NCBI RefSeq assembly: GCF_000372745.1
Contig: NZ_KB889675.1
Coordinates: 328,388 to 392,387, forward strand
Source: Embleya scabrispora DSM 41855
GTDB taxonomy: Bacteria; Actinomycetota; Actinomycetes; Streptomycetales; Streptomycetaceae
Direction: 5' to 3'
Length of the DNA: 64,000 nt
A program made the translations under genes and the position numbers. This document shows positions 1 to 64,000 of the stretch, piece after piece (positions within the stretch are counted from its first letter, which is position 1; each line of letters begins with the position of its first letter). The notes below the pieces were generated by a model. The model did not search any database and was not told where the DNA came from. It saw nothing but the letters and a program-made list of their open reading frames with translations.

Positions 1-2
1 CG

Positions 3-578
3 CTGCACGCCGTGCTCGACGCCGGTCTGGTCGGACACCTCGCGATCACCGGCGAGGACGGTCAGCCGTTCGTCCTCCCGGTCGCCTACGCCCGGGACGG
101 CGAACGCGTGCTGATCCACGGCTCGACCGGCAGCCGACTCTTCCGCGGCCTGGCCGCGGGCGCGCCGACCTGCCTGACCGTGACCCTGCTCGACGGCCTG
201 GTGTTGGCCCGCTCGGCGTTCGAATCGTCCATGCACTACCGCAGCGCGATGGTGCTCGGCTCGTGCGTCGTGTTGCCCGAGGACGAGAAGGTCGCCGCGC
301 TGGACCTGCTCACCGACCGGCTACTGCCCGGCCGTCGAGACGAGTTGCGCCCGCACCGGGCCAAGGAACTCGCCGCGACGCTGGTGCTCGCGCTGTCCCT
401 GGACGAGGCGTCGGTGAAGATCTCGGCAGGCCCGCCGGACGACGAGGACGAGGACCTGGACACCCCGATCTGGGCCGGTGTGGTGCCCATCACCGAGCAC
501 TTCGGCGAGCCCGTGACCGCCCCCGATCTGCGCTTCGACCTGTCCGCACCCGACTACCTGAGGAAGTGGCGACGATGA
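3..578 (+). CDS. Pyridoxamine 5'-phosphate oxidase-family flavin-binding protein (5' end outside window)
   Basis: The reading frame is already open at the left edge, and the GTG at 12 falls inside what looks like the first conserved strand, so the true start is probably upstream. The protein shows the split-barrel pattern of the Pyridox_ox_2/NimA-like group: GHLAI, then FVLPVAYARDGERVLIHGSTGSR, then a MHYRSAMVLG strand (residues about 75-85 from the GTG). Members bind FMN or F420; the substrate cannot be told. Its stop overlaps the ATG of the next oxidoreductase by 4 bp (ATGA), so the two are translationally coupled. Confidence 0.8.
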   Translation: MHAVLDAGLVGHLAITGEDGQPFVLPVAYARDGERVLIHGSTGSRLFRGLAAGAPTCLTVTLLDGLVLARSAFESSMHYRSAMVLGSCVVLPEDEKVAALDLLTDRLLPGRRDELRPHRAKELAATLVLALSLDEASVKISAGPPDDEDEDLDTPIWAGVVPITEHFGEPVTAPDLRFDLSAPDYLRKWRR

Positions 579-1954
579 CCGCCGAATACCGCGACCTGTC
601 GCTGTGGTTCGACACCCTCGGCGAGGACGTCACGCCACGACCGGCGCTCACGGGCGACCTGGACGTGGACGTGGCCATCGTCGGCGCCGGATACACCGGC
701 CTGTGGACCGCCTATTACCTGGCCAAGGCCGACCCGTCGTTGCGGATCGTGGTCCTGGAGCGGGAGATCGCCGGATTCGGCGCCTCCGGCCGCAACGGCG
801 GCTGGTGCTCGGCGCTGTTCCCCGCGTCGATCGCCAAGGTGGCCCGGAGCAGCACCCGCGAGCGGGCGATCGCCCAGCAGCGGGTGATGAACGCGACCGT
901 GGACGAGGTCGGCCGGGTGGTCGCCGAGGAGGGCATCGACTGCGACTTCGCCAAGGGCGGCACCGTGGTCCTGGCCCGCACCCCGGTCCAGTTGGCCCGG
1001 GCCCGCCACCTGGTCGCGGACGAACACGCGTGGGGTTTCGACGAATCCGACGCCCGGCTGCTGGACGCCGCCGAGGCACACGCGATGGTCGGCGCCACCG
1101 ACGTGCTCGGCGGCACCTACACCCCGCACTGCGCGGTCATCCACCCCGCCAAACTGGCCCGGGGCCTGGCCGCCGCGGTGACCCGTCTGGGCGTGACCAT
1201 CCACGAGCGCACCCCCGTCACCGCGATCCGCGACGGCGCCGCGATCACCCCGCACGGCCGGGTCCGTGCCGACGTGGTGGTCCGGGCCACCGAGGGCTAC
1301 ACCCCCGAGCTGGCCGGCTTCCATCGCGAACTGGCCCCGGTGTACTCGCTGATGATCGCCACCGAGCCGCTGCCCGAGTCGTTCTGGGCCGAGGTGGGCC
1401 TGGCCCGCCGGGAGAGCTTCAGCGACATGCGGCACCTGATCATCTACGGCCAGCGCACCGCCGACGACCGGCTGGCCTTCGGCGGGCGCGGCGCGCCGTA
1501 CCACTTCGGCTCCAGGGTGCGGCCCGAGTTCGACCGGGACGAGAACGTCTTCGCCGAACTGCGTCGGGTGATCGCCGAGTTGTTCCCGGCGGTCGCCGAC
1601 GCCACGATCACCCACACGTGGGGCGGACCGCTGGGCGTGGCCCGCGACTGGTACGCGAGCTGCGGCCTGGACCGCGCCCGCGGGCTCGCCTGGGCCGGCG
1701 GCTACGTCGGCGACGGCGTGGGCACCGCGAACCTCGCGGGCCGCACCCTCGCCGACCTGATCCGCGACGAGTACACCGAGCTGACCCGGCTGCCCTGGGT
1801 CCGACACCGCTCGCCCAAGTGGGAGCCGGAGCCGCTGCGCTGGATCGGCACCAACGTCGGCCTGCGGGTGATGGCGGGCGCGGACGCCGAGGAGCAGCGC
1901 ACCGGGAAGGAGTCCCGACTCGCGCAGGCGTTCGGCCGATTCCTGGGCCACTGA
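575..1954 (+). CDS. FAD-dependent oxidoreductase, DAO/glycine oxidase family
   Basis: A 459-residue protein starting at the ATG that overlaps the upstream stop. The N-terminal Rossmann motif VAIVGAGYTGLWTAYYLA (about residues 33-50) binds FAD. It is followed by E-x-x-x-x-GFGASGRNGGW, typical of DadA/GlpO/gamma-glutamylputrescine-oxidase-like amine oxidases. A C-terminal WAGGYVGDGVGTANLAG closes the FAD site. It probably oxidises an amine or amino acid in the cytoplasm; the substrate is unknown. The partner upstream is a flavin-split-barrel protein, so the pair may act on one substrate. Confidence 0.85.
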   Translation: MTAEYRDLSLWFDTLGEDVTPRPALTGDLDVDVAIVGAGYTGLWTAYYLAKADPSLRIVVLEREIAGFGASGRNGGWCSALFPASIAKVARSSTRERAIAQQRVMNATVDEVGRVVAEEGIDCDFAKGGTVVLARTPVQLARARHLVADEHAWGFDESDARLLDAAEAHAMVGATDVLGGTYTPHCAVIHPAKLARGLAAAVTRLGVTIHERTPVTAIRDGAAITPHGRVRADVVVRATEGYTPELAGFHRELAPVYSLMIATEPLPESFWAEVGLARRESFSDMRHLIIYGQRTADDRLAFGGRGAPYHFGSRVRPEFDRDENVFAELRRVIAELFPAVADATITHTWGGPLGVARDWYASCGLDRARGLAWAGGYVGDGVGTANLAGRTLADLIRDEYTELTRLPWVRHRSPKWEPEPLRWIGTNVGLRVMAGADAEEQRTGKESRLAQAFGRFLGH

Positions 1955-2011
1955 GCCCGGGCCGCGCGGCCCGGGCCACCGAGCCGCGCGGTGACCCGGT
2001 GACCGACCGGG

Positions 2012-2818
2012 TCACCGCCCCCGGATGGTGCGGCGCCATGCCTCCAGGTGCTCCGGCGCCGCGCCCGCCTTGAGCAGGAAGTCCGCCGCCGAGCCGTGCC
2101 GCTCGGCGAGCACGCGCAGGAACGTGTCGATGGAGGCGCGGGCCGCACCGCGCATCGCCGGGGCGACCGGATGGGCCGGATCGATCCGCGGCTGCCTGGG
2201 CAACCGGTCGATCCGCTCGAACATCTCCACCAGGTGCACCTCGGTCTCGGTGTAGTCGGCGATGATCGCCTCCCGCTCCACCCCCGCCACCGACAACAGC
2301 AGCGCGACCAGGATGCCGGTGCGATCCTTGCCCGCCGTACAGTGCACCAGCGCCGGCACCCCGCCGTCTCCGGCCAGGATCTCCAGCGAGCGCACGTACG
2401 ACTCGCCGCCGCGCTCGGCCATCCGCATGTACAGCAGGCCCGCGCCGTGCTCGTCCACGCTGCCCAGGTCGATGTCGTCGTCCAACCCCAGGCCCTGGGT
2501 CTGGCCGGCCGAGATGTCGCCGACCGCGGCCCGATCGGCGGCCAGCGCCGAGCGCCGGCCCAGCAGCGGCAGTCGGTGGCGGGTCACCCCCGGCCACGGT
2601 TCGAGCGGCAGCCCCTCGCCCTCCGAACGCAGGTCCAGCACGTGACGCACGCGATAGACGTGGGCCAGCCGGTTTACCCCCTCGCGGGTCAGCAGGTCCG
2701 GGGTCTCACAGCGCATGAGTACGCCCGTTCGAGTGACTCCCCCGTCGATCAGCGGTAGGTCACCGACGTCGCGGGCATTGAGGAGATCCGGAAGATCGAG
2801 TCGGCGGTTCATGTGCAC
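2012..2818 (-). CDS. Tyrosine-protein phosphatase, Y_phosphatase3 type
   Basis: A 268-residue cytoplasmic protein. Near the N terminus it has NARDVGDLP(L)IDGG, the NxRDxGG-like entry motif of the family. At about residues 159-168 it has the catalytic P-loop HCTAGKDRTG, matching HCx5R with the nucleophilic Cys and the phosphate-binding Arg. The family includes Mycobacterium PtpB and secreted or cytosolic lipid/tyrosine phosphatases. No signal peptide is visible. It is transcribed divergently from the ABC ATPase gene at 2992 across a 173-bp gap. Confidence 0.85.
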   Translation of the reverse strand: MHMNRRLDLPDLLNARDVGDLPLIDGGVTRTGVLMRCETPDLLTREGVNRLAHVYRVRHVLDLRSEGEGLPLEPWPGVTRHRLPLLGRRSALAADRAAVGDISAGQTQGLGLDDDIDLGSVDEHGAGLLYMRMAERGGESYVRSLEILAGDGGVPALVHCTAGKDRTGILVALLLSVAGVEREAIIADYTETEVHLVEMFERIDRLPRQPRIDPAHPVAPAMRGAARASIDTFLRVLAERHGSAADFLLKAGAAPEHLEAWRRTIRGR

Positions 2819-2991
2819 CCCGTTCGCAACGCGTTCGACACACCTGTTCGCCTCATCATGGTGCGCGCGAACTCCGGCCGCCGGCAGGGCTCCCCGAGTG
2901 AGGGGGTTTGTCGTCCCTGCCGCAACCAGGCGCCACGATGCTCGTTTGAGGAGACGGGTGGCAACGAACGTTTCTCTGCGGGAGGTGTGCC

Positions 2992-3744
2992 ATGTCCCTG
3001 TCGTCCCGCGCGGCGAGATCCCATGAGCGGCGCGCCTTCGTCGCCGACGTACCCGCCTCCCCGCCCGACAACGACGTCCTGCGCGGTCGTGGGCTGACCC
3101 TGACCCAGGGGTCGGTCACCCTGCTGCGGAACGTCTCCGCGGCGGTTCGGGCCGAGGAGACATTCGCGATCACCGGTCCCCCCGGCGCCGGCAAGTCGGC
3201 GCTGCTCGCCTGTCTGTCCGGTGTGGTCGCCCCCGATTGTGGCGAGGTGTGGTTCAACAGCGGCCCGATGCACGTGCTCGACGAGAAGGCCCGGACCGCG
3301 CTGCGACGCCGGCACTTCGGGCTCGTCGACGGCCGTACCCGCCTGCTGCCCGAGTTGACCGTCGCGGAGAACGTCGCACTGCCGCTGCTGCTCGACCGGG
3401 TCCGCCGGCCCGACGCGTTCGCGATCGCCCGGCACTGGATGGAGCGGCTGGAGGTGACCGAGCACGCCGAATCCCGGCCGGCCGGTCTGAGTGCCGCGCT
3501 GATGCGCCGGGCGGCGGTCGCGCGGGCGCTGGTCACCCGGCCTGCGGTGGTGTTCGCGGACGAGCCCGCGTACGACCTGCCGGGCGCCGAGGTCGACCAC
3601 CTGATGCGCATCCTGGTCTCCGCCGTGCGCTCGCACGGGATGACCCTGGTGCTGGCCACCGCCCGCCGACGGGTGGCCACGCACGCCGACCACTGGATGG
3701 CCCTGCGCGACGGTCGCCCCGACCCGCAAGCGGACGGGTGGTAG
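2992..3744 (+). CDS. ABC transporter ATP-binding protein (LolD/MacB-like) with degenerate signature
   Basis: A 250-residue ATPase that probably energises the permease encoded 4 bp downstream. Walker A is GPPGAGKSA (about residues 61-69) and Walker B is VVFADEPA, both intact. The ABC signature reads LSAAL instead of LSGGQ. The switch region after the D-loop reads LVLATARRR, where an H-loop His (usually TH) is expected. Both changes should weaken ATP hydrolysis. The ATG at 2992 follows GGGAGGTGTGCC, a good ribosome-binding site. The gene may be a divergent member of the MacB-like export or signalling class. Confidence 0.8.
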   Translation: MSLSSRAARSHERRAFVADVPASPPDNDVLRGRGLTLTQGSVTLLRNVSAAVRAEETFAITGPPGAGKSALLACLSGVVAPDCGEVWFNSGPMHVLDEKARTALRRRHFGLVDGRTRLLPELTVAENVALPLLLDRVRRPDAFAIARHWMERLEVTEHAESRPAGLSAALMRRAAVARALVTRPAVVFADEPAYDLPGAEVDHLMRILVSAVRSHGMTLVLATARRRVATHADHWMALRDGRPDPQADGW

Positions 3745-3748
3745 GCCC

Positions 3749-5002
3749 GTGTCCCCGTCCGGTCGGAGCACGGTGCGCGGCGCTTCGCGGGTCGACGCCC
3801 TGCGGGTGCTGGCCGGCGCGGCGGTCGCGAGTACGGCCACGATCGTGCTGTTGTGCCTGCTGGCCTGGGCGTTCCCGGTCGAACATCCCGGGCCGGCACT
3901 GATCGGACCGGTACTCGCGATGGTCCCGGTACTGAGCGCTGTGGCGGTGTTGGTCGCGATCGGCATTCGCCTGACGATCCGGGGCGGCTCGATCGGCCGG
4001 CCGGGCGCGCCGTCCCCGACCGACGAGGCGAACCGCCCGCGTCGGGACCTGGTCGTGTCCGAGGTCGCCGTCACCGCTGTGGCCGGCGCGTTCGCCGGTG
4101 TACAGGCGCATCTCGCGCTGCGCTCGCTCCCCGCTTCGACACCCCCCGCGGTCCGGCACCTGCTCGCGGTCGGCGCCTCGGCGCCCTGGCCGGCCGTGGC
4201 CGCCGTGCTCGCCGCGGTGCCCTCCGCGGCGGCGCTCGCCGCCTTCTACGCGACGAGTCGACCGCCGCCTCGGTTGCAACCCCGGATCCCGCCGTACCTC
4301 GGACCGCTGGTGATGCTCGCCGGACTGCTCGGCCAGTACCTGATCGCCGACCCGGGGCACACCGAGCGGTTGTCTCACGGTGCGGTTCCGGCGTCGGTGG
4401 CCGGCTACGGCACGGTGCTGACCGGAGCGGCCCTCACCGTGCCGTGGCTGTTGACCTGGCTGGGCTCGGGCTGGGCCTCCCGGGCGGGTCGGGTATGGAC
4501 GCTGTGCGCGGCGCGCCGGATCGAGGCGAGCGCCGGCGGCTTGGCGCTGCCGCTGGGTCTGGCCACGATCGCGCTGGCGGTGGTCACCACCAGCACGATC
4601 GCGGGCGACCGCACATCGCCCGGAATGGCCGACGCCCCGCTGTTTCTGACCATGACGACGATGTCCTCGTGTGCGGCGGCGATGCTGTTCACGGTGGTCG
4701 TCGAGCACGCCCCCGCGCGCCGCGAGACCTCGCGCACGTTGCGCTCGATCGGCGCCGGCGAGCGGATGGATCGCCGAGCCACCCTGGCCGTCCTGGTGGT
4801 GCCGGTGCTGCTGTGCGTGGCGATCTCGGTCGGGGTCGGCGCGCTGACGGCCTGGCCGGCCCGCGGCAACGGGGATTCGTTTCCCACGGTGCCCACCCAC
4901 GCGGCCCTGTTGGGCACGATATGGACACTGGGCCTGCTGGCGATCGCGGTGATCGCGGCGGCCGTGGTGACCCTGCGGGACGAACGACCGCACCGGGTCT
5001 GA
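3749..5002 (+). CDS. FtsX-like ABC permease / polytopic membrane protein
   Basis: A 417-residue membrane protein with a GTG start 4 bp after the ATPase stop. Hydrophobic segments occur near residues 17-40, 50-72, 110-130, 148-172, 190-210, 225-245, 270-290, 305-325, 350-370 and 388-410, which suggests about ten membrane spans. The segment ETSRTLRSIGAGERMDRRATL resembles the coupling loop of FtsX permeases, where a Gly-Ala pair follows a basic helix. With its neighbour it forms a two-gene ABC unit of unknown substrate. Confidence 0.7.
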   Translation: MSPSGRSTVRGASRVDALRVLAGAAVASTATIVLLCLLAWAFPVEHPGPALIGPVLAMVPVLSAVAVLVAIGIRLTIRGGSIGRPGAPSPTDEANRPRRDLVVSEVAVTAVAGAFAGVQAHLALRSLPASTPPAVRHLLAVGASAPWPAVAAVLAAVPSAAALAAFYATSRPPPRLQPRIPPYLGPLVMLAGLLGQYLIADPGHTERLSHGAVPASVAGYGTVLTGAALTVPWLLTWLGSGWASRAGRVWTLCAARRIEASAGGLALPLGLATIALAVVTTSTIAGDRTSPGMADAPLFLTMTTMSSCAAAMLFTVVVEHAPARRETSRTLRSIGAGERMDRRATLAVLVVPVLLCVAISVGVGALTAWPARGNGDSFPTVPTHAALLGTIWTLGLLAIAVIAAAVVTLRDERPHRV

Positions 5003-5373
5003 AGCACGGCCGGATCGACACCCTCGCCCGGGCCGCGGGCCGGCACGATGCCCGGCGGACATGGGAAAGCACTTCGAGCCCGGCGCGGCGTCCCCTTCCG
5101 CGGCGGGCTCGAAGTGCTTATCGTCTCGGGGGCCACGCGACCCCGAGCCGTGCGCCGGATCGTGTCCCTTCGACCGGCGGCTTGGGCGTGCCACCGCCGA
5201 ATCATTCGAACGGGGGGATCAAAGGATCCGACGGCTTGGCACTGAGATCAGTCTGCCCTGGGGCGCCTAAGGATCCGATAAGGATTCGTTACCCGTTCTA
5301 TATCGCCGCGCCGCGCACCCGTGACCTGCCCGGGATGTCCCGCTTGCGGCGAAGCCGGTCCGGTCGGCCGGCC
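5003..5373. other. 371-bp intergenic region with large hairpin and GGATCC-type repeats
   Basis: This is the gap between the convergent permease (+) and rlmN (-) genes. It contains the strong hairpin listed separately at 5067-5119 and a stretch around 5218-5285 with repeated GGATC elements (GGGGGATCAAAGGATCC, then AAGGATCCGATAAGGATTC). No convincing protein frame is seen. It could hold a small RNA, but there is no direct support for one. Confidence 0.4.
5067..5119 (+). terminator. Strong 22-bp hairpin, probable terminator of the ABC pair
   Basis: The left arm AAGCACTTCGAGCCCG (5067-5082) is perfectly complementary to the right arm CGGGCTCGAAGTGCTT (5104-5119). After one mismatch, five more base pairs (CGCGG/CCGCG) extend the stem to 22 pairs around a 9-nt loop. 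It lies 64 bp after the permease stop. There is no U-tract, which is common for actinobacterial terminators. Confidence 0.6.
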
Positions 5374-6480
5374 CTAGACCTCCGCGGCGGCCAGCTGACC
5401 GCACGCGCCGTCGATGTCCCGGCCCCGGGTGTCCCGGACGGTGACCGGCACGCCGTGCTTGGTCAGCAGGCGGACGAACTCCTCCTGGCGTTCGGCCGTC
5501 GACGCGGTCCACTTCGACCCCGGGGTGGGGTTGAGCGGGATCAGGTTGACGTGCGCGTTGTGGTTCTTGAGCCGGCGCCCGAGCAGGTCGGCCCGCCAGC
5601 CGTGGTCGTTGATGTCCTTGATCAGCGCGTACTCGATGGACACCCGTCGGCCGGTGACACCCTCGTAGTGCCACGCGGCGTCCAGCACCTCGCGCACGTC
5701 CCAGCGCGTGTTGACCGGCACGAGCGTGTTGCGCAGGTCGTCGTCCGGCGCGTGCAGGGACAACGCGAGGGTGACCGGGATACGTTCGTCGGCGAGCTTG
5801 TACATCGCCGGAACCAGGCCGACCGTCGACATGGTCACCGAGCGGGCGGAGATGCCCAGCCCGTCCGGACCGGGGTCGGTCAGCCGACGCACCGCGCCGA
5901 CCACCGCCTTGTAGTTGGCGAGCGGCTCGCCCATGCCCATGAAGACGATGTTGCTGACTCGGCCGGGTCCGCCGGGCACCTCGCCGCGGGCGAGCGCCCG
6001 CGCGCCGGCGAGCACCTGCTCGACGATCTCGCCGGTGGACAGGTTGCGGGTCAGGCCCGCCTGGCCGGTGGCGCAGAACGGGCAGTTCATCCCGCAGCCC
6101 GCCTGCGAGGACACGCACATGGTGACCCGGTCGGGGTAGCGCATCAGCACGGCCTCGACGAGCGTGCCGTCGAACAGCTTCCACAACGACTTGCGGGTCG
6201 CGCCGTCGTCGCACGAGATGTCCCGCACGGACGTCATCAGCGCGGGCAGCAGCGCCTCGGCGAGCTTGGCCCGCGACGCGGCGGGCATGTCGGTCCACTG
6301 CTCGGGGTCGTCCGAGAGGTGACCGAAGTAGTGCTTGGACAGTTGGGCCGCACGAAACGGCTTCTCGCCCAGCTCGGCCACGGCCTCGCGGCGCTCGGCG
6401 GGGGTGAGGTCGGCAAGGTGGCGCGGCGGCTTCGAACGACGCGGCGGCGCGGTGAAGGTGAGTTCTCCTGGTTTGGGCAT
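5374..6480 (-). CDS. rlmN: Dual-specificity 23S rRNA/tRNA (adenine-C2) methyltransferase RlmN
   Basis: A 368-residue radical-SAM enzyme that methylates A2503 of 23S rRNA and, in characterised relatives, A37 of some tRNAs. The radical-SAM cluster motif CxxxCxxC is CGMNCPFC, preceded by SSQAG. The motif [11 protein letters not shown] and the C-terminal [14 protein letters not shown] contain the two resolving-cysteine elements of the family. I chose the ATG at 6480 (MPKPGELTF), preceded by conserved-length spacing, rather than upstream in-frame starts. Confidence 0.95.
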
Positions 6481-6598
6481 GGCTCGTCCAGTGTCGCAGG
6501 TGTACGGGCGGGGCCGGACGGGGCCCGAAGACACGCCCCCGGCCCCGCTCACGTGCACACGCGGCCTGTCCGGTTTCTTCGGCCGGATCAGGTCCGGG

Positions 6599-7864
6599 TC
6601 ATACGAAGGCGGCGAGCAGCAGCCACACCACGGGAGCGGCGGCCAGCAACGAGTCGAGCCGGTCCATCACGCCACCGTGACCGGGCAGCAGACTGCCCAT
6701 GTCCTTGACCTTGAGGTCCCGCTTGATCATCGATTCGGCCAGGTCCCCGAGCGCGGACACGGCCGCGGCGGCGACGCCCACCAGGGTGCCCTGCCACCAC
6801 TCGCCGTCGAGCAGGGTCGTCACGCAGACCGCGCCCGCGACGGCGGCCAGGAACACTCCGCCGGCGAAGCCCTCCCAGCTCTTGCCGGGGCTGATCTTCG
6901 GCGCCATCTTGTGCGGACCGCCGGAGGTGACCCCGGCCGCGTAGGCGCCCGTGTCCGCACAGACCACCAGGATGATGAAGGTCAGCACCCGCCGGGCGCC
7001 GTCGTCGTCGGCGAGCATGAGCACCGCGAACCCGGCCAGGAACGGCAGGTAGAAGACGGTGAACACGCCTGCCGTCATGTCCCGCAGGAAGTCCTCGGCG
7101 CCCTCGGTCATCCGCCAGATCATCACCGCGATCGCGGTCAGCGCGGTGGCGATCGCCAACCCCTCCGCACCGCGCGCGTAGCCGGCGACGAGCATCGCCA
7201 CCGAGCCGACCGCGAGCGGTACCAGCGGAATCCGGATGCCGCGCCCGACGGTGGCGCCCTGCGCGGTCCGACCGGACGCGTCGGTGACCGCCTCGGCCCG
7301 ACCGAACGCGCCCGCCAGCTCCCACAGTCCGACCAGGACCGCGAGCAGCACGACGCCGACGAACAGCACCGGCAGGGTCAGCAGCGAGGCGACGATGACC
7401 CCGCCGAGCCCGGCCCCGACACCGATCGCCTGTGGCAGGTTGCGGCCGGCCTTGCCGACCGGTTTCGCGGGCGGCTCCTCCGTCACCACGAGCCCCTCAC
7501 GCCGGGGCTCGGGGAGAGCCACGTCCACACGAGCGGGCTCCTCACGCGAGGACGGACCCGAGCGGGGTTCCGGTTCGTCGCCCGAGTCGTGACCCGCAAT
7601 CGGTGACAGCACCTGCGTGTGGTCATCCTGTGTCTGTACCCCGACGCCGGCGGGAAAGTGCTGCTGCGCACGAGTGGAGCCGTCCCCGTAGCCGCCGGAC
7701 CGGACCGCGTCGTAGTGGGCCTGATCCTGACCCGTCGGTGCGCCCGGGACCTGCTCCGGCCACGCGCCGTACGACCCGTACGGGTCGTGGCCGGGCGGCA
7801 GATCGGGGTGCGCTCCCGCGGGCGGATCGGCCGGCGGCGTACCGCCCCAGGTCGAGTCGTCCAT
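6599..7864 (-). CDS. cdsA: Phosphatidate cytidylyltransferase CdsA
   Basis: An integral membrane enzyme (421 aa) making CDP-diacylglycerol from phosphatidic acid and CTP. The first about 130 residues are Pro/Gly/Asp-rich and disordered; several transmembrane helices follow. The C-terminal CDP-alcohol signature is clear: [19 protein letters not shown], then [12 protein letters not shown]. The start ATG (7864) overlaps the frr stop by one base (TGATG), so it is coupled to frr. It ends the rpsB-tsf-pyrH-frr-cdsA series. Confidence 0.95.
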
Positions 7865-8421
7865 CAGACTTCGAGCAGCTCGGCTTCCTTGTGCTTCAGC
7901 AACTCGTCGATCTGCGCGACGTACTTGTGGGTCGTGTCGTCGAGTTCCTTCTCGGCGCGACGCACCTCGTCCTCGCCGGTCTCGCCGTCCTTGACCAGCT
8001 TGTCGAGCGCTTCCTTCGCCTTGCGGCGGATCGCCCGCAACGAGATCTTCGCGTCCTCGCCCTTGCTCCGCGCCAGCTTGATGAACTCCTTGCGGCGTTC
8101 CTCGGTCAGCTGCGGGAAGACCACGCGGATGAGCTTGCCGTCGTCGGTCGGGTTGACGCCGAGGTCCGAGTCGCGGATCGCCTTGACGATCGCGTTCGTC
8201 GAGCCGCGGTCGAACGGGGTCACGATGACCATGCGCGGCTCGGGCGTGGTGAACGACGCGAGCTGGTTCACCGGAGTGGGCGAGCCGTAGTAGTCCACGA
8301 GGATCTTGTTGAACATGGCCGGGGTGGCCCGGCCCGTGCGGATCGCCGCGAAGTCTTCCTTGGCGACCACGACGGCCTTCTCCATCTTTTCCTCGGCCTC
8401 GAGGAGAATCTCGTCGATCAT
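7864..8421 (-). CDS. frr: Ribosome recycling factor
   Basis: 185 residues, the standard RRF length. RRF and EF-G split post-termination ribosomes. Conserved stretches include [21 protein letters not shown] near the N terminus and [31 protein letters not shown] in the second half. It lies 32 bp downstream of pyrH and overlaps cdsA, in the order usual for actinobacteria. Confidence 0.97.
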
Positions 8422-8453
8422 GTCGGCTCCTGTCCCGGTCCTGTCGCCGTCGA

Positions 8454-9284
8454 TCAGCCGTCGGTACGGCTGACCAGGGTGCCGATCTTCTCACCCCGCA
8501 CGGCGCGGGCGATGTTGCCCTCGACGAGCAGGTTGAAGACGACGATCGGCAGTTCGTTGTCCATGCACAGGCTGATCGCGGTGGCGTCCGCGACCTTGAG
8601 CCCGCGGGCGAGCACCTCGGCGTGATCCAGACGATCGAACATGACTGCGTCCGGGTTGGACTTCGGGTCGCAGTCGTACACGCCGTCGACGCCCTTGGCC
8701 ATGAGCAACGCGACCGCGTCGATCTCGAGGGCACGCTGGGCGGCCGTGGTGTCGGTGGAGAAGTAGGGCATGCCCATGCCCGCACCGAAGATGACCACGC
8801 GACCCTTTTCCAGGTGTCGCACGGCGCGGCGCGGGATGTACGGCTCGGCGACCTGACCCATCGTGATGGCGGTCTGCACGCGGGTGTCGATGCCCTGCTT
8901 CTCCAGGAAGTCCTGGAGCGCGAGGCAGTTCATCACGGTGCCGAGCATGCCCATGTAGTCCGAGCGCGCGCGGTCCATGCCGCGAATCTGCAATTCGGCG
9001 CCGCGGAAGAAGTTGCCGCCGCCGATGACGATGGCGACCTGCGTGCCGCGGCGGACCACGTCGGCGATCTGGAGCGCGATGGTCTGCACGGTATCGGGGT
9101 CGACGCCCAGGGCCCCGCCACCCGCGAACGCCTCACCGGAGAGCTTGAGCAACACCCGGCGCGCGTAGGGGTTCGGCTCGTCGCCCTCGGCGGACGACGA
9201 GGAGGCCGCCTTCGTTTCGGTTTCCTGCACGGTTCCCTCCACGCCTTGCGGCCTCCTCGCCATACTGCTTTTCACTGCGTTCAT
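8454..9284 (-). CDS. pyrH: Uridylate kinase (UMP kinase)
   Basis: A hexameric amino-acid-kinase-fold enzyme converting UMP to UDP. It has [12 protein letters not shown] near residue 45, the glycine-rich [11 protein letters not shown] and the C-terminal nucleotide site ([15 protein letters not shown]). The 276-residue frame has about 40 variable residues before the fold, so an internal start such as ATG at 9260 (MARRPQ) is possible. It lies in the tsf-pyrH-frr order typical of bacteria. Confidence 0.95.
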
Positions 9285-9328
9285 GCCTACTGCATGCCCC
9301 GAATCGGAGCGGTGCTGCGAGGGGCGGA

Positions 9329-10162
9329 TCAGACGCCGACGCGGAAGCGGGTGAAGCGCTTGACCTTGACGCCGGCCTCGTCCAGGACCTTGCCCACGGA
9401 CTTCTTGCTGTCCTTGGCGAACGCCTGGTCGAGCAGCACGTTCTCCTTGAAGAAGCCGGTCACCCGGCCCTCGACGATCTTGGCGAGGGCGGCCTCGGGC
9501 TTGCCCTCCTCGCGCGCGGTGGCCTCGGCCACGCGGCGCTCGTTCTCGACCGTCTCAGCCGGCACGTCCTCGCGGTTCAGCACGGTCGGCGAGAACGCGG
9601 CGATGTGCTGCGCGACGTCCTTGGCGACCGCGGCGTCGGCGCCGTCCAGCTCGATCAGCACGCCGATCTGCGCGGGCAGGTCGGGGCTGGTCTTGTGCAG
9701 GTACGCGGCGACGAAGCCGTCGGCGTACTGCGCGAAGCGGTCCAGCACGATCTTCTCGCCGAGCGTGACGTTGGCGTCGTCCACGTACTGCTGGACGGTC
9801 TTGCCGGCCTCGATCTCGCTCGCGAGCAGCGCGGCGATGTCGGCGGGCGCGGTCTTGGCGACGTGGGCGGCGATCGCCTCGGCGGCCTCGATGAACTTCG
9901 GGCTCTTGGCCACGAAGTCGGTCTCGCACTTGAGCTCGACCAGGACGCCGGACGCGTTGCCGTCGAGCAGCGCGACGACCGCGCCGTTGGAGGCCGAGCG
10001 GCCCTCGCGCTTGGTGACGCCCTTCTGGCCCTTGACGCGAAGGATCTCGACAGCCTTGTCGACGTCACCCTCGGCCTCTTCGAGGGCCTTCTTGCAGTCC
10101 ATCATGCCTGCGGCGGTGAGCTCACGGAGCTTCTTCACGTCCGCGGCGGAGAAGTTCGCCAT
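9329..10162 (-). CDS. tsf: Translation elongation factor Ts
   Basis: A 277-residue nucleotide-exchange factor for EF-Tu. The N-terminal UBA-like domain reads [25 protein letters not shown]. The core signature [13 protein letters not shown] contains the TDFV motif that contacts EF-Tu. It follows rpsB after a 206-bp gap holding a terminator-like hairpin, so it is probably expressed both by readthrough and at a lower level than S2. Confidence 0.97.
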
Positions 10163-10325
10163 GTCCTGATTCTCTCGTCTCTCGGGTCAGCGGCCCGGTT
10201 GCGCCGAGCGACTGCGGGTGAGGCTGTCGTCCCACCCGATGAAGGTCAAGGGACTGTGCGGGTATTCCGACACATACGGGGTCGTACAGGGTACGCACGC
10301 ACCGTGATCGGGGCCCGGCACAGGG

Positions 10326-10360
10326 CGAGGGGTACGCCGGCTGGGCCGTCGTACCCCTCG
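10326..10360 (-). terminator. Hairpin between rpsB and tsf (attenuator or partial terminator)
   Basis: Perfect 10-bp arms CGAGGGGTAC (10326-10335) and GTACCCCTCG (10351-10360), loop of 15 nt, 9 bp past the rpsB stop. A partial terminator between rpsB and tsf has been described in Streptomyces; this matches that arrangement, by recall. Confidence 0.6.
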
Positions 10361-10368
10361 ATCCAGGG

Positions 10369-11310
10369 TCAGACCTGCGGGTCGGCCTCGGCAGCCGGAG
10401 CCTCGGTCGCCGGAGCCTCGGTGGCCGGAGTGGCCTCGCCGGTCTCGGCCTCGGCCGCGACATCGGCCTCGGTGACCGAGCCGGACTCGACGACCTCTTC
10501 GGCGGCGGGGGCGGCCTCCGCCGGAGCGGCCTCTTCCTTCTTGCCGGCCTCGAGCAGCTCGCGCTCCCAGTCGGCGAGGGGCTCGCCGACGGTGGCCTTG
10601 GTGTCGGCGGCGGCGCCACCGGCACGCGACATGAGACCGTCGGCGACCGCGTCGGCGATCACGCGGGTGAGCAGCGTGACCGAGCGGATCGCGTCGTCGT
10701 TGCCCGGGATCTTGTAGTCGACCTCGTCGGGGTCACAGTTGGTGTCGAGGATCGCGACGACCGGGATGTGCAGCTTCCGGGCCTCGCCGACGCCGATGTG
10801 CTCCTTCTTGGTGTCCACGATCCACACGGCCGAAGGCACGCGCTGCATGTCGCGGATGCCGCCGAGGGTCTTCGCCAGCTTGTCCTTCTCGCGCTTGAGG
10901 ACGAGCAGTTCCTTCTTCGTCATGCCCGAGCCGGCCACGTCGTCGAAGTCGAGCTGCTCGAGCTCCTTCAGGCGCTGGAGGCGCTTGTAGACCGTCGAGA
11001 AGTTGGTCAGCATGCCGCCGAGCCAGCGCTGGTTGACGTAGGGCATGCCCACGCGCGTCGCCTGCTCGGCGATCGCTTCCTGCGCCTGCTTCTTGGTGCC
11101 GACGAAGAGGATCGTGCCGCCGTGGGCGACGGTCTCCTTGACGAACTCGTAGGCGCGGTCGATGTACGACAGCGACTGGAGCAGGTCGATGATGTAGATG
11201 CCGTTGCGCTCCGTGAAGATGAAGCGCTTCATCTTCGGGTTCCAGCGGCGGGTCTGGTGACCGAAGTGGACGCCGCTTTCCAGCAGCTCCCGCATCGTGA
11301 CGACGGCCAT
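10369..11310 (-). CDS. rpsB: 30S ribosomal protein S2
   Basis: A 313-residue protein beginning [19 protein letters not shown], the conserved S2 N terminus; I chose this ATG (11310) over longer frames. The signature [14 protein letters not shown] and the C-terminal [13 protein letters not shown] are present. The last about 60 residues form an Ala/Glu/Pro-rich acidic tail ([14 protein letters not shown]...), as in other actinobacterial S2 proteins. First gene of the ribosomal/tsf block. Confidence 0.97.
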
Positions 11311-11722
11311 GGCCGTACGCTCCTTGGGCTCTCGTCCCGGCGATCGTGCCCGGGACTCTCGGTTGTGTCGTGACGACGGGTCGCCGCCACGCCTGACGCC
11401 CGCGACACCACGCCGAGGTCCTTGCGGATTCCCGGACCGAGAGGTGTCCCCATCGAGTCCCGCTCGGTGGCGTCTCGCCATGCGGGACGTCGGCGGCTCG
11501 AAGGTGGGCGCGCGAAGTCGACCCGGAAAGCCGGGCCGCTCCCGGAAGTGTACGGGAACCGCGCGCGGCCGAGCGACTCGCCTTCCGGCCGGCATTTTGG
11601 CCCTTGGCATGGAAAAAGTCGTCCACGCGCGATAGATGGCCATTTATCCACAACCCGGGCCTGTGTCCACAGCCGGGCTCGCGCCCGCCCACGCCACGGT
11701 CGTGGGTGGTCAACCTGAGCGC
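11311..11722. other. 412-bp divergent intergenic region (rpsB / LytM-like gene)
   Basis: The region between the divergent starts of rpsB and the M23-like gene. It must hold the rpsB promoter and 5' leader and the promoter of the LytM-like gene. I see no convincing coding frame. Two DnaA-box-like nonamers lie at 11644-11652 and 11663-11671, listed separately. Confidence 0.5.
11644..11671. promoter_or_regulatory. Pair of DnaA-box-like nonamers
   Basis: TTATCCACA at 11644-11652 matches the classical DnaA box exactly. GTGTCCACA at 11663-11671 differs by one base from TTGTCCACA, the box preferred in Streptomyces. They are on the same strand with starts 19 bp apart, 52-79 bp upstream of the M23-like start codon. 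They could be a DnaA-responsive control site; chance occurrence is also possible. Confidence 0.35.
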
Positions 11723-12505
11723 ATGAACGTATCGAAGCGGGGCCGACGGCCGATCGTGCCGGTTCTGTTGTTGCTCACGGCCGTGTTGTCGACGGCCGGG
11801 CCGTCGGCCGCGCCCGGTGCCGTGCGCGCGGCGCCGCCCCGGCGGTGGGTGTGGCCGCTGGATCCACGCCCCGCGGTGCTGCGCGGGTTCGAGGCGCCGA
11901 AGACGGCGTGGTCACCCGGACATCGCGGGGTGGATCTCGCGGCACGGGTGGGGCAACCGGTGCTGTCGGCGGGCGCGGGGGTGGTGGTGTTCGCCGGGTC
12001 GGTGGCCGGGCGAGGAGTGGTGAGCGTGCGGCACGGCGTCGTGCGCACGACGTATGAGCCGGTGCTCGCGTCCGTGTCGGTCGGGCGCGTGGTCGCGGCG
12101 GGCGAGCCGCTCGGGGAGTTGGCTCCGGGGCCGTTCCATCTGAGCGAGCCGTGCCTGCACTGGGGGTTGCTGGTGCCCGGGTACCGCGATCCGCTCGCGT
12201 TGTTGCGCCGCGTGCGGGTGCGGTTGTACCCGAACGACTCCGGCTATCCGACCCGGGCGACGCCACCGAGCACGAGGGCCAGCGTGGCCGCCTCGACCGC
12301 GCCGGGGTCGGCGCCGCACTCGATCCGGCGGACCGCCGCGTCGACCATGCCCTGGACCAGCGTCGCCACCAGCATCGGGTCCCGGTGGCCCAGCGCGGCC
12401 AGTGCGTCCACCACCAGTTCGACAATGCGCCCGTGGGCGGCCCGGATGCGTTCGCGGGCGTTCGCGTCCAGTTCGCCGGTGGAGATGGCGACCACCACAC
12501 GATGA
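11723..12505 (+). CDS. M23/LytM-like peptidoglycan-binding protein, probably catalytically inactive
   Basis: Starts at the ATG 11723 (MNVSKRGRR) with a signal peptide (VPVLLLLTAVLSTAG). The LytM core spans about residues 45-165. The zinc-ligand motif HxxxD is intact (GHRGVDLA), but the HxH motif reads CLHWG and the usual catalytic His region reads TTYEPV. Two residues needed for hydrolysis are therefore replaced. The frame runs 262 bp into the antisense of the tetR gene; the added C terminus is Ser/Thr/Ala/Arg-rich and looks like antisense translation. The real functional domain ends near 12240. Confidence 0.75.
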   Translation: MNVSKRGRRPIVPVLLLLTAVLSTAGPSAAPGAVRAAPPRRWVWPLDPRPAVLRGFEAPKTAWSPGHRGVDLAARVGQPVLSAGAGVVVFAGSVAGRGVVSVRHGVVRTTYEPVLASVSVGRVVAAGEPLGELAPGPFHLSEPCLHWGLLVPGYRDPLALLRRVRVRLYPNDSGYPTRATPPSTRASVAASTAPGSAPHSIRRTAASTMPWTSVATSIGSRWPSAASASTTSSTMRPWAARMRSRAFASSSPVEMATTTR

Positions 12506-12825
12506 CGGCGATCACCGACCAGTTCCAACTGGCGGGCCACGTAGGCCGCGATCTTCTGCGCCGGGTCCTCGGTCGCGCCCATCGCGTCCTCGACCTCGGC
12601 CACCCACGCGGGCAGGTCCACGGCACACAGTTCCTCGACCACGGCCGCGCGCGAGGCGAAGTACTCGTAGAGCGAGGAACGGGCCAGGCCGGTGCGCTCG
12701 GCGAGCGCCGGGAAGGTCAGCGCGGCGAAACCGCCCTCGTCGAGCAGGCTCCGCGCGGCGTCGAGCAGCGCGGCGTGCTGCATCGCGCGGTGTTCGGCGA
12801 CGGAGGACGCTCGAATCTTGGGCAT
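12244..12825 (-). CDS. TetR/AcrR-family transcriptional regulator
   Basis: 193 residues from the ATG at 12825 (MPKIRASSV). The N-terminal helix-turn-helix is LTFPALAERTGLARSSLYEYFASRAAVVEEL (about residues 36-66), the family hallmark. The C-terminal ligand domain is not assignable to a ligand. Its 3' half is antisense to the tail of the LytM-like gene. No neighbouring operator was found. Confidence 0.9.
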   Translation of the reverse strand: MPKIRASSVAEHRAMQHAALLDAARSLLDEGGFAALTFPALAERTGLARSSLYEYFASRAAVVEELCAVDLPAWVAEVEDAMGATEDPAQKIAAYVARQLELVGDRRHRVVVAISTGELDANARERIRAAHGRIVELVVDALAALGHRDPMLVATLVQGMVDAAVRRIECGADPGAVEAATLALVLGGVARVG

Positions 12826-12938
12826 CCACTCACTGTACGACGTCACCGTGGGTGGCATCGGGGAGCTCGGGGAATCCGCCGCCGTCCCCCGATCGCCGTT
12901 CGTCGACCGGTCGGGATCAGCCGCCGCCCGGGTCGGGG

Positions 12939-14135
12939 TCAGCCGCCGGAATGGTCCAGTTCCGCGTCCACCGGGGGCAGCGCGCACTCCGGGTCGTCCA
13001 GCCACCCCTCGGGCAGGACGACCCGCTTGCCGCCGGCGGTGCGACCGCGCGGGCCGTCGGCGCCGATCGGCCACGGCTGGTTCAGGTCGAGTTGCCCGAA
13101 CCAGTCGTCGAGTTCGGCCAGGCTGCTCGCGGTGGCCAGGCCGCGTCGGATGGTGCCGCCGACCGAAAAGCCCTTCATGTACCACGCGACGTGCTTGCGC
13201 AGGTCGGTCACGCCGTGCGCCTCGTCGCCGATCCACTCGGCGAGCAGCACCGCGTGCCGGCGCATGATCGCGGTGGCCTCGCCCAGTGTCGGGCGGGCCC
13301 GGTCGGCGCTGCCCTCGAACGCGGACACCAGGTCGCGGAACAACCATGGGCGGCCCAGGCAGCCGCGGCCGACCACGACACCGTCGCAGCCGGTCTCGCG
13401 CATCATCCGCAACGCGTCCTCGGCGTCCCAGATGTCGCCGTTGCCCAGCACCGGGATGTCGGTGACGACCTCCTTGAGCCGGGCGATGGCCGACCAGTCG
13501 GCGGTGCCGCCGTAGTGCTGTTCCGCGGTGCGGCCGTGCAGGGCGACCCAGGTGACGCCCTCGTCCACGGCGATCCGGCCCGCGTCGAGGTAGGTCAGGT
13601 GGTCGTCGTCGATGCCCTTGCGCATCTTGATGGTGACCGGCACACTGCGGGCGTTCTTGACCGCCGAGCGCAGGATGTCGCGCAGCAGGTTGCGCTTGTA
13701 GGGCAGTGCCGAGCCGCCGCCCTTGCGGGTGACCTTGGGCACCGGGCAGCCGAAGTTGAGGTCGATGTGGTCGGCCAGGTCCTCGTCCACGATCATCGCC
13801 ACCGCGCGGCCGACGATGTCCGGGTCGACGCCGTAGAGCTGGATGCTGCGCGGGCGCTCGGTCTCGGCGAAGCGGATCAGGCGCAGCGTCTTGGCGTCCC
13901 GCTCCACCAGTGCGCGAGTGGTGATCATCTCGCTGACGTACAACCCCGCGGGGCGTGCGGTGGTGGCCGCCTCGGCCTGTTCCTGGCACAACGTGCGAAA
14001 CGGCGCGTTGGTGATACCGGCCATCGGGGCCAGCACCACCGGTGGCCAGATCCGCGCGCCGCCCGCGGCGCCCAGGCGCAGCGGCGCCCACGGGCTGCCG
14101 GTCGCGTCGGGGGTGGGTGCGTCGGCGGGTGCCAT
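12939..14135 (-). CDS. dusB: tRNA-dihydrouridine synthase
   Basis: An FMN enzyme reducing uridine to dihydrouridine in tRNA. It has VLAPMAGITNAPFRTLC at the N terminus, LNFGCPVPKVTRKGGGSAL with the catalytic Cys, KMRKGIDDDH, and VGRGCLGRPWLF at the phosphate site. I chose the ATG at 14135 (398 aa) because CCTGGAG lies just upstream; an ATG at 14177 (412 aa) is possible. Confidence 0.93.
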   Translation of the reverse strand: MAPADAPTPDATGSPWAPLRLGAAGGARIWPPVVLAPMAGITNAPFRTLCQEQAEAATTARPAGLYVSEMITTRALVERDAKTLRLIRFAETERPRSIQLYGVDPDIVGRAVAMIVDEDLADHIDLNFGCPVPKVTRKGGGSALPYKRNLLRDILRSAVKNARSVPVTIKMRKGIDDDHLTYLDAGRIAVDEGVTWVALHGRTAEQHYGGTADWSAIARLKEVVTDIPVLGNGDIWDAEDALRMMRETGCDGVVVGRGCLGRPWLFRDLVSAFEGSADRARPTLGEATAIMRRHAVLLAEWIGDEAHGVTDLRKHVAWYMKGFSVGGTIRRGLATASSLAELDDWFGQLDLNQPWPIGADGPRGRTAGGKRVVLPEGWLDDPECALPPVDAELDHSGG

Positions 14136-14264
14136 GGACGGTGCTCCAGGAGGGGTGCGGGGACGGAACCGATCCATTGTCCCCCACCGGGAAAAGCGCC
14201 TTCCGGGAATACTCCGGGAATAAGCGGATGCCGGGTGTCGGCCGGTCCTGACAGCATCACCGGC

Positions 14265-14867
14265 ATGACCACGGATTCTCCGGACTCACCGGACTCCCCG
14301 ACGACCGGCGACGATCCGGGTGACGGGTTCGCCGAGCCGCGCGACGTCGCGTCGCTCATCTCGCGGGTCCGGCAGAAGCCCCGGGTGAAGTACGTCTTCT
14401 TCTGGGGTCATCGGGAGCCGAGCGAGGGGGTCGACTCGAGTTGTCTGAGTCAGTGGTATCCGTCGCCGTTCACGGTGGACGGAGTGACGTATCGCACGGC
14501 CGAGCACTGGATGATGGCCGGCAAGGCGCGGATGTTCGGCGACGCGGACGCGGAGCGGCGGGTGTTGGCCGCGGGTCACCCCAAGACCGCCAAGACGATC
14601 GGTCGACAGGTGCGCGGCTTCGACGAGCGGCGCTGGGTGGACGAGCGGTTCGAGCTGATCGTGCGCGGCAACGTGGCCAAGTTCGGACAGCACCCGGCGA
14701 TGGGCGCGTTCCTGCTGGGCACCGGGCAGCGGGTGCTGGTCGAGGCCAGTCCGCTGGATCGGATCTGGGGCATCGGGTTGGCCGCGGACGACGAGCGGGC
14801 CGGCGACCCCGAGCGGTGGCGCGGGTCGAACCTGCTGGGCTTCGCGCTGATGGAGACCCGGGCCTGA
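14265..14867 (+). CDS. NADAR-family (YbiA/DUF1768) N-glycosidase-like protein
   Basis: 200 residues. After a Ser/Asp/Pro-rich start, the core shows VKYVFFWGHREP, SQWYPSPFTVDGVTYRTAEHWMMAGKARMFGD and the C-terminal GSNLLGFALMETR. These match the YbiA/NADAR fold, which hydrolyses the N-glycosidic bond of reactive riboflavin-pathway intermediates or of ADP-ribose. It stands alone between dusB (-) and a membrane protein gene (+). Confidence 0.85.
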   Translation: MTTDSPDSPDSPTTGDDPGDGFAEPRDVASLISRVRQKPRVKYVFFWGHREPSEGVDSSCLSQWYPSPFTVDGVTYRTAEHWMMAGKARMFGDADAERRVLAAGHPKTAKTIGRQVRGFDERRWVDERFELIVRGNVAKFGQHPAMGAFLLGTGQRVLVEASPLDRIWGIGLAADDERAGDPERWRGSNLLGFALMETRA

Positions 14868-14939
14868 CTGGCCGCCTCGACCGACGGGGCCGGTGGTTCG
14901 GGCCCTGCCGGGTCGGCCCGATGAACTAATCTCCGCACC

Positions 14940-15932
14940 ATGAGTGCCTTCCCGCCCCCGCAGCCCCCGAACGGGCCCGGCTACGGCCACGGGCAACAGC
15001 CGTACGGACAGCCGAACAACGGTCCGCAGCCCTATGGGCAGCCGCAGTCCTACGGGCAACCGACCCATGGACAACAGCCGTACGGTCAGCCGTACCCGCA
15101 GCAGTACGGCCAGGGATACGGCACGCCGCCGCCTGCGCCGCCGAGGCGGCGGAAGTGGCTTGTGCCGGCGGCCGCGGTGGTCGCGCTCGCGGTGATCGGC
15201 GGCGGGGCGTTCTTCCTCGTGTCCCGAGACGACGGCGACGACAAGAAGCCGGCCGCGAACTCCTCGCCGAACCCGGCGGGCAACGGCGGCTCGCTGCCCG
15301 CCCCGCAGGGCTCGACCGACGCACCCCCCGACGAGCCCAAGGGGTTCCAGTCCGCGCCGCCGCCGAACACGACCGACGTCGACGCGGTCTCCACCGACAA
15401 GCTGGCCTTCACCACGGACTACTTCTTCAAGGACACCGCCGAGTTCGACGGGCGCAGCGGCGCCAAGTACCGGCAGTTGGCCGCCGACGGCACGGCGGCC
15501 TCGGACTGCTCGAAGGCGGTCACCGCGACCGGCTCGGCGCTCGCCGCCAACGGCTGCGTGGGCGTGCTGCGCGGGTCGTACAAGGACTCCGCCGGGAAGT
15601 TCGTGGCGACCCTGTCGGTGATCTCGGTACCGGACAAGCCCGCGGCGCAGGCGCTGCGCAAGGCGCTGGATCCGATTCCGTTCGCGACGTCGCCGACCGG
15701 GTGGCTCAAGCCTCCCGCGTCGAGCGGGATCACCTTCAAGGACGGCTCGGAGCACATCGCGGTCTCCACCACGACCGGGCACTACGTGCTGGTGATCGAC
15801 ATCGGCCGGGCCGACGGCGCACCGCTCAAGGGTCAGGGCGAGGCGGTCTCCAAGGCGGCGAGCACCGTCTTCAGCGACCTGAGCTTCCGGATGACCGACC
15901 GGATCGTGGCGGGCATCTTCAAGATGGGTTAG
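14940..15932 (+). CDS. Membrane-anchored protein with Pro/Gln/Tyr/Gly-rich N terminus
   Basis: 330 residues. The first about 65 residues are low-complexity repeats of the PYGQP type. One transmembrane helix follows at about residues 74-97 (KWLVPAAAVVALAVIGGGAFF), then an acidic/Asn/Pro linker and a globular domain of about 190 residues that should be outside the cell. No known enzyme motif is seen. It ends in a perfect bidirectional terminator shared with glyS. Confidence 0.75.
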   Translation: MSAFPPPQPPNGPGYGHGQQPYGQPNNGPQPYGQPQSYGQPTHGQQPYGQPYPQQYGQGYGTPPPAPPRRRKWLVPAAAVVALAVIGGGAFFLVSRDDGDDKKPAANSSPNPAGNGGSLPAPQGSTDAPPDEPKGFQSAPPPNTTDVDAVSTDKLAFTTDYFFKDTAEFDGRSGAKYRQLAADGTAASDCSKAVTATGSALAANGCVGVLRGSYKDSAGKFVATLSVISVPDKPAAQALRKALDPIPFATSPTGWLKPPASSGITFKDGSEHIAVSTTTGHYVLVIDIGRADGAPLKGQGEAVSKAASTVFSDLSFRMTDRIVAGIFKMG

Positions 15933-15963
15933 CCGCGCGACGGCCGACGGCCGGTCCGCGACG

Positions 15964-16002
15964 AACGTGAGGGGCGCCGTCCACGACGGCGCCCCTCACG
16001 TT
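15964..16002. terminator. Bidirectional terminator hairpin
   Basis: Perfect 18-bp inverted repeat: AACGTGAGGGGCGCCGTC (15964-15981) pairs with GACGGCGCCCCTCACGTT (15985-16002), loop CAC. It sits between the converging membrane-protein gene and glyS and ends in TTGTTC. One of the strongest stems in the window. Confidence 0.9.
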
Positions 16003-16031
16003 GTTCATCCCGGCCTACGGCCGGCTCCGGG

Positions 16032-17414
16032 TCAGCAGCCCGGCAGCCGCGCCGCGAGATAGCCCACGACCTGGTCGAGCGACACCCGCTCCTGCTGCAT
16101 GGTGTCGCGCGAGCGCACGGTCACCGCGTCGTCCTCGAGCGTGTCGAAGTCGACGGTGATGCAGAACGGCGTGCCGATCTCGTCCTGGCGACGGTAGCGA
16201 CGGCCGATCGCGCCCGCGTCGTCGAAGTCGCAGTTCCAGTACTGGCGCAGGTCCGCGGCCAACCCGCGGGCCTTGGGCGACAGGTCGGTGTTGCGCGACA
16301 GCGGCAGGATCGCGGCCTTGACCGGCGCCAGGCGCGGGTCAAGGCGCAGCACGGTGCGCTTTTCCAGCTTGCCCTTGGCGTTGGGCGCCTCGTCCTCGAA
16401 GTACGCGTCGAGCAGGAACGCGAGCATCGCCCGGTTCAGGCCCGCGGCGGGCTCGATGACGTACGGGAACCAGCGCTCGCCGGCGTCCTGGTCGAAGTAC
16501 GACAGGTCGGTGCCGGACTTCTCCGAGTGGGTGCGCAGGTCGTAGTCCGTGCGGTTGGCGATGCCCTCCAGCTCGGAGAACTCGGTGCCGCCGAAGTTGA
16601 AGCGGTACTCGATGTCGACCGTGCGCTTGGAGTAGTGCGACAACTTCTCCTTCGGGTGCTCGAAGAAGCGCATGTTGTCGGGGCTGAGGCCGAGACCGAC
16701 GTACCAGTCCCAGCGCTGCTGCATCCAGTACTCCTGCCAGGTCTCGTCCTCACCCGGCTTGACGAAGAACTCCATCTCCATCTGCTCGAACTCGCGCGTG
16801 CGGAAGATGAAGTTGCCGGGGGTGATCTCGTTGCGGAAGCTCTTGCCGGTCTGGGCGATGCCGAACGGCGGCTTCTTGCGCGAGGTCTGCTCGACGGCCT
16901 TGTAGTTGACGAAGATGCCCTGGGCGGTCTCCGGGCGCAGGAACGCGCGGCCGGACTCGTCCTGGGTGGGGCCCAGGAAGGTCTGGAGCAGGCCGTTGAA
17001 CATCTTGGGCTCGGTGAAGGTGCCCTTGTTCCCACAGTTGGGACAGGTGATGTCGGCGAGGCCGTTCTCCGGCAGCCGGCCGCGCTTGGCCTCGTACGCC
17101 TCTTCGAGGTGGTCGGCGCGGTAGCGCTTGTGGCACGAGGTGCACTCGGTCAGCGGGTCGACGAACGCCTCGACGTGACCGGACGCCTCCCACACCTCGC
17201 GGGCGAGGATGACCGAGGAGTCCAGACCGACGATGTCGTCACGCGAGGTGACCATCGTGCGCCACCACTGGCGCTTGATGTTCTCCTTGAGCTCCACGCC
17301 GAGGGGACCGTAGTCCCAGGCGGCCCGCTGGCCGCCGTAGATCTCACTACAGGGGTAAACGAAGCCTCGGCGCTTGCTCAGGCTGACGATGGTGTCGATC
17401 TTGTCGGCGGCCAC
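16032..17414 (-). CDS. glyS: Glycyl-tRNA synthetase (homodimeric type)
   Basis: 460 residues from a GTG at 17414 with GAAGAGAG just upstream. A class II synthetase: motif 1 region [25 protein letters not shown], motif 2 [17 protein letters not shown], and a C-terminal anticodon-binding domain. A zinc-binding insert is visible (CTSCHKRY ... CPNCG). It charges tRNA-Gly. It is divergent from znuA across 163 bp; with Zn-binding cysteines, co-location with the zinc genes may be chance. Confidence 0.95.
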
Positions 17415-17540
17415 AATGCTCTCTTCGGTGCGACGATGCGGGCAGTGACAGTGTCGGCACAGGCTACCGGCGAGCCGGTCACCCCCGTAAATCCTTATGC
17501 CCGCACCCGATGGTGCCACGGTTGGCCCAACTCGCTATTA

Positions 17541-17570
17541 TTGACAACGATTGTCATTCTAGTTGAGAAT
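17541..17570 (+). promoter_or_regulatory. Predicted sigma-70 promoter of znuA (leaderless arrangement)
   Basis: A perfect -35 hexamer TTGACA (17541-17546), an 18-bp spacer and a 4/6 match -10 hexamer GAGAAT (17565-17570). Transcription would start near 17577-17578, that is at the ATG of znuA, giving a leaderless mRNA. Both hexamers overlap the Zur boxes. Confidence 0.5.
17542..17556 (+). promoter_or_regulatory. Zur box 1 upstream of znuACB
   Basis: TGACAACGATTGTCA, a near-perfect dyad that matches the 15-bp actinobacterial Zur box pattern TGAnAA-N3-TTnTCA. It overlaps the -35 hexamer, so bound Zn-Zur would block RNA polymerase. A zur gene lies 2.7 kb downstream on the same strand. Confidence 0.85.
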
Positions 17571-17578
17571 GATTGTCA
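17564..17578 (+). promoter_or_regulatory. Zur box 2 overlapping the -10 and start codon
   Basis: TGAGAATGATTGTCA, same pattern as box 1, centred 22 bp downstream (two helical turns), so two Zur dimers could sit on the same face of the DNA. It overlaps the -10 hexamer and the A of the znuA ATG. Confidence 0.85.
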
Positions 17579-18540
17579 TGAAGATACGCCGCACCGCCCC
17601 GGCTGCCCTGCTCGCGGCCGCCGCCGCATCCGCCCTGCTGCTCTCCGGATGCGCCGGCACCGACGACGCGAAGGCGGATACCGGGGCGGGCGCGAAGCTG
17701 CGGGTGATCGCGGCCTTCTACCCGATGAAATTCATTGCCCAGCAGGTCGGCGGGCCGCATGTGCGGGTGACGAACCTGACCAAGGCCGGCGCCGAGCCGC
17801 ACGATCTGGAGCTGACCCCCAGGCAGGTCGGCGCGGTCTCGCAGGCCGATCTGGTGGTCTACCTCAAGGGCCTGCAGCCCGCGGTGGACAAGGCGATCTC
17901 GCAGAACAAGCCCAAGCACACGGTGGAGGCGGGCAAATTCGCGCCGCTGGAGGAGCACGGCACCGAGGTGCACGGCGCCGAGGAGGACGGGCACGAGGGC
18001 CACGATCACGCGGACGCCGAGCACGGCGACCCGCACGTGTGGCTGGACCCGACCCGGCTCGCCGCGATCGCCGGCGGGGTCGGCGAGTCGCTCGCCGCCG
18101 CGGACCCGGCCAACGCGCAGGACTACCGCGCCCGCGCCGCCGACCTGACCGCCCGCCTGAACACCCTCGACGGCGAGTTCACCGCCGGCCTGACCACGTG
18201 CGCCCGCAGGGACTTCGTGACCGCGCACGCCGCCTTCGGCTATCTCGCGGAGCGTTACCACCTGAACCAGATCTCGGTGAACGGCGTCAACCCGGAATCG
18301 GAGCCCTCCCCCGCCCGCCGGGCCGACATCCAAAAGCTCGCCCGCGAACGCGGGGTGACCACGATCTTCTTCGAGACCCTGGCCGAGCCCAAGACCGCCC
18401 GGACGCTCGCCCAGGACCTGAACGTACAGACCGCCGTCCTGGATCCTCTGGAGGGCATAAAAGACGAGGCCGAGAACGATTACTTCTCGGTGATGCGCGC
18501 CAATCTGGGCGCGCTGCGGAAGGGACTCGGCTGCTCATGA
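17578..18540 (+). CDS. znuA: Zinc ABC transporter substrate-binding lipoprotein
   Basis: A 320-residue cluster A-I binding protein. It starts KIRRTAPAALLAAAAASALLLSGCAG, a lipoprotein signal with lipobox LSGC. A His/Glu/Asp-rich loop lies at about residues 120-150 (EEHGTEVHG, DGHEGHDHADAEHGD), typical of ZnuA. Conserved ligand regions PHDLELTP, DPHVWLDP and VTAHAAFGYLA supply metal-binding His residues. Internal starts TTG 17563 and ATG 17569 are in frame upstream; ATG 17578 fits a leaderless transcript. The stop overlaps znuC by 4 bp. Confidence 0.92.
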   Translation: MKIRRTAPAALLAAAAASALLLSGCAGTDDAKADTGAGAKLRVIAAFYPMKFIAQQVGGPHVRVTNLTKAGAEPHDLELTPRQVGAVSQADLVVYLKGLQPAVDKAISQNKPKHTVEAGKFAPLEEHGTEVHGAEEDGHEGHDHADAEHGDPHVWLDPTRLAAIAGGVGESLAAADPANAQDYRARAADLTARLNTLDGEFTAGLTTCARRDFVTAHAAFGYLAERYHLNQISVNGVNPESEPSPARRADIQKLARERGVTTIFFETLAEPKTARTLAQDLNVQTAVLDPLEGIKDEAENDYFSVMRANLGALRKGLGCS

Positions 18541-19313
18541 CACGACTTCAGGCACCGGTCGCCCGGCTGATCGGCGGCACCGCGTCCCTGGGCGGCCGGC
18601 CGGTACTGCGCGGAGTGGACCTGAGTGTGCACCCCGGCGAGGTGGTCGCCCTGCTCGGCGCCAACGGGTCGGGCAAGTCCACGCTGGTCCGCACCCTGGT
18701 CGGGCTGGTCCCGTTGACCGGCGGCACGATCGAACTGTTCGACACGCCGTTCGCCCGATTCCGCGACTGGTCCCGGATCGGCTACGTGCCGCAGCGCACC
18801 ACCGCCGCCGCGGGAGTGCCGGCCAGCGTGCGCGAAGTGGTCACCTCGGGCCTGCTCGACGGCCGCCGTGTGCTGGGCCCGGGTCGGCGCGGCCGGGCCG
18901 CCGTGGACGAGGCGCTGGCCGCGGTCGGCATGCTGGATCGCGCCAGCGACGGCATCGCACACCTGTCCGGCGGCCAGCAGCAGCGGGTGCTGATCGCCCG
19001 CGCCCTGGCCCGCCGCCCCGACCTGCTGATCATGGACGAGCCGATGGCGGGCGTGGACCTGCGCAGCCAGGAGGTGCTCGCGGGCACCCTGCGCACCCAG
19101 CAGGAGCAGGGCCGGGCGGTCCTGCTCGTCCTGCACGAACTCGGCCCGCTGGAGCCGCTGATCGACCGCGCGGTGGTCCTGCGCGAGGGCTGCGTGTGTC
19201 ACGACGGCCCGCCGCCCAGGGCGGTCGGCCAGCACGCGCTGCCGGGCCACGACCACGTACACCCGCACGACGATCACACCGCGCACCGCGCCGGAATGGG
19301 ACTGCTCTCGTGA
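18537..19313 (+). CDS. znuC: Zinc ABC transporter ATP-binding protein
   Basis: 258 residues, ATG overlapping the znuA stop (ATGA). Walker A GANGSGKST, signature LSGGQQQR, Walker B LLIMDEPMAG and the H-loop VLHE are all intact. The C terminus ends in a His-rich tail (GHDHVHPHDDHTAHRAG), probably a zinc sensor or buffer. It drives zinc uptake with ZnuB. Confidence 0.93.
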   Translation: MTRLQAPVARLIGGTASLGGRPVLRGVDLSVHPGEVVALLGANGSGKSTLVRTLVGLVPLTGGTIELFDTPFARFRDWSRIGYVPQRTTAAAGVPASVREVVTSGLLDGRRVLGPGRRGRAAVDEALAAVGMLDRASDGIAHLSGGQQQRVLIARALARRPDLLIMDEPMAGVDLRSQEVLAGTLRTQQEQGRAVLLVLHELGPLEPLIDRAVVLREGCVCHDGPPPRAVGQHALPGHDHVHPHDDHTAHRAGMGLLS

Positions 19314-20221
19314 CGATCCTGGACTTCCCCTTCATGCAGCGCGCGCTGCTCGCCGCCCTGCTCGTGGGCATGGCCGCGCCCGCCGTCGGCGTCTACCTGG
19401 TGCAGCGCCGGCAGGCGTTCATGGGCGACGGCATCGGACACGTCGCGCTGACCGGCGTGGGCCTGGGCTTTTTGCTCAGCACCTCCCCCGTATGGACCGC
19501 CGTGCTCACCGCGTCCGTGGGCGCGGTGCTGATCGAGCTGATCCGCGAGCGCAACAGGGTCAGCGGCGACGTCGCGCTGTCGGTGCTCTTCTACGGCGGC
19601 ATCGCGGGCGGCGTGATGCTGATCAACCTCGCCCCGGAGGGCTCCAACGCCAATCTCCAGTCGTACCTGTTCGGTTCGCTGACCTCGGTCTCGCCGGAGG
19701 ACATCAGGATCATCACGGTCCTGGCCGTCGCGGTGCTCGCGGTGACCCTCGGACTGCGCCGCGCACTGTTCACGGTGTGCCAGGACGAGGACTTCGCCCG
19801 GGTGACCGGGCTGCCGGTGCGCGCGCTGAACCTGCTGCTCGCGGTCACCGCCGCGGTCACCGTGACGGTCGCCATGCGGGTGGTGGGACTGCTCCTGGTC
19901 AGCGCGCTGATGGTGGTCCCGGTCGCGGTCGCCCAGCAGCTCTCGCGCACGTTCTCGATGACCGCCGCGCTCTCGATCGTGGTCGGCGTGCTGGTCTCGG
20001 TCTCCGGCACGGCGCTGACGTACTACGTCGACGCGCCGCCCGGGGCCACCATCGTGCTGCTCGCCATCGCGCTGTTCGTCCTGGTGGGTGTGCTCGCGAC
20101 ACCGCTGAACCGGCGCCGGGCCCGGCGCGCGGAGGCCGCCGCGGCCGAGGCGGGTCCGACTCGGGTGGACGACGTACATGTGGACGCGGAGGTACCCGGC
20201 GCCGGCACAATGGCGACCTAG
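19310..20221 (+). CDS. znuB: Zinc ABC transporter permease
   Basis: 303 residues with a GTG start overlapping the znuC stop (GTGA). ABC-3 family with about eight membrane spans. The core reads FMGDGIGHVALTGVGLGFLL and the family motif DEDFARVTGLPVRALNLLL. The last 35 residues are a basic/Ala-rich cytoplasmic tail. Part of the znuACB operon under the tandem Zur boxes. Confidence 0.93.
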   Translation: MTILDFPFMQRALLAALLVGMAAPAVGVYLVQRRQAFMGDGIGHVALTGVGLGFLLSTSPVWTAVLTASVGAVLIELIRERNRVSGDVALSVLFYGGIAGGVMLINLAPEGSNANLQSYLFGSLTSVSPEDIRIITVLAVAVLAVTLGLRRALFTVCQDEDFARVTGLPVRALNLLLAVTAAVTVTVAMRVVGLLLVSALMVVPVAVAQQLSRTFSMTAALSIVVGVLVSVSGTALTYYVDAPPGATIVLLAIALFVLVGVLATPLNRRRARRAEAAAAEAGPTRVDDVHVDAEVPGAGTMAT

Positions 20222-20290
20222 ACATGGACACATCGCGCCGGCACGAGGACACCGCGCCGTCCGGCCCGTAGCGATCGAGGAGGCACCCAG

Positions 20291-20710
20291 GTGACCACCG
20301 CCCACGGCGCGAGCCCGGTTCGGGGTCGGTCCACCCGGCAGCGTGCCGCCGTCTCCGCCCTCCTCGACGAGATCGAGGACTTTCGTAGCGCGCAGGATCT
20401 GCACGACCTGCTCAAGCAGCGCGGTGAGGCGGTCGGGCTGACCACCGTCTACCGCACGCTCCAGGCCCTGGCGGACGCGGACGAGGTGGACGTGCTGCGC
20501 ACCCAGGACGGCGAGTCGGTCTACCGTCGGTGCAGCCGTGGGCACCACCACCACCTCGTCTGCCGCTCCTGTGGCCGCACCGTCGAGGTCGAGGGCCCGG
20601 CGGTCGAGCGGTGGGCGAACCGGATCGCCGCCGAGCACGGTTTCGGCGACGTGTCGCACGAGTTGGAGATCTTCGGCACCTGCGCGCAGTGCGCGAACGC
20701 GGCCGACTGA
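20291..20710 (+). CDS. zur: Zinc uptake regulator, Fur family
   Basis: 139 residues with a GTG start preceded by GGAGG. The winged helix reads STRQRAAVSALLDEIEDFRSAQDLHDLLKQRGEAVGLTTVYRTLQAL. The HHHHLVCRSCG and CAQC motifs supply the structural Zn(Cys)4 site and regulatory His residues. It follows znuB by 69 bp, in the order usual for Streptomyces. It is the obvious factor for the two boxes at 17542-17578. Confidence 0.92.
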   Translation: MTTAHGASPVRGRSTRQRAAVSALLDEIEDFRSAQDLHDLLKQRGEAVGLTTVYRTLQALADADEVDVLRTQDGESVYRRCSRGHHHHLVCRSCGRTVEVEGPAVERWANRIAAEHGFGDVSHELEIFGTCAQCANAAD

Positions 20711-20725
20711 GCCGGGCCCGGTCGA

Positions 20726-21280
20726 CTACCAGCCACCCCCGCCGGTCGTACCGGTCGTGCTGCCGCCCCACGTCCCGCCCTCGGTGCACGAGCCGGTGGG
20801 CCGGACCGTGGCCGAGCCGACCCGATTCGGCTTCAGCACGTTGAGCTGCCCGGCCGCGATCGATCCGCCATAGAGGAACTCCGAGTAGGCGAACGTCTTG
20901 GTGATCGACTTCTTGCCCGCGGGCACGTCGATCTCCTCCTGCTTCATGCTGCCGGAGGATCCGCCGTAGCTGACGGTGATCCGGCCACCCTTGTGTCCGT
21001 CGGCGAAGGTGATCGTGGCGATGAAGGTCTCCATGAACGCGGTCTTGCACCGGACACCGGCCAGCGTGCCCGGCGTGACGGTCAGGAACACTCCCTTGAC
21101 CTCGAGATCGCCGTCGCCGGCCTTGCCGTCCTGGCCCGAGCTCTTCGCCGGCTCGGTGCTCGTGCCCTGCTTCCGGTCGGTGTCCGTGCCGCCCTTGTCC
21201 TTTTGACACGCGGTCACGCCCGACCCCAATACGGCCACGACAGCCGCCGCGACGACGGCACGACGCATTCCCCACCCCAT
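20726..21280 (-). CDS. Small lipoprotein of unknown function
   Basis: 184 residues with a signal peptide and lipobox (VAVLGSGVTACQ). The mature part is Gly/Thr/Lys-rich, with a C-terminal GGTWGGSTTGTTGGGGW tail. No known domain is recognised. It converges on zur with only 15 bp between stops. It may be unrelated to zinc: no His/Cys cluster is seen apart from the lipobox and one Cys in the core. Confidence 0.65.
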   Translation of the reverse strand: MGWGMRRAVVAAAVVAVLGSGVTACQKDKGGTDTDRKQGTSTEPAKSSGQDGKAGDGDLEVKGVFLTVTPGTLAGVRCKTAFMETFIATITFADGHKGGRITVSYGGSSGSMKQEEIDVPAGKKSITKTFAYSEFLYGGSIAAGQLNVLKPNRVGSATVRPTGSCTEGGTWGGSTTGTTGGGGW

Positions 21281-21359
21281 GGTGATTCCCCCCGGTCGAC
21301 CGGCGGATCGTCCTCCCCAGGCGATCCGTCCGCGAGCCCACGGTAGGAGAAGGGATGCC

Positions 21360-21402
21360 GCGTCACCGCCGCGCTCGCAGGACGCGAACGCGGCGGTGAC
21401 GC
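21360..21402 (-). terminator. Terminator hairpin of the permease/TIGR03943 operon
   Basis: Perfect 14-bp arms GCGTCACCGCCGCG (21360-21373) and CGCGGCGGTGACGC (21389-21402) around a 15-nt loop, just after the stop of the minus-strand TIGR03943-type gene. Confidence 0.8.
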
Positions 21403-21425
21403 GACCGTGACATCGTCACAGCGTG

Positions 21426-22214
21426 CTATTCGTACGGCTCACGCGGGGTCGGGATGTGCTCGACCCCGGTCGCGGTCAGGGCCGGCATCGCGTCGTCCGC
21501 CTGAATCTGGCCGTTGGGCAGCCAGCGGCCGGTGACCGTCACCCACGAGTCGGTCGCGGGCGCCTCGGCGCCGTGAACCTCGATCTTGCGGGCGAAGGCG
21601 TCGGCGGCACAGCAGCTGATCACCATCCGGGTGATGTACCACGTGCCGGGTGTCTTGCCGGGCGTGACGAAGCCGGTGAGCCGGACATTGCGGTCCTTGA
21701 GCGGCGCGGTGGTGTCCCAGACCGAGCGGATCAAGAAGTCCGCCAGGGTCATCGGCAGCGGATCCCCCGGCGGCAGTGCCGGAAAGCCCGCGTCGTTCGA
21801 GGCGGCGGCCGGCTTGGCCACCACGTTGTCCGAGCGCGAGGCGGTGTACGAACCGAGCGCGGGCGGCGCGATCAGGAACAGCGCGAGCACCGGCAGGCAC
21901 AGCAGCCAGGCCGCACGCGGGCCGGCCGAGTGGTCGTGCCCGTGACCGCCCTCGTCCGCCGGTTCGGCGGCCCGCTCGTCGGCCGACCCGGTCGCGGGGG
22001 CGTGCGTGTGTGCCGCGGCCGGCTCCTCCGCGCGCCGCTGGATACCGTCGCGCACCGCGGAGATCAGCCCGACCGCGAGCAGGATCGCGCCCGCCGCGAC
22101 CAGCGCGGGACGCAACCCGTCCTTGACGTAGCGCAGGTACATGTCGGTCAGCGAGATCCGCAGCAGCGCGCCACCGATCAGGATCAACAACACCGCCTGG
22201 ACGTCCCGCCTCAC
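21426..22214 (-). CDS. TIGR03943-family membrane protein, His-rich
   Basis: 262 residues with a GTG start that overlaps the permease stop by 4 bp (GTGA). About four membrane spans, split by a loop rich in His and acidic residues (HTHAPATGS..., GGHGHDHS). The C-terminal domain has a conserved VISCCAADAFA segment. The family is regularly paired with DUF318 permeases in actinobacteria, by recall. The His/Cys content and position beside znu/zur fit metal handling, probably zinc. Confidence 0.8.
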   Translation of the reverse strand: MRRDVQAVLLILIGGALLRISLTDMYLRYVKDGLRPALVAAGAILLAVGLISAVRDGIQRRAEEPAAAHTHAPATGSADERAAEPADEGGHGHDHSAGPRAAWLLCLPVLALFLIAPPALGSYTASRSDNVVAKPAAASNDAGFPALPPGDPLPMTLADFLIRSVWDTTAPLKDRNVRLTGFVTPGKTPGTWYITRMVISCCAADAFARKIEVHGAEAPATDSWVTVTGRWLPNGQIQADDAMPALTATGVEHIPTPREPYE

Positions 22215-23296
22215 AACAACCACCATCCGACGCCGTAGCTCGCCACGATCGCGACCACGAACGTGGCCGAGGAGAACCGGGCCGCGAAGCCGCGCCCGAA
22301 GGTGCCCGACTGGAGCGCGATCAGCTTCACGTCCACCATCGGGCCGACCACCATGAAGGCCAGCTTCGCGGTCGGCGAGAAGCCGAGCAGGCTCGCCGCC
22401 ACGAACGCGTCCGCCTCGGAACAGACCGCGAGCACCACCGCGAGGAAGGCCAGCGCGAGCACCGCGAACCACGGCGAACCGGAGACCGCGTCGATCACGT
22501 GCTTGGGCACCGTGACGTTCAGCGTCGCGGCGGTGAGCGCGCCGATCACCAGGAAGCCGCCCGCGTGCAGGAAGTCGTGCTGGAGCGCGAGCCGGAAGTT
22601 CTCCCACTTGCCGCTGCCGCCGTGGTCGTGCGGGCGGCGCATCACCTTGATCCACTCGGGCCGACCGAATCGTGCCCACAGCCAGCCCATCAGCACCGCC
22701 GTGCCGAGCGAGGCGACGAACCGGGCGAGCACCATCTCGGGCTGCCTGGGGAAGGCCACCGCGGTCGCGGTCAGCACGATCGGGTTGATCGCGGGCGAGG
22801 ACAACAGGAACGCCAGCGCCGCGGCGGGTGCGACCCCGCGTGCCATCAACCCACTGGCCACCGGCACCGACGCGCACTCGCAGCCCGGCAGGATCGCCCC
22901 GGCCGCACCCGCGACCGGCACCGCCAGGGACTGCCGCTTGGGCAGCACCTTGGTGAACACCGACGGCGGCACGAACGCGGTGATCGCTGCGGACAGCAGG
23001 GTGCCGAGCACCAGGAACGGCAGCGCCTGCACGGAGATCGCGACGAACACGGTGGCCCAGGTCTGCACCGCGGGCGTGCCGAGCCGATCCACGATCCACG
23101 GCTGCGCGAACAGCAGCCCGACCAACGCGAGGACGAAGAATTCGAGTTGACCCGGCCGCCACCGCTCGGCGGGTGGGCGACCGTGCGAAACGGGTCCGAC
23201 GGTCGCGGACGACTCGGCGCCGAGCGGTGGCGGTGGCGCCGTCCGTGCGGCGGCAGCGGGGCGCGGCGGCGCGCTCTTTTCGAACATGATGGTCAT
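22211..23296 (-). CDS. DUF318/ArsP-type permease
   Basis: 361 residues with about eight membrane spans. It has the CECASVPVASGLMARG motif and LSSPAINPIVL typical of PF03773 permeases, including ArsP. Its partner is the TIGR03943-type gene overlapping its stop. Starts ATG 23296 and ATG 23287 both occur in the operator-like palindrome listed separately. Transport of an organometal or metal is likely; the direction is unknown. Confidence 0.85.
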   Translation of the reverse strand: MTIMFEKSAPPRPAAAARTAPPPPLGAESSATVGPVSHGRPPAERWRPGQLEFFVLALVGLLFAQPWIVDRLGTPAVQTWATVFVAISVQALPFLVLGTLLSAAITAFVPPSVFTKVLPKRQSLAVPVAGAAGAILPGCECASVPVASGLMARGVAPAAALAFLLSSPAINPIVLTATAVAFPRQPEMVLARFVASLGTAVLMGWLWARFGRPEWIKVMRRPHDHGGSGKWENFRLALQHDFLHAGGFLVIGALTAATLNVTVPKHVIDAVSGSPWFAVLALAFLAVVLAVCSEADAFVAASLLGFSPTAKLAFMVVGPMVDVKLIALQSGTFGRGFAARFSSATFVVAIVASYGVGWWLL

Positions 23297-23301
23297 GTTC
23301 G
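23281..23301. promoter_or_regulatory. Dyad over the permease start codon, possible operator
   Basis: CGAACATGA-TGG-TCATGTTCG: perfect 9-bp arms with a 3-bp centre, covering both candidate ATGs of the permease gene. It is not a canonical Zur box (TGA and TCA are too close), so another metalloregulator may bind. Part of the symmetry may come from the MTIMF coding sequence. Confidence 0.35.
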
Positions 23302-23408
23302 CATTGATCGTGCGGCTGCCGCCGGGCGCACACCCCGTTTTGCAAAGCTTTCACCCGCCGACCCTCGCCCACTCGGGCGAGCGAGCACCCACCGACCGGC
23401 GCCGGACA

Positions 23409-23448
23409 GGCCCCGGCGACCACCGGCGGGCACCGGCCCGCCGGGGCC
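23409..23448 (-). terminator. Terminator hairpin after uppS
   Basis: Arms GGCCCCGGCG (23409-23418) and CGCCGGGGCC (23439-23448), with an inner CCGGCGGG/CCCGCCGG stem. It starts 2 bp after the uppS stop codon in the minus-strand direction. Confidence 0.65.
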
Positions 23449-23450
23449 GA

Positions 23451-24356
23451 TCAGGCTCCCGACGCGGGCGACGAGCCCGAGGACACCGGCTCCGGCGTCG
23501 CGACGGCGTTCGGCAGCGCGCCGCCGTAGCGGCGATCGCGCGAGGCGTACGTCTGGCACGCCTGCCACATGTGCCGCCGGTCGAAGTCCGGCCACAACAC
23601 GTCGAGGAAGACCATCTCGGCGTACGCGGACTGCCACAGCAGGAAGTTGGAGGTGCGCTGCTCACCGGAAGAGCGGATGAACAGGTCGACGTCGGGCATG
23701 TCCGGCTCGTCGAGGTACTTGGCGAACAGCTTCTCGTCGACCTTCTTCGGGTCGAGCCGGCCCGCCTTGACCTCCTCGGCGATCAGCGCCGCGGCGTCCG
23801 CGATCTCGGCTCGGCCGCCGTAGTTGATGCACATCGCCAGGGTGAGATTGGTGTTGTTCCTGGTCCGCTCCTCGGCGATCTCCAACTCCTTGATCACGCT
23901 CGCCCACAACCGGGGTCGCCGACCGCACCAGCGGATCCGCACGCCGAGTTCGTCCATCTCGTCGATCCGCCGGTGGATCGTGTCGATGTTGAAGCCCATC
24001 AGGAAGCGCACCTCCTCCGGTGACCGCTTCCAGTTCTCGGTGGAGAAGGCGTACGCGGAGACGTACTTGACGCCGATCTGCGCGGCGCCCTCGACCACGT
24101 CGAACAACGACGCCTCGCCCGCGGTGTGCCCGTCGGTGCGGGCCAGACCGCGCTCCTTGGCCCAGCGGCCGTTGCCGTCCATCACCAGCGCCACGTGCCG
24201 GGGCACCAGGTCGGCCGGGATCTCCGGCGGCAGCGCGCCCTCGGCGTGCGGCTTGGGGTCGCGGTAGTGCCGCTGCTCCCGAGCGGCCCGGGCGGGCGCC
24301 GACTCGGCCCGCCGACGGCGGGGGAACAGGCCGAAGCGGCCACGCGACTGACTCAC
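23451..24356 (-). CDS. uppS: Isoprenyl transferase (undecaprenyl diphosphate synthase)
   Basis: 301 residues from a GTG at 24356 that overlaps the recO stop by 4 bp (GTGA). The cis-prenyltransferase motifs are clear: [35 protein letters not shown] and the C-terminal [19 protein letters not shown]. It makes the lipid carrier for peptidoglycan. An about 40-residue basic N-terminal extension precedes the fold. Confidence 0.93.
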
Positions 24357-25105
24357 GATCTCTCCACCAATCTCAACGAGCGGATACCCCGCTCCAGGTG
24401 CCATTGCAGATACGCGGCCACCAGGCCACTGCCCTCGCGCCGGTGCCGCGGCTCGCTCGCGTCGGCTCGGCCCCAGTCGCCGGTCAACAACGCACCGAGC
24501 AGGGAAAGGGTCTCGGGTGAGGGTACGACGGATCCGGCCGGGCGGCAGTCGCCGCATACCGTCCCACCGCCCTGGACGGAGAAGAACCGGTTCGGTCCGT
24601 CCAGACCGCAGCGGGCGCAGTCGACGAAACTGGGCGCGTAGCCCGCCACCGCGAGCGAGCGGAGCAGGAACGCGTCCAGCACCAGGCCGGGCTCGTGGGC
24701 GCCCATCGCGAGGGTACGCAGCGCGCCGATCAGCAGGAGGTACTGCTGGAGCGCCGGTTGGCCGCGCTCGTGGTCGGTGAGCCGCTCGGCGGTCTCCAGG
24801 ATCGCCGTCCCGGAGGTGTACGCGGCGTAGTCCAGCGCGAGTCGACCGCCGTACGCGCCCAGGGTCTCCGCCTGCGTGATGATCGGCAGACCCCGGCCGG
24901 GGAATTCGCTGCCCCGGGTGAAGAACTGGACGTCGACGTGCGCGAACGGCTCGACCCGGGCGCCGAACTTCGACTTCGTCTTGCGCACCCCGCGCGCGAC
25001 GGCGCGCACGATCCCGTGGTCGCGGGTCAGGAGGGTGATGATCCGGTCGGCCTCACCCAACTTCTGGGCGCGCAGGACGACACCCTCGTCACGGAGGAGG
25101 CTCAT
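24353..25105 (-). CDS. recO: DNA repair protein RecO
   Basis: 250 residues. The N-terminal OB fold is [27 protein letters not shown]; the C-terminal half has a zinc finger (CARCG ... CGDC). RecO loads RecA with RecR. It overlaps uppS, as in Streptomyces. The ATG at 25105 gives the standard length. Confidence 0.95.
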
Positions 25106-25161
25106 GCTCCCATTGTGCCGCGCTCGGCCGACGCGCCGGGTCCGTGCTCACCACTCGCGGC

Positions 25162-25770
25162 TCACGGACCTGCGAGCACGTGGTCGACGCGGGCCCGGCC
25201 CAGCCCGAGTCGGTCGCCGGCGTGGTAGAGGATCACCCGGTGCGCCGGGTCGTACGCCCCGCCGGCCAGGGCGACCCGGGCCGCGACACCGACCAGGTGC
25301 TCACGCCCGGCGACCGCGAGGTGGGGCGCGATCCGGGCGAGCGCCCACGCGGTGTCCTGCGCCGCGTGGGCCCCCACATCGGCGGCGAGCGTGCACGCGT
25401 CGTAGCTGGGCATGCCCGCGGCCCGGACCGCCTGCACCGCCGCCTCGCGCACCGCCTCCGCGGCCTGCGGCTCGTCCTCCACGGCCGCCACGACGGCCAC
25501 CACCAAGGCGCGCACCGCCTCGCGCAGCAGCAGCGTCAGCGCCCGGGCGGTCGGTGTCTCCAGCGCCGAGACGTCGTGCCGCGTGCAGCACACCGCGCAC
25601 TCGATGCCGGAGCCGGCCCGCCCGAGCGGGATCAGCGCGACGCCGAACACCACGAGTCGGCGTCGCCCGCCCCCCTTGCGAAAGCGCCGATCGCCACCGC
25701 ACGCCGGACAGTGGAACTCACCGTCCCCGATCGCCGATCGGATGGTCCGGATGCCCACGACGAAGAACAT
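25162..25770 (-). CDS. TerB-like protein with N-terminal zinc ribbon
   Basis: 202 residues from the ATG at 25770 (MFFVVGIRT), preceded by AGGGGGC. A zinc ribbon is visible: HCPACGG ... CAVCCTRH. An alpha-helical region follows with an acidic TerB-like pattern (YDACTLAADVGAHAAQD). Function unknown; TerB proteins are linked to tellurite and membrane stress. It lies 56 bp before recO in the same direction. Confidence 0.7.
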   Translation of the reverse strand: MFFVVGIRTIRSAIGDGEFHCPACGGDRRFRKGGGRRRLVVFGVALIPLGRAGSGIECAVCCTRHDVSALETPTARALTLLLREAVRALVVAVVAAVEDEPQAAEAVREAAVQAVRAAGMPSYDACTLAADVGAHAAQDTAWALARIAPHLAVAGREHLVGVAARVALAGGAYDPAHRVILYHAGDRLGLGRARVDHVLAGP

Positions 25771-25931
25771 GGTGCAGCCCCCTGCGTCCCGCGCGGCGGA
25801 ATGCAGTATTTCCGCCTGCTCCGATGCTGCCACGGTTTTCACCAAGCGTCATCGAAAGCGGACAGATGGTCACTTTTGTTCTCGCGGGACAGCCGGGACA
25901 CATCCGTCGGGGACTGCGGGTCCGCGCGCGA

Positions 25932-26852
25932 TCAGTACGGACGGTCGCCCAGGATCGACGCGCGCTCCATCACTCGCACGTGCGGGTGGTAGTCGTTGAC
26001 CGCGTAGTGCTGGGTCGCCCGGTTGTCCCAGAACGCGACGGTGTCCGGCGTCCAGCGCAGCCGGAACTGGTACTCGGGCGTCATCGCCTGCCGGAACAGC
26101 AGTCCGAGCAACTCCTCGCTCTCCGGGTCAGGCAACCCGACGATGTGGTCGGTGAAGATGCCGTTGACGAACAGCGTGTGTCGCCCGGTGACCGGGTGGG
26201 TGCGTACCACGGGGTGCTCGACCGGCGGGAACTCGCGCCGCTTGGCCGCGAGTTGCTCGGCGTCGAGGCCGTGCCCGAAGGCCAGGGTGAAGTCGTGTAC
26301 GGCGGTCAGCCCGGCCACCCGCTCGCGCAGGTCGGCCGGCAGCGCATCGTGGGCGGCGGCCATGTCCGCCCACACCGTGTCACCGCCGCGCTCGGGCACC
26401 TCGACCGCGCGCAGCACCGAACCGAGCGCGGGCCGCTCGCGCCAGGTGACGTCGGTGTGCCAGATGTTCTCCACACCCACGGACGCGGCGTCCTTGGCGA
26501 AGCGCACCACCTCGGGCACATCCCCGTGGGACAGGAACGGGTGCACCTCCAGTTCGCCCCACAGCCGGGCGAACGCGCAGTGCTGCGCGGGCGTGATCGG
26601 CTGGTCCCGGAAGACGAGCACCTTCCATTCCAGCAGCGCGCGGTCGAGCTCGGCGAACAGTTCGGGACCGACCGGCTCGGCGAGCGAGACGCCGCGGATC
26701 TCGGCCCCGATCAGGTCGCCCTGCGGGACGAGGTCGAACAAGGCGTACGGCGCCGACTCGACGCCTTCGGGCAATCGCCGGAGCACACGCGGCCCCGGCA
26801 TCAGGCGACGGTCCGCGATCCGGCTGCGAGTCGATGCCGTGGACTGTGTCAT
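25932..26852 (-). CDS. TauD/TfdA-family 2-oxoglutarate-dependent dioxygenase
   Basis: 306 residues. The Fe(II) facial triad is visible: HTD in WHTDVTW (about residue 133) and the distal His in ATQHYAVND. A late Arg (HVRVMERAS) should bind 2-oxoglutarate. The family includes taurine dioxygenase and herbicide or alkyl-sulfate oxidising enzymes, so sulfur scavenging is possible but unproven. A perfect 20-bp palindrome lies 30 bp upstream of the ATG. Confidence 0.88.
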   Translation of the reverse strand: MTQSTASTRSRIADRRLMPGPRVLRRLPEGVESAPYALFDLVPQGDLIGAEIRGVSLAEPVGPELFAELDRALLEWKVLVFRDQPITPAQHCAFARLWGELEVHPFLSHGDVPEVVRFAKDAASVGVENIWHTDVTWRERPALGSVLRAVEVPERGGDTVWADMAAAHDALPADLRERVAGLTAVHDFTLAFGHGLDAEQLAAKRREFPPVEHPVVRTHPVTGRHTLFVNGIFTDHIVGLPDPESEELLGLLFRQAMTPEYQFRLRWTPDTVAFWDNRATQHYAVNDYHPHVRVMERASILGDRPY

Positions 26853-26881
26853 GTGCAGCGCCCCCTAGAGTAGAGCGGCAC

Positions 26882-26901
26882 TTTAACTCAGCTGAGTTAA
26901 A
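26882..26901. promoter_or_regulatory. Perfect 20-bp palindrome, likely operator of the dioxygenase gene
   Basis: TTTAACTCAGCTGAGTTAAA is fully self-complementary and AT-rich against the local GC background. It lies 30-49 bp upstream of the dioxygenase start codon, where a MarR-, TetR- or GntR-type dimer would bind. No regulator gene is adjacent. Confidence 0.65.
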
Positions 26902-26988
26902 TATGGAACGGAGTCGGGTCGGCCGAGTCGGCCGGCCAAGTCGGGTACGGCGAAGTCACGTTCGACGGACGAGGAACGCCGAAAAGCG

Positions 26989-27025
26989 GAACGGCGGTCC
27001 CCGGCCGAGCCGGGAACCGCCGTTC
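26989..27025 (-). terminator. Terminator hairpin of leuA
   Basis: Arms GAACGGCGGT (26989-26998) and ACCGCCGTTC (27016-27025) with an inner CCCGGC/GCCGGG stem, starting 16 bp after the leuA stop in the minus direction. Confidence 0.85.
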
Positions 27026-27040
27026 GTGAAACCTTCTCGG

Positions 27041-28897
<1,857 letters not shown>

Positions 28898-28932
28898 CTA
28901 TCCCCGCGACGGGGGAGCCGGTCTGACCTCTG

Positions 28933-28986
28933 TCAGAGGGATGAGCCCCCGGCGCGGCGGCTAAGGAGAAGCAGCCACTGACGCAT
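28933..28986 (-). CDS. leuA attenuator leader peptide
   Basis: A 17-residue ORF: MRQWLLLLSRRAGGSSL, ATG at 28986, TGA at 28933-28935. Four consecutive Leu codons (CTG CTT CTC CTT), with two rare CTT codons, make it a leucine-sensing leader. Downstream RNA segments can pair in alternative ways: CCCC/GGGG around 28903-28915, and GGCTCC (28914-28919) with GGAGCC (28875-28880). Leucine-rich leaders upstream of leuA are known from actinobacteria by comparative work. Confidence 0.8.
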   Translation of the reverse strand: MRQWLLLLSRRAGGSSL

Positions 28987-29000
28987 GATTTGGCAACCAT

Positions 29001-29025
29001 ACCCGACCGGTCGCACCGATCGGGT
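29001..29025. repeat. Inverted repeat between leuA leader and the next gene
   Basis: ACCCGACCGGT (29001-29011) and ACCGATCGGGT (29015-29025), 11-bp arms with one mismatch and a 3-bp centre. It lies upstream of both the leuA leader (minus) and the membrane-protein gene at 29108 (plus), so it may be an operator. Confidence 0.4.
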
Positions 29026-29107
29026 CGGCATCCGGCATGCGAACACATACGATCTTTTCGGCCAAGCCCCTCGCCCGCCGGCCGGGATCCTCCTACGCTC
29101 ACTGACC

Positions 29108-29830
29108 ATGAGCTACGACAATCAGGGCCCATACGGACCACAGCCGGGTCAGGGCCAGCCCGGCGGATACCCCCAGCAGGGCGGGCCGGGCTACGGACAG
29201 CAGCCGCCGCAGCAGTACGGACAGCAGCCCCCGCAGTACGGCCAGCAGCCGCCGCCCGGGTACGGGCAGCAGCCCAACCCCTACGGCCCGCAGCCCGGAT
29301 ACGGGCAGCAGCCGGGCGGATATCCGCCGCCCACGCCGAGCGGAGGCGGCATGGGCGGCGGGTTGGCGCCGTTCGCGCCGGGGGCGATCGCCGGGGCGAT
29401 CGGTGCGCTGCTGGTCGTCATCGGGTCGTGCCTGGTTTGGGTCAAGCTGGAAAACCGGGGCGAGTCGGAGACCTACAAGGGGCTCGACGGAGACGGTGTC
29501 TTCACGCTGATCGCGGGCATCCTCGTGGTCGCCTTGTTCGCCGCGGGCGTCCTGCTCCGTAAGGCGCCGTTGGCCGCTGTCGCCGGAGTGCCCGCGCTGG
29601 TGGCGTTGGGCTTCGCCATCTGGAACGTGGCCGACAAAACCCGAGTGATCATGGACAAGGAGGACGTTGCGAGCAGCCGCAAGGACCAGGTGGAGAAGGT
29701 GGTCGAACAGTTCGGCAGCACCGGATTCGGCCTGTGGATGGTCCTCGCCGGTGCCGTGATCGCACTGGCCGCAGCCGCCTTCGTGCTGCTCACGGCGAAG
29801 CGGAACCAGCCGAGCCCCTACGGCCGCTGA
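29108..29830 (+). CDS. Membrane protein with PYGQQ-rich N-terminal tail
   Basis: 240 residues. The first about 78 residues are Gly/Pro/Gln/Tyr repeats (PGYGQQP, QYGQQP types). Four membrane helices follow at about residues 90-113, 133-152, 157-177 and 212-235. No catalytic motif is seen. It resembles the protein at 14940 only in the tail. Function unknown. Confidence 0.75.
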   Translation: MSYDNQGPYGPQPGQGQPGGYPQQGGPGYGQQPPQQYGQQPPQYGQQPPPGYGQQPNPYGPQPGYGQQPGGYPPPTPSGGGMGGGLAPFAPGAIAGAIGALLVVIGSCLVWVKLENRGESETYKGLDGDGVFTLIAGILVVALFAAGVLLRKAPLAAVAGVPALVALGFAIWNVADKTRVIMDKEDVASSRKDQVEKVVEQFGSTGFGLWMVLAGAVIALAAAAFVLLTAKRNQPSPYGR

Positions 29831-29844
29831 CCCACCCGCTCCGC

Positions 29845-30795
29845 TCAGAACCCGAGCTTGCGCAGCTGCTTGGGGTCGCGCTGCCAGTCCTTGGCCACCT
29901 TCACGTGAAGGTCCAGGTAAACGGGCGTCCCAAGCAGCGCCTCGATGTGTTTGCGGGCGCGCGTGCCCACATCCTTGAGCCGCGCGCCCTTGTGCCCGAT
30001 CACGATCGCCTTCTGGCTCGGCCGTTCGACGTAGAGATTCGCGTGCACGTCGAGCAACGGCTTGTCCGCGGGGCGGTCCTCGCGCGGGATCATCTCCTCG
30101 ATGACCACCGCGAGGGAGTGCGGAAGCTCGTCCCGCACGCCCTCCAGGGCCGCCTCGCGGATCAGCTCCGCGGCCATCACCATCTCCGGCTCGTCGGTGA
30201 GCTCGCCGTCCGGGTACAGCGGCGGGCCCGCCGGCAGCAGCGGCACCAGCAGGTCGGCGACCAGGGTCACCTGGCTGTCGCCGACGGCGGAGACCGGGAT
30301 GATCTCGGCCCACTCGATGCCGACGTCCTCGCCCATCTTCTGCACCGCGAGCAATTGCTGGACCAGCGTCTGCTGATCCACCAGGTCGGTCTTGGTCACG
30401 ATCGCGACCTTGGGCGTGCGCTTTGCCTCGGCCAGTTCGGCCGCGATGAACCGGTCGCCGGGGCCGACCTTCTGGTCGGCCGGGATACAGAAGCCGATCA
30501 CGTCGACCTCCGCCCAGGTGGCCCGGACCAGGTCGTTCAGCCGCTGACCGAGCAGCGTGCGCGGCTTGTGCAGGCCGGGGGTGTCCACCAGGACGAGCTG
30601 GCCGTCGGGCCGGTGCACGATGCCGCGCACCGTGTGGCGGGTGGTCTGGGGGCGGCCCGACGTGATCGCCACCTTCGTGCCCACCAGCGCGTTCGTCAGG
30701 GTGGACTTGCCGGCGTTGGGGCGGCCCACGAAGCACGCGAAGCCCGAGCGGTGGACGGGCGCGGAGGGGTTAGGGCGATCACTCATGGGTGACAT
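29845..30795 (-). CDS. era: GTPase Era
   Basis: 316 residues; an alternative ATG lies at 30786. G1 GRPNAGKST, G3 DTPG and G4 TKTD form the Ras-like domain. The C-terminal KH domain is seen in VIGHKGARLKDVGTRARKHIEALLG. Era binds 16S rRNA 3' ends and helps 30S assembly. It is first in a ribosome/RNA-maturation neighbourhood with ybeY and phoH. Confidence 0.95.
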   Translation of the reverse strand: MSPMSDRPNPSAPVHRSGFACFVGRPNAGKSTLTNALVGTKVAITSGRPQTTRHTVRGIVHRPDGQLVLVDTPGLHKPRTLLGQRLNDLVRATWAEVDVIGFCIPADQKVGPGDRFIAAELAEAKRTPKVAIVTKTDLVDQQTLVQQLLAVQKMGEDVGIEWAEIIPVSAVGDSQVTLVADLLVPLLPAGPPLYPDGELTDEPEMVMAAELIREAALEGVRDELPHSLAVVIEEMIPREDRPADKPLLDVHANLYVERPSQKAIVIGHKGARLKDVGTRARKHIEALLGTPVYLDLHVKVAKDWQRDPKQLRKLGF

Positions 30796-30877
30796 TGTCG
30801 CTCAAGACGCGAGCGTTCCTTGCGTCGCGGGTGTGGCCGTCGTCCGAAACCGGCCTCGGGCGGTGGTGGACCGGACC

Positions 30878-31246
30878 TCAAACGGTCGTGACGGCGCGCA
30901 CGGCCGCGTCCGGGCCGGCCGACAGGATCGGCGTACCGGCGCCGCCGAGATCGCGCACCGCGGCCCGGTCGGCCTCGGTCACCGCGGCCCCGGTGGTCGC
31001 GGCCCCGACGATCGCCGCCGCCTCCAGACCACGCGCGCCGCCCGCGACCGCCATCGCGACGGCCGTGCGCAGCGCCGACAGCTCCAGCGAGGGCAGCGCG
31101 ACCGTGGACGCCGTGTAGGTGCGTCCGGTCTCGTCGCGCACGGCCGCGCCCTCGCTCGCCCCGTTGCGGGCCCTGGTGGCCCGGGCCAGGGTGACCAGCT
31201 TGGCGTCCTCGGGGTCGACGGCGAACTCGGGCGTCTCGGCGCTCAC
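30878..31246 (-). CDS. Cytidine-deaminase-like protein without zinc ligands
   Basis: 122 residues from the GTG at 31246. The general fold pattern of cytidine deaminases is retained (ARNGASEGAAVRDETGRTYTASTV, then SLELSALRTAVAMAVAGG). However, the protein contains no Cys and no His at all, so the CxxC and H/CAE zinc sites are lost and it cannot be an active deaminase. It is likely a conserved non-catalytic relative in this era neighbourhood. Confidence 0.75.
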   Translation of the reverse strand: MSAETPEFAVDPEDAKLVTLARATRARNGASEGAAVRDETGRTYTASTVALPSLELSALRTAVAMAVAGGARGLEAAAIVGAATTGAAVTEADRAAVRDLGGAGTPILSAGPDAAVRAVTTV

Positions 31247-31343
31247 GGGGGCTCTCCTGTTCGGCGCGGTACGGGTGCCGGCACACCCTAACTCGCCGAC
31301 GTGCCGGGGCCGCACCCGAGGCGGCGGCCCACACGAGGGCCCG

Positions 31344-32669
31344 TCATCGGTGGCGATCGGCCTCGGCACGTGCGTCGGCGGTCGACGGGTCGTCCCGGCC
31401 CGCCTCGGCCCGGCCGACCACGATCGTGCCGACCCGGTTGCGCCGGCCCGACGGGCTCTCCGCGATCAGCCGCAGGCCCTCGACCACGGCCGTCGCGCCC
31501 GGGATGGGCACCCGGCCGAGCGCCTTGGCGAGCAGACCGCCGACGGTCTCCACGTCCTCGTCGTCGAGTTCCAGGCCGAACAGCTCGCCCAGCTCGTCCA
31601 CGGGCAGCCGGGCGGTGACCCGGAAGGTGCCGTCGGGCAATTGCTCCACCGGCGCGGTCTCGGTGTCGTACTCGTCGGTGATCTCGCCGACGATCTCCTC
31701 GAGGATGTCCTCGATGGTGACCAGCCCGGCGGTGCCGCCGTACTCGTCGACCACCACGACCATGTGCGTGCGGTCGGCCTGCATCTCGCGCAACAGGTCG
31801 TCGGCCGGCTTGCTGTCCGGCACGAAGGTCGCGGCGCGCATGATCGAGTCGACTCGCTCCTTGGCCCAGCCGGGATCGCCCGTCGTGCTGCGCCGGGCCA
31901 GGTCCTTGAGGAAGACGATGCCCACCACGTCGTCCTCGTTCTCGCCGATCACCGGGATCCGCGAGTAACCGCTGCGCAGCGCCAGCGACATCGCTTGGCG
32001 CAGCGTCTTGTGCCGTTCGATGAAGACCATGTCCGGTCGGGGCACCATCACCTCGCGCACGATGGTGTCGCCCAGTTGCAGCACCGAGTGCAACATCTCG
32101 CGCTCGTCGTCCTCGATCAGCGAGTCCTTCTCGGCCAGGTCGACGAACGCGCGCAGTTCGGCCTCGGAGGCGAACGGCCCCTCCCGAAAGCCCTTGCCGG
32201 GCGTGAGCGCGTTGCCCAGCAGGATCAGCAGTTTCGGCAGCGGCCCGAGCACGCGGGCGAGTCCGAACAGCACGGGCGCGCCGATGGTGGCCACGCTGAC
32301 CGGGTGTTGGCGGCCGACGGTGCGCGGGGACACCCCGACCGCGACGTAGGACACCACGACCATGATGCCGATGGTGACCAGCACCGCCTGCCAGGTCTCG
32401 GCGAAGTCGTCCACGCACACGACGGTGACCAGGACGGCCGCCGACACCTCGCACGCGACCCGCACCAGCAGGGCCAGGTTGAGATATCGGGCGGGGTCCT
32501 GAACCACCGTCAACAGGCGCTTGGCGCCCCGGCGTTGCTCGCGGACCAGTTCCTCGGCGCGGACTCGCGAGATCCGCGAGAGGGCGGTCTCCAGACAGGC
32601 GAAGAGGCCGGCCACGACGACCAGCACGACCGCGCCGACCACGAGTTGCAGCACGCTGTCAGCGGGCAC
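31344..32669 (-). CDS. CNNM/CorC-type CBS-domain membrane protein (hemolysin-like family)
   Basis: 441 residues. N-terminal CNNM (DUF21) domain with about four membrane helices; a CBS pair follows (MVPRPDMVFIERHKTLRQAMSLALRSGYSRIPVIGENEDDVVGIV...), then a CorC_HlyC domain near the C terminus. Relatives transport or regulate Mg2+ or Co2+. It follows ybeY by 51 bp in the same direction. Confidence 0.9.
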   Translation of the reverse strand: MPADSVLQLVVGAVVLVVVAGLFACLETALSRISRVRAEELVREQRRGAKRLLTVVQDPARYLNLALLVRVACEVSAAVLVTVVCVDDFAETWQAVLVTIGIMVVVSYVAVGVSPRTVGRQHPVSVATIGAPVLFGLARVLGPLPKLLILLGNALTPGKGFREGPFASEAELRAFVDLAEKDSLIEDDEREMLHSVLQLGDTIVREVMVPRPDMVFIERHKTLRQAMSLALRSGYSRIPVIGENEDDVVGIVFLKDLARRSTTGDPGWAKERVDSIMRAATFVPDSKPADDLLREMQADRTHMVVVVDEYGGTAGLVTIEDILEEIVGEITDEYDTETAPVEQLPDGTFRVTARLPVDELGELFGLELDDEDVETVGGLLAKALGRVPIPGATAVVEGLRLIAESPSGRRNRVGTIVVGRAEAGRDDPSTADARAEADRHR

Positions 32670-32720
32670 TGCCGCCCCAGTGCCGGTTCCGGCTCGGGGC
32701 GGATGTATCCGGTGGCGGGA

Positions 32721-33194
32721 TCATCCGCGGTCTCCCGCGGCGCGACGGGCCTCCCGCCAGGATTCCAGCAACTCCTTCTGGATCGCGAACATCTCGCGCT
32801 CCTCGTCCGGCTCGGCGTGGTCGTAGCCGAGCAGGTGCAGCACGCCGTGCACGGTGAGCAGGTGCAGTTCGTCGTCCATGGAGTGGCCGGCCGCCGCGCC
32901 CTGGCGCTGCGCGACGGTCGGACACAGCACGACGTCGCCGAGCAACCCCTGCGGGGGGTCCTCGTCGGCCTTGCCCGGACGCAGTTCGTCCATCGGGAAG
33001 GACATCACGTCGGTCGGACCGGGCAGGTCCATCCATTGGATGTGCAGTTGTTCCATCGCGGGTTCGTCCACGATGACCACGGACAGTTCCGCCAGTGGAT
33101 GGATGCGCATACGGTCCAGCGTCCACCGGGCGACGTCCACGATCGCGTGTTCGTCCACCCCCGTGCCGGACTCGTTGGCGATGTCGATGGACAT
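32721..33194 (-). CDS. ybeY: Endoribonuclease YbeY (rRNA maturation)
   Basis: 157 residues from the ATG at 33194. The zinc motif [11 protein letters not shown] gives the three-His ligand set (H-x3-H-x5-H). YbeY matures 16S rRNA ends. Gap to phoH is 5 bp, the standard bacterial pair. Confidence 0.95.
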
Positions 33195-33199
33195 GGCCT

Positions 33200-34366
<1,167 letters not shown>

Positions 34367-34463
34367 GGGCGGCCTTGGCGGCCTGATCACGCCTCATTTC
34401 CGTGCTCGGGAAGCGGTTCGATGCTGCTCAATGGTAACTCTCCGGACCCGGCGGACCCGGGGA

Positions 34464-35375
34464 TTATTCCGGCACCTGCCGCCGCCCGGGGACCTCGATC
34501 CGGTCCAGGTCGTGCGCCGCGACGGTGTCCGGGAAAACCTCCCGGGCCTGCTCCAGGAGCGGTGCCACGTCGGTGTAGCGCTGCGAGAAGTGGGTCAGCA
34601 CCAGCCGGCGCGCGCCCGCCTCGGCGGCGATTTCCGCCGCCTCGCGCGCGGTGAGGTGGCCGACCTCACGGGCGAGGGCGGCGTCGCCGTCGGCGAACGT
34701 GGACTCGCACACGAGCAGGTCCGCGTCGCGCGCGAGCTCGACCGCGGCCGGACACATCCGGGTGTCCATCACGAACGCGAACTTCTGCCCGGGGCGAGGC
34801 GCGCTGACCTGTTCGAGGGTGACCTCGCCGACGCGGCCCTCGCGCTGGATCCGGCCCACGTCGGGGCCGGATATGCCGTGTGCGGCGAGCCGCTCGGGCA
34901 CCATCCGACGGCCGTCCGGCTCGACCACGCGGTAACCGTACGACTCGACCGGGTGGGAGAGCCGGCGCGCCTGCAGGGTGAACGGCCCGGCGGGCAGTTC
35001 GACGTGCTCTCCCGCCAGCGGGTGCTCGATCAGCACGGCGGTCTCGTGGAAGGCGGTCGCGTGGTGCAGTCGGTCGAACCACCGCTGTCCGCTCGCCGGG
35101 TAGTGCGCGGTCACCGGGTGCGGGACCCGGTCCAGCGACATGCGTTGGATCACGCCGGGGAGGCCGAGGCAGTGGTCACCGTGGAAGTGCGTGACGCAGA
35201 TCCTGGTGATGTCGTGCGCGGCCACCCCGGCGTGCGCCATCTGCCGCTGGGTGCCCTCCCCGGGGTCGAACAGCAGCCCTTCGCCGTCCCAACGCAGCAG
35301 GTAGCCGTTGTGGTTGCGCTGCCGTGTCGGGGCCTGGCTCGCGGTGCCGAGGACGACGAATTCCCTGGTGGACAC
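34464..35375 (-). CDS. rnz: Ribonuclease Z
   Basis: 303 residues, MBL fold. The motif [12 protein letters not shown] binds two zinc ions; [11 protein letters not shown] and HFSQRYTD supply further ligands. RNase Z trims tRNA 3' trailers. It follows the HIT gene by 7 bp in the same direction. Confidence 0.92.
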
Positions 35376-35382
35376 TCGACGA

Positions 35383-35745
35383 CTAACCGGGAGGCCAGCT
35401 CAGCCCGCGACCGCCGAGCAGGTGCGCGTGCACGTGGAAGACGGTCTGGCCGGCGCCGGCGCCGGTGTTGAAGACTATCCGGTAGCCGGCCTCGGCGAGG
35501 TCCTCCGCGGCTGCGACGACCGCCGCCTCGGCGAACAGGACACCTGCCAGTTCGGGTGCCTCGGCGCCCAGCTCGCCCGCGTTGGCGTAGTGCGCGCGCG
35601 GAATGACCAGGACGTGCGTGGGCGCCTGCGGGTTGATGTCCCGAAAGGCCACCACGTCCTTGGTCTCGTGGACGATCGTGGCCGGGACGTCGCCGGCGAG
35701 GATCTTGCAGAACAGGCAGTCGGCCTGGGGTTCCCCCGCAGCCAT
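35383..35745 (-). CDS. HIT-family nucleotide hydrolase
   Basis: 120 residues from the ATG at 35745, preceded by GGAGG. The HIT motif is HVHAHLLGG, and CLFCKI near the start is a usual member feature. HIT proteins hydrolyse nucleoside phosphoramidates or similar compounds. Start chosen by the ribosome-binding site; longer frames lack one. Confidence 0.92.
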
Positions 35746-35818
35746 GGGTGCCTCCATCGGGTCCGAGTCGATCACGGGCAATCGCCCCCGATCGTAGTCA
35801 GGTGTACCGGCCGACGCG

Positions 35819-36559
35819 TCAGCTCCAGCGGCCGGATCGGGCCAGCAGGACGGACGCGGCCGAGACGCCGGCGGTGGAGGTGCGCAGCACGGTCGGTCCC
35901 AGGCGGTACGCGCTCGCGCCGGCGGCGGCGAAGGCGGCCAGTTCCTCCGGGGACACCCCGCCCTCGGGGCCGACCACCAGGACCAGGTCGCCCTCGGTCG
36001 GCGTGGCGGCGGTCGCGATCGGCGCGTGGGCCGACTCGTGCAGGACGCCCGCGAACGCGGCGTCACCCAGCAGTGCCGCGACCTGACGGGTGCTCATCGG
36101 CTCGGTGACCTCGGGCAGGTGCAGCCGGCGGGCCTGCTTGCCCGCCTCGCGGGCGGTCGAGCGCCACTTGGCCAGCGCCTTGGCACCGCGCTCGCCCTTC
36201 CACTGGGTGATGCAGCGGGCGGCGGCCCAGGGCACGATCACATCGACGCCGACCTCGGTCATCGTCTCCACCGCGAGTTCGCCGCGGTCGCCCTTGGGCA
36301 GCGCCTGGACCACCACGATCCGGGGCGCGGGGGCGGGTTCCTCGGTGCGCGAGTCGACGTCGACGTAGAGCGTGTCCTTGCCCTCGGTGCGGTTGACCGT
36401 GCCGTGCACGGCCAGTCCGGCGCCGTCGGCCAGGACGATCGGCTCACCGGCGACGAGGCGGCGCACCGTGACGGCGTGTCGGCCCTCCGCGCCGTCCAGG
36501 ACGACCTGCCGGCCGTGCCGGATGGCCTCGCCGGGGGCGAGGAAGACGGGGGCGCTCAA
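35819..36559 (-). CDS. rsmE: 16S rRNA (uracil1498-N3)-methyltransferase
   Basis: 246 residues from a TTG start that overlaps the upstream gene by 4 bp (TTGA), with GAAAGG just upstream. SPOUT-fold enzyme: VQALPKGDRGELAVETMTEVGVD and the SAM-binding VGPEGGVSPEEL. The usual LRTETA reads LRTSTA. It methylates 16S rRNA U1498. Confidence 0.9.
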   Translation of the reverse strand: MSAPVFLAPGEAIRHGRQVVLDGAEGRHAVTVRRLVAGEPIVLADGAGLAVHGTVNRTEGKDTLYVDVDSRTEEPAPAPRIVVVQALPKGDRGELAVETMTEVGVDVIVPWAAARCITQWKGERGAKALAKWRSTAREAGKQARRLHLPEVTEPMSTRQVAALLGDAAFAGVLHESAHAPIATAATPTEGDLVLVVGPEGGVSPEELAAFAAAGASAYRLGPTVLRTSTAGVSAASVLLARSGRWS

Positions 36560-37626
36560 GCACTTGCCTTTCGGGTGGCGGCCATCTCCTCGACGAGCCG
36601 GCTGATCACCTCGGCGGCGGGCTCCTCGCGGGCGAGGCGCCAGCCCTGACCGGCCCACAGGGCCAGGCCGTGCGCCTGGCCCCGCGCGGCGGCGGCCTTG
36701 CGGATCGGCGAGACCAGGTGATGGACGTAGGGGTAGACCCCGGGGGCCTCGGCTTCGTGGCGGGCCACGAAGCCGTTGTGCAGTCCCCTGGCCCAGCGGC
36801 CGGAGAACGCGCGGGTGAGCACGCTGCGGTCGAAGGCCGGATCGGCGAGTGCGGCCTTGTGCGCGGCGGGGGCGATGGCTTCCGGGCAGCGCAGGAAGGC
36901 GGTGCCCAGTTGGGCGGCGCTCGCGCCGGCGAGCCGCACCGCCTCGATCTGCCGACCGGTCATCAGGCCGCCCGCGGCGATCAGCGGCAGCTCGGTTCCG
37001 GCGGCGACCAGGGTGAGCAGGGTGAGCAGGCCGTACGGGGCGGGGGCGTCGGGGTTGGCGAAGCCGCCCTGGTGGCCGCCGGCCTCGGCGCCCTGTACGC
37101 ACAGCGCGTCGACCCCGGCGTCGGCGGCGACGCGGGCCTCCTCGGGCGTGGTGACGGTGGCCACGGTCAGCGTGCCGGCGGCCCGCAGCGCGGTGATCGC
37201 GTCCGGGTCGGGCAGGCCGAAGGTGAAGCTCACCACCGGGACCGGGTGGGCCAGCAGCAGCGCGAGCTTGGCGTCCCAGTCGTCGCGTTCGCAGCCGGGG
37301 GCGGGCGTGCCGACGGTGCCGCCGTAGTGCGCGGCGGCCCGGGCCAGCGAGGTCGCGTAGCGCCGGGTGAGCTCGTCCTGGGCCCGGGTGGGCGCGGGGT
37401 GCGGCATGAACGCGTTGACCCCGAACGGCGCGTCGCCGATCAGCGCGCGCAGTTCGTCGATCTCGGCGGCCAGCGCGTCGGCCGAGCGGTATCCCGCCGC
37501 CAGGAAGCCGAGCCCGCCCGCGCGGGTGACCGCCGCCGCGAGGGCGGAGCCGGCCGCACCGGCCATCGGCGCCTGCACGATCGGCAGCGCGGTCAGCCGG
37601 GTGGGGTCGGTGGTGGTCGGCATCAT
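36556..37626 (-). CDS. Nitronate monooxygenase / 2-nitropropane dioxygenase-like
   Basis: 356 residues, FMN-binding TIM barrel. Motifs: PIVQAPMAGAAG at the N terminus and LCVQGAEAGGHQGG near residue 180, with the phosphate-binding GG at ALIAAGGLMTG-like LPLIAAGGLMTGRQI. It oxidises alkyl nitronates and is coupled to rsmE by a 4-bp overlap. Confidence 0.88.
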   Translation of the reverse strand: MMPTTTDPTRLTALPIVQAPMAGAAGSALAAAVTRAGGLGFLAAGYRSADALAAEIDELRALIGDAPFGVNAFMPHPAPTRAQDELTRRYATSLARAAAHYGGTVGTPAPGCERDDWDAKLALLLAHPVPVVSFTFGLPDPDAITALRAAGTLTVATVTTPEEARVAADAGVDALCVQGAEAGGHQGGFANPDAPAPYGLLTLLTLVAAGTELPLIAAGGLMTGRQIEAVRLAGASAAQLGTAFLRCPEAIAPAAHKAALADPAFDRSVLTRAFSGRWARGLHNGFVARHEAEAPGVYPYVHHLVSPIRKAAAARGQAHGLALWAGQGWRLAREEPAAEVISRLVEEMAATRKASA

Positions 37627-37717
37627 GCTCCCCGGTTGCTCGAAGACGGCTCGGCTCGCGTCACCCGGTCAAGCCTAGGGTGTGTCCTCGGCCCGAACCC
37701 GCGTCACATTCGTCAGA

Positions 37718-37751
37718 GCGCCGGACGGGCCGATTTCGGCCCGTCCGGCGC
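37718..37751 (-). terminator. Terminator hairpin after dnaJ
   Basis: Perfect 16-bp stem: GCGCCGGACGGGCCGA (37718-37733) and TCGGCCCGTCCGGCGC (37736-37751), loop TT. It lies just downstream of the hrcA-dnaJ operon on the minus strand. Confidence 0.88.
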
Positions 37752-37803
37752 CTGGGGACATCACGGCTCACCCACCGACACACCCGCGCGCGCCGCGCAT
37801 GGG

Positions 37804-38934
37804 TCAGCGACCGTTGAACGCGTCCTTGAGCCGGGAGAACAGGCCCTGCTGGCCCGGCGTGAACTGGCCGGAGGGCCGTTCCTCGCCGCGCAGCTTGGCG
37901 AGCCGGCGCAGCAGCTCCTCCTGCTCGGGGTCGAGCTTGTTCGGCGTCTGCACCTCGACGTGCACGACCAGGTCGCCTCGGCCGCCGCCGCGCAGGTGGG
38001 TGATGCCGCGTCCGTGCAGCGGGATCGACTGGCCCGACTGGGTGCCCGGGCGGATGTCGATCTCCTCGGTGCCGTCCAGCGTCTGCAACGGCACCTTGGT
38101 GCCCAGCGACGCCGCCGTCATCGGGATGGTGACCGTGCAGTGCAGGTCGTCGCCGCGCCGCTGGAAGGTGGTGTGCGGAACCTCGACGATCTCCACGTAC
38201 AGGTCACCGGCCGGTCCGCCGCCGGGGCCGACCTCGCCCTCGCCCGCGAGCTGGATCCGGGTGCCGCTGTCCACGCCCGCCGGGATCTTGACGGTGAGCG
38301 TGCGCCGCGCGCGGATCCGACCGTCGCCCGCGCACTCGGGGCACGGGTGCGGGACCACGGTGCCGAAGCCCTGACACTGCGGACACGGCCGCGACGTCAT
38401 GACCTGGCCCAGGAAGGACTTGGTGACCTGGCTGACCTCGCCGCGCCCGCGACACATGTCGCAGGTCTGCGCCGAGGTACCCGGGGCCGCGCCCTCGCCG
38501 TTGCACGTGTTGCACGTGACGGCGGTGTCCACCTGGATCTCCCGGGTGGTGCCGAACGCGGCCTCTTCGAGGGTGATCTCGATGCGGATCATCGCGTCCT
38601 GGCCGCGGCGCGTGCGCGAGCGCGGTCCGCGCTGGCTGGCCTGGCCGAAGAACGCGTCCATGATGTCGCTGAAGCCGAAGCCGGCCTGGCCGAAGCCGCC
38701 GCCCGCGCCGCCCCCGGAGGACAGCGGGTCGCCGCCGAGGTCGTACATCTGTCGCTTCTGCGGGTCCGAGAGGACCTCGTAGGCGTTGTTGATCTCCTTG
38801 AACCGGTCCTGCGTCTTCGGGTCCGGATTGACGTCCGGGTGCAACTCCCGAGCGAGCCGGCGGAAGGCCTTCTTGATTTCCTCCGGGGTGGCGTCCCGCC
38901 GCACCCCGAGGACCTCGTAGTAATCGGTAGCCAA
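37804..38934 (-). CDS. dnaJ: Chaperone DnaJ (Hsp40)
   Basis: 376 residues. J domain with HPD (ELHPDVNPD), a Gly-rich stretch, four CxxCxGxG zinc-finger repeats ([32 protein letters not shown]) and a C-terminal substrate domain. It starts 2 bp after hrcA and is the second DnaJ typical of actinobacterial hrcA operons. Confidence 0.96.
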
Positions 38935-38936
38935 CT

Positions 38937-39953
38937 CTACGACTCCGCGAGGATCTGTCCGACGTACCGTGCCACGGCGCGCACCGCTCCCATCGTTCCG
39001 GGGTAGTCCATTCGGGTCGGCCCGAGCACCCCGAGCTTCGCCAGCGTTTCCTGCCCACTGCCGTATCCGACGGCGACCACCGAGGTCGCGGCCAGTCCTT
39101 CGTGCATGTTCTCGTGTCCGATCCGCACGACCATGCCCGGGTCGGTCGCCTCGCCCAACAGGCGCAGCAGCACGACGTGTTCCTCGAGTGCCTCCAGGAC
39201 CGGGCGGATCGTGTTCGGGAAGTCCATGCCGAAACGGGTCAGGTTGGCCGTCCCGGCCAGGACGACCTTCTCTTCCTTGTGCTCGACCAGGGTGTCGAGC
39301 AGGGTGGCCAGGATGCCCGCCACGATCGGCCGTTCCTCGGCGGTGAACGGCTCGGCGAGATCCTGGACCAACAACGGCACATCGGCGAACCGCTTGCCGG
39401 TGATCCGGCTGTTGAGTCGGGCGCGGACATCGGCGAGCAGGTTCTCGCCGACCGGGCCCGGCGTGTCCATCACCCGCTGCTCGACCCGACCGGTGCTGGT
39501 GATCAGCACGAGCATCACGCGCGTGGGCGCGAGGGTGAGCAACTCGACGTGCCGGATCGTCGAGCGGGTCAGCGAGGGGTACTGCACGACCGCGACCTGA
39601 TGGGTCAGCTGCGCCAGCAGCCGCACCGTCCGGCCCACCACGTCGTCCAGGTCCACCGCGCCGGCCAGGAACGTCTGGATCGCCCGGCGCTCGGCGCCGG
39701 ACAGCGGCTTGACGCCCGCGAGCCGGTCGACGAACAGCCGGTAGCCCTTGTCCGTGGGCACCCGACCGGCGCTGGTGTGGGGCTGCGTGATGTAGCCCTC
39801 CTCCTCCAGCGCCGCCATGTCGTTGCGAATGGTGGCCGGGGAGACCCCGAGATTGTGTCGGTCCGCGAGCGCCTTGGAACCCACCGGTTCCTGGGTCGCC
39901 ACATAGTCCTGCACGATGGCACGCAGCACGTCCTGCTTACGATCGTCGAGCAT
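38937..39953 (-). CDS. hrcA: Heat-inducible transcriptional repressor HrcA
   Basis: 338 residues from the ATG at 39953 ([14 protein letters not shown]). The winged helix reads [36 protein letters not shown], the HrcA signature. HrcA represses chaperone genes by binding CIRCE; a CIRCE site lies upstream at 40023-40049, so autoregulation is likely. Confidence 0.95.
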
Positions 39954-40022
39954 GGTGCGCACCTCCCTGACCCGTTCTTCCACCCGTTGCCGTGTCCCGT
40001 CGGCGGCGGTTCGTCCCGCTGG

Positions 40023-40049
40023 TTGGCACTCCGTCCCGCCGAGTGCCAG
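40023..40049. promoter_or_regulatory. CIRCE operator
   Basis: TTGGCACTC-N9-GAGTGCCAG, with 8-bp arms TGGCACTC (40024-40031) and GAGTGCCA (40041-40048). It matches the CIRCE consensus TTAGCACTC-N9-GAGTGCTAA. It lies 70-96 bp upstream of the hrcA start codon. Confidence 0.92.
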
Positions 40050-40103
40050 TGTACGGGTCACCCGATCCGGACCGTACCCCTGCGTCCGTGCCAAGGTTGA
40101 CGC

Positions 40104-40859
40104 ATGCTACGCGCCGAACAGCCGAAACACGCCACCTGGGAGCCGATCGCACCGGGCGTCCTGCGCCGCCGGCTGCCCGGCTTGGAGCTGAATGTGGCGG
40201 TCGTCACGGGCCGCGACGGGATCCTGCTCGTGGACACCGGTTCGCACGACCACGAGGCCGCCGAGTTGTTGGCCTCGCTGGCCCGCGAGCTGCCCACACA
40301 CGGATTGCCCGACCGGGTGGTCGCGGTGGTGAACACGCACGGTCACTTCGACCACTGCTACGGCAACGCCGAGGTACTGCGCGCCTTCCCCGACGCCGAG
40401 ATCTGGGGTCACGCGGACCTGCCGGACTACCTGGAGCGGTACGCCGACGCCGGTCGCGCGAGCGGCATCTCGCACGGCTTCGACCCGGACCTGATGAACG
40501 CCGCGCGGATCGTGCCGCCGACGCGTGCGGTGGCCCGAGAGCAGCCGGTGACCATGGACCTGGGCGGGCGCGAGGTGGTGCTGTACGCGCCGGGCCGCGG
40601 CCACACCGACCACGACGTGGTCGTGCACGTGCCCGACTGCGGTGTGCTGATCGCCGGCGACATGGTGGAGGAGAGCGGGCCGCCGGTGTTCGGCTCGGAC
40701 GCGTTCGCCGCCGAGTGGAGCGATTCGCTGGGTCGGGTGCGGGCACTGGACGCGAGCGTCTGGCTGCCCGGGCACGGCGCGGTGGTGGACGAGGAGTTCG
40801 TGATCCGGCAGAACCTCTGGCTGGCCGAGGTCGCCGCAGGGCGCGTCGTACCGGACTGA
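40104..40859 (+). CDS. MBL-fold metallo-hydrolase
   Basis: 251 residues. Zinc motif [12 protein letters not shown] (HxHxDH), then [13 protein letters not shown] with a later His, and GHGAVV near the end. No signal peptide. It is divergent from hrcA, with the CIRCE in between. Substrate unknown; glyoxalase II-like or lactonase-like chemistry are options. Confidence 0.88.
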
Positions 40860-40888
40860 CGTACCGTCACCCGGCTAGCGTCACTTCC

Positions 40889-41719
40889 ATGCGCAGCTAT
40901 GGACCCGAGTCGCTGATTCCGGGATGGAAGAAGGACAAACCCGTCCCCGAGGTCGAGGCCGAACGCGATCTGGTGGTGGAGGAGGTGTCCACCGGCTTCT
41001 GCGGCGCGGTGGTTCGGGTGGAGAAGACCCCCGAGGGCTTCACCGTCACACTGGAGGATCGGCACGGCCGGCTCCGGGTCTTCCCGCTGGATCCGCGCGG
41101 GTTCTCGATCGACGGTGAGGTCGTCACCCTGATCCGCCCGCGTACGCCGGGACCCGCGCGCGCTCCCGGGCGCACCGCGTCGGGTTCGGTGGCGGTCCGG
41201 GGCGCCCGGGCCAGGGTGGCACGGGCCGGCCGGATCTATGTGGAGGGCCGGCACGACGCCGAACTGGTCGAGCGGGTGTGGGGCGACGACCTGCGGATCG
41301 AGGGCGTGGTCGTGGAGTATCTGGAGGGAGTCGACGATCTCCCGGCGCTGGTGCGCGAGTTCGCGCCGGGCCCGGGTCGGCGGCTGGGCGTGCTGGTGGA
41401 CCACCTGGTGCCCGGCTCGAAGGAGAGCCGGATCGCCGCGCGGGTCACCGGCGATCAGGTGCTCGTGGTGGGACACCCCTATATCGACGTGTGGCAGGCG
41501 GTGCGGCCGGCGTCGCTGGGCATCGCGGCGTGGCCGGACGTACCGCGCGAAGTGCCGTGGAAGGAGGGGGTCTGCGCGGCGCTCGGCTGGCCGGTGGACC
41601 CGCCGCGGGCATGGCGTCGGATCCTCGCGGCGGTGGATTCGTACCGCGACCTGGAGCCGGCGCTGCTGGGAAAGGTGGAGGAACTGATCGATTTCGTGAC
41701 AGCACCGTCCGAGATGTGA
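40889..41719 (+). CDS. DUF3097-family protein
   Basis: 276 residues from the ATG at 40889. It has an N-terminal small beta domain and a larger Toprim-like part: IYVEGRHDAELVERVWGDDLR (about residues 118-140) and VLVDHLVPGSKESRIA. The VEGxxD/DHxxxxxKE pattern is that of Toprim nucleases or primases; function unproven. It follows the MBL gene by 29 bp. Confidence 0.85.
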   Translation: MRSYGPESLIPGWKKDKPVPEVEAERDLVVEEVSTGFCGAVVRVEKTPEGFTVTLEDRHGRLRVFPLDPRGFSIDGEVVTLIRPRTPGPARAPGRTASGSVAVRGARARVARAGRIYVEGRHDAELVERVWGDDLRIEGVVVEYLEGVDDLPALVREFAPGPGRRLGVLVDHLVPGSKESRIAARVTGDQVLVVGHPYIDVWQAVRPASLGIAAWPDVPREVPWKEGVCAALGWPVDPPRAWRRILAAVDSYRDLEPALLGKVEELIDFVTAPSEM

Positions 41720-41775
41720 GACGCGGGCGAATTGTTCGTTGACCGCCGCCGCAGCCGGCTGCGACTCTCCATTTC

Positions 41776-41868
41776 GTGAACCACCGTGACGTCAGCCTCG
41801 TGACGCGCCGCCACGTCGACCTTCGTCGACAGGCGAGCGCGATCTGTGCCGTCCGGCCCGTCCGCTGA
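41776..41868 (+). CDS. Cysteine leader peptide (actinobacterial sulfur-gene leader)
   Basis: A 30-residue ORF from GTG 41776 to TGA 41866-41868; GTG 41800 is an in-frame alternative start. It contains RRHVDLRRQASAIC, the HVDLxRxxSAxC pattern of short leaders upstream of sulfur genes in Streptomyces. The single Cys codon is a rare TGT. It lies 242 bp upstream of the ABC-transporter/sulfatase operon. Stalling at Cys is a plausible sulfur sensor. Confidence 0.7.
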   Translation: MNHRDVSLVTRRHVDLRRQASAICAVRPVR

Positions 41869-41906
41869 CCGGAGTTCCGCACTCCCGGTAGGACCACCCC
41901 CGAACC

Positions 41907-41943
41907 GCGCGTGACCCACACGATCGGTGCGCCCACGCGCACC
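41907..41943 (+). promoter_or_regulatory. Alternative hairpins after the Cys leader (possible attenuator)
   Basis: GCGCGTG (41907-41913) can pair with CACGCGC (41934-41940). GGTGCGC (41926-41932) can pair with GCGCACC (41937-41943, loop CCAC). The two pairings share bases and exclude each other. They begin 38 bp after the leader stop. From 41944 to the binding-protein start no coding feature is seen. Confidence 0.5.
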
Positions 41944-42110
41944 TGATCCCGCTCCGCGCCGCGCGATACCCCCCGTTTTCCGCACCCGACCGGGTACGGC
42001 CGACCCCTGCCCGGGTCCGCCGGCGGTCTCCCTTGCCACGCCCTCATGCCGCTCGCGTCCGATCCGGCCGCGGTTCGGCATGCGCGTACGCCTGCCTTCC
42101 AGGAGCACGA

Positions 42111-43697
42111 ATGTCTGTTTCACCCGCCTTCGCCGACACGTTGACCCGCCGCCGGCTCGTCCAGGGAATCGGCGCGGGCGCCGCCCTGCTCGGCCTCGCC
42201 GGATGCCGTTCGGCAGTGGATCAGGACAAGGCGGCGCCGGCCGGGGCACAGGCCGGGCCCAGGCGCGGCGGCACGCTCAAGGTCGCCACCCTCGCCGACC
42301 TGACGCCCGCCCTGCTGTTCACCCAGGGTCCGATCTTCAGCATCCATCGGCTGGTCTTCAACACCCTGACCCGCTACGCCCCCGGCGGGCTCGATCCACA
42401 ACCCGAACTGGCCACCGCGTGGCAGATCGCGCCCGACGGCAAGGCGATCACACTGACCCTGCGCGAGGACGTCACCTTCCACAACGGCCGCCCGTTCACC
42501 GCCGAGGACGTGGTGTTCGCGGTGCGCAACCTGCAGAACCCGCAGCGCAGCGCCCAGTTGCGGGCAACCGCGCTGGCCGTCACCGGCTTCGACATCGACT
42601 CGCCGCATCGGATCACGCTGCGACTCGCCCATCCCGTGACGAACATCTTCGACCTGTTCGAGTTCATGGTGATCTCCGCCAAGGAGTCGGTCGAGGACGC
42701 GGTGCTCGGCAGGAACGTGGTCGGCACCGGCCCGTTCGTATGGAAGACCTGGACCCCTGGCACCTCGCTGGTACTGGAACGCAACCCGAGGTACTGGGTG
42801 CCCGAGCGGCCCTATCTGGACGCGGTGGAGATCCGGGTGGTCCCGCAGCCGGACGCGCTGATCGCCTCGCTGCGCAGCGGCCAGAGCCACCTCGCCGCCG
42901 GCCTCGGCGGACGCGACATCGCGCCGCTGCGCGAGGACAAGGCGTTCAACCTGCGTGAGTACGACCAGGGTTCGGGCAACATCTACCTCGGCGTGAACAC
43001 CTCGGTCGCACCGCTGGACGACAAGCGGGTGCGCCAGGCGCTGTCCTTCGCGGTCAACCGCGATCGGATCGTCAAGCAGGCCCTGGGCGGCTACGGGCTC
43101 GCCTCGGCGGCGCCCTGGCCCAAGACCTCGCCGGTGTACACCGACGCGGACGCGAATCGGTACCCCTACGACCCGACCAGGGCCAAGGCGCTGCTGGCCG
43201 AGGCCGGCCACGGCGGCGGCCTGGACCTGCCGCTGGCGTTCTTGAGCACCGCCCCGGCGGTGGCCCAGATGGTGCAGTTCGACCTGGCCCAGGTCGGCGT
43301 CAAGACCACCCTCGAACCGCTGGACCCGGCCAAGTTCCAGGCCCAGTTGATCGCCCAGACGATGCCGGCCCTGTGGACCGGCACCCACGGCTTCGCGTCC
43401 AACCAGCCCGCCACGCTCGCGGTCAGCGCGTACCCGTTCAACGAGGCCAAGAACACCTCGAAGTTCACCGACCCGCAGTACACCGAGATCGTGCAACGCG
43501 CCTGGAACCAGACCGACGCACGCTCGGCCGCGGCCAAGGCCGCCTACGCCGAGCTGAGTCAGGCACTGCTGGACCGGCAGTTCATCATCGACCTCGCGGT
43601 GCTGACCAACGTGCAGCCGGCCACCGCGAATCTGCGCGATGTGCGACAGAACCGCTACAACGCGACCGTCCTCGACGACGCGTACCTGGCGGGCTGA
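42111..43697 (+). CDS. ABC transporter substrate-binding lipoprotein, family 5
   Basis: 528 residues from the ATG at 42111, with AGGAG upstream. The signal combines a Tat-like TRRRLVQG and a lipobox LLGLAGC, suggesting a Tat-exported lipoprotein. SBP_bac_5 features: TFHNGRPFTAEDVVFAV, VVGTGPFVWKTW and ALSFAVNRDRIVKQAL. The family binds peptides, nickel, or other ligands; the operon context suggests an organosulfate. It ends 3 bp before the first permease. Confidence 0.9.
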   Translation: MSVSPAFADTLTRRRLVQGIGAGAALLGLAGCRSAVDQDKAAPAGAQAGPRRGGTLKVATLADLTPALLFTQGPIFSIHRLVFNTLTRYAPGGLDPQPELATAWQIAPDGKAITLTLREDVTFHNGRPFTAEDVVFAVRNLQNPQRSAQLRATALAVTGFDIDSPHRITLRLAHPVTNIFDLFEFMVISAKESVEDAVLGRNVVGTGPFVWKTWTPGTSLVLERNPRYWVPERPYLDAVEIRVVPQPDALIASLRSGQSHLAAGLGGRDIAPLREDKAFNLREYDQGSGNIYLGVNTSVAPLDDKRVRQALSFAVNRDRIVKQALGGYGLASAAPWPKTSPVYTDADANRYPYDPTRAKALLAEAGHGGGLDLPLAFLSTAPAVAQMVQFDLAQVGVKTTLEPLDPAKFQAQLIAQTMPALWTGTHGFASNQPATLAVSAYPFNEAKNTSKFTDPQYTEIVQRAWNQTDARSAAAKAAYAELSQALLDRQFIIDLAVLTNVQPATANLRDVRQNRYNATVLDDAYLAG

Positions 43698-43700
43698 GCG

Positions 43701-44645
43701 ATGACCGGATATCTGCTGCGCCGACTGCCCTCGGCACTGCTCGTCCTGGTGCTCGCCTCGTTCGCGATCTTCGCCATCCTGCGGCTGATCCCGGGCGATC
43801 CGGCGACCACGCTCGCGGGCTCCGACCCCTCTCCCGACACGATCGCCGCGATCCGCGCCGACCTCGGGCTCGACCGGCCGTTCCTGGCCCAGTACTTCTC
43901 CTGGATCGGCGATCTGCTCTCCGGCGATCCGGGCCGGTCGTACCTGATCGGCGGGCAGATCACCGACCTGATCGGGGATCGGTTCGGCAACACCCTCGCA
44001 CTGGCGATCGGCGCCCTGGTGCTGATGCTGGTGCTCGGCCCGATCCTGGGCGTGCTCTGCGCCACCGCCCGAGGCCGTGTCCCGCGGGCACTGCTGGGCG
44101 CGGTCAACTCGGTGTCGCTGACCGTGCCGGTGTTCGTCACCGGGGTGCTGCTGGTGCTGCTGTTCGCGGTGACCTGGCGGCTGCTGCCGCCGGGTGGACA
44201 CCAGTCGATCGTGGCCGACCCGGTGATCGGGTTGCAGTACCTGGTGCTGCCCGCGCTGTGCCTGGCACTGCCCGGCTCCGCGGTGATCGCCCGCTACATC
44301 AAGGACGGAGTGCTCCAGGCGCTCGGCGAGGACTACGTGCGCACCGCCCGCTCGCTGGGCGTGTCCCGGCGGCGGATCCTGTGGCGACACGCGCTGCCCA
44401 ACGCCCTGCCACCGGTGCTGACCGTGCTCGGCATGCAGGTCGGCGCGCTGCTGGGCGGCGCGGTCGTGGTGGAGGCGCTGTTCGCCTGGCCGGGCCTGGG
44501 CCAGCTCGCCGAACAGGGCGTCGCCCGCCGTGACTACCCGGTGGTGCAGGCGCTGTTGTTGCTGCTCGTCGGGGTGTACGTGCTCGTCCAGTTGCTGACC
44601 GACATCGCCTACGCGCTGCTCGACCCGAGGGTGAGGCTGGGATGA
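43701..44645 (+). CDS. ABC transporter permease, DppB type
   Basis: 314 residues, about six membrane spans. It has the EAA-like loop EDYVRTARSLGVSRRRILWRHALPNALPPVLT that contacts the ATPase, and ILRLIPGDPATTL near the N terminus as usual for DppB-type permeases. It overlaps the next permease by 4 bp (ATGA). Confidence 0.92.
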   Translation: MTGYLLRRLPSALLVLVLASFAIFAILRLIPGDPATTLAGSDPSPDTIAAIRADLGLDRPFLAQYFSWIGDLLSGDPGRSYLIGGQITDLIGDRFGNTLALAIGALVLMLVLGPILGVLCATARGRVPRALLGAVNSVSLTVPVFVTGVLLVLLFAVTWRLLPPGGHQSIVADPVIGLQYLVLPALCLALPGSAVIARYIKDGVLQALGEDYVRTARSLGVSRRRILWRHALPNALPPVLTVLGMQVGALLGGAVVVEALFAWPGLGQLAEQGVARRDYPVVQALLLLLVGVYVLVQLLTDIAYALLDPRVRLG

Positions 44646-45508
44646 CCGCCGCGGTAGTCACCAAGGCGCCGGTGGTCGCCGCGCCCGCGAAGCGGGCTCG
44701 CAACCCCTATGTACAGGGCCTGCTCACGCCGCGCGGGATCACCGGGCTGATCGTGGTCGGCCTGGTGGTCCTGCTCGGCTTGGCCGCGCCGCTGCTGACC
44801 TCGTACGCACCCACCTTCCAGACCTCGAACGCGCTGCTGCAACCGAGCGGGGAACATCCGCTGGGCACCGACGAGATCGGCCGCGACCTGTGGTCGCGGG
44901 TGCTGTTCGGAATCCGCACCGACCTGATCGTGGTGGTGAGCGCGGTACCGCTGGGCGCGCTCGCGGGCTGCCTGCTCGCGCTGGTGTCGGTGGCGTCGCG
45001 CTGGGCCGACGTGCTCGTCCAGCGCCTGTTCGACGTGGTGCTCGCCTTCCCCGGACTGATCCTGGGCCTGACCGTGACCGCCGTCCTGGGCGCCGGCACA
45101 AGCACGGTGATCGTGGTGATCGCGGTGGTCGAGGCCCCCGCGTTCGGCCGCATGTTGCGCGGCGCGATCCTGTCCCACCGCGAGCGCGAGTACGCGTTGG
45201 CGGCCCGGGTCGGCGGCGCCGGACCGGCCCGGCTGCTGGTTCGGCACATCCTGCCCAACGCGGCCGACCCCCTGGTCGTGCAGATCGCGGTGTCGTTGTC
45301 GATCGCGGTGATCGTCGAGGGCGCGATGAGCTTCATCGGGATCGGCGTGCGCCCGCCGGAGCCCTCGCTCGGCTCGATCGTCAGCGGCTCGGTGATGCAC
45401 CTCCAGGACCATCCGATCTACGCCATCGGCCCGCTCGTCGCGATCAGCGCGTTCGTGCTGGGTCTGAACCTGCTCGCGGAAGCACTCAACAAGGGGGTCC
45501 GGCGATGA
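44642..45508 (+). CDS. ABC transporter permease, DppC type
   Basis: 288 residues, about six membrane spans. The motif HPLGTDEIGRDLWSRVLFGIRTDL is the DppC hallmark, and the EAA loop reads REYALAARVGGAGPARLLVRHILPNA. It overlaps the ATPase gene by 4 bp. It pairs with the DppB-type permease as a heterodimer. Confidence 0.92.
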   Translation: MTAAVVTKAPVVAAPAKRARNPYVQGLLTPRGITGLIVVGLVVLLGLAAPLLTSYAPTFQTSNALLQPSGEHPLGTDEIGRDLWSRVLFGIRTDLIVVVSAVPLGALAGCLLALVSVASRWADVLVQRLFDVVLAFPGLILGLTVTAVLGAGTSTVIVVIAVVEAPAFGRMLRGAILSHREREYALAARVGGAGPARLLVRHILPNAADPLVVQIAVSLSIAVIVEGAMSFIGIGVRPPEPSLGSIVSGSVMHLQDHPIYAIGPLVAISAFVLGLNLLAEALNKGVRR

Positions 45509-47328
45509 CCGTCACGATCGACAAGCCCGCCGAAGTCCGCGCCGCCATCCCACTGCTGGCGGCACACGACCTGCGGGTGGTGTTCGACTCGGCCCGCGGC
45601 CCGGTGCACGCGGTGCGCGGCGTGGACCTGGACCTGGCCGCCGGCGAAATGCTCGGCATCGTCGGCGAGTCCGGCTCCGGCAAGTCCACGACCGCGCTCG
45701 CACTGGCCCGCATGTTGCCGCCCGCGGGCCGGATCACGGGCGGATCGGTGCTGCTGGACGGCGACACCGACCTGGTCGCGGCCTCCGAGGCGGCGCTCAC
45801 CGGGGTACGCGGGCGGCGGATCGGCATGGTCTTCCAGGACCCGATGACGTCGCTGAACCCGCTGCTGACAGTGCGCCGACAACTGGACGAGGCGCTGCGC
45901 GCGCACGGGTTCGGCGACCGCGGGGCGCGCCGGGCCCGCTCGATCGAGCTGTTGGAGCTGGTCGGCATCCCGGGTGCCCGGCTGCGCGGCTACCCGCACC
46001 AGTTCTCCGGCGGCATGCGTCAGCGGGTGATGATCGCGCTGGCCCTGGCCAACCGACCCGACGTGCTGATCGCGGACGAGCCGACCACCGCGCTGGATCC
46101 GACCGTGCAGGCGCAGATCCTGGAGTTGCTGGACACGCTGCGCCGCGAACTGGGCACCGCAGTGCTGCTGATCACGCACAACATGGGCGTGGTCGCCGAG
46201 CGCTGCGACCGGGTCGCGGTGATGTACGGCGGCCGGGTGGTCGAACAGGGTCCGGTCGCCGAAGTGCTCAGCGCGCCCCGACACCCGTACACCGCCGGGC
46301 TGTTGCGCGCGGTGCCGCGTCTGGACACGCCCGCCGGCACCCGGCTCGCGGGTATCCCCGGCACACCGCCGGACCTGGCGCTGCCGGTGCTCGGCTGCGC
46401 GTTCGCAAACCGGTGCACCGCGGCCGTCGACCGGTGCCGAACCGAGCAACCGGACCTGGCCCCGGTCACCGACACCGCGCGGACCGCGTGCTGGGTGCCA
46501 TCGACCGAGGCATCGGCTCACCCGCTCGAACCGATCGTGCGCAGGGCGCCGGATCCGACCTCGCCGGTGCTCGAAGTGAGCGGCGTGTCCAAGACGTTCC
46601 GCTCCCGGGGGCGGCCGGCGGTCTCCGCGCTGACGGACGTGGACCTGGTGCTGTATCCGGGCGAGACGCTCGGCGTCGTCGGCGAGTCGGGCTCGGGCAA
46701 GTCCACCCTGGCCCGGGCGATCGTCGGCATCCACAAACCCGATCGCGGCGTGATCCGGGTGGCCGGCAAGGGCCGGCTCGCCCGCGAGGTGCAGATGGTC
46801 TTCCAGGACCCGTACGCCTCGCTCAACCCCAGGATGACGGTCGGCGACATCGTCGCCGACCCGCTGCACGCCCAACACATCGGCACACCGCTGGAACGCC
46901 GGGCACGAGTACTGGAGTTGCTGGAGCGCGTCGGCCTGGATCCGGCCGTCGCCTCCCGCTTTCCCCGCGACTTCTCCGGCGGGCAGCGGCAACGGATCGG
47001 CATCGCCCGGGCGTTGGCACCGGCGCCCTCGGTGCTGATCTGCGACGAGGCGGTCTCCGCGCTGGACGTCTCGGTGCAGGCGCAGGTGGTCAACCTGCTC
47101 GCCGAACTCCAGGCCGATCTGGGCCTGGCGCTGCTGTTCATCGCCCACGACCTCGCGGTGGTGCGCTCGATCAGCCACCGGATCGTGGTGCTGCGCGAGG
47201 GCCGCGTGGTGGAGACCGGCCCGGCCGACGATCTGGTCGCGCATCCGCAGGACCCCTATACGAAGGCCCTGTTGGCCGCCGTCCCCTCCCCCGTTCCGGC
47301 CGCCATGCGCGCGGCCGAGGCAGCCTGA
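45505..47328 (+). CDS. Fused double ATPase of the oligopeptide-type ABC importer (DppD-DppF)
   Basis: 607 residues with two complete ABC modules. First module: Walker [11 protein letters not shown], signature FSGGMRQR, Walker [10 protein letters not shown]. An oligopeptide/dipeptide C-terminal region with clustered Cys ([15 protein letters not shown]) follows. Second module: [28 protein letters not shown]. Fusion of the two is common in actinobacteria. It is followed by the sulfatase after 11 bp. Confidence 0.93.
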
Positions 47329-47339
47329 AGGAGCGTCAC

Positions 47340-49655
47340 ATGTCCATCCCCGACGAGCGACACCGGGATCCGTACGAGGGCTTCGGGGGTCGGGTCGGCC
47401 GCACCTTCTCCGCCTCCGAGCCGGCCTGGCCACAGCCGCGTTCGGCCCGCCCGGGCGCGCCGAACGTGGTCGTGGTGCTGATCGACGACATGGGCTACAG
47501 CGACATCGGCCCGTTCGGCTCGGAGATCCCCACCCCGACCCTGGACCGACTCGCCGAGCGGGGCCTGCGGCTGACGAACTATCACACGATGCCGCTGTGC
47601 TCGCCCGCCCGCGCGGCGCTGTTGACCGGGCTGAATCCGCACCGGGTCGGCTACGCGATGGTGGCCAACGCCGATCCCGGCTTCCCGGGCTACGGCATGG
47701 AGATCGCGGACGACATCCCGACCCTGCCGCAGACCCTGCACGACGCGGGCTACGCGACCTTCGCGGTCGGCAAGTGGCACCTGGTGCGCGACTCGGCGTC
47801 CAACGCGGCCGACCATCGCGGCAACTGGCCGCTGCAAAAGGGCTTCGACCAGTACTACGGCGTCCTGGAGGGCCTGACCAGCCTGTTCCATCCGCATCAA
47901 CTGGTACGCGACAACTCGCCGTTGGACATCGACGAACTACCGAAGGACTACTACTACACGGACGACATCACCGATCAGGCGATCGGGATGATCAAGGGCC
48001 TGCGCGCACACGACCAGGACAAGCCGTTCTTCCTCTATGTCGCGCACAACGCGGTGCACGGTCCGTTGCAGGCGAAGGCCGCGGACATCGCGGCGCAGCA
48101 GGGCCGCTACGACCGGGGCTGGGACGTGCTGCGCGAGGAGCGCTTCGCCCGGCAGAAGGCGGCCGGCCTGTTCGAGCCGGGCACCCGGCTGCCCCGGCGC
48201 AACTTCGAGGCCGGGCAGGAGGTGGGCGCCTGGGCCGACCTGGATCCGCAGACCCGGCGGTTGTACGCGCGGTACATGGAGGTCTACGCGGGCATGGTCG
48301 CCAGCATCGACCACAACCTGGGCCGGCTGGTGGACACCCTGGAGGCGCTCGGCGAGTTGCACAACACCGTCATCGTGTTCACCTCGGACAACGGCGGAAC
48401 CGGCGAGGGCGGCGCGGAGGGCACCCGCGCCTACTTCAAGCGGTTCAATCAGCACCCGGCCAAGCCCGCCGACTGGCGCGGCGACATCGACCTGGACCTG
48501 GACCTGATCGGCGGCCCGCGCAGCCTGATCCACTACCCGCGCGGCTGGGGCATGGCCTCGAACACGCCGTTTCGGCTGTACAAGGGTCAGACCTACGCGG
48601 GCGGGGTGCGGGTGCCGTTCGTCATCTCGTGGCCGGCCGGGTTGCGCGAGCACGGGGTGCGGCAGCAGTACCAGTACGTCACCGACGTGCTGCCCACGCT
48701 GCTCGACCTGGCCGGCGTGCCGGTTCCGGTGGAACGGGCGGGCGCGCCGACGCAGGAGTTGGACGGGACCTCGTTCACCGACGTGCTCGCGGATCCGGCG
48801 GCCCCATCGCGGCACGGCGAGCAGTACAGCGAGATGGTCGGCAATCGCAGCTATTACCGGCACCCGTACAAGCTGGTGACGCACCACCGGGCCGGCGACG
48901 CGTACGACGACGCGGAGTGGGCGCTGTACGACATCACCACGGACCCGACCGAGATCGACGACCTGGCCGACCGGCACCCGGACGTGGTCGAGGAGTTGGC
49001 CGCCGCGTGGGAGGCGGCGGCGTGGCGCAACGGAGTGTTCCCGCTCGCCGACGGCGGCGCGCTCGCGCTGCGCGGGCCGGCCGAGGAGCGGCTGCGCCGG
49101 CCGGTGCGGTTGCTCGCGGGCACACCGGAACTGGAGCGCTATCGCTCGGCGAAGCTGATCACGTTCCGGGACTTCGAGGTGCTCATCGAACTGGGCCGGC
49201 GCGGGGCCGCCGATCAGGGCGTGCTCGTCTCGCACGGCGATCAGGGCGGCGGTTACAGCGTCTATGTCGAAGCCGGCCGGTTGCACTTCGCCTACAACGA
49301 GTACGGCGAACTGCACGAGGTGGACGCCGGCGAACTGGCCCCGGACGCCCGGGTGGTGACGCTGACCGCACACGCGCGCCCGCACTTTCGCTGGGACTTC
49401 CGGGTCGGGGTGGACGGCGAGGACGTGGCCTGGCTGGAGGGCGTGCACATCCTGATCGGGATGGCCCCGCTCCAGGGGATCAGCGTCGGCGTCGACCGCA
49501 AGTCCCCGGTGTCCTGGCCGCTCTGGGAACGCCACGGCTCCTTCCGCTACACCGGCGAACTGACCGCGGTCACCTACACGCCGGGCCCACCGGCGCCGTA
49601 CGACCCGGAGACGGTCGTGCGCGCGCTGCGCGAGGCGGCGGCCACGTTCGAGTAG
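47340..49655 (+). CDS. Type I (formylglycine) sulfatase, cytoplasmic
   Basis: 771 residues with AAGGAG upstream of ATG 47340. Sulfatase signature CSPAR at residues 87-91: the Cys is converted to formylglycine. Metal-binding LIDDMGYSDIG lies near residue 48 and TSDNGGTGEGG supplies later ligands. Length fits mycobacterial-type arylsulfatases. No signal peptide is visible, so it should act inside the cell on imported sulfate esters. No maturase gene (FGE) is in the window. Confidence 0.92.
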   Translation: MSIPDERHRDPYEGFGGRVGRTFSASEPAWPQPRSARPGAPNVVVVLIDDMGYSDIGPFGSEIPTPTLDRLAERGLRLTNYHTMPLCSPARAALLTGLNPHRVGYAMVANADPGFPGYGMEIADDIPTLPQTLHDAGYATFAVGKWHLVRDSASNAADHRGNWPLQKGFDQYYGVLEGLTSLFHPHQLVRDNSPLDIDELPKDYYYTDDITDQAIGMIKGLRAHDQDKPFFLYVAHNAVHGPLQAKAADIAAQQGRYDRGWDVLREERFARQKAAGLFEPGTRLPRRNFEAGQEVGAWADLDPQTRRLYARYMEVYAGMVASIDHNLGRLVDTLEALGELHNTVIVFTSDNGGTGEGGAEGTRAYFKRFNQHPAKPADWRGDIDLDLDLIGGPRSLIHYPRGWGMASNTPFRLYKGQTYAGGVRVPFVISWPAGLREHGVRQQYQYVTDVLPTLLDLAGVPVPVERAGAPTQELDGTSFTDVLADPAAPSRHGEQYSEMVGNRSYYRHPYKLVTHHRAGDAYDDAEWALYDITTDPTEIDDLADRHPDVVEELAAAWEAAAWRNGVFPLADGGALALRGPAEERLRRPVRLLAGTPELERYRSAKLITFRDFEVLIELGRRGAADQGVLVSHGDQGGGYSVYVEAGRLHFAYNEYGELHEVDAGELAPDARVVTLTAHARPHFRWDFRVGVDGEDVAWLEGVHILIGMAPLQGISVGVDRKSPVSWPLWERHGSFRYTGELTAVTYTPGPPAPYDPETVVRALREAAATFE

Positions 49656-49747
49656 CCGCCGCGCGGTGACCGTTCCCGGCTCGGGGAGGGGTCACCACCC
49701 GAGGCGTGGCCGCAATCCCGCTCGGACTTCCGCGCTAGCGTGCTCCG

Positions 49748-50953
49748 ATGCGACAGGAACAGGTCACACTCGTTTTGCCGGACTCGGCCGGCCCCAAGTA
49801 TCGGATGTTCGGCGTGTCCGGCGCCGAGTTCGTCCGGGCCTCGTGGTCCGGGAACGGAAAGGCGCGGGAGACGCGCAAGGAATTCGCGGATCCGGCCGCC
49901 GCGGTGGTCGCGCTGCGTCGGGAGACGGGCAAGGCGCTGCGGGCCGGGTTCGTCCGACTGGGCGGGACCGAGGATCCGGTGGTGCTGGAGTTCATGCCGC
50001 CGGGCAAGACCTCGTCGCGGGCGATGGACCTGCATCCGGACGGGCACACGGTGCTGATCGCCTACGACGGCGCGATCCGCCTCGTGGACGTGGCCGGCGG
50101 GACCCGGCGCACGGTGCACGCGGTGCCCGCGGCCGAGCGGCTGACCGGCATCGACAGCGCGCTGTTCGACGCCACCGGGTCGGCCGTGGTCTACACCGTC
50201 GGCGGCACCACCCGGCGGCTCGACCTGACCACACTGCGCGAGGAACAGCTGGCCTGTTACCGACAGTTCGAGGACGCGCTGTTCAATCCGCACACCGTGC
50301 AGCCGTCCTGGGACGCGGCCCGCGAACGGCTCGTGGTCTTCGACGCCGGCGACCGGGTGCGCGTCTTGGACGCGGCCGGCGCGCAGGTGTGCGAGGTGTC
50401 GACGCAGTCGCCGACCACCGAGTGCCGGGGGGCCGCGTTGTCTCCCTCGGGCCGGTTGTTGGGGGTGTGGCGGGTCAGTCGCGGACTGGTCTACGGCCAC
50501 CGGGACGCGACCGACGATCCGACCAACGAGGTCGAGGTGTGGGACGTGGAGACCGGCCGCTTGGCCGCGCGGGTGCCGCTCGAGTGGGAGATCGGCAACC
50601 TCGGCTTCGATCCGAGCGACACCTTGCTCCTGGTCAACCGGGGTCGGGTGCACGGGCCGTTCGCGCTGTCGATCGACACCGGCGAGCCGGCCTGGCACTT
50701 CACCAACCCGTACCACCCCAACGGCTGGGCCACGTGCTACGCGTGGGCCTACTCACCGGACGGCCGACGCATCGCGGTGGGCGGCCACCGCACGGGTGCG
50801 CTGCATGTGTACGACGCGGACCTGCGCGAGGCTTCCGCCGGCCGGCTCCCCGGCTACGACGACCAACGCGTGCGTCGCCTGGCCTTCTCCACCGACGGCA
50901 CGCTCCTCGCCACGGGCGGCGACTTCGGCCGGGTGTTCGTCCGGCGAGTGTGA
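49748..50953 (+). CDS. WGR-like domain plus beta-propeller (WD40-like) protein
   Basis: 401 residues. The N terminus (residues 1-75) resembles a WGR domain: ASWSGNGKARETRKEFADPAAAVVALRRETGKALRAGFV. The rest is a repetitive propeller with blade motifs such as AYDGAIRLVDVAGG, NEVEVWDVETGRLAARV and ALHVYDADLRE. No signal peptide. WGR domains bind DNA or nucleotides, propellers bind proteins; the function here is unknown. It stands alone between the sulfatase and Uma2 genes. Confidence 0.65.
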   Translation: MRQEQVTLVLPDSAGPKYRMFGVSGAEFVRASWSGNGKARETRKEFADPAAAVVALRRETGKALRAGFVRLGGTEDPVVLEFMPPGKTSSRAMDLHPDGHTVLIAYDGAIRLVDVAGGTRRTVHAVPAAERLTGIDSALFDATGSAVVYTVGGTTRRLDLTTLREEQLACYRQFEDALFNPHTVQPSWDAARERLVVFDAGDRVRVLDAAGAQVCEVSTQSPTTECRGAALSPSGRLLGVWRVSRGLVYGHRDATDDPTNEVEVWDVETGRLAARVPLEWEIGNLGFDPSDTLLLVNRGRVHGPFALSIDTGEPAWHFTNPYHPNGWATCYAWAYSPDGRRIAVGGHRTGALHVYDADLREASAGRLPGYDDQRVRRLAFSTDGTLLATGGDFGRVFVRRV

Positions 50954-50985
50954 GGTACCCGCCGGACACAGTCCCACGCTGTACT

Positions 50986-51564
50986 TCACGCGAAGTTCGA
51001 GGTGTCCAACGTCGTCGAGAAGGGGGCGGGCAGCTCGACCTCCTTACCGAATGGTCCGGTATGGAGCACCGTGTAGTCATCGCCTTCGAGTTCCGAGAAC
51101 AGCGTCACCTTGCCCAGCTCTCGATCCACGAGAAGGTACAGCGGGATACCACTGCGTGCGTAACTACGACGCTTGGCCTCTCGGTCGATCTCGGCTCGTT
51201 GCGAGGTGACCTCGACAACCATGGCCACGCCCGCACACGGCATCCACGATTCGGCCCCGCGAAACAGGCTCAGCCCCTTGGGCGCGAACGTGCCGTCGGG
51301 AATGACGTGATTGCTCGGGAGGGCACCGGCGCTATCGACCCTGAGGCCCTTGTTCCCGGAAAAGTGCATCGGGGTCGCGGTGCCGGCCGCGATCTGATCC
51401 ACCAACTCGGCAATGATGTGCTCGTGGTCCCCCAGCGGCGGCGGTGTCACGATGATCTCCCCCTCGATCAGCTCGGCGCGGAAGCCCAGGGGGGTGTCCA
51501 ACGCCAGGAAGCCGTCCAGGAGGACGTCTTCCTGCGTGGGGATCTCGTGTGTCATAGCTGACAT
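50986..51564 (-). CDS. Uma2-family endonuclease-like protein
   Basis: 192 residues, PD-(D/E)XK fold (DUF820). Motifs: IPDGTFAPKG and GVAMVVEVTSQRAEIDREAKRRSYARSGIPLYLLVDRE. The D and ExK-like positions look intact. The family is abundant in actinobacteria and cyanobacteria, often with transposons; function unproven. It converges on the propeller gene. Confidence 0.85.
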   Translation of the reverse strand: MSAMTHEIPTQEDVLLDGFLALDTPLGFRAELIEGEIIVTPPPLGDHEHIIAELVDQIAAGTATPMHFSGNKGLRVDSAGALPSNHVIPDGTFAPKGLSLFRGAESWMPCAGVAMVVEVTSQRAEIDREAKRRSYARSGIPLYLLVDRELGKVTLFSELEGDDYTVLHTGPFGKEVELPAPFSTTLDTSNFA

Positions 51565-51671
51565 TCTGAACCCCTTCCGTAGTCGACGCGAGCATAAGGA
51601 GCCACTCGGGCGGGAGACCGGGCGTTCGACACCCGATCACCCGCACGAGTGAACGACTACGGAGGAGGGAC

Positions 51672-52565
51672 CTACGGCGTCTTCGCCGAGGTCGTCAAGG
51701 TGGCGATCGAGTCGTCGGTGCAGGTGGCCCAGAAGGCGCCGACGAGGTCCTCCAGGTGGGTCATCGAGCGGGCCGCGAACAGGATGTCCTGGTAGTGGGT
51801 GATGTCGTACTGCATCGTGCCCATCGCCACCAGGTCCAGGTCGCGGATGTCGACGGTGCGGAACTCGCGGATCTCGCCGTAGGACGACAGGATCCCCGCG
51901 CCGTAGGCCTTGAGTGCGCCAGCCTCGTGCATGACGCCGAATTCCAGGGTGAACCAGAAGACCTTCGAGACGAATTCCAGCGCCTCACGGCTCTCCACCC
52001 GGCGGGCCGCCTCACCGGCCACCCGGTACAGCGCGGCGAACCGGTCCGAGGCGAGCATGTTGGCGTGCCCGATCACCTCGTGGATGACGTCCGGCTCGGG
52101 GGTGTACAGCGGCACGCTGTGGTGGCGGATGTACTGCGTGGAGTGGAAGTACGAGTCGGCCAGTGATCCGTAGAAGTCGCGCAGCGGGACCAGGCCGGCC
52201 GCGGGCAGGTAACGGAATCCGGTGAGCGGTTCCAGCGCGCCGCTGACCTCCTCCAACTGGGGGATCCGGTCGGTCGGCAGCTTCAGCCGCGCGGTGCCCT
52301 CCAAGTAGTCCGCGACCGCGTACTCCGCGTGCGAGACGGACAACTCGTGCGAGACGAGGCGCCAGACCTCGTGCTCCTCCTCGGTGTACTCGACCTCCGG
52401 GATCGGGTCGCCGCGCCGGTGGTCCAGGGCCAGCTCCGCGATCCGATTCCGGCGCTCGCGGTACACCGCGTCCGCGAACCCCGGGTGGCTGCGGGACAGC
52501 TCGACCTCGACTCCGCCGTCGGCCCTACGGGTGACCGGGGCCAGATACTGGGCCTCCTCGAACAT
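51672..52565 (-). CDS. phhA: Phenylalanine 4-monooxygenase
   Basis: 297 residues from the ATG at 52565, with AGGAG upstream. Biopterin-dependent aromatic hydroxylase: PEPDVIHEVIGH (about residues 157-167) supplies two iron-binding His, and the Glu ligand lies in the VFWFTLEFGV region. Length fits bacterial monomeric enzymes. It makes tyrosine from phenylalanine; the cofactor gene is not in the window. Confidence 0.92.
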   Translation of the reverse strand: MFEEAQYLAPVTRRADGGVEVELSRSHPGFADAVYRERRNRIAELALDHRRGDPIPEVEYTEEEHEVWRLVSHELSVSHAEYAVADYLEGTARLKLPTDRIPQLEEVSGALEPLTGFRYLPAAGLVPLRDFYGSLADSYFHSTQYIRHHSVPLYTPEPDVIHEVIGHANMLASDRFAALYRVAGEAARRVESREALEFVSKVFWFTLEFGVMHEAGALKAYGAGILSSYGEIREFRTVDIRDLDLVAMGTMQYDITHYQDILFAARSMTHLEDLVGAFWATCTDDSIATLTTSAKTP

Positions 52566-52862
52566 GCCATCTCCTGATCGCATCGGAATCGACTCGCCAA
52601 ACGAGCCGAGGAACCCGCACGCAACCAGTATGCGCCGAATACATACCATTCGTGCCGATCGGGCTGAATGAGGCAATGGCGTGGATCAGGTGCGAGGGAT
52701 CGCCTCGGCGCCTATATCGCATCATTTGGACGGCCGTCTCACAAGGGCCACAGCGGTTCCGCCGAACGGCCCGGCCGGCATGCACACGCACCGAGACGGG
52801 ATTCGAGCCCGCGTGGCAGGATCGCCCGTACATCGGGGAGGGCACCGTCGGGAGGGGGCGCG
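52566..52862. other. 297-bp divergent intergenic region (phhA / dynamin cluster)
   Basis: This gap separates phhA (-) from the dynamin-like operon (+) and must hold both promoters. The end carries two purine-rich runs (GGGGAGG near 52835 and GGAGGGGG near 52851), the second being the ribosome-binding site. No other conserved element is recognised. Confidence 0.4.
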
Positions 52863-54908
52863 GTGGTGGATTCTCGCGGCATGGCCGGGGATCGTTCGAA
52901 ACGACGCGACGTGGTCGAGGCACTCACCGAGACCTCCGACCACCTCGACTTCGCACTCGCCATGGTCCGCCGCATCGTCGGCGACCAGGAGCGACTGACA
53001 CAGCTGACCGAACGCATCCGCGAGATCGAGACGCGACTGCGCGACGACCGGTACTACCTCGCCGTGATCGGCGAATTCTCGGCAGGCAAGAGCACGTTCA
53101 TCAACGCGCTCCTGACCGAGGACCTGTTGCCCACCTCGGCGCTGCCCACCACGGGCGCCGCGACCAGGATCACCTACGGTGACGAGTTCGCCGTCGAGGT
53201 GCGCTTCCACGGCGACGGGATCCGCTACGTCTACCCCTCCGGGCGCTACACCGGCGCGGCCAGTCCGCTCGGCCGGATGCTCGCGCATCTCGCCCCGGAC
53301 GTGGCCGTTCCCGACGACACGGCCGGCATCCTGCGGCTGCTCACCGCCGACGACACGATCGCGCCGCGCGTACAGAGCCTGGAGGTCCGCCATCCCGCCG
53401 ACGCGCTGCGCGACGGGTTGGTGATCATCGACACACCCGGCACCAACGCCCGCGTCGGACACACCGAGATCACCCGCGCGGTGATGCGCGACATCGCCGA
53501 CGTCGCGGCGGTGCTCACCGCGTCCACGTCGCCCTCGCCGGTGTCGTTGGCCGAGTTCCTGACCGACGCGCTCGACCCCGGCCAACTGCGCCGCTGCATC
53601 GTCCTGGTCACCAAGATGGACCACATCGACGAGGACGAGCGGGAGGACCTGCTCGCGCACGTACGGCAGCGCTTCGCCCGGATGTTGGGCGTGACCGACC
53701 CGGTGGTCGAGCCGGTCGCCGCCGAGCCGGTGGTCCGGCTCGCCTCCGGACGGCCCCTGCGCGGGCCGGAACAGGCCCACTGGGCCGAGGAGTTCCCCCG
53801 CACGCTGGCCCGACTTCGGGACCTGATGCAGCGTCAGCGCATCGTCGCGGTATCCGACCACCTGCTGCGGCTCCTGGAGGACCTGCTCGACGAACTGCGC
53901 CGCGAGGTGACTCTCGCCGAGCAGCGGCTGGACGCCGAGGACGCCGAACTCGCAGGCGCCCGGATCGCCGACATGGCCGCATTCGTCCGGGCCCAACACG
54001 GCGAGACCGCGCGCCTGCTGGGCGCCGGCGCCCAGCGCGCGCAGCAGGCGGTCGGCGGCATGGCCCCCCAGTGGTGGCGCTACACCCAGGCCGAGATCGA
54101 CCACGCGCTGGACGGTGCGGAGACCCCGGACGAACTGCGCGCGGTGATCGCGGTCCGCGCGCCCGAACTGATCCGACAGGGCCTGCCCCGGATCGGCGAC
54201 ATCGTGCAGCAGGCCGTCACCGGCGCGCTGGCCACCGCCGCCGAGAGCGCACGGGCGGCCGCGGACACCGCGTTCGAGGCGGCGTATCGCAAGCTCGGCG
54301 CGATCCATCGCCCGGCCGGACCGGACCGGGTCACCGTGCTGACCGGGCATCAACTCGCGGACGCGGCGATGCGCGCCTATCAGGATTCGGTCACCGGGGT
54401 CACCCAGCAGATCCGCGCCGTCCGACTCGACCCGGCCGGCCCGCGCACCCCCGGCGCGCGGATCGGCGGCGCGCTGGACCAGTGGTTCGGCGGCGCCCGA
54501 AACGGCGACCCGGGGGCGTCCTCCGGCCGGGCCGGCTTCGCCGGATTCATGGCCAAAGTGGCCGATTCACTCTCATCCACTGACATGACGGCTCTGCGGA
54601 ACCGCGCACGGGCCGAAATGCATCAGACACTGCGAACCGTCGCGGACGGTTTGTCCCGACAGATCGACGAGGCCGTCGGCACGGCCACGACGCACTATTC
54701 GCTGGACGTCTCGCAACACGTGGACCGCTACCGGGCCAGGTACGAGGCGACGGTCGCCGAACTGGTGGCCGAGCATCACCGCCGTGAGGATATTCTCGCG
54801 GCTCGCAGAAGCCTGTTGCAGGACGCGGACAGGCAGACGGAACGGCGCCGCGACACGGTGAACAACCAGCGCGAGCGCCTCACACGCCGGGGGGAATTCG
54901 GCAGATGA
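52863..54908 (+). CDS. Dynamin-like GTPase 1
   Basis: 681 residues from GTG 52863, preceded by GGAGGGGG; GTG 52866 and ATG 52881 are alternatives. P-loop GEFSAGKS at residues 70-77, switch Thr in LPTTGAATRI, G3 DTPGTN, G4 TKMD. A long helical stalk-like region follows. No clear membrane helix or paddle is seen, unlike the two relatives downstream. First gene of a four-gene cluster, overlapping the next gene by 4 bp. Confidence 0.88.
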   Translation: MVDSRGMAGDRSKRRDVVEALTETSDHLDFALAMVRRIVGDQERLTQLTERIREIETRLRDDRYYLAVIGEFSAGKSTFINALLTEDLLPTSALPTTGAATRITYGDEFAVEVRFHGDGIRYVYPSGRYTGAASPLGRMLAHLAPDVAVPDDTAGILRLLTADDTIAPRVQSLEVRHPADALRDGLVIIDTPGTNARVGHTEITRAVMRDIADVAAVLTASTSPSPVSLAEFLTDALDPGQLRRCIVLVTKMDHIDEDEREDLLAHVRQRFARMLGVTDPVVEPVAAEPVVRLASGRPLRGPEQAHWAEEFPRTLARLRDLMQRQRIVAVSDHLLRLLEDLLDELRREVTLAEQRLDAEDAELAGARIADMAAFVRAQHGETARLLGAGAQRAQQAVGGMAPQWWRYTQAEIDHALDGAETPDELRAVIAVRAPELIRQGLPRIGDIVQQAVTGALATAAESARAAADTAFEAAYRKLGAIHRPAGPDRVTVLTGHQLADAAMRAYQDSVTGVTQQIRAVRLDPAGPRTPGARIGGALDQWFGGARNGDPGASSGRAGFAGFMAKVADSLSSTDMTALRNRARAEMHQTLRTVADGLSRQIDEAVGTATTHYSLDVSQHVDRYRARYEATVAELVAEHHRREDILAARRSLLQDADRQTERRRDTVNNQRERLTRRGEFGR

Positions 54909-56017
54909 GCGACTACACGCACGACGACGACCTGTTCGCGATGGTCTCCGACGACACCATCGACACGCTGGACACCGCCGACGGGGGCACTGTCGCGGCA
55001 CCACTGTGGGAGACCGACGCGGGCGGCGAGAGCAACGGCGGTACCTACCCCAACTCCACTCTGCCGTACACCGACCCGAACTTCGATCCGCTCAACGACC
55101 CGAACTACGACCCGTTCCACGCGGACAGCGACGGTGACGGCCGGATCGACGCGTACGACCCGCACATGTTCGACCCCAACGACAACAACGAGCCCGTCGC
55201 CACGCCCAGTCAGCAGTGGTACGACGACCAGGTCGCCAACGACCCGTACGGCGATCCCTATGGCGACCCGTACGCGGACCCCTACGGCGACCCGTACGGC
55301 ACCGACCCGTACGAGCCGCAGGGCAACGACCCGTACGCGGACCCGGCGAGCCACCCCGGCACGGGCAACACCGAGCCCGGCGTCCCGGCCGCGTGGGGCG
55401 CGGTCCCCGACGACCAGGGCAACTGGGAGTACCACGCGCCGGGCAACTGGACGCCGGCGCAGTTCGACGGTTTCGGCGACCCGGTCGGCGACGCGCAGTA
55501 CTGGCAGCAGCAGGTCAGCCCGACCAGCTGCGCGGTGGTCTCCCAGGGCATGATCCTGGAGAAGCTCACCGGCGTGCCGCTGGACGAGAACGCGCTGATG
55601 ACCGAGGCCCAGCAGGCCGGCATCTACGACCCCGAGAACGGCACCAGAACCGACGACATCGGCAAGCTGCTCGAGATGCACGGCGTGGACACCGACATGG
55701 TGCCGGGCGCCGACATGCGGCAGATGCTCGACGCGCTGGAGAAGGGCGACCAGGTCATCGTCGCGCTGGACGCGCAGGAGATCTGGTCCCCGATGCAGGA
55801 CCCGGCCACCGGTGCGCCGATGGAGCAGGACCCCACGATGGGACACGCCGTGTGGGTCACCGGCATCGACACCCAGCCCGACGGCTCGGTCTACGTCCTG
55901 CTCAACGACCCGGGCGCGCCGTTCGGCCAGACCGAGCCGGTTCCGCTGGCGGACTTCGTCAACGCGTGGCAGGACCGGGACACCACGATGATCGTCGCCC
56001 ACCCGACGCACGCCTGA
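54905..56017 (+). CDS. C39-like papain-fold peptidase-like protein with DPYG repeats
   Basis: 370 residues, no signal peptide. The N-terminal half is acidic and repetitive: a DxDxDG calcium-type loop (DSDGDGRIDAYD, about residues 77-88), then DPYGDPYGDPYADPYGDPYG (about 116-135). The C-terminal half is a C39-like domain: YWQQQVSPTSCAVVSQ with Cys209, GHAVWVTGID with His314, and LLNDPG with Asn334/Asp335. The triad looks complete. Coupled to dynamin-like gene 1 by a 4-bp overlap. Confidence 0.75.
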   Translation: MSDYTHDDDLFAMVSDDTIDTLDTADGGTVAAPLWETDAGGESNGGTYPNSTLPYTDPNFDPLNDPNYDPFHADSDGDGRIDAYDPHMFDPNDNNEPVATPSQQWYDDQVANDPYGDPYGDPYADPYGDPYGTDPYEPQGNDPYADPASHPGTGNTEPGVPAAWGAVPDDQGNWEYHAPGNWTPAQFDGFGDPVGDAQYWQQQVSPTSCAVVSQGMILEKLTGVPLDENALMTEAQQAGIYDPENGTRTDDIGKLLEMHGVDTDMVPGADMRQMLDALEKGDQVIVALDAQEIWSPMQDPATGAPMEQDPTMGHAVWVTGIDTQPDGSVYVLLNDPGAPFGQTEPVPLADFVNAWQDRDTTMIVAHPTHA

Positions 56018-56060
56018 TCGTTCGACATCACAACGGATTCGATGGGAGTAGGGAGAACAC

Positions 56061-58802
56061 ATGTCGTTCGATCGTGAACACGTGCTGCGCCAGGCCGCAC
56101 AGGTACAGCCGCGCCGACGCCCGGGCGTCGCGGGCCTGTTGAGCGGGATCCACCGCAGCGACGAGCTGCGCGGCTGGGTCACCATGGAATCGGTGGCGCT
56201 GCCGCCGGTGCCCGAGCGAACCGCGAACGGCTGGACGCTGTGGAGCCTGATCGGGGTCGGCAAGGCCACCCCGGGGCGCCGCGAACTGCCGATCCACCCC
56301 GTGTGGGGCGCGGTCCAGTGGGCCTGGCCGTCCGAGGACGTGCTGCGGCACGTGAAGCTGACCGAGCTGCCCGAGGTCGCCAAGTCGATCGAGAGCACGA
56401 TCGGGGACGAGGCCGCCTGGTCGCTGTCCATGCAGCCGGAGGCGCTGGCCGAGCGGGCCCGCTTCTTCCAATCGCTCGGCCGCTTCCTGGCCGACCCCGA
56501 CGCGGACGCGAAGGGCGGCCCGAAGATCCTGGCCGGCCTCTACGCGCGGGTGATGCCCAGCGGTGCGGTGGCCGCGTACCACCACCTCGTGCCGAGCACG
56601 GCGTCGTGGCTGCGCGCCGGTGCGCCGCGTGAGGCGGCCGCGCGCCGCGACTCGGGCGACTCGCCCACCGGCCGACCCGGCCCGTCGGGGCAGACGGCGG
56701 ACCGGAGGCAGGCCCCGGCTCCGGGTCCGCGCCCGGCGGGCGACGCTTCGGCTGTTCCGGGGCCGAACCCGGGCTGGGCGGGTCGCCTCGCGGGCGGCCC
56801 GTCCGGCGCGGGTGGCCCGGGTGGGTCCGGCGGGTCGGGTGGGTCGACGCCGGTCGCGTCGCCACCGGCCGCGCGGGTGCCGCAGGCCGCGCCGGTGGCG
56901 CAGGTCGCCGCGCCTGCGCCGCCGGCCCCGCGTACGCCTGTCACCCCGTCCGTCACCCCCGCCGGCGCGCCGGCCGCCCCCTCGTCCGCGCCGACCCCGC
57001 CCGGATCGGTGACCAGCCTGGTCAAGCAGGCGCCGTCGGCGACCACGCTCGGCCGGCGGATCAACGACGCGCAGGCGATCGCCGGCGACTTCGGTCTGGA
57101 CGCCATCGCCGCCGAACTGGACCGGTTGCGGGCCCGGATGCGCCGGCCCGGGCTGCGGATCGCGGTGGTCGGCGAGTTCGGCCGCGGCAAGTCGTCGCTG
57201 ATCAACCGGCTGCTCGGCGCCCCGGTGCTGCCCGAGGGTCGGCACACCCCGGTGCCCCTGGTGATCGCCGCCGGGCCGGAGCCGCGCCTGGAGTTGCAGT
57301 TCGCCGACGGGCGGGCCGAACCCAGGCCGGCGGTGTCCGCGTCGTGGGACGAGATACACCGGCTGAGTGAGCGTGAGGATGCGGACCAGGCCCGGTTGGT
57401 CGGCGTTCGCGTGCTCGTCGCCGACTCCGAGCTGGCCCGGCTGGACGTCGAGTTGGTGGACACGCCCGGCGTCAATGCCGGGCGCGGCAAGGGCACGGAC
57501 GCCGAGGAGCACGACCGCAGGACCGAGGACCTGGTCCGGCGCACCGTCGCGGCCAGTGACGCGGTGCTGATGGTGGTTTCCGCGAGCGCGCCGCTCGGCC
57601 TGTCCGAGACCGCGTTCCTGGAGGAGGAGGTGATCGCCCGGCACGTGCCGCGGATCACCGTGGTGGTGTCCAAGCTGGACACCGTCGACGAGGACGAGCG
57701 CGAGGACATCGTCGACTACCTCGGCGGCCGGGTGCGTCGCATCTCGCCGACCCTGCAGGTGCTGGCCGGCCCGCATCGCGAGGACGTCTCGCCGGTGGCC
57801 GGCGTGTTCGAGCGCATCACCGAGTACACCACCTCCGGCGGTCGGCGCAGCATGCGCTCACGGCAGACCGCGGGCCAACTGCTCTCATTGCTCGACGAGA
57901 TGGCCCAGGTGGGCCGGGACGGCCTGGCCGCGGCCGAACTCGGTGCGGCCGAACGGCGGCGCGCCGTCGAGCAGTCCGAGGTGGAGATCGACCGGATGTC
58001 CGCCGAGTGGGGCAAGGTCCGGGTCGAACTCCAGCAGCGGCGCACGCAGACCGCGGAGAAGTTCCGCGAGCACCTCCAGCTCTCGCGCGGCGACCTGTTG
58101 GACACGCTGCGCTACGAGATGGAGCGCGCGCCGGACCCGCGGACCTGGTGGGAGCGCGATCTGCCGTTCCGGCTGCGCCGCGAACTCACCGCGCTGGCCA
58201 AGAAGTTCGAGGCCCAGCTGCACTCCAGCGTGCAGGCCGACGTGCAGTGGCTGGACGCGAAGATGAAGCTGCACTTCGGACGCGGCAGCGGATACCGGCT
58301 GGAGAAGGTCGAGCAGTTGTCCACCGAGTTCGAACTCGGCGAGGCGGAGTCGCTGGGCCTGAAGGACCTCAAGAGCCGCAAGCTCGCCTGGCGGATCGGC
58401 CCGACCGGCCTCGCCGTGCTCGGCGCGCTGCTGATCCCGCTCACCGGCGGCGTCTCCGCGCTGCCGATGGGCGCGAGCATGGCCGCGTCGGCGGGCGGCA
58501 TGGTGCTCGGCGAGGTCAAGTCGACATCGCTGACCGAGGGTCAGCGCGCGCAGGCGATGAAGGTTTTGGAGCCGATGGTCGAGGAGGTGCTCGGCGGCTT
58601 CTCCGAGGAGGTCTCCAAGCGCCTGCACACGCTGTACGCCGGGGTGATGGACGAGGCGGTGCGCGGCCAGAAGGCGTGGCGGACCGATCGGCAGACCGCG
58701 CTGGCCAAGGTCGGCACCGATGGACCCGCATGGCAGGATCTCATCTCGCGCAGCGAGCAGCTCGGGGTCCAGCTCAACACCATGCTGGGCGCCAGAGGCT
58801 GA
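56061..58802 (+). CDS. Dynamin-like GTPase 2 with novel N-terminal domain
   Basis: 913 residues from ATG 56061, with GGGAG upstream. Residues 1 to about 190 form a domain I do not recognise; about 195-320 is a Pro/Ala/Gly linker. The GTPase domain has P-loop GEFGRGKS (371-378), G3 VDTPGVN and G4 VSKLD. A hydrophobic segment (TGLAVLGALLIPLTGGVSALPMGAS, about 780-805) looks like a membrane-inserting paddle. It follows the C39-like gene by 43 bp. Confidence 0.85.
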   Translation: MSFDREHVLRQAAQVQPRRRPGVAGLLSGIHRSDELRGWVTMESVALPPVPERTANGWTLWSLIGVGKATPGRRELPIHPVWGAVQWAWPSEDVLRHVKLTELPEVAKSIESTIGDEAAWSLSMQPEALAERARFFQSLGRFLADPDADAKGGPKILAGLYARVMPSGAVAAYHHLVPSTASWLRAGAPREAAARRDSGDSPTGRPGPSGQTADRRQAPAPGPRPAGDASAVPGPNPGWAGRLAGGPSGAGGPGGSGGSGGSTPVASPPAARVPQAAPVAQVAAPAPPAPRTPVTPSVTPAGAPAAPSSAPTPPGSVTSLVKQAPSATTLGRRINDAQAIAGDFGLDAIAAELDRLRARMRRPGLRIAVVGEFGRGKSSLINRLLGAPVLPEGRHTPVPLVIAAGPEPRLELQFADGRAEPRPAVSASWDEIHRLSEREDADQARLVGVRVLVADSELARLDVELVDTPGVNAGRGKGTDAEEHDRRTEDLVRRTVAASDAVLMVVSASAPLGLSETAFLEEEVIARHVPRITVVVSKLDTVDEDEREDIVDYLGGRVRRISPTLQVLAGPHREDVSPVAGVFERITEYTTSGGRRSMRSRQTAGQLLSLLDEMAQVGRDGLAAAELGAAERRRAVEQSEVEIDRMSAEWGKVRVELQQRRTQTAEKFREHLQLSRGDLLDTLRYEMERAPDPRTWWERDLPFRLRRELTALAKKFEAQLHSSVQADVQWLDAKMKLHFGRGSGYRLEKVEQLSTEFELGEAESLGLKDLKSRKLAWRIGPTGLAVLGALLIPLTGGVSALPMGASMAASAGGMVLGEVKSTSLTEGQRAQAMKVLEPMVEEVLGGFSEEVSKRLHTLYAGVMDEAVRGQKAWRTDRQTALAKVGTDGPAWQDLISRSEQLGVQLNTMLGARG

Positions 58803-58830
58803 GCAGCCGTCGAGGAGGGGAGCGTTCAGG

Positions 58831-60804
58831 GTGGACAGGGGTCACGGGGCGGCCGATGGGGCCTACGCGGGTTACGGCGCGTGGCGCGCACGGCAGGAGA
58901 CCCTGGTCGGCCTGATCGACCGGCTCACGCCGATCGTGGCCGGACTGCGGATCGGTGCGGGCGTCAAGAAGTTGGACTCGTTGAAGCAGCGGGCCGCGTC
59001 CGAGGCGTTCAAGGTGATGATCGTCGGCGAGTTCAAGCGCGGCAAGAGCACGGTGATCAACTCGATGCTCGGCGAGAAGGTGCTGCCCTCCTTCGCGCGT
59101 CCGTGTACGGCGATCATCAACGAGGTGACGTGGGGTGACACCCGCTCGGCGCTGATCTATCCGCTGGAAGCGGACGGCACGCCGGGCGATCCGCTGACCG
59201 TCGGCGTGGACGAGATCGCCGACTACGTCACGATCGGCGCGGACGACGACAACACCCCGAACCCGTACGAGCGGGCGGTGGTGCGCTGGCCGCTCGAACT
59301 GTGCCGCAACGGCGTCGTGGTGGTCGACTCGCCGGGCCTCAACGAGGCTCCCGAGCGTGAGAAGGTCACCCTGAACTACCTCGAACAGGCCGACGTGCTG
59401 GTGTTCGTGGTGGACTGCCAGGCCGCGATGTCGCGCAGCGAACAGCTCTTCCTGGACGTGCACGTCAAGGCGCGCGGGCACGAGGACGTGTTCTACGTCG
59501 GCAACAAGATCAACCTGGTCGAGGAGGAGGAGCGCGAGGACGTGCAGCGGGAGATCCGCAAGCGCCTCTCGCCCTACCTCTCCCGCCCGGACCGGGTCTT
59601 CTTCGTCAACGCCCGGGCCGCGCTGACCGGCCGGCAGAAGGGCGACCCGGACCTGCTGGCGGGCTCCGGAATGCCCGAACTCGAGCGTGGTCTGGAGGAC
59701 TTCCTGACCCGCGAGCGCGGTCGGGCCAAGATCCTGTCGCCCGCGCGGGAACTCAAGTACCTGCTGATCGAGGCGCGCGAGCAGATCGACCGCAAGGAGG
59801 CGCTCCTGACCCAGGACGTCGAGGAGCTGCGGGCCACCTACGAACGGGTCCAGGGTCCGCTGACCCGGCTGGAGCAGAATCGGCGGGTGATCGTCGCGCA
59901 GATGGAGGAGCACCTGCGCGAGACCCGCGGCGAGGTGGAGGCCGCGACCCGGCGGTTCATGGAGCGGGTCGCCGCGAACATCCCGAACTGGGCGCAGGAG
60001 TACGACCCGAGCAACACCATCGGCGCCAATCCGTTCAACGCCCGGGAGAAGATGGAGGCGGCGGTCAAGGAGATCACCGACCACCTCTCCGGACGGGTCC
60101 AGGTCGAGTTCGCGCAGTGGCAGGAGAACGAGCTCAAGCCGCTCGTCGCACGTCGCGTCGAGGACATGGAGCGGATGATCGACGACGACGTGAAGCAGTT
60201 CGTCACCCGCATCGACGAGATCCGCGCATCGCTCACCGCCGGCCCGGTCGGCACCGACGAGGACGGCAAACCCTCGACGCCGATCGAGCGGCTGCTCGCG
60301 GACGCGGTCAGCTTCGTGCTCGACCCGGCGACCGCGGTCTCCGGCGGCAAGTTCAACCTCAGGTCGATGCTCACCGCCCTGCTGCCGCAGATCGCGGTCG
60401 GCACGGCGGCCTTCCTGGTCGGCCTGGGCCCGTTCGTGATCCTCGGCGCGGTGCTCGGCTCGACCGTGTTCAAGGGCGCGCTGCAGTTGAACAAGGCCAA
60501 CCGCCGGCTCAAGGAACAGGTCGCCGAGCAGGTCCAGGTGGAACTGCGCAACCAGGCCGACACCGACGTGACCAACCTGGGCGAAGAGGTGGTCAAGCAA
60601 CTCCGCAAGATGCGCGACGCGATCGCCCAGGGCCTGGACGCGGAAATCAAGTCGATCCGCGACGAGGTGGGCGCAGCCCTACGCACGAAGGAACAGGGCG
60701 AGTCCGACGCGAAACGCGAAAGCACCGAAATGCGCCGCTACGCCCAAGAACTCAACCGAGTCGACGAGTCCCTGGCCGACCTGATCATGGACGTGGCAAT
60801 GTAA
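58831..60804 (+). CDS. Dynamin-like GTPase 3
   Basis: 657 residues from GTG 58831, with GAGGAGGGG upstream. P-loop GEFKRGKS (66-73), G3 VDSPGLNE, G4 NKIN rather than NKxD. A hydrophobic hairpin QIAVGTAAFLVGLGPFVILGAVLG lies near residues 518-545, typical of membrane-active bacterial dynamins, followed by a coiled-coil-rich C terminus. It is 28 bp after gene 2 and ends the cluster. Confidence 0.88.
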   Translation: MDRGHGAADGAYAGYGAWRARQETLVGLIDRLTPIVAGLRIGAGVKKLDSLKQRAASEAFKVMIVGEFKRGKSTVINSMLGEKVLPSFARPCTAIINEVTWGDTRSALIYPLEADGTPGDPLTVGVDEIADYVTIGADDDNTPNPYERAVVRWPLELCRNGVVVVDSPGLNEAPEREKVTLNYLEQADVLVFVVDCQAAMSRSEQLFLDVHVKARGHEDVFYVGNKINLVEEEEREDVQREIRKRLSPYLSRPDRVFFVNARAALTGRQKGDPDLLAGSGMPELERGLEDFLTRERGRAKILSPARELKYLLIEAREQIDRKEALLTQDVEELRATYERVQGPLTRLEQNRRVIVAQMEEHLRETRGEVEAATRRFMERVAANIPNWAQEYDPSNTIGANPFNAREKMEAAVKEITDHLSGRVQVEFAQWQENELKPLVARRVEDMERMIDDDVKQFVTRIDEIRASLTAGPVGTDEDGKPSTPIERLLADAVSFVLDPATAVSGGKFNLRSMLTALLPQIAVGTAAFLVGLGPFVILGAVLGSTVFKGALQLNKANRRLKEQVAEQVQVELRNQADTDVTNLGEEVVKQLRKMRDAIAQGLDAEIKSIRDEVGAALRTKEQGESDAKRESTEMRRYAQELNRVDESLADLIMDVAM

Positions 60805-60836
60805 CCGGCTTCCACCCCGGAACAGTCCGCACCCTC

Positions 60837-60874
60837 CGACGCCGGCTGAGCAAACACCGGCCCGGCCGGCGTCG
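60837..60874 (+). terminator. Inverted repeat after the dynamin cluster
   Basis: CGACGCCGGC (60837-60846) pairs with GCCGGCGTCG (60865-60874), 18-nt loop. It lies 33 bp after the last dynamin stop, so it probably terminates the cluster; it is not U-rich. Confidence 0.6.
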
Positions 60875-60930
60875 AAGGCCACTCGGCCCGGCAGGCGAAG
60901 CAGCCCGGCCGGCGCTTGAGGCCAAGCCCG

Positions 60931-62166
60931 CTAGTCGACCAAATCCCGCACAACCGCATCAGCCAACAACCGCCCGCGCAGCGTAAGCACAACCCGATCC
61001 CCCGCAAGGGGCAAAAGCAGCCCGTCGACCACGGCCCGGTCCGCCGCCTTCCTCCCCACCTCCGTCAGGAGCGAGCGCGGGACGCCATCGGACAGCCGCA
61101 GTTCGAGCAGGATCCGCTCGACCCGCCGGTCCTCCGCGGTGAGCACCTCACGCGCCTGGGCGGGAGAGGTGTCCCCGGCCAGCCGCTGCGCGTACGCGGC
61201 CGGATGCCGGACGTTCCACCACCGCACGCCGCCCACGTGGCTGTGCGCGCCCGGCCCCGCGCCCCACCAGTCGGCGCCGGTCCAGTACAGCTCGTTGTGC
61301 CGGCAGCGTGCCGCGACGTCGGTCGCCCAGTTGGACACCTCGTACCAGCCGAGCCCCGCGGCGGTGAACGCCTCGTCCGCCATCAGGTATCGGTCCGCGA
61401 GCACGTCGTCGTCCGGCATCGGCAGTTCACCGCGCCGCACCCGGCCGGCCAGCCGCGTACCGTCCTCGACGATCAGCGCATACGCCGAGACGTGGTCGGG
61501 ACGAGCGCCGAGCACCGCGTCCAGCGAGGCCCGCCAGTCCTCGTCGGACTCCCCCGGCGTGCCGTAGATCAGATCCAGGTTGACGTGCTCGAACCCGGCC
61601 GCCCGCGCGTCGGCCACGCACTGCTCCGGCCGCCCCGGGGTGTGCCTGCGGTCCAGGATCTGCAACACGTGCCTGCGCGCGCTCTGCATGCCGAACGACA
61701 GCCGGTTGAAGCCACCCGCGAGCAGCGTGTCCAGATAGGCCGGATCCACCGACTCGGGGTTGGCCTCGGTGGTCACCTCGGCCCCGGCGGCCAGGCCGAA
61801 CTCGTCCCGGATCGCACCCAGGATCCGGGCCAGGTCCGCGGCCGGCAGCAGGGTGGGCGTGCCGCCGCCGAAGAACACCGTCTCCACCGGCCGGTCCACC
61901 TCGCCCAGCAACCGCCGGGCCAGCCGGATCTCGGCGATCGCGTCGTCCGCGTAGGACCCCTGCGAGGCCGATCCGCCCAGCTCGGTCGCGGTGTAGGTGT
62001 TGAAGTCGCAGTAACCGCACCGCGACGCGCAGTAGGGCACATGCACGTAGAAGCCGAACGGGCGACTCGCGCCCGCGAACTCGGCCAGTGCGGACGCGGG
62101 CAGCGAACCGTCTTCGGGCACGGGCAGACCGTCGGGGGGTGCGGAGGGCATCCTCCCATTGTCCAC
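60931..62166 (-). CDS. hemW: Heme chaperone HemW / coproporphyrinogen III oxidase-like
   Basis: 411 residues; ATG 62151 is an alternative start. Radical-SAM motif YVHVPYCASRCGYCDFN (CxxxCxxC) and FFGGGTPTLL, then the HemW-type C-terminal domain. HemW inserts heme into targets; it is not a true oxidase. In many actinobacteria it lies near hrcA-dnaJ; here the dynamin and sulfur modules come between. Confidence 0.92.
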   Translation of the reverse strand: MDNGRMPSAPPDGLPVPEDGSLPASALAEFAGASRPFGFYVHVPYCASRCGYCDFNTYTATELGGSASQGSYADDAIAEIRLARRLLGEVDRPVETVFFGGGTPTLLPAADLARILGAIRDEFGLAAGAEVTTEANPESVDPAYLDTLLAGGFNRLSFGMQSARRHVLQILDRRHTPGRPEQCVADARAAGFEHVNLDLIYGTPGESDEDWRASLDAVLGARPDHVSAYALIVEDGTRLAGRVRRGELPMPDDDVLADRYLMADEAFTAAGLGWYEVSNWATDVAARCRHNELYWTGADWWGAGPGAHSHVGGVRWWNVRHPAAYAQRLAGDTSPAQAREVLTAEDRRVERILLELRLSDGVPRSLLTEVGRKAADRAVVDGLLLPLAGDRVVLTLRGRLLADAVVRDLVD

Positions 62167-62218
62167 GAGCCGGCGACCGGCCCGGCGGTTGCCCGATGCC
62201 CGCGGACCGGCCCCGGGC

Positions 62219-64000
<1,782 letters not shown>

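Follow-up and report, generated by a model that had tools for sequence, protein, structure and literature searches.

In Embleya scabrispora DSM 41855, three dynamin-like proteins (DLP1, DLP2, and DLP3) and a C39-like papain-fold protein are encoded by adjacent genes whose order is conserved in two genera and recurs in distant cyanobacteria. With a probability of about 0.5, we read these genes as one conserved four-gene module, a heterotypic three-dynamin membrane machine in which the C39 protein docks via the N-terminal domain (NTD) of DLP2 and acts as a regulatory subunit. The NTD tracks the presence of C39 across the triads compared, whereas loss of the catalytic residues in one genus speaks against proteolysis as the conserved function of the C39 protein.

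Cluster layout and conservation

The cluster consists of four ORFs on the plus strand, in the order DLP1-C39-DLP2-DLP3, at positions 52863-60804 of the window, which denotes the whole 64,000-nucleotide stretch that was analyzed. The start codon of DLP1 is a GTG at 52863, and its context is also kept in E. hyalina. The leader directly 5' of this start (52812..52865, +) is nearly invariant across four Embleya genomes and is a probable 5' control region. DLP1 (52863..54908, +, 681 aa) and the C39 gene overlap by 4 bp (ATGA, 54905-54908), and gaps of 43 and 28 bp separate C39 from DLP2 and DLP2 from DLP3, respectively.

All three GTPases carry the G1 P-loop and the G3 D-x-P-G motif, which read GEFSAGKS and DTPG in DLP1, GEFGRGKS and DTPG in DLP2 (56061..58802, +, 913 aa), and GEFKRGKS and DSPG in DLP3 (58831..60804, +, 657 aa). 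Their Pfam Dynamin_N (PF00350) scores of 79.4, 75.0, and 92.9 bits, respectively, exceed the cutoff of 27 bits. At G4, where the canonical motif is [NT]KxD, the sequences are TKMD, SKLD, and NKIN. DLP3 is BDLP1-like with a helical domain (PF21808, 78.5 bits) and aligns with Nostoc BDLP along almost the entire protein (E=1e-32). Hydropathy analysis places a paddle-like hydrophobic segment in DLP2 (residues 783-801; 58407..58463, +) and a paddle segment in DLP3 (residues 521-539; 60391..60447, +). No such segment is seen in DLP1 of Embleya or Yinghuangia; cyanobacterial DLP1 does have one. The sequence-only reading had described three P-loop proteins on one strand, the short overlap and gaps, and hydrophobic segments limited to the second and third GTPases; the ORFs, motifs, coordinates, and hydropathy profiles bear out each of these features.

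The DLP1-C39-DLP2-DLP3 order is found at one chromosomal site in 4/4 Embleya and 3/3 Yinghuangia genomes tested, one of the seven copies being split across two contigs. This site lies between PAH and hemW, in a stable core region. Three cyanobacteria (L082, L119, and L120) share the order at other sites, and a further locus (L081) shows the variant C39-DLP2-DLPx-DLP3. The presence of the same unit in the same order in such distant organisms gives it the appearance of a conserved machine. In a tree of 48 proteins, the DLPs sort by cluster position into three groups, each spanning both phyla, with support of 100/99 for DLP1, 100/100 for DLP2, and 89/76 for DLP3. All four genes are under purifying selection when the window is compared with E. 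hyalina (dN/dS of 0.04 for DLP3, 0.20 for DLP1, 0.22 for DLP2, and 0.40 for C39).

Of the 13 separate lineages counted in the non-secreted C39 subfamily, about 10 have DLP genes adjacent to C39 or no more than ~7 kb away. Such co-occurrence is common, which contradicts the proposition, entertained by the sequence-only reading as grounds for abandoning the grouping, that these homologues almost never occur together. Solo C39 genes of the subfamily are found at three loci (L121, L122, and L123), and secreted mycobacterium-like C39 proteins are not near DLPs. A full triad of the cluster type was not found on the plasmids searched; plasmid variants combining C39, a DLP, and Hsp70 are present in Rhodococcus and Anabaena 90.

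The C39-like protein and the DLP2 N-terminal domain

The C39 protein (54905..56017, +, 370 aa) shows no signal peptide or transmembrane segment by sequence or hydropathy. Its composition defines an acidic, low-complexity N-terminal tail (54905..55429, +), and alignments of 7 and 10 homologues define a C39-like domain (55427..56014, +). The whole protein, tail included, gives no Pfam match, whereas the isolated domain passes PF13529 (28.4 versus a cutoff of 24 bits). The AF2 model adopts a papain/C39 fold (pLDDT 89, pTM 0.87); its closest folds are the phytochelatin-synthase-like protein Alr0975 and then C39 peptidases, with Z-scores of 18.2 to Alr0975, 16.5 to 3erv, and 15.8 to ComA. The same alignments predict a candidate triad of Cys209 (codon 55529-55531), His314 (55844-55846), and Asp335 (55907-55909). 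Cys209 and His314 are kept in Embleya and cyanobacteria, and Cys-His-Asp is also intact in the C39 proteins of S. caniscabiei and Nitrosomonas. The Embleya tail contains 39 D/E versus 1 K/R, DPYGDPYADPY repeats, and one DSDGDGRIDAYD motif that resembles a calcium loop; this DxDGDG motif is seen only in the tails of Embleya and Anabaena 90. No match to the C39 protein was found in phages.

DLP2 begins with an NTD of ~185 aa (56061..56630, +) that is conserved in cyanobacterial DLP2 and is joined to the GTPase domain by a Pro/Ala/Gly-rich linker (56631..57080, +). Among the triads, 11/11 of those with C39 have the NTD, against 0/7 of those lacking C39 (Fisher p=3e-5 when each locus is counted and p=0.03 when collapsed to lineages). 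At two further loci (L086 and L084), the NTD is encoded by a gene of its own close to C39. This pairing is not universal, since solo C39 genes exist and the C39 genes of Rhodococcus and Nitrosomonas lie near DLPs with no detectable NTD. The model of the NTD (pLDDT 84) has no PDB match at E<=0.001 or Z>=5, which does not prove a new fold.

Proposed function and alternatives

In bacteria, DLPs usually work in heterotypic pairs; for cyanobacteria, complexes of several components have been proposed (PMC6104087). In the mechanism that we favor, DLP1, DLP2, and DLP3 would be ancient dynamin paralogues that work together as a heterotypic membrane-remodeling machine. The hydrophobic paddles would insert the BDLP1-like DLP3 and DLP2 into the membrane, and the DLP1 of Embleya would be their soluble partner; its lack of a membrane segment counts against the mechanism. 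The C39 protein, whose translation may be coupled to that of DLP1, would dock on the DLP2 NTD and serve mainly as a binding or regulatory subunit, controlling GTPase assembly or membrane loading. Members with an intact Cys-His pair may additionally cleave a partner. The machine could serve to seal the membrane or to monitor a stressed envelope, possibly when phages attack. In a broader version, to which we give somewhat less than even chances, the machine is modular: a single engine of three dynamins would receive its input from exchangeable modules, namely C39 with the DLP2 docking domain in Embleya, Yinghuangia, and cyanobacteria, and a Pycsar-like cyclic-nucleotide cassette in other Streptomycetaceae. 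In that case, the C39 fold would be a regulator able to dispense with proteolysis, catalysis having been lost in one genus.

It is extremely improbable that the C39 gene is a chance neighbor accidentally inserted into a DLP operon. Solo C39 genes do exist, but the order is shared by all seven Embleya and Yinghuangia genomes and by three members of a distant phylum, the cyanobacteria, which indicates that the grouping is not due to chance, and the C39 gene and the three GTPases stand as the real unit that had been proposed. At a per-locus chance rate of 4%, chosen as generous, the proximity of even 6/9 independent C39 loci to DLPs would have a probability of 3e-7, and the count made here is ~10/13. 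More plausible, though still unlikely, is a proteolytic switch, in which an active C39 peptidase cleaves a DLP, for instance in the DLP2 linker, and so activates or releases the membrane machine. The intact triads described above and the proximity of the fold to Alr0975 and C39 peptidases are consistent with such a switch, as are GG pairs in the Embleya DLP2 linker and their absence from that of Yinghuangia. However, a Gly-rich composition alone predicts GG pairs, and the cyanobacterial linkers are short and free of GG although their C39 proteins are intact. GG motifs were rejected as general cleavage sites and are a lead only. In the Yinghuangia orthologues, both the catalytic Cys and His are lost in 3/3 genomes, yet the ORF and its 4-bp overlap with DLP1 are kept. 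Because this genus retains the gene without these residues, proteolysis cannot be the essential, conserved function of C39, and at most some members may be proteolytic; the earlier suggestion of proteolytic control of membrane remodeling fails as stated. The Yinghuangia pseudo-C39 evolves rapidly (domain dN/dS 0.46-0.69), which could reflect decay rather than a retained role.

The least unlikely of the alternatives is an anti-phage system, with the DLP triad as immune effector and the C39-NTD or cyclic-nucleotide module as alternative sensors. Seven related Streptomycetaceae triads (type B) lack C39 and the NTD and instead have a cassette of cyclase-like, PycTM-like, and CRP-like genes. Plasmids carry some of the other DLP/C39 loci, and others have CHAT or caspase-like genes nearby; the distribution is patchy across phyla, and B. 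subtilis DynA confers population-level phage resistance (PMC8844932). Against this reading, the cluster of Embleya and Yinghuangia occupies a stable core location, DLP3 is under tighter constraint than HemW, and no other defense gene was recognized on either side of the cluster within the window. The small streptomycete proteins resemble PycTM weakly, and no Pfam family is matched by the cyclase-like protein, whose resemblance to cyclases is motif-like only, with a best PDB profile match, to a cyclase, at E=0.3, and the cyclase assignment was not accepted. The link to phage defense drawn earlier is circumstantial, coming from Pycsar-like genes beside related triads. A housekeeping role in septation or sporulation, comparable to that of Streptomyces DynA/DynB, is considerably less probable. 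Two filamentous genera have retained the cluster vertically at one site, and DLP3 has a very low dN/dS, both of which would fit such factors, but the triad is shared with cyanobacteria, where sporulation of that kind does not take place. In addition, Embleya has a separate, more divergent DLP pair elsewhere in the genome (contig C69; 51% to L144), probably DynA/DynB, with relatives in several Streptomycetaceae genera, which makes the septation role raised by the sequence-only reading less likely.

Comparison with known systems

No description of a system with this composition was found in the open-access literature, in agreement with the claim made from the sequence. DLP3 resembles Nostoc punctiforme BDLP1 (PDB 2J68/2J69/2W6D) in its GTPase domain, helical domain, and paddle; however, a three-DLP/C39 unit is not described for BDLP1 in the open-access literature examined. 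LeoABC of enterotoxigenic E. coli also has three adjacent dynamin-related genes that are proposed to cooperate, and neither a C39 protein nor the NTD is described there (PMC4159319). PADLOC LeoA/LeoBC models match DLP1-3, but LeoB and LeoC are halves of one DLP, whereas the Embleya DLPs are all full length (657-913 aa), each with its own G1 and G3; an assignment as LeoABC was therefore rejected. Campylobacter Cj-DLP1/2 are likewise heterotypic partners of one operon and tether membranes, but they comprise two DLPs in a 2:2 tetramer, with no C39 or NTD described (PMC6104087). Streptomyces DynA/DynB, also actinobacterial DLP partners, are two DLPs that act in the divisome (PMC8748795). The cluster proteins are not orthologues of the Streptomycetaceae pair that probably corresponds to them, as the Embleya relative of that pair lies outside the cluster on C69.

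Mycobacterial IniBAC is similar in being a DLP operon linked to envelope stress (PMC6715688, PMC5760070), and IniA mediates membrane fission (PMC6715688). It differs in its third gene, IniB; no IniB model is among the matches of the cluster proteins, and the model libraries may lack one. We know of no C39 protein in IniBAC. The C39 domains of peptidase-containing ABC transporters (ComA and PCAT1) share the papain/C39 fold (Z ~15-16), but they are transporter parts, whereas Embleya C39 is a separate soluble protein with an acidic tail and no transporter. Some transporters have C39-like domains that lack the catalytic Cys and only bind substrate. Pycsar, which pairs a cyclase with a PycTM effector, has counterparts in the PycTM-like and cyclase-like genes of the related triads. 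The Embleya cluster itself is not assigned to Pycsar, as no nucleotidyl cyclase or effector gene was recognized beside it and PADLOC gave no PycC or PycTM match for its four proteins. The triads with Pycsar-like cassettes make a link between cyclic-nucleotide signaling and membrane remodeling directly testable. Most bacterial dynamin systems described so far are pairs, and little has been established about what activates them; a cross-phylum unit of three paralogues, together with a dedicated partner of papain fold and a DLP domain whose presence follows that partner, offers a testable candidate for a multicomponent dynamin complex and its regulator.

Gene content and chromosomal site

Four genes on the plus strand of the window encode the dynamin-like GTPase DLP1 (52863-54908), a C39-like protein (C39; 54905-56017), DLP2 (56061-58802), and DLP3 (58831-60804). 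The gene positions given by the sequence-only reading are confirmed: DLP1 and C39 overlap by the four bases ATGA, the remaining gaps are 43 and 28 bp, and paddle-like hydrophobic segments are limited to DLP2 and DLP3 among the three GTPases. All three pass the Pfam Dynamin_N cut-off. DLP3 additionally matches the bacterial dynamin helical domain and aligns over nearly its full length with Nostoc BDLP1 (E=1e-32). The isolated C39 domain scores 28.4 bits against Peptidase_C39_2, for which the cut-off is 24.

The cluster is flanked by a phenylalanine-hydroxylase-like gene (PAH) and hemW, both named by sequence recognition, in a core chromosomal region. The order DLP1-C39-DLP2-DLP3 is found at this site in 4/4 Embleya genomes and in three Yinghuangia genomes, with the G003 copy spread over two contigs (L027 and L074). 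A search of 54 other genomes of the same family detected no C39 gene. Comparison of the window with E. hyalina gives dN/dS values of 0.04 for DLP3, 0.11 for HemW, 0.20 for DLP1, 0.22 for DLP2, and 0.40 for C39. The DLP3 value fits a core physiological role better than a fast arms race, and by this measure C39 is the variable part of the cluster. In Yinghuangia, the interval from PAH to DLP1 also contains two to five lipoprotein-like paralogues, arranged in tandem and transcribed divergently (L021 1513-5931, L022 13564-15182, L023 13163-16993); none lie there in Embleya. Elsewhere in the window, about 8 kb containing a peptide ABC transporter-like operon (42111-49655) is missing at the same place in E. 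hyalina (L019) and in genome G002 (L020).

Ancestry and distribution of the dynamin triad

A tree built from 48 DLPs resolves DLP1, DLP2, and DLP3 as one group each, every group spanning Actinomycetota and Cyanobacteriota (support 100/99, 100/100, and 89/76, respectively, weaker for DLP3, with unusual composition in many rows). The three are thus old paralogues that move together rather than recent duplicates. Scanning the C39 alignment against 84,980 genomes identified cyanobacterial relatives at 52% identity. The same four-gene order occurs in Anabaena sp. CRKS33 (L082) and two more cyanobacterial genomes (L119, L120), and Sphaerospermopsis (L081) has C39-DLP2-DLPx-DLP3. Looser arrangements of C39 and DLPs are present on Rhodococcus plasmids (L087, L088) and Anabaena 90 plasmid pANA01 (L086), in Streptomyces caniscabiei (L084), and in a Nitrosomonas MAG (L085); they often include an Hsp70-family gene, which L085 lacks. 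The C39 family is rare and patchy, since its profile matches 8/386 cyanobacterial, 8/396 actinobacterial, and 1/398 pseudomonadotal genomes. No DLPs lie near three cyanobacterial C39 copies (L121, L122, L123) or near the C39-like proteins of a mycobacterium-like genus (L126-L134), which are secreted and have N-termini resembling signal peptides. By our count of lineages, about 10 of 13 non-secreted C39 lineages are DLP-linked. Pairs of DLP genes accompanied by an Hsp70-family gene, and often also by C39, were observed in cyanobacteria and actinobacteria, on plasmids as well as chromosomes (L086, L087, L088, L084, L070, L072). Lysinibacillus plasmid pFN9B carries another three-dynamin operon (L090 3876-10542), with one product of 999 aa and long branches in the tree, and a dynamin gene lies close to CRISPR cas1/cas2 genes on an Aphanizomenonaceae TIOX110 plasmid (L089 355-8899).

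A DLP2 profile detects full DLP2 in 14 of 395 Streptomycetaceae genomes: seven from Embleya and Yinghuangia, and seven others. The latter contain a second kind of triad, in which DLP1, DLP2, and DLP3 are accompanied not by C39 but by a gene for a cyclase-like protein and a CRP-like gene in convergent orientation (7/7; L066 5943-13975, L067 5594-13826, L192, L193, L194, L195, and L196/L197). A small two-TM-like (PycTM-like) protein is encoded alongside in 6/7; the exception is G1423, where no such gene was called and DLP1 is on a separate contig. These streptomycete proteins match PADLOC PycTM only weakly; PycTM identity is clear for the related protein at L072 (PF18967). D...YS and GDG motifs are present in the cyclase-like protein, which gave no Pfam match. 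One three-dynamin engine thus seems to be paired with two alternative accessory modules. The second-kind triads could possibly represent a dynamin-linked Pycsar-type system, of which the open-access literature yielded no description.

The C39 protein and the DLP2 N-terminal domain

The sequence-only reading had suggested that the peptidase exerts proteolytic control of membrane remodelling. The AF2 model of C39 has a papain/C39 fold (pLDDT 89, pTM 0.87), and its top solved-structure matches are the phytochelatin-synthase-like enzyme Alr0975 (Z 18.2), C39-like 3erv (16.5), and the ComA peptidase domain (15.8). Cys209, His314, and Asp335 are candidates for the catalytic residues. All three Yinghuangia orthologues carry substitutions at both Cys (SCAV to NTPL, NSPL, or APLA) and His (GHAVW to GSVW, SSVW, or NTVW), with Asp and much of the domain retained. 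Because the C39 reading frame and its overlap with DLP1 are kept despite these losses, the pattern suggests a non-catalytic role in Yinghuangia. Decay is a possible alternative, since the domain evolves faster there (dN/dS 0.46-0.69). The N-terminal half of DLP-linked C39 proteins is very acidic, with 20-75 D/E and 0-4 K/R in most (9 K/R in G777).

About 185 extra residues (NTD) precede the linker and GTPase domain of DLP2 and are conserved in cyanobacteria. A separate 187 aa NTD homologue directly follows C39 at L086 (E=1e-5), and a 195 aa protein lies one gene from C39 at L084 (E=9e-18, far above 200 shuffles, a score obtained once the 187 aa protein had joined the NTD profile). The NTD is present in 11/11 triads with C39 versus 0/7 without (p=3e-5 by locus; p=0.03 after merging related loci). 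Because it tracks C39 in this way, we infer that the NTD may be the docking site for C39. The NTD was modelled with confidence (pLDDT 84), and no PDB structure matches the model significantly.

Proposed mechanism and relation to known systems

The gene order, paralogue groups, fold, residue loss, and NTD correlation are firm. In our proposed mechanism, DLP1, DLP2, and DLP3 would assemble as a hetero-oligomer, and C39, docked via the DLP2 NTD, would control GTPase assembly or membrane loading, with envelope sealing or surveillance as the output. Proteolysis may be an extra activity in C39 members with intact residues. We put the probability of this mechanism at about one half. Heterotypic partnership of bacterial DLPs has been described (PMC6104087), IniA is reported to mediate membrane fission (PMC6715688), and B. 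subtilis DynA confers population-level phage resistance (PMC8844932). Defence is a possible function of the module.

The nearest three-gene dynamin unit is LeoABC, which differs in that one DLP is split and neither a C39 protein nor an NTD is described for it (PMC4159319). DynA/DynB are a different pair from the cluster dynamins. A separate, divergent DLP pair on another Embleya contig (G000:C69, 123114 and 124705; L004) is probably their counterpart; related pairs occur in several Streptomycetaceae genera, and the relative in G007 adjoins an ssb-like gene. The gene content of Pycsar is unlike that of the cluster, and that of IniBAC probably is too. No paper treating dynamin and C39 genes together was found in the open-access literature, and the novelty of the four-gene module is provisional because the search covered open-access papers only. 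As a real, conserved module for which no description was found, the cluster is best filed among bacterial multi-dynamin operons.
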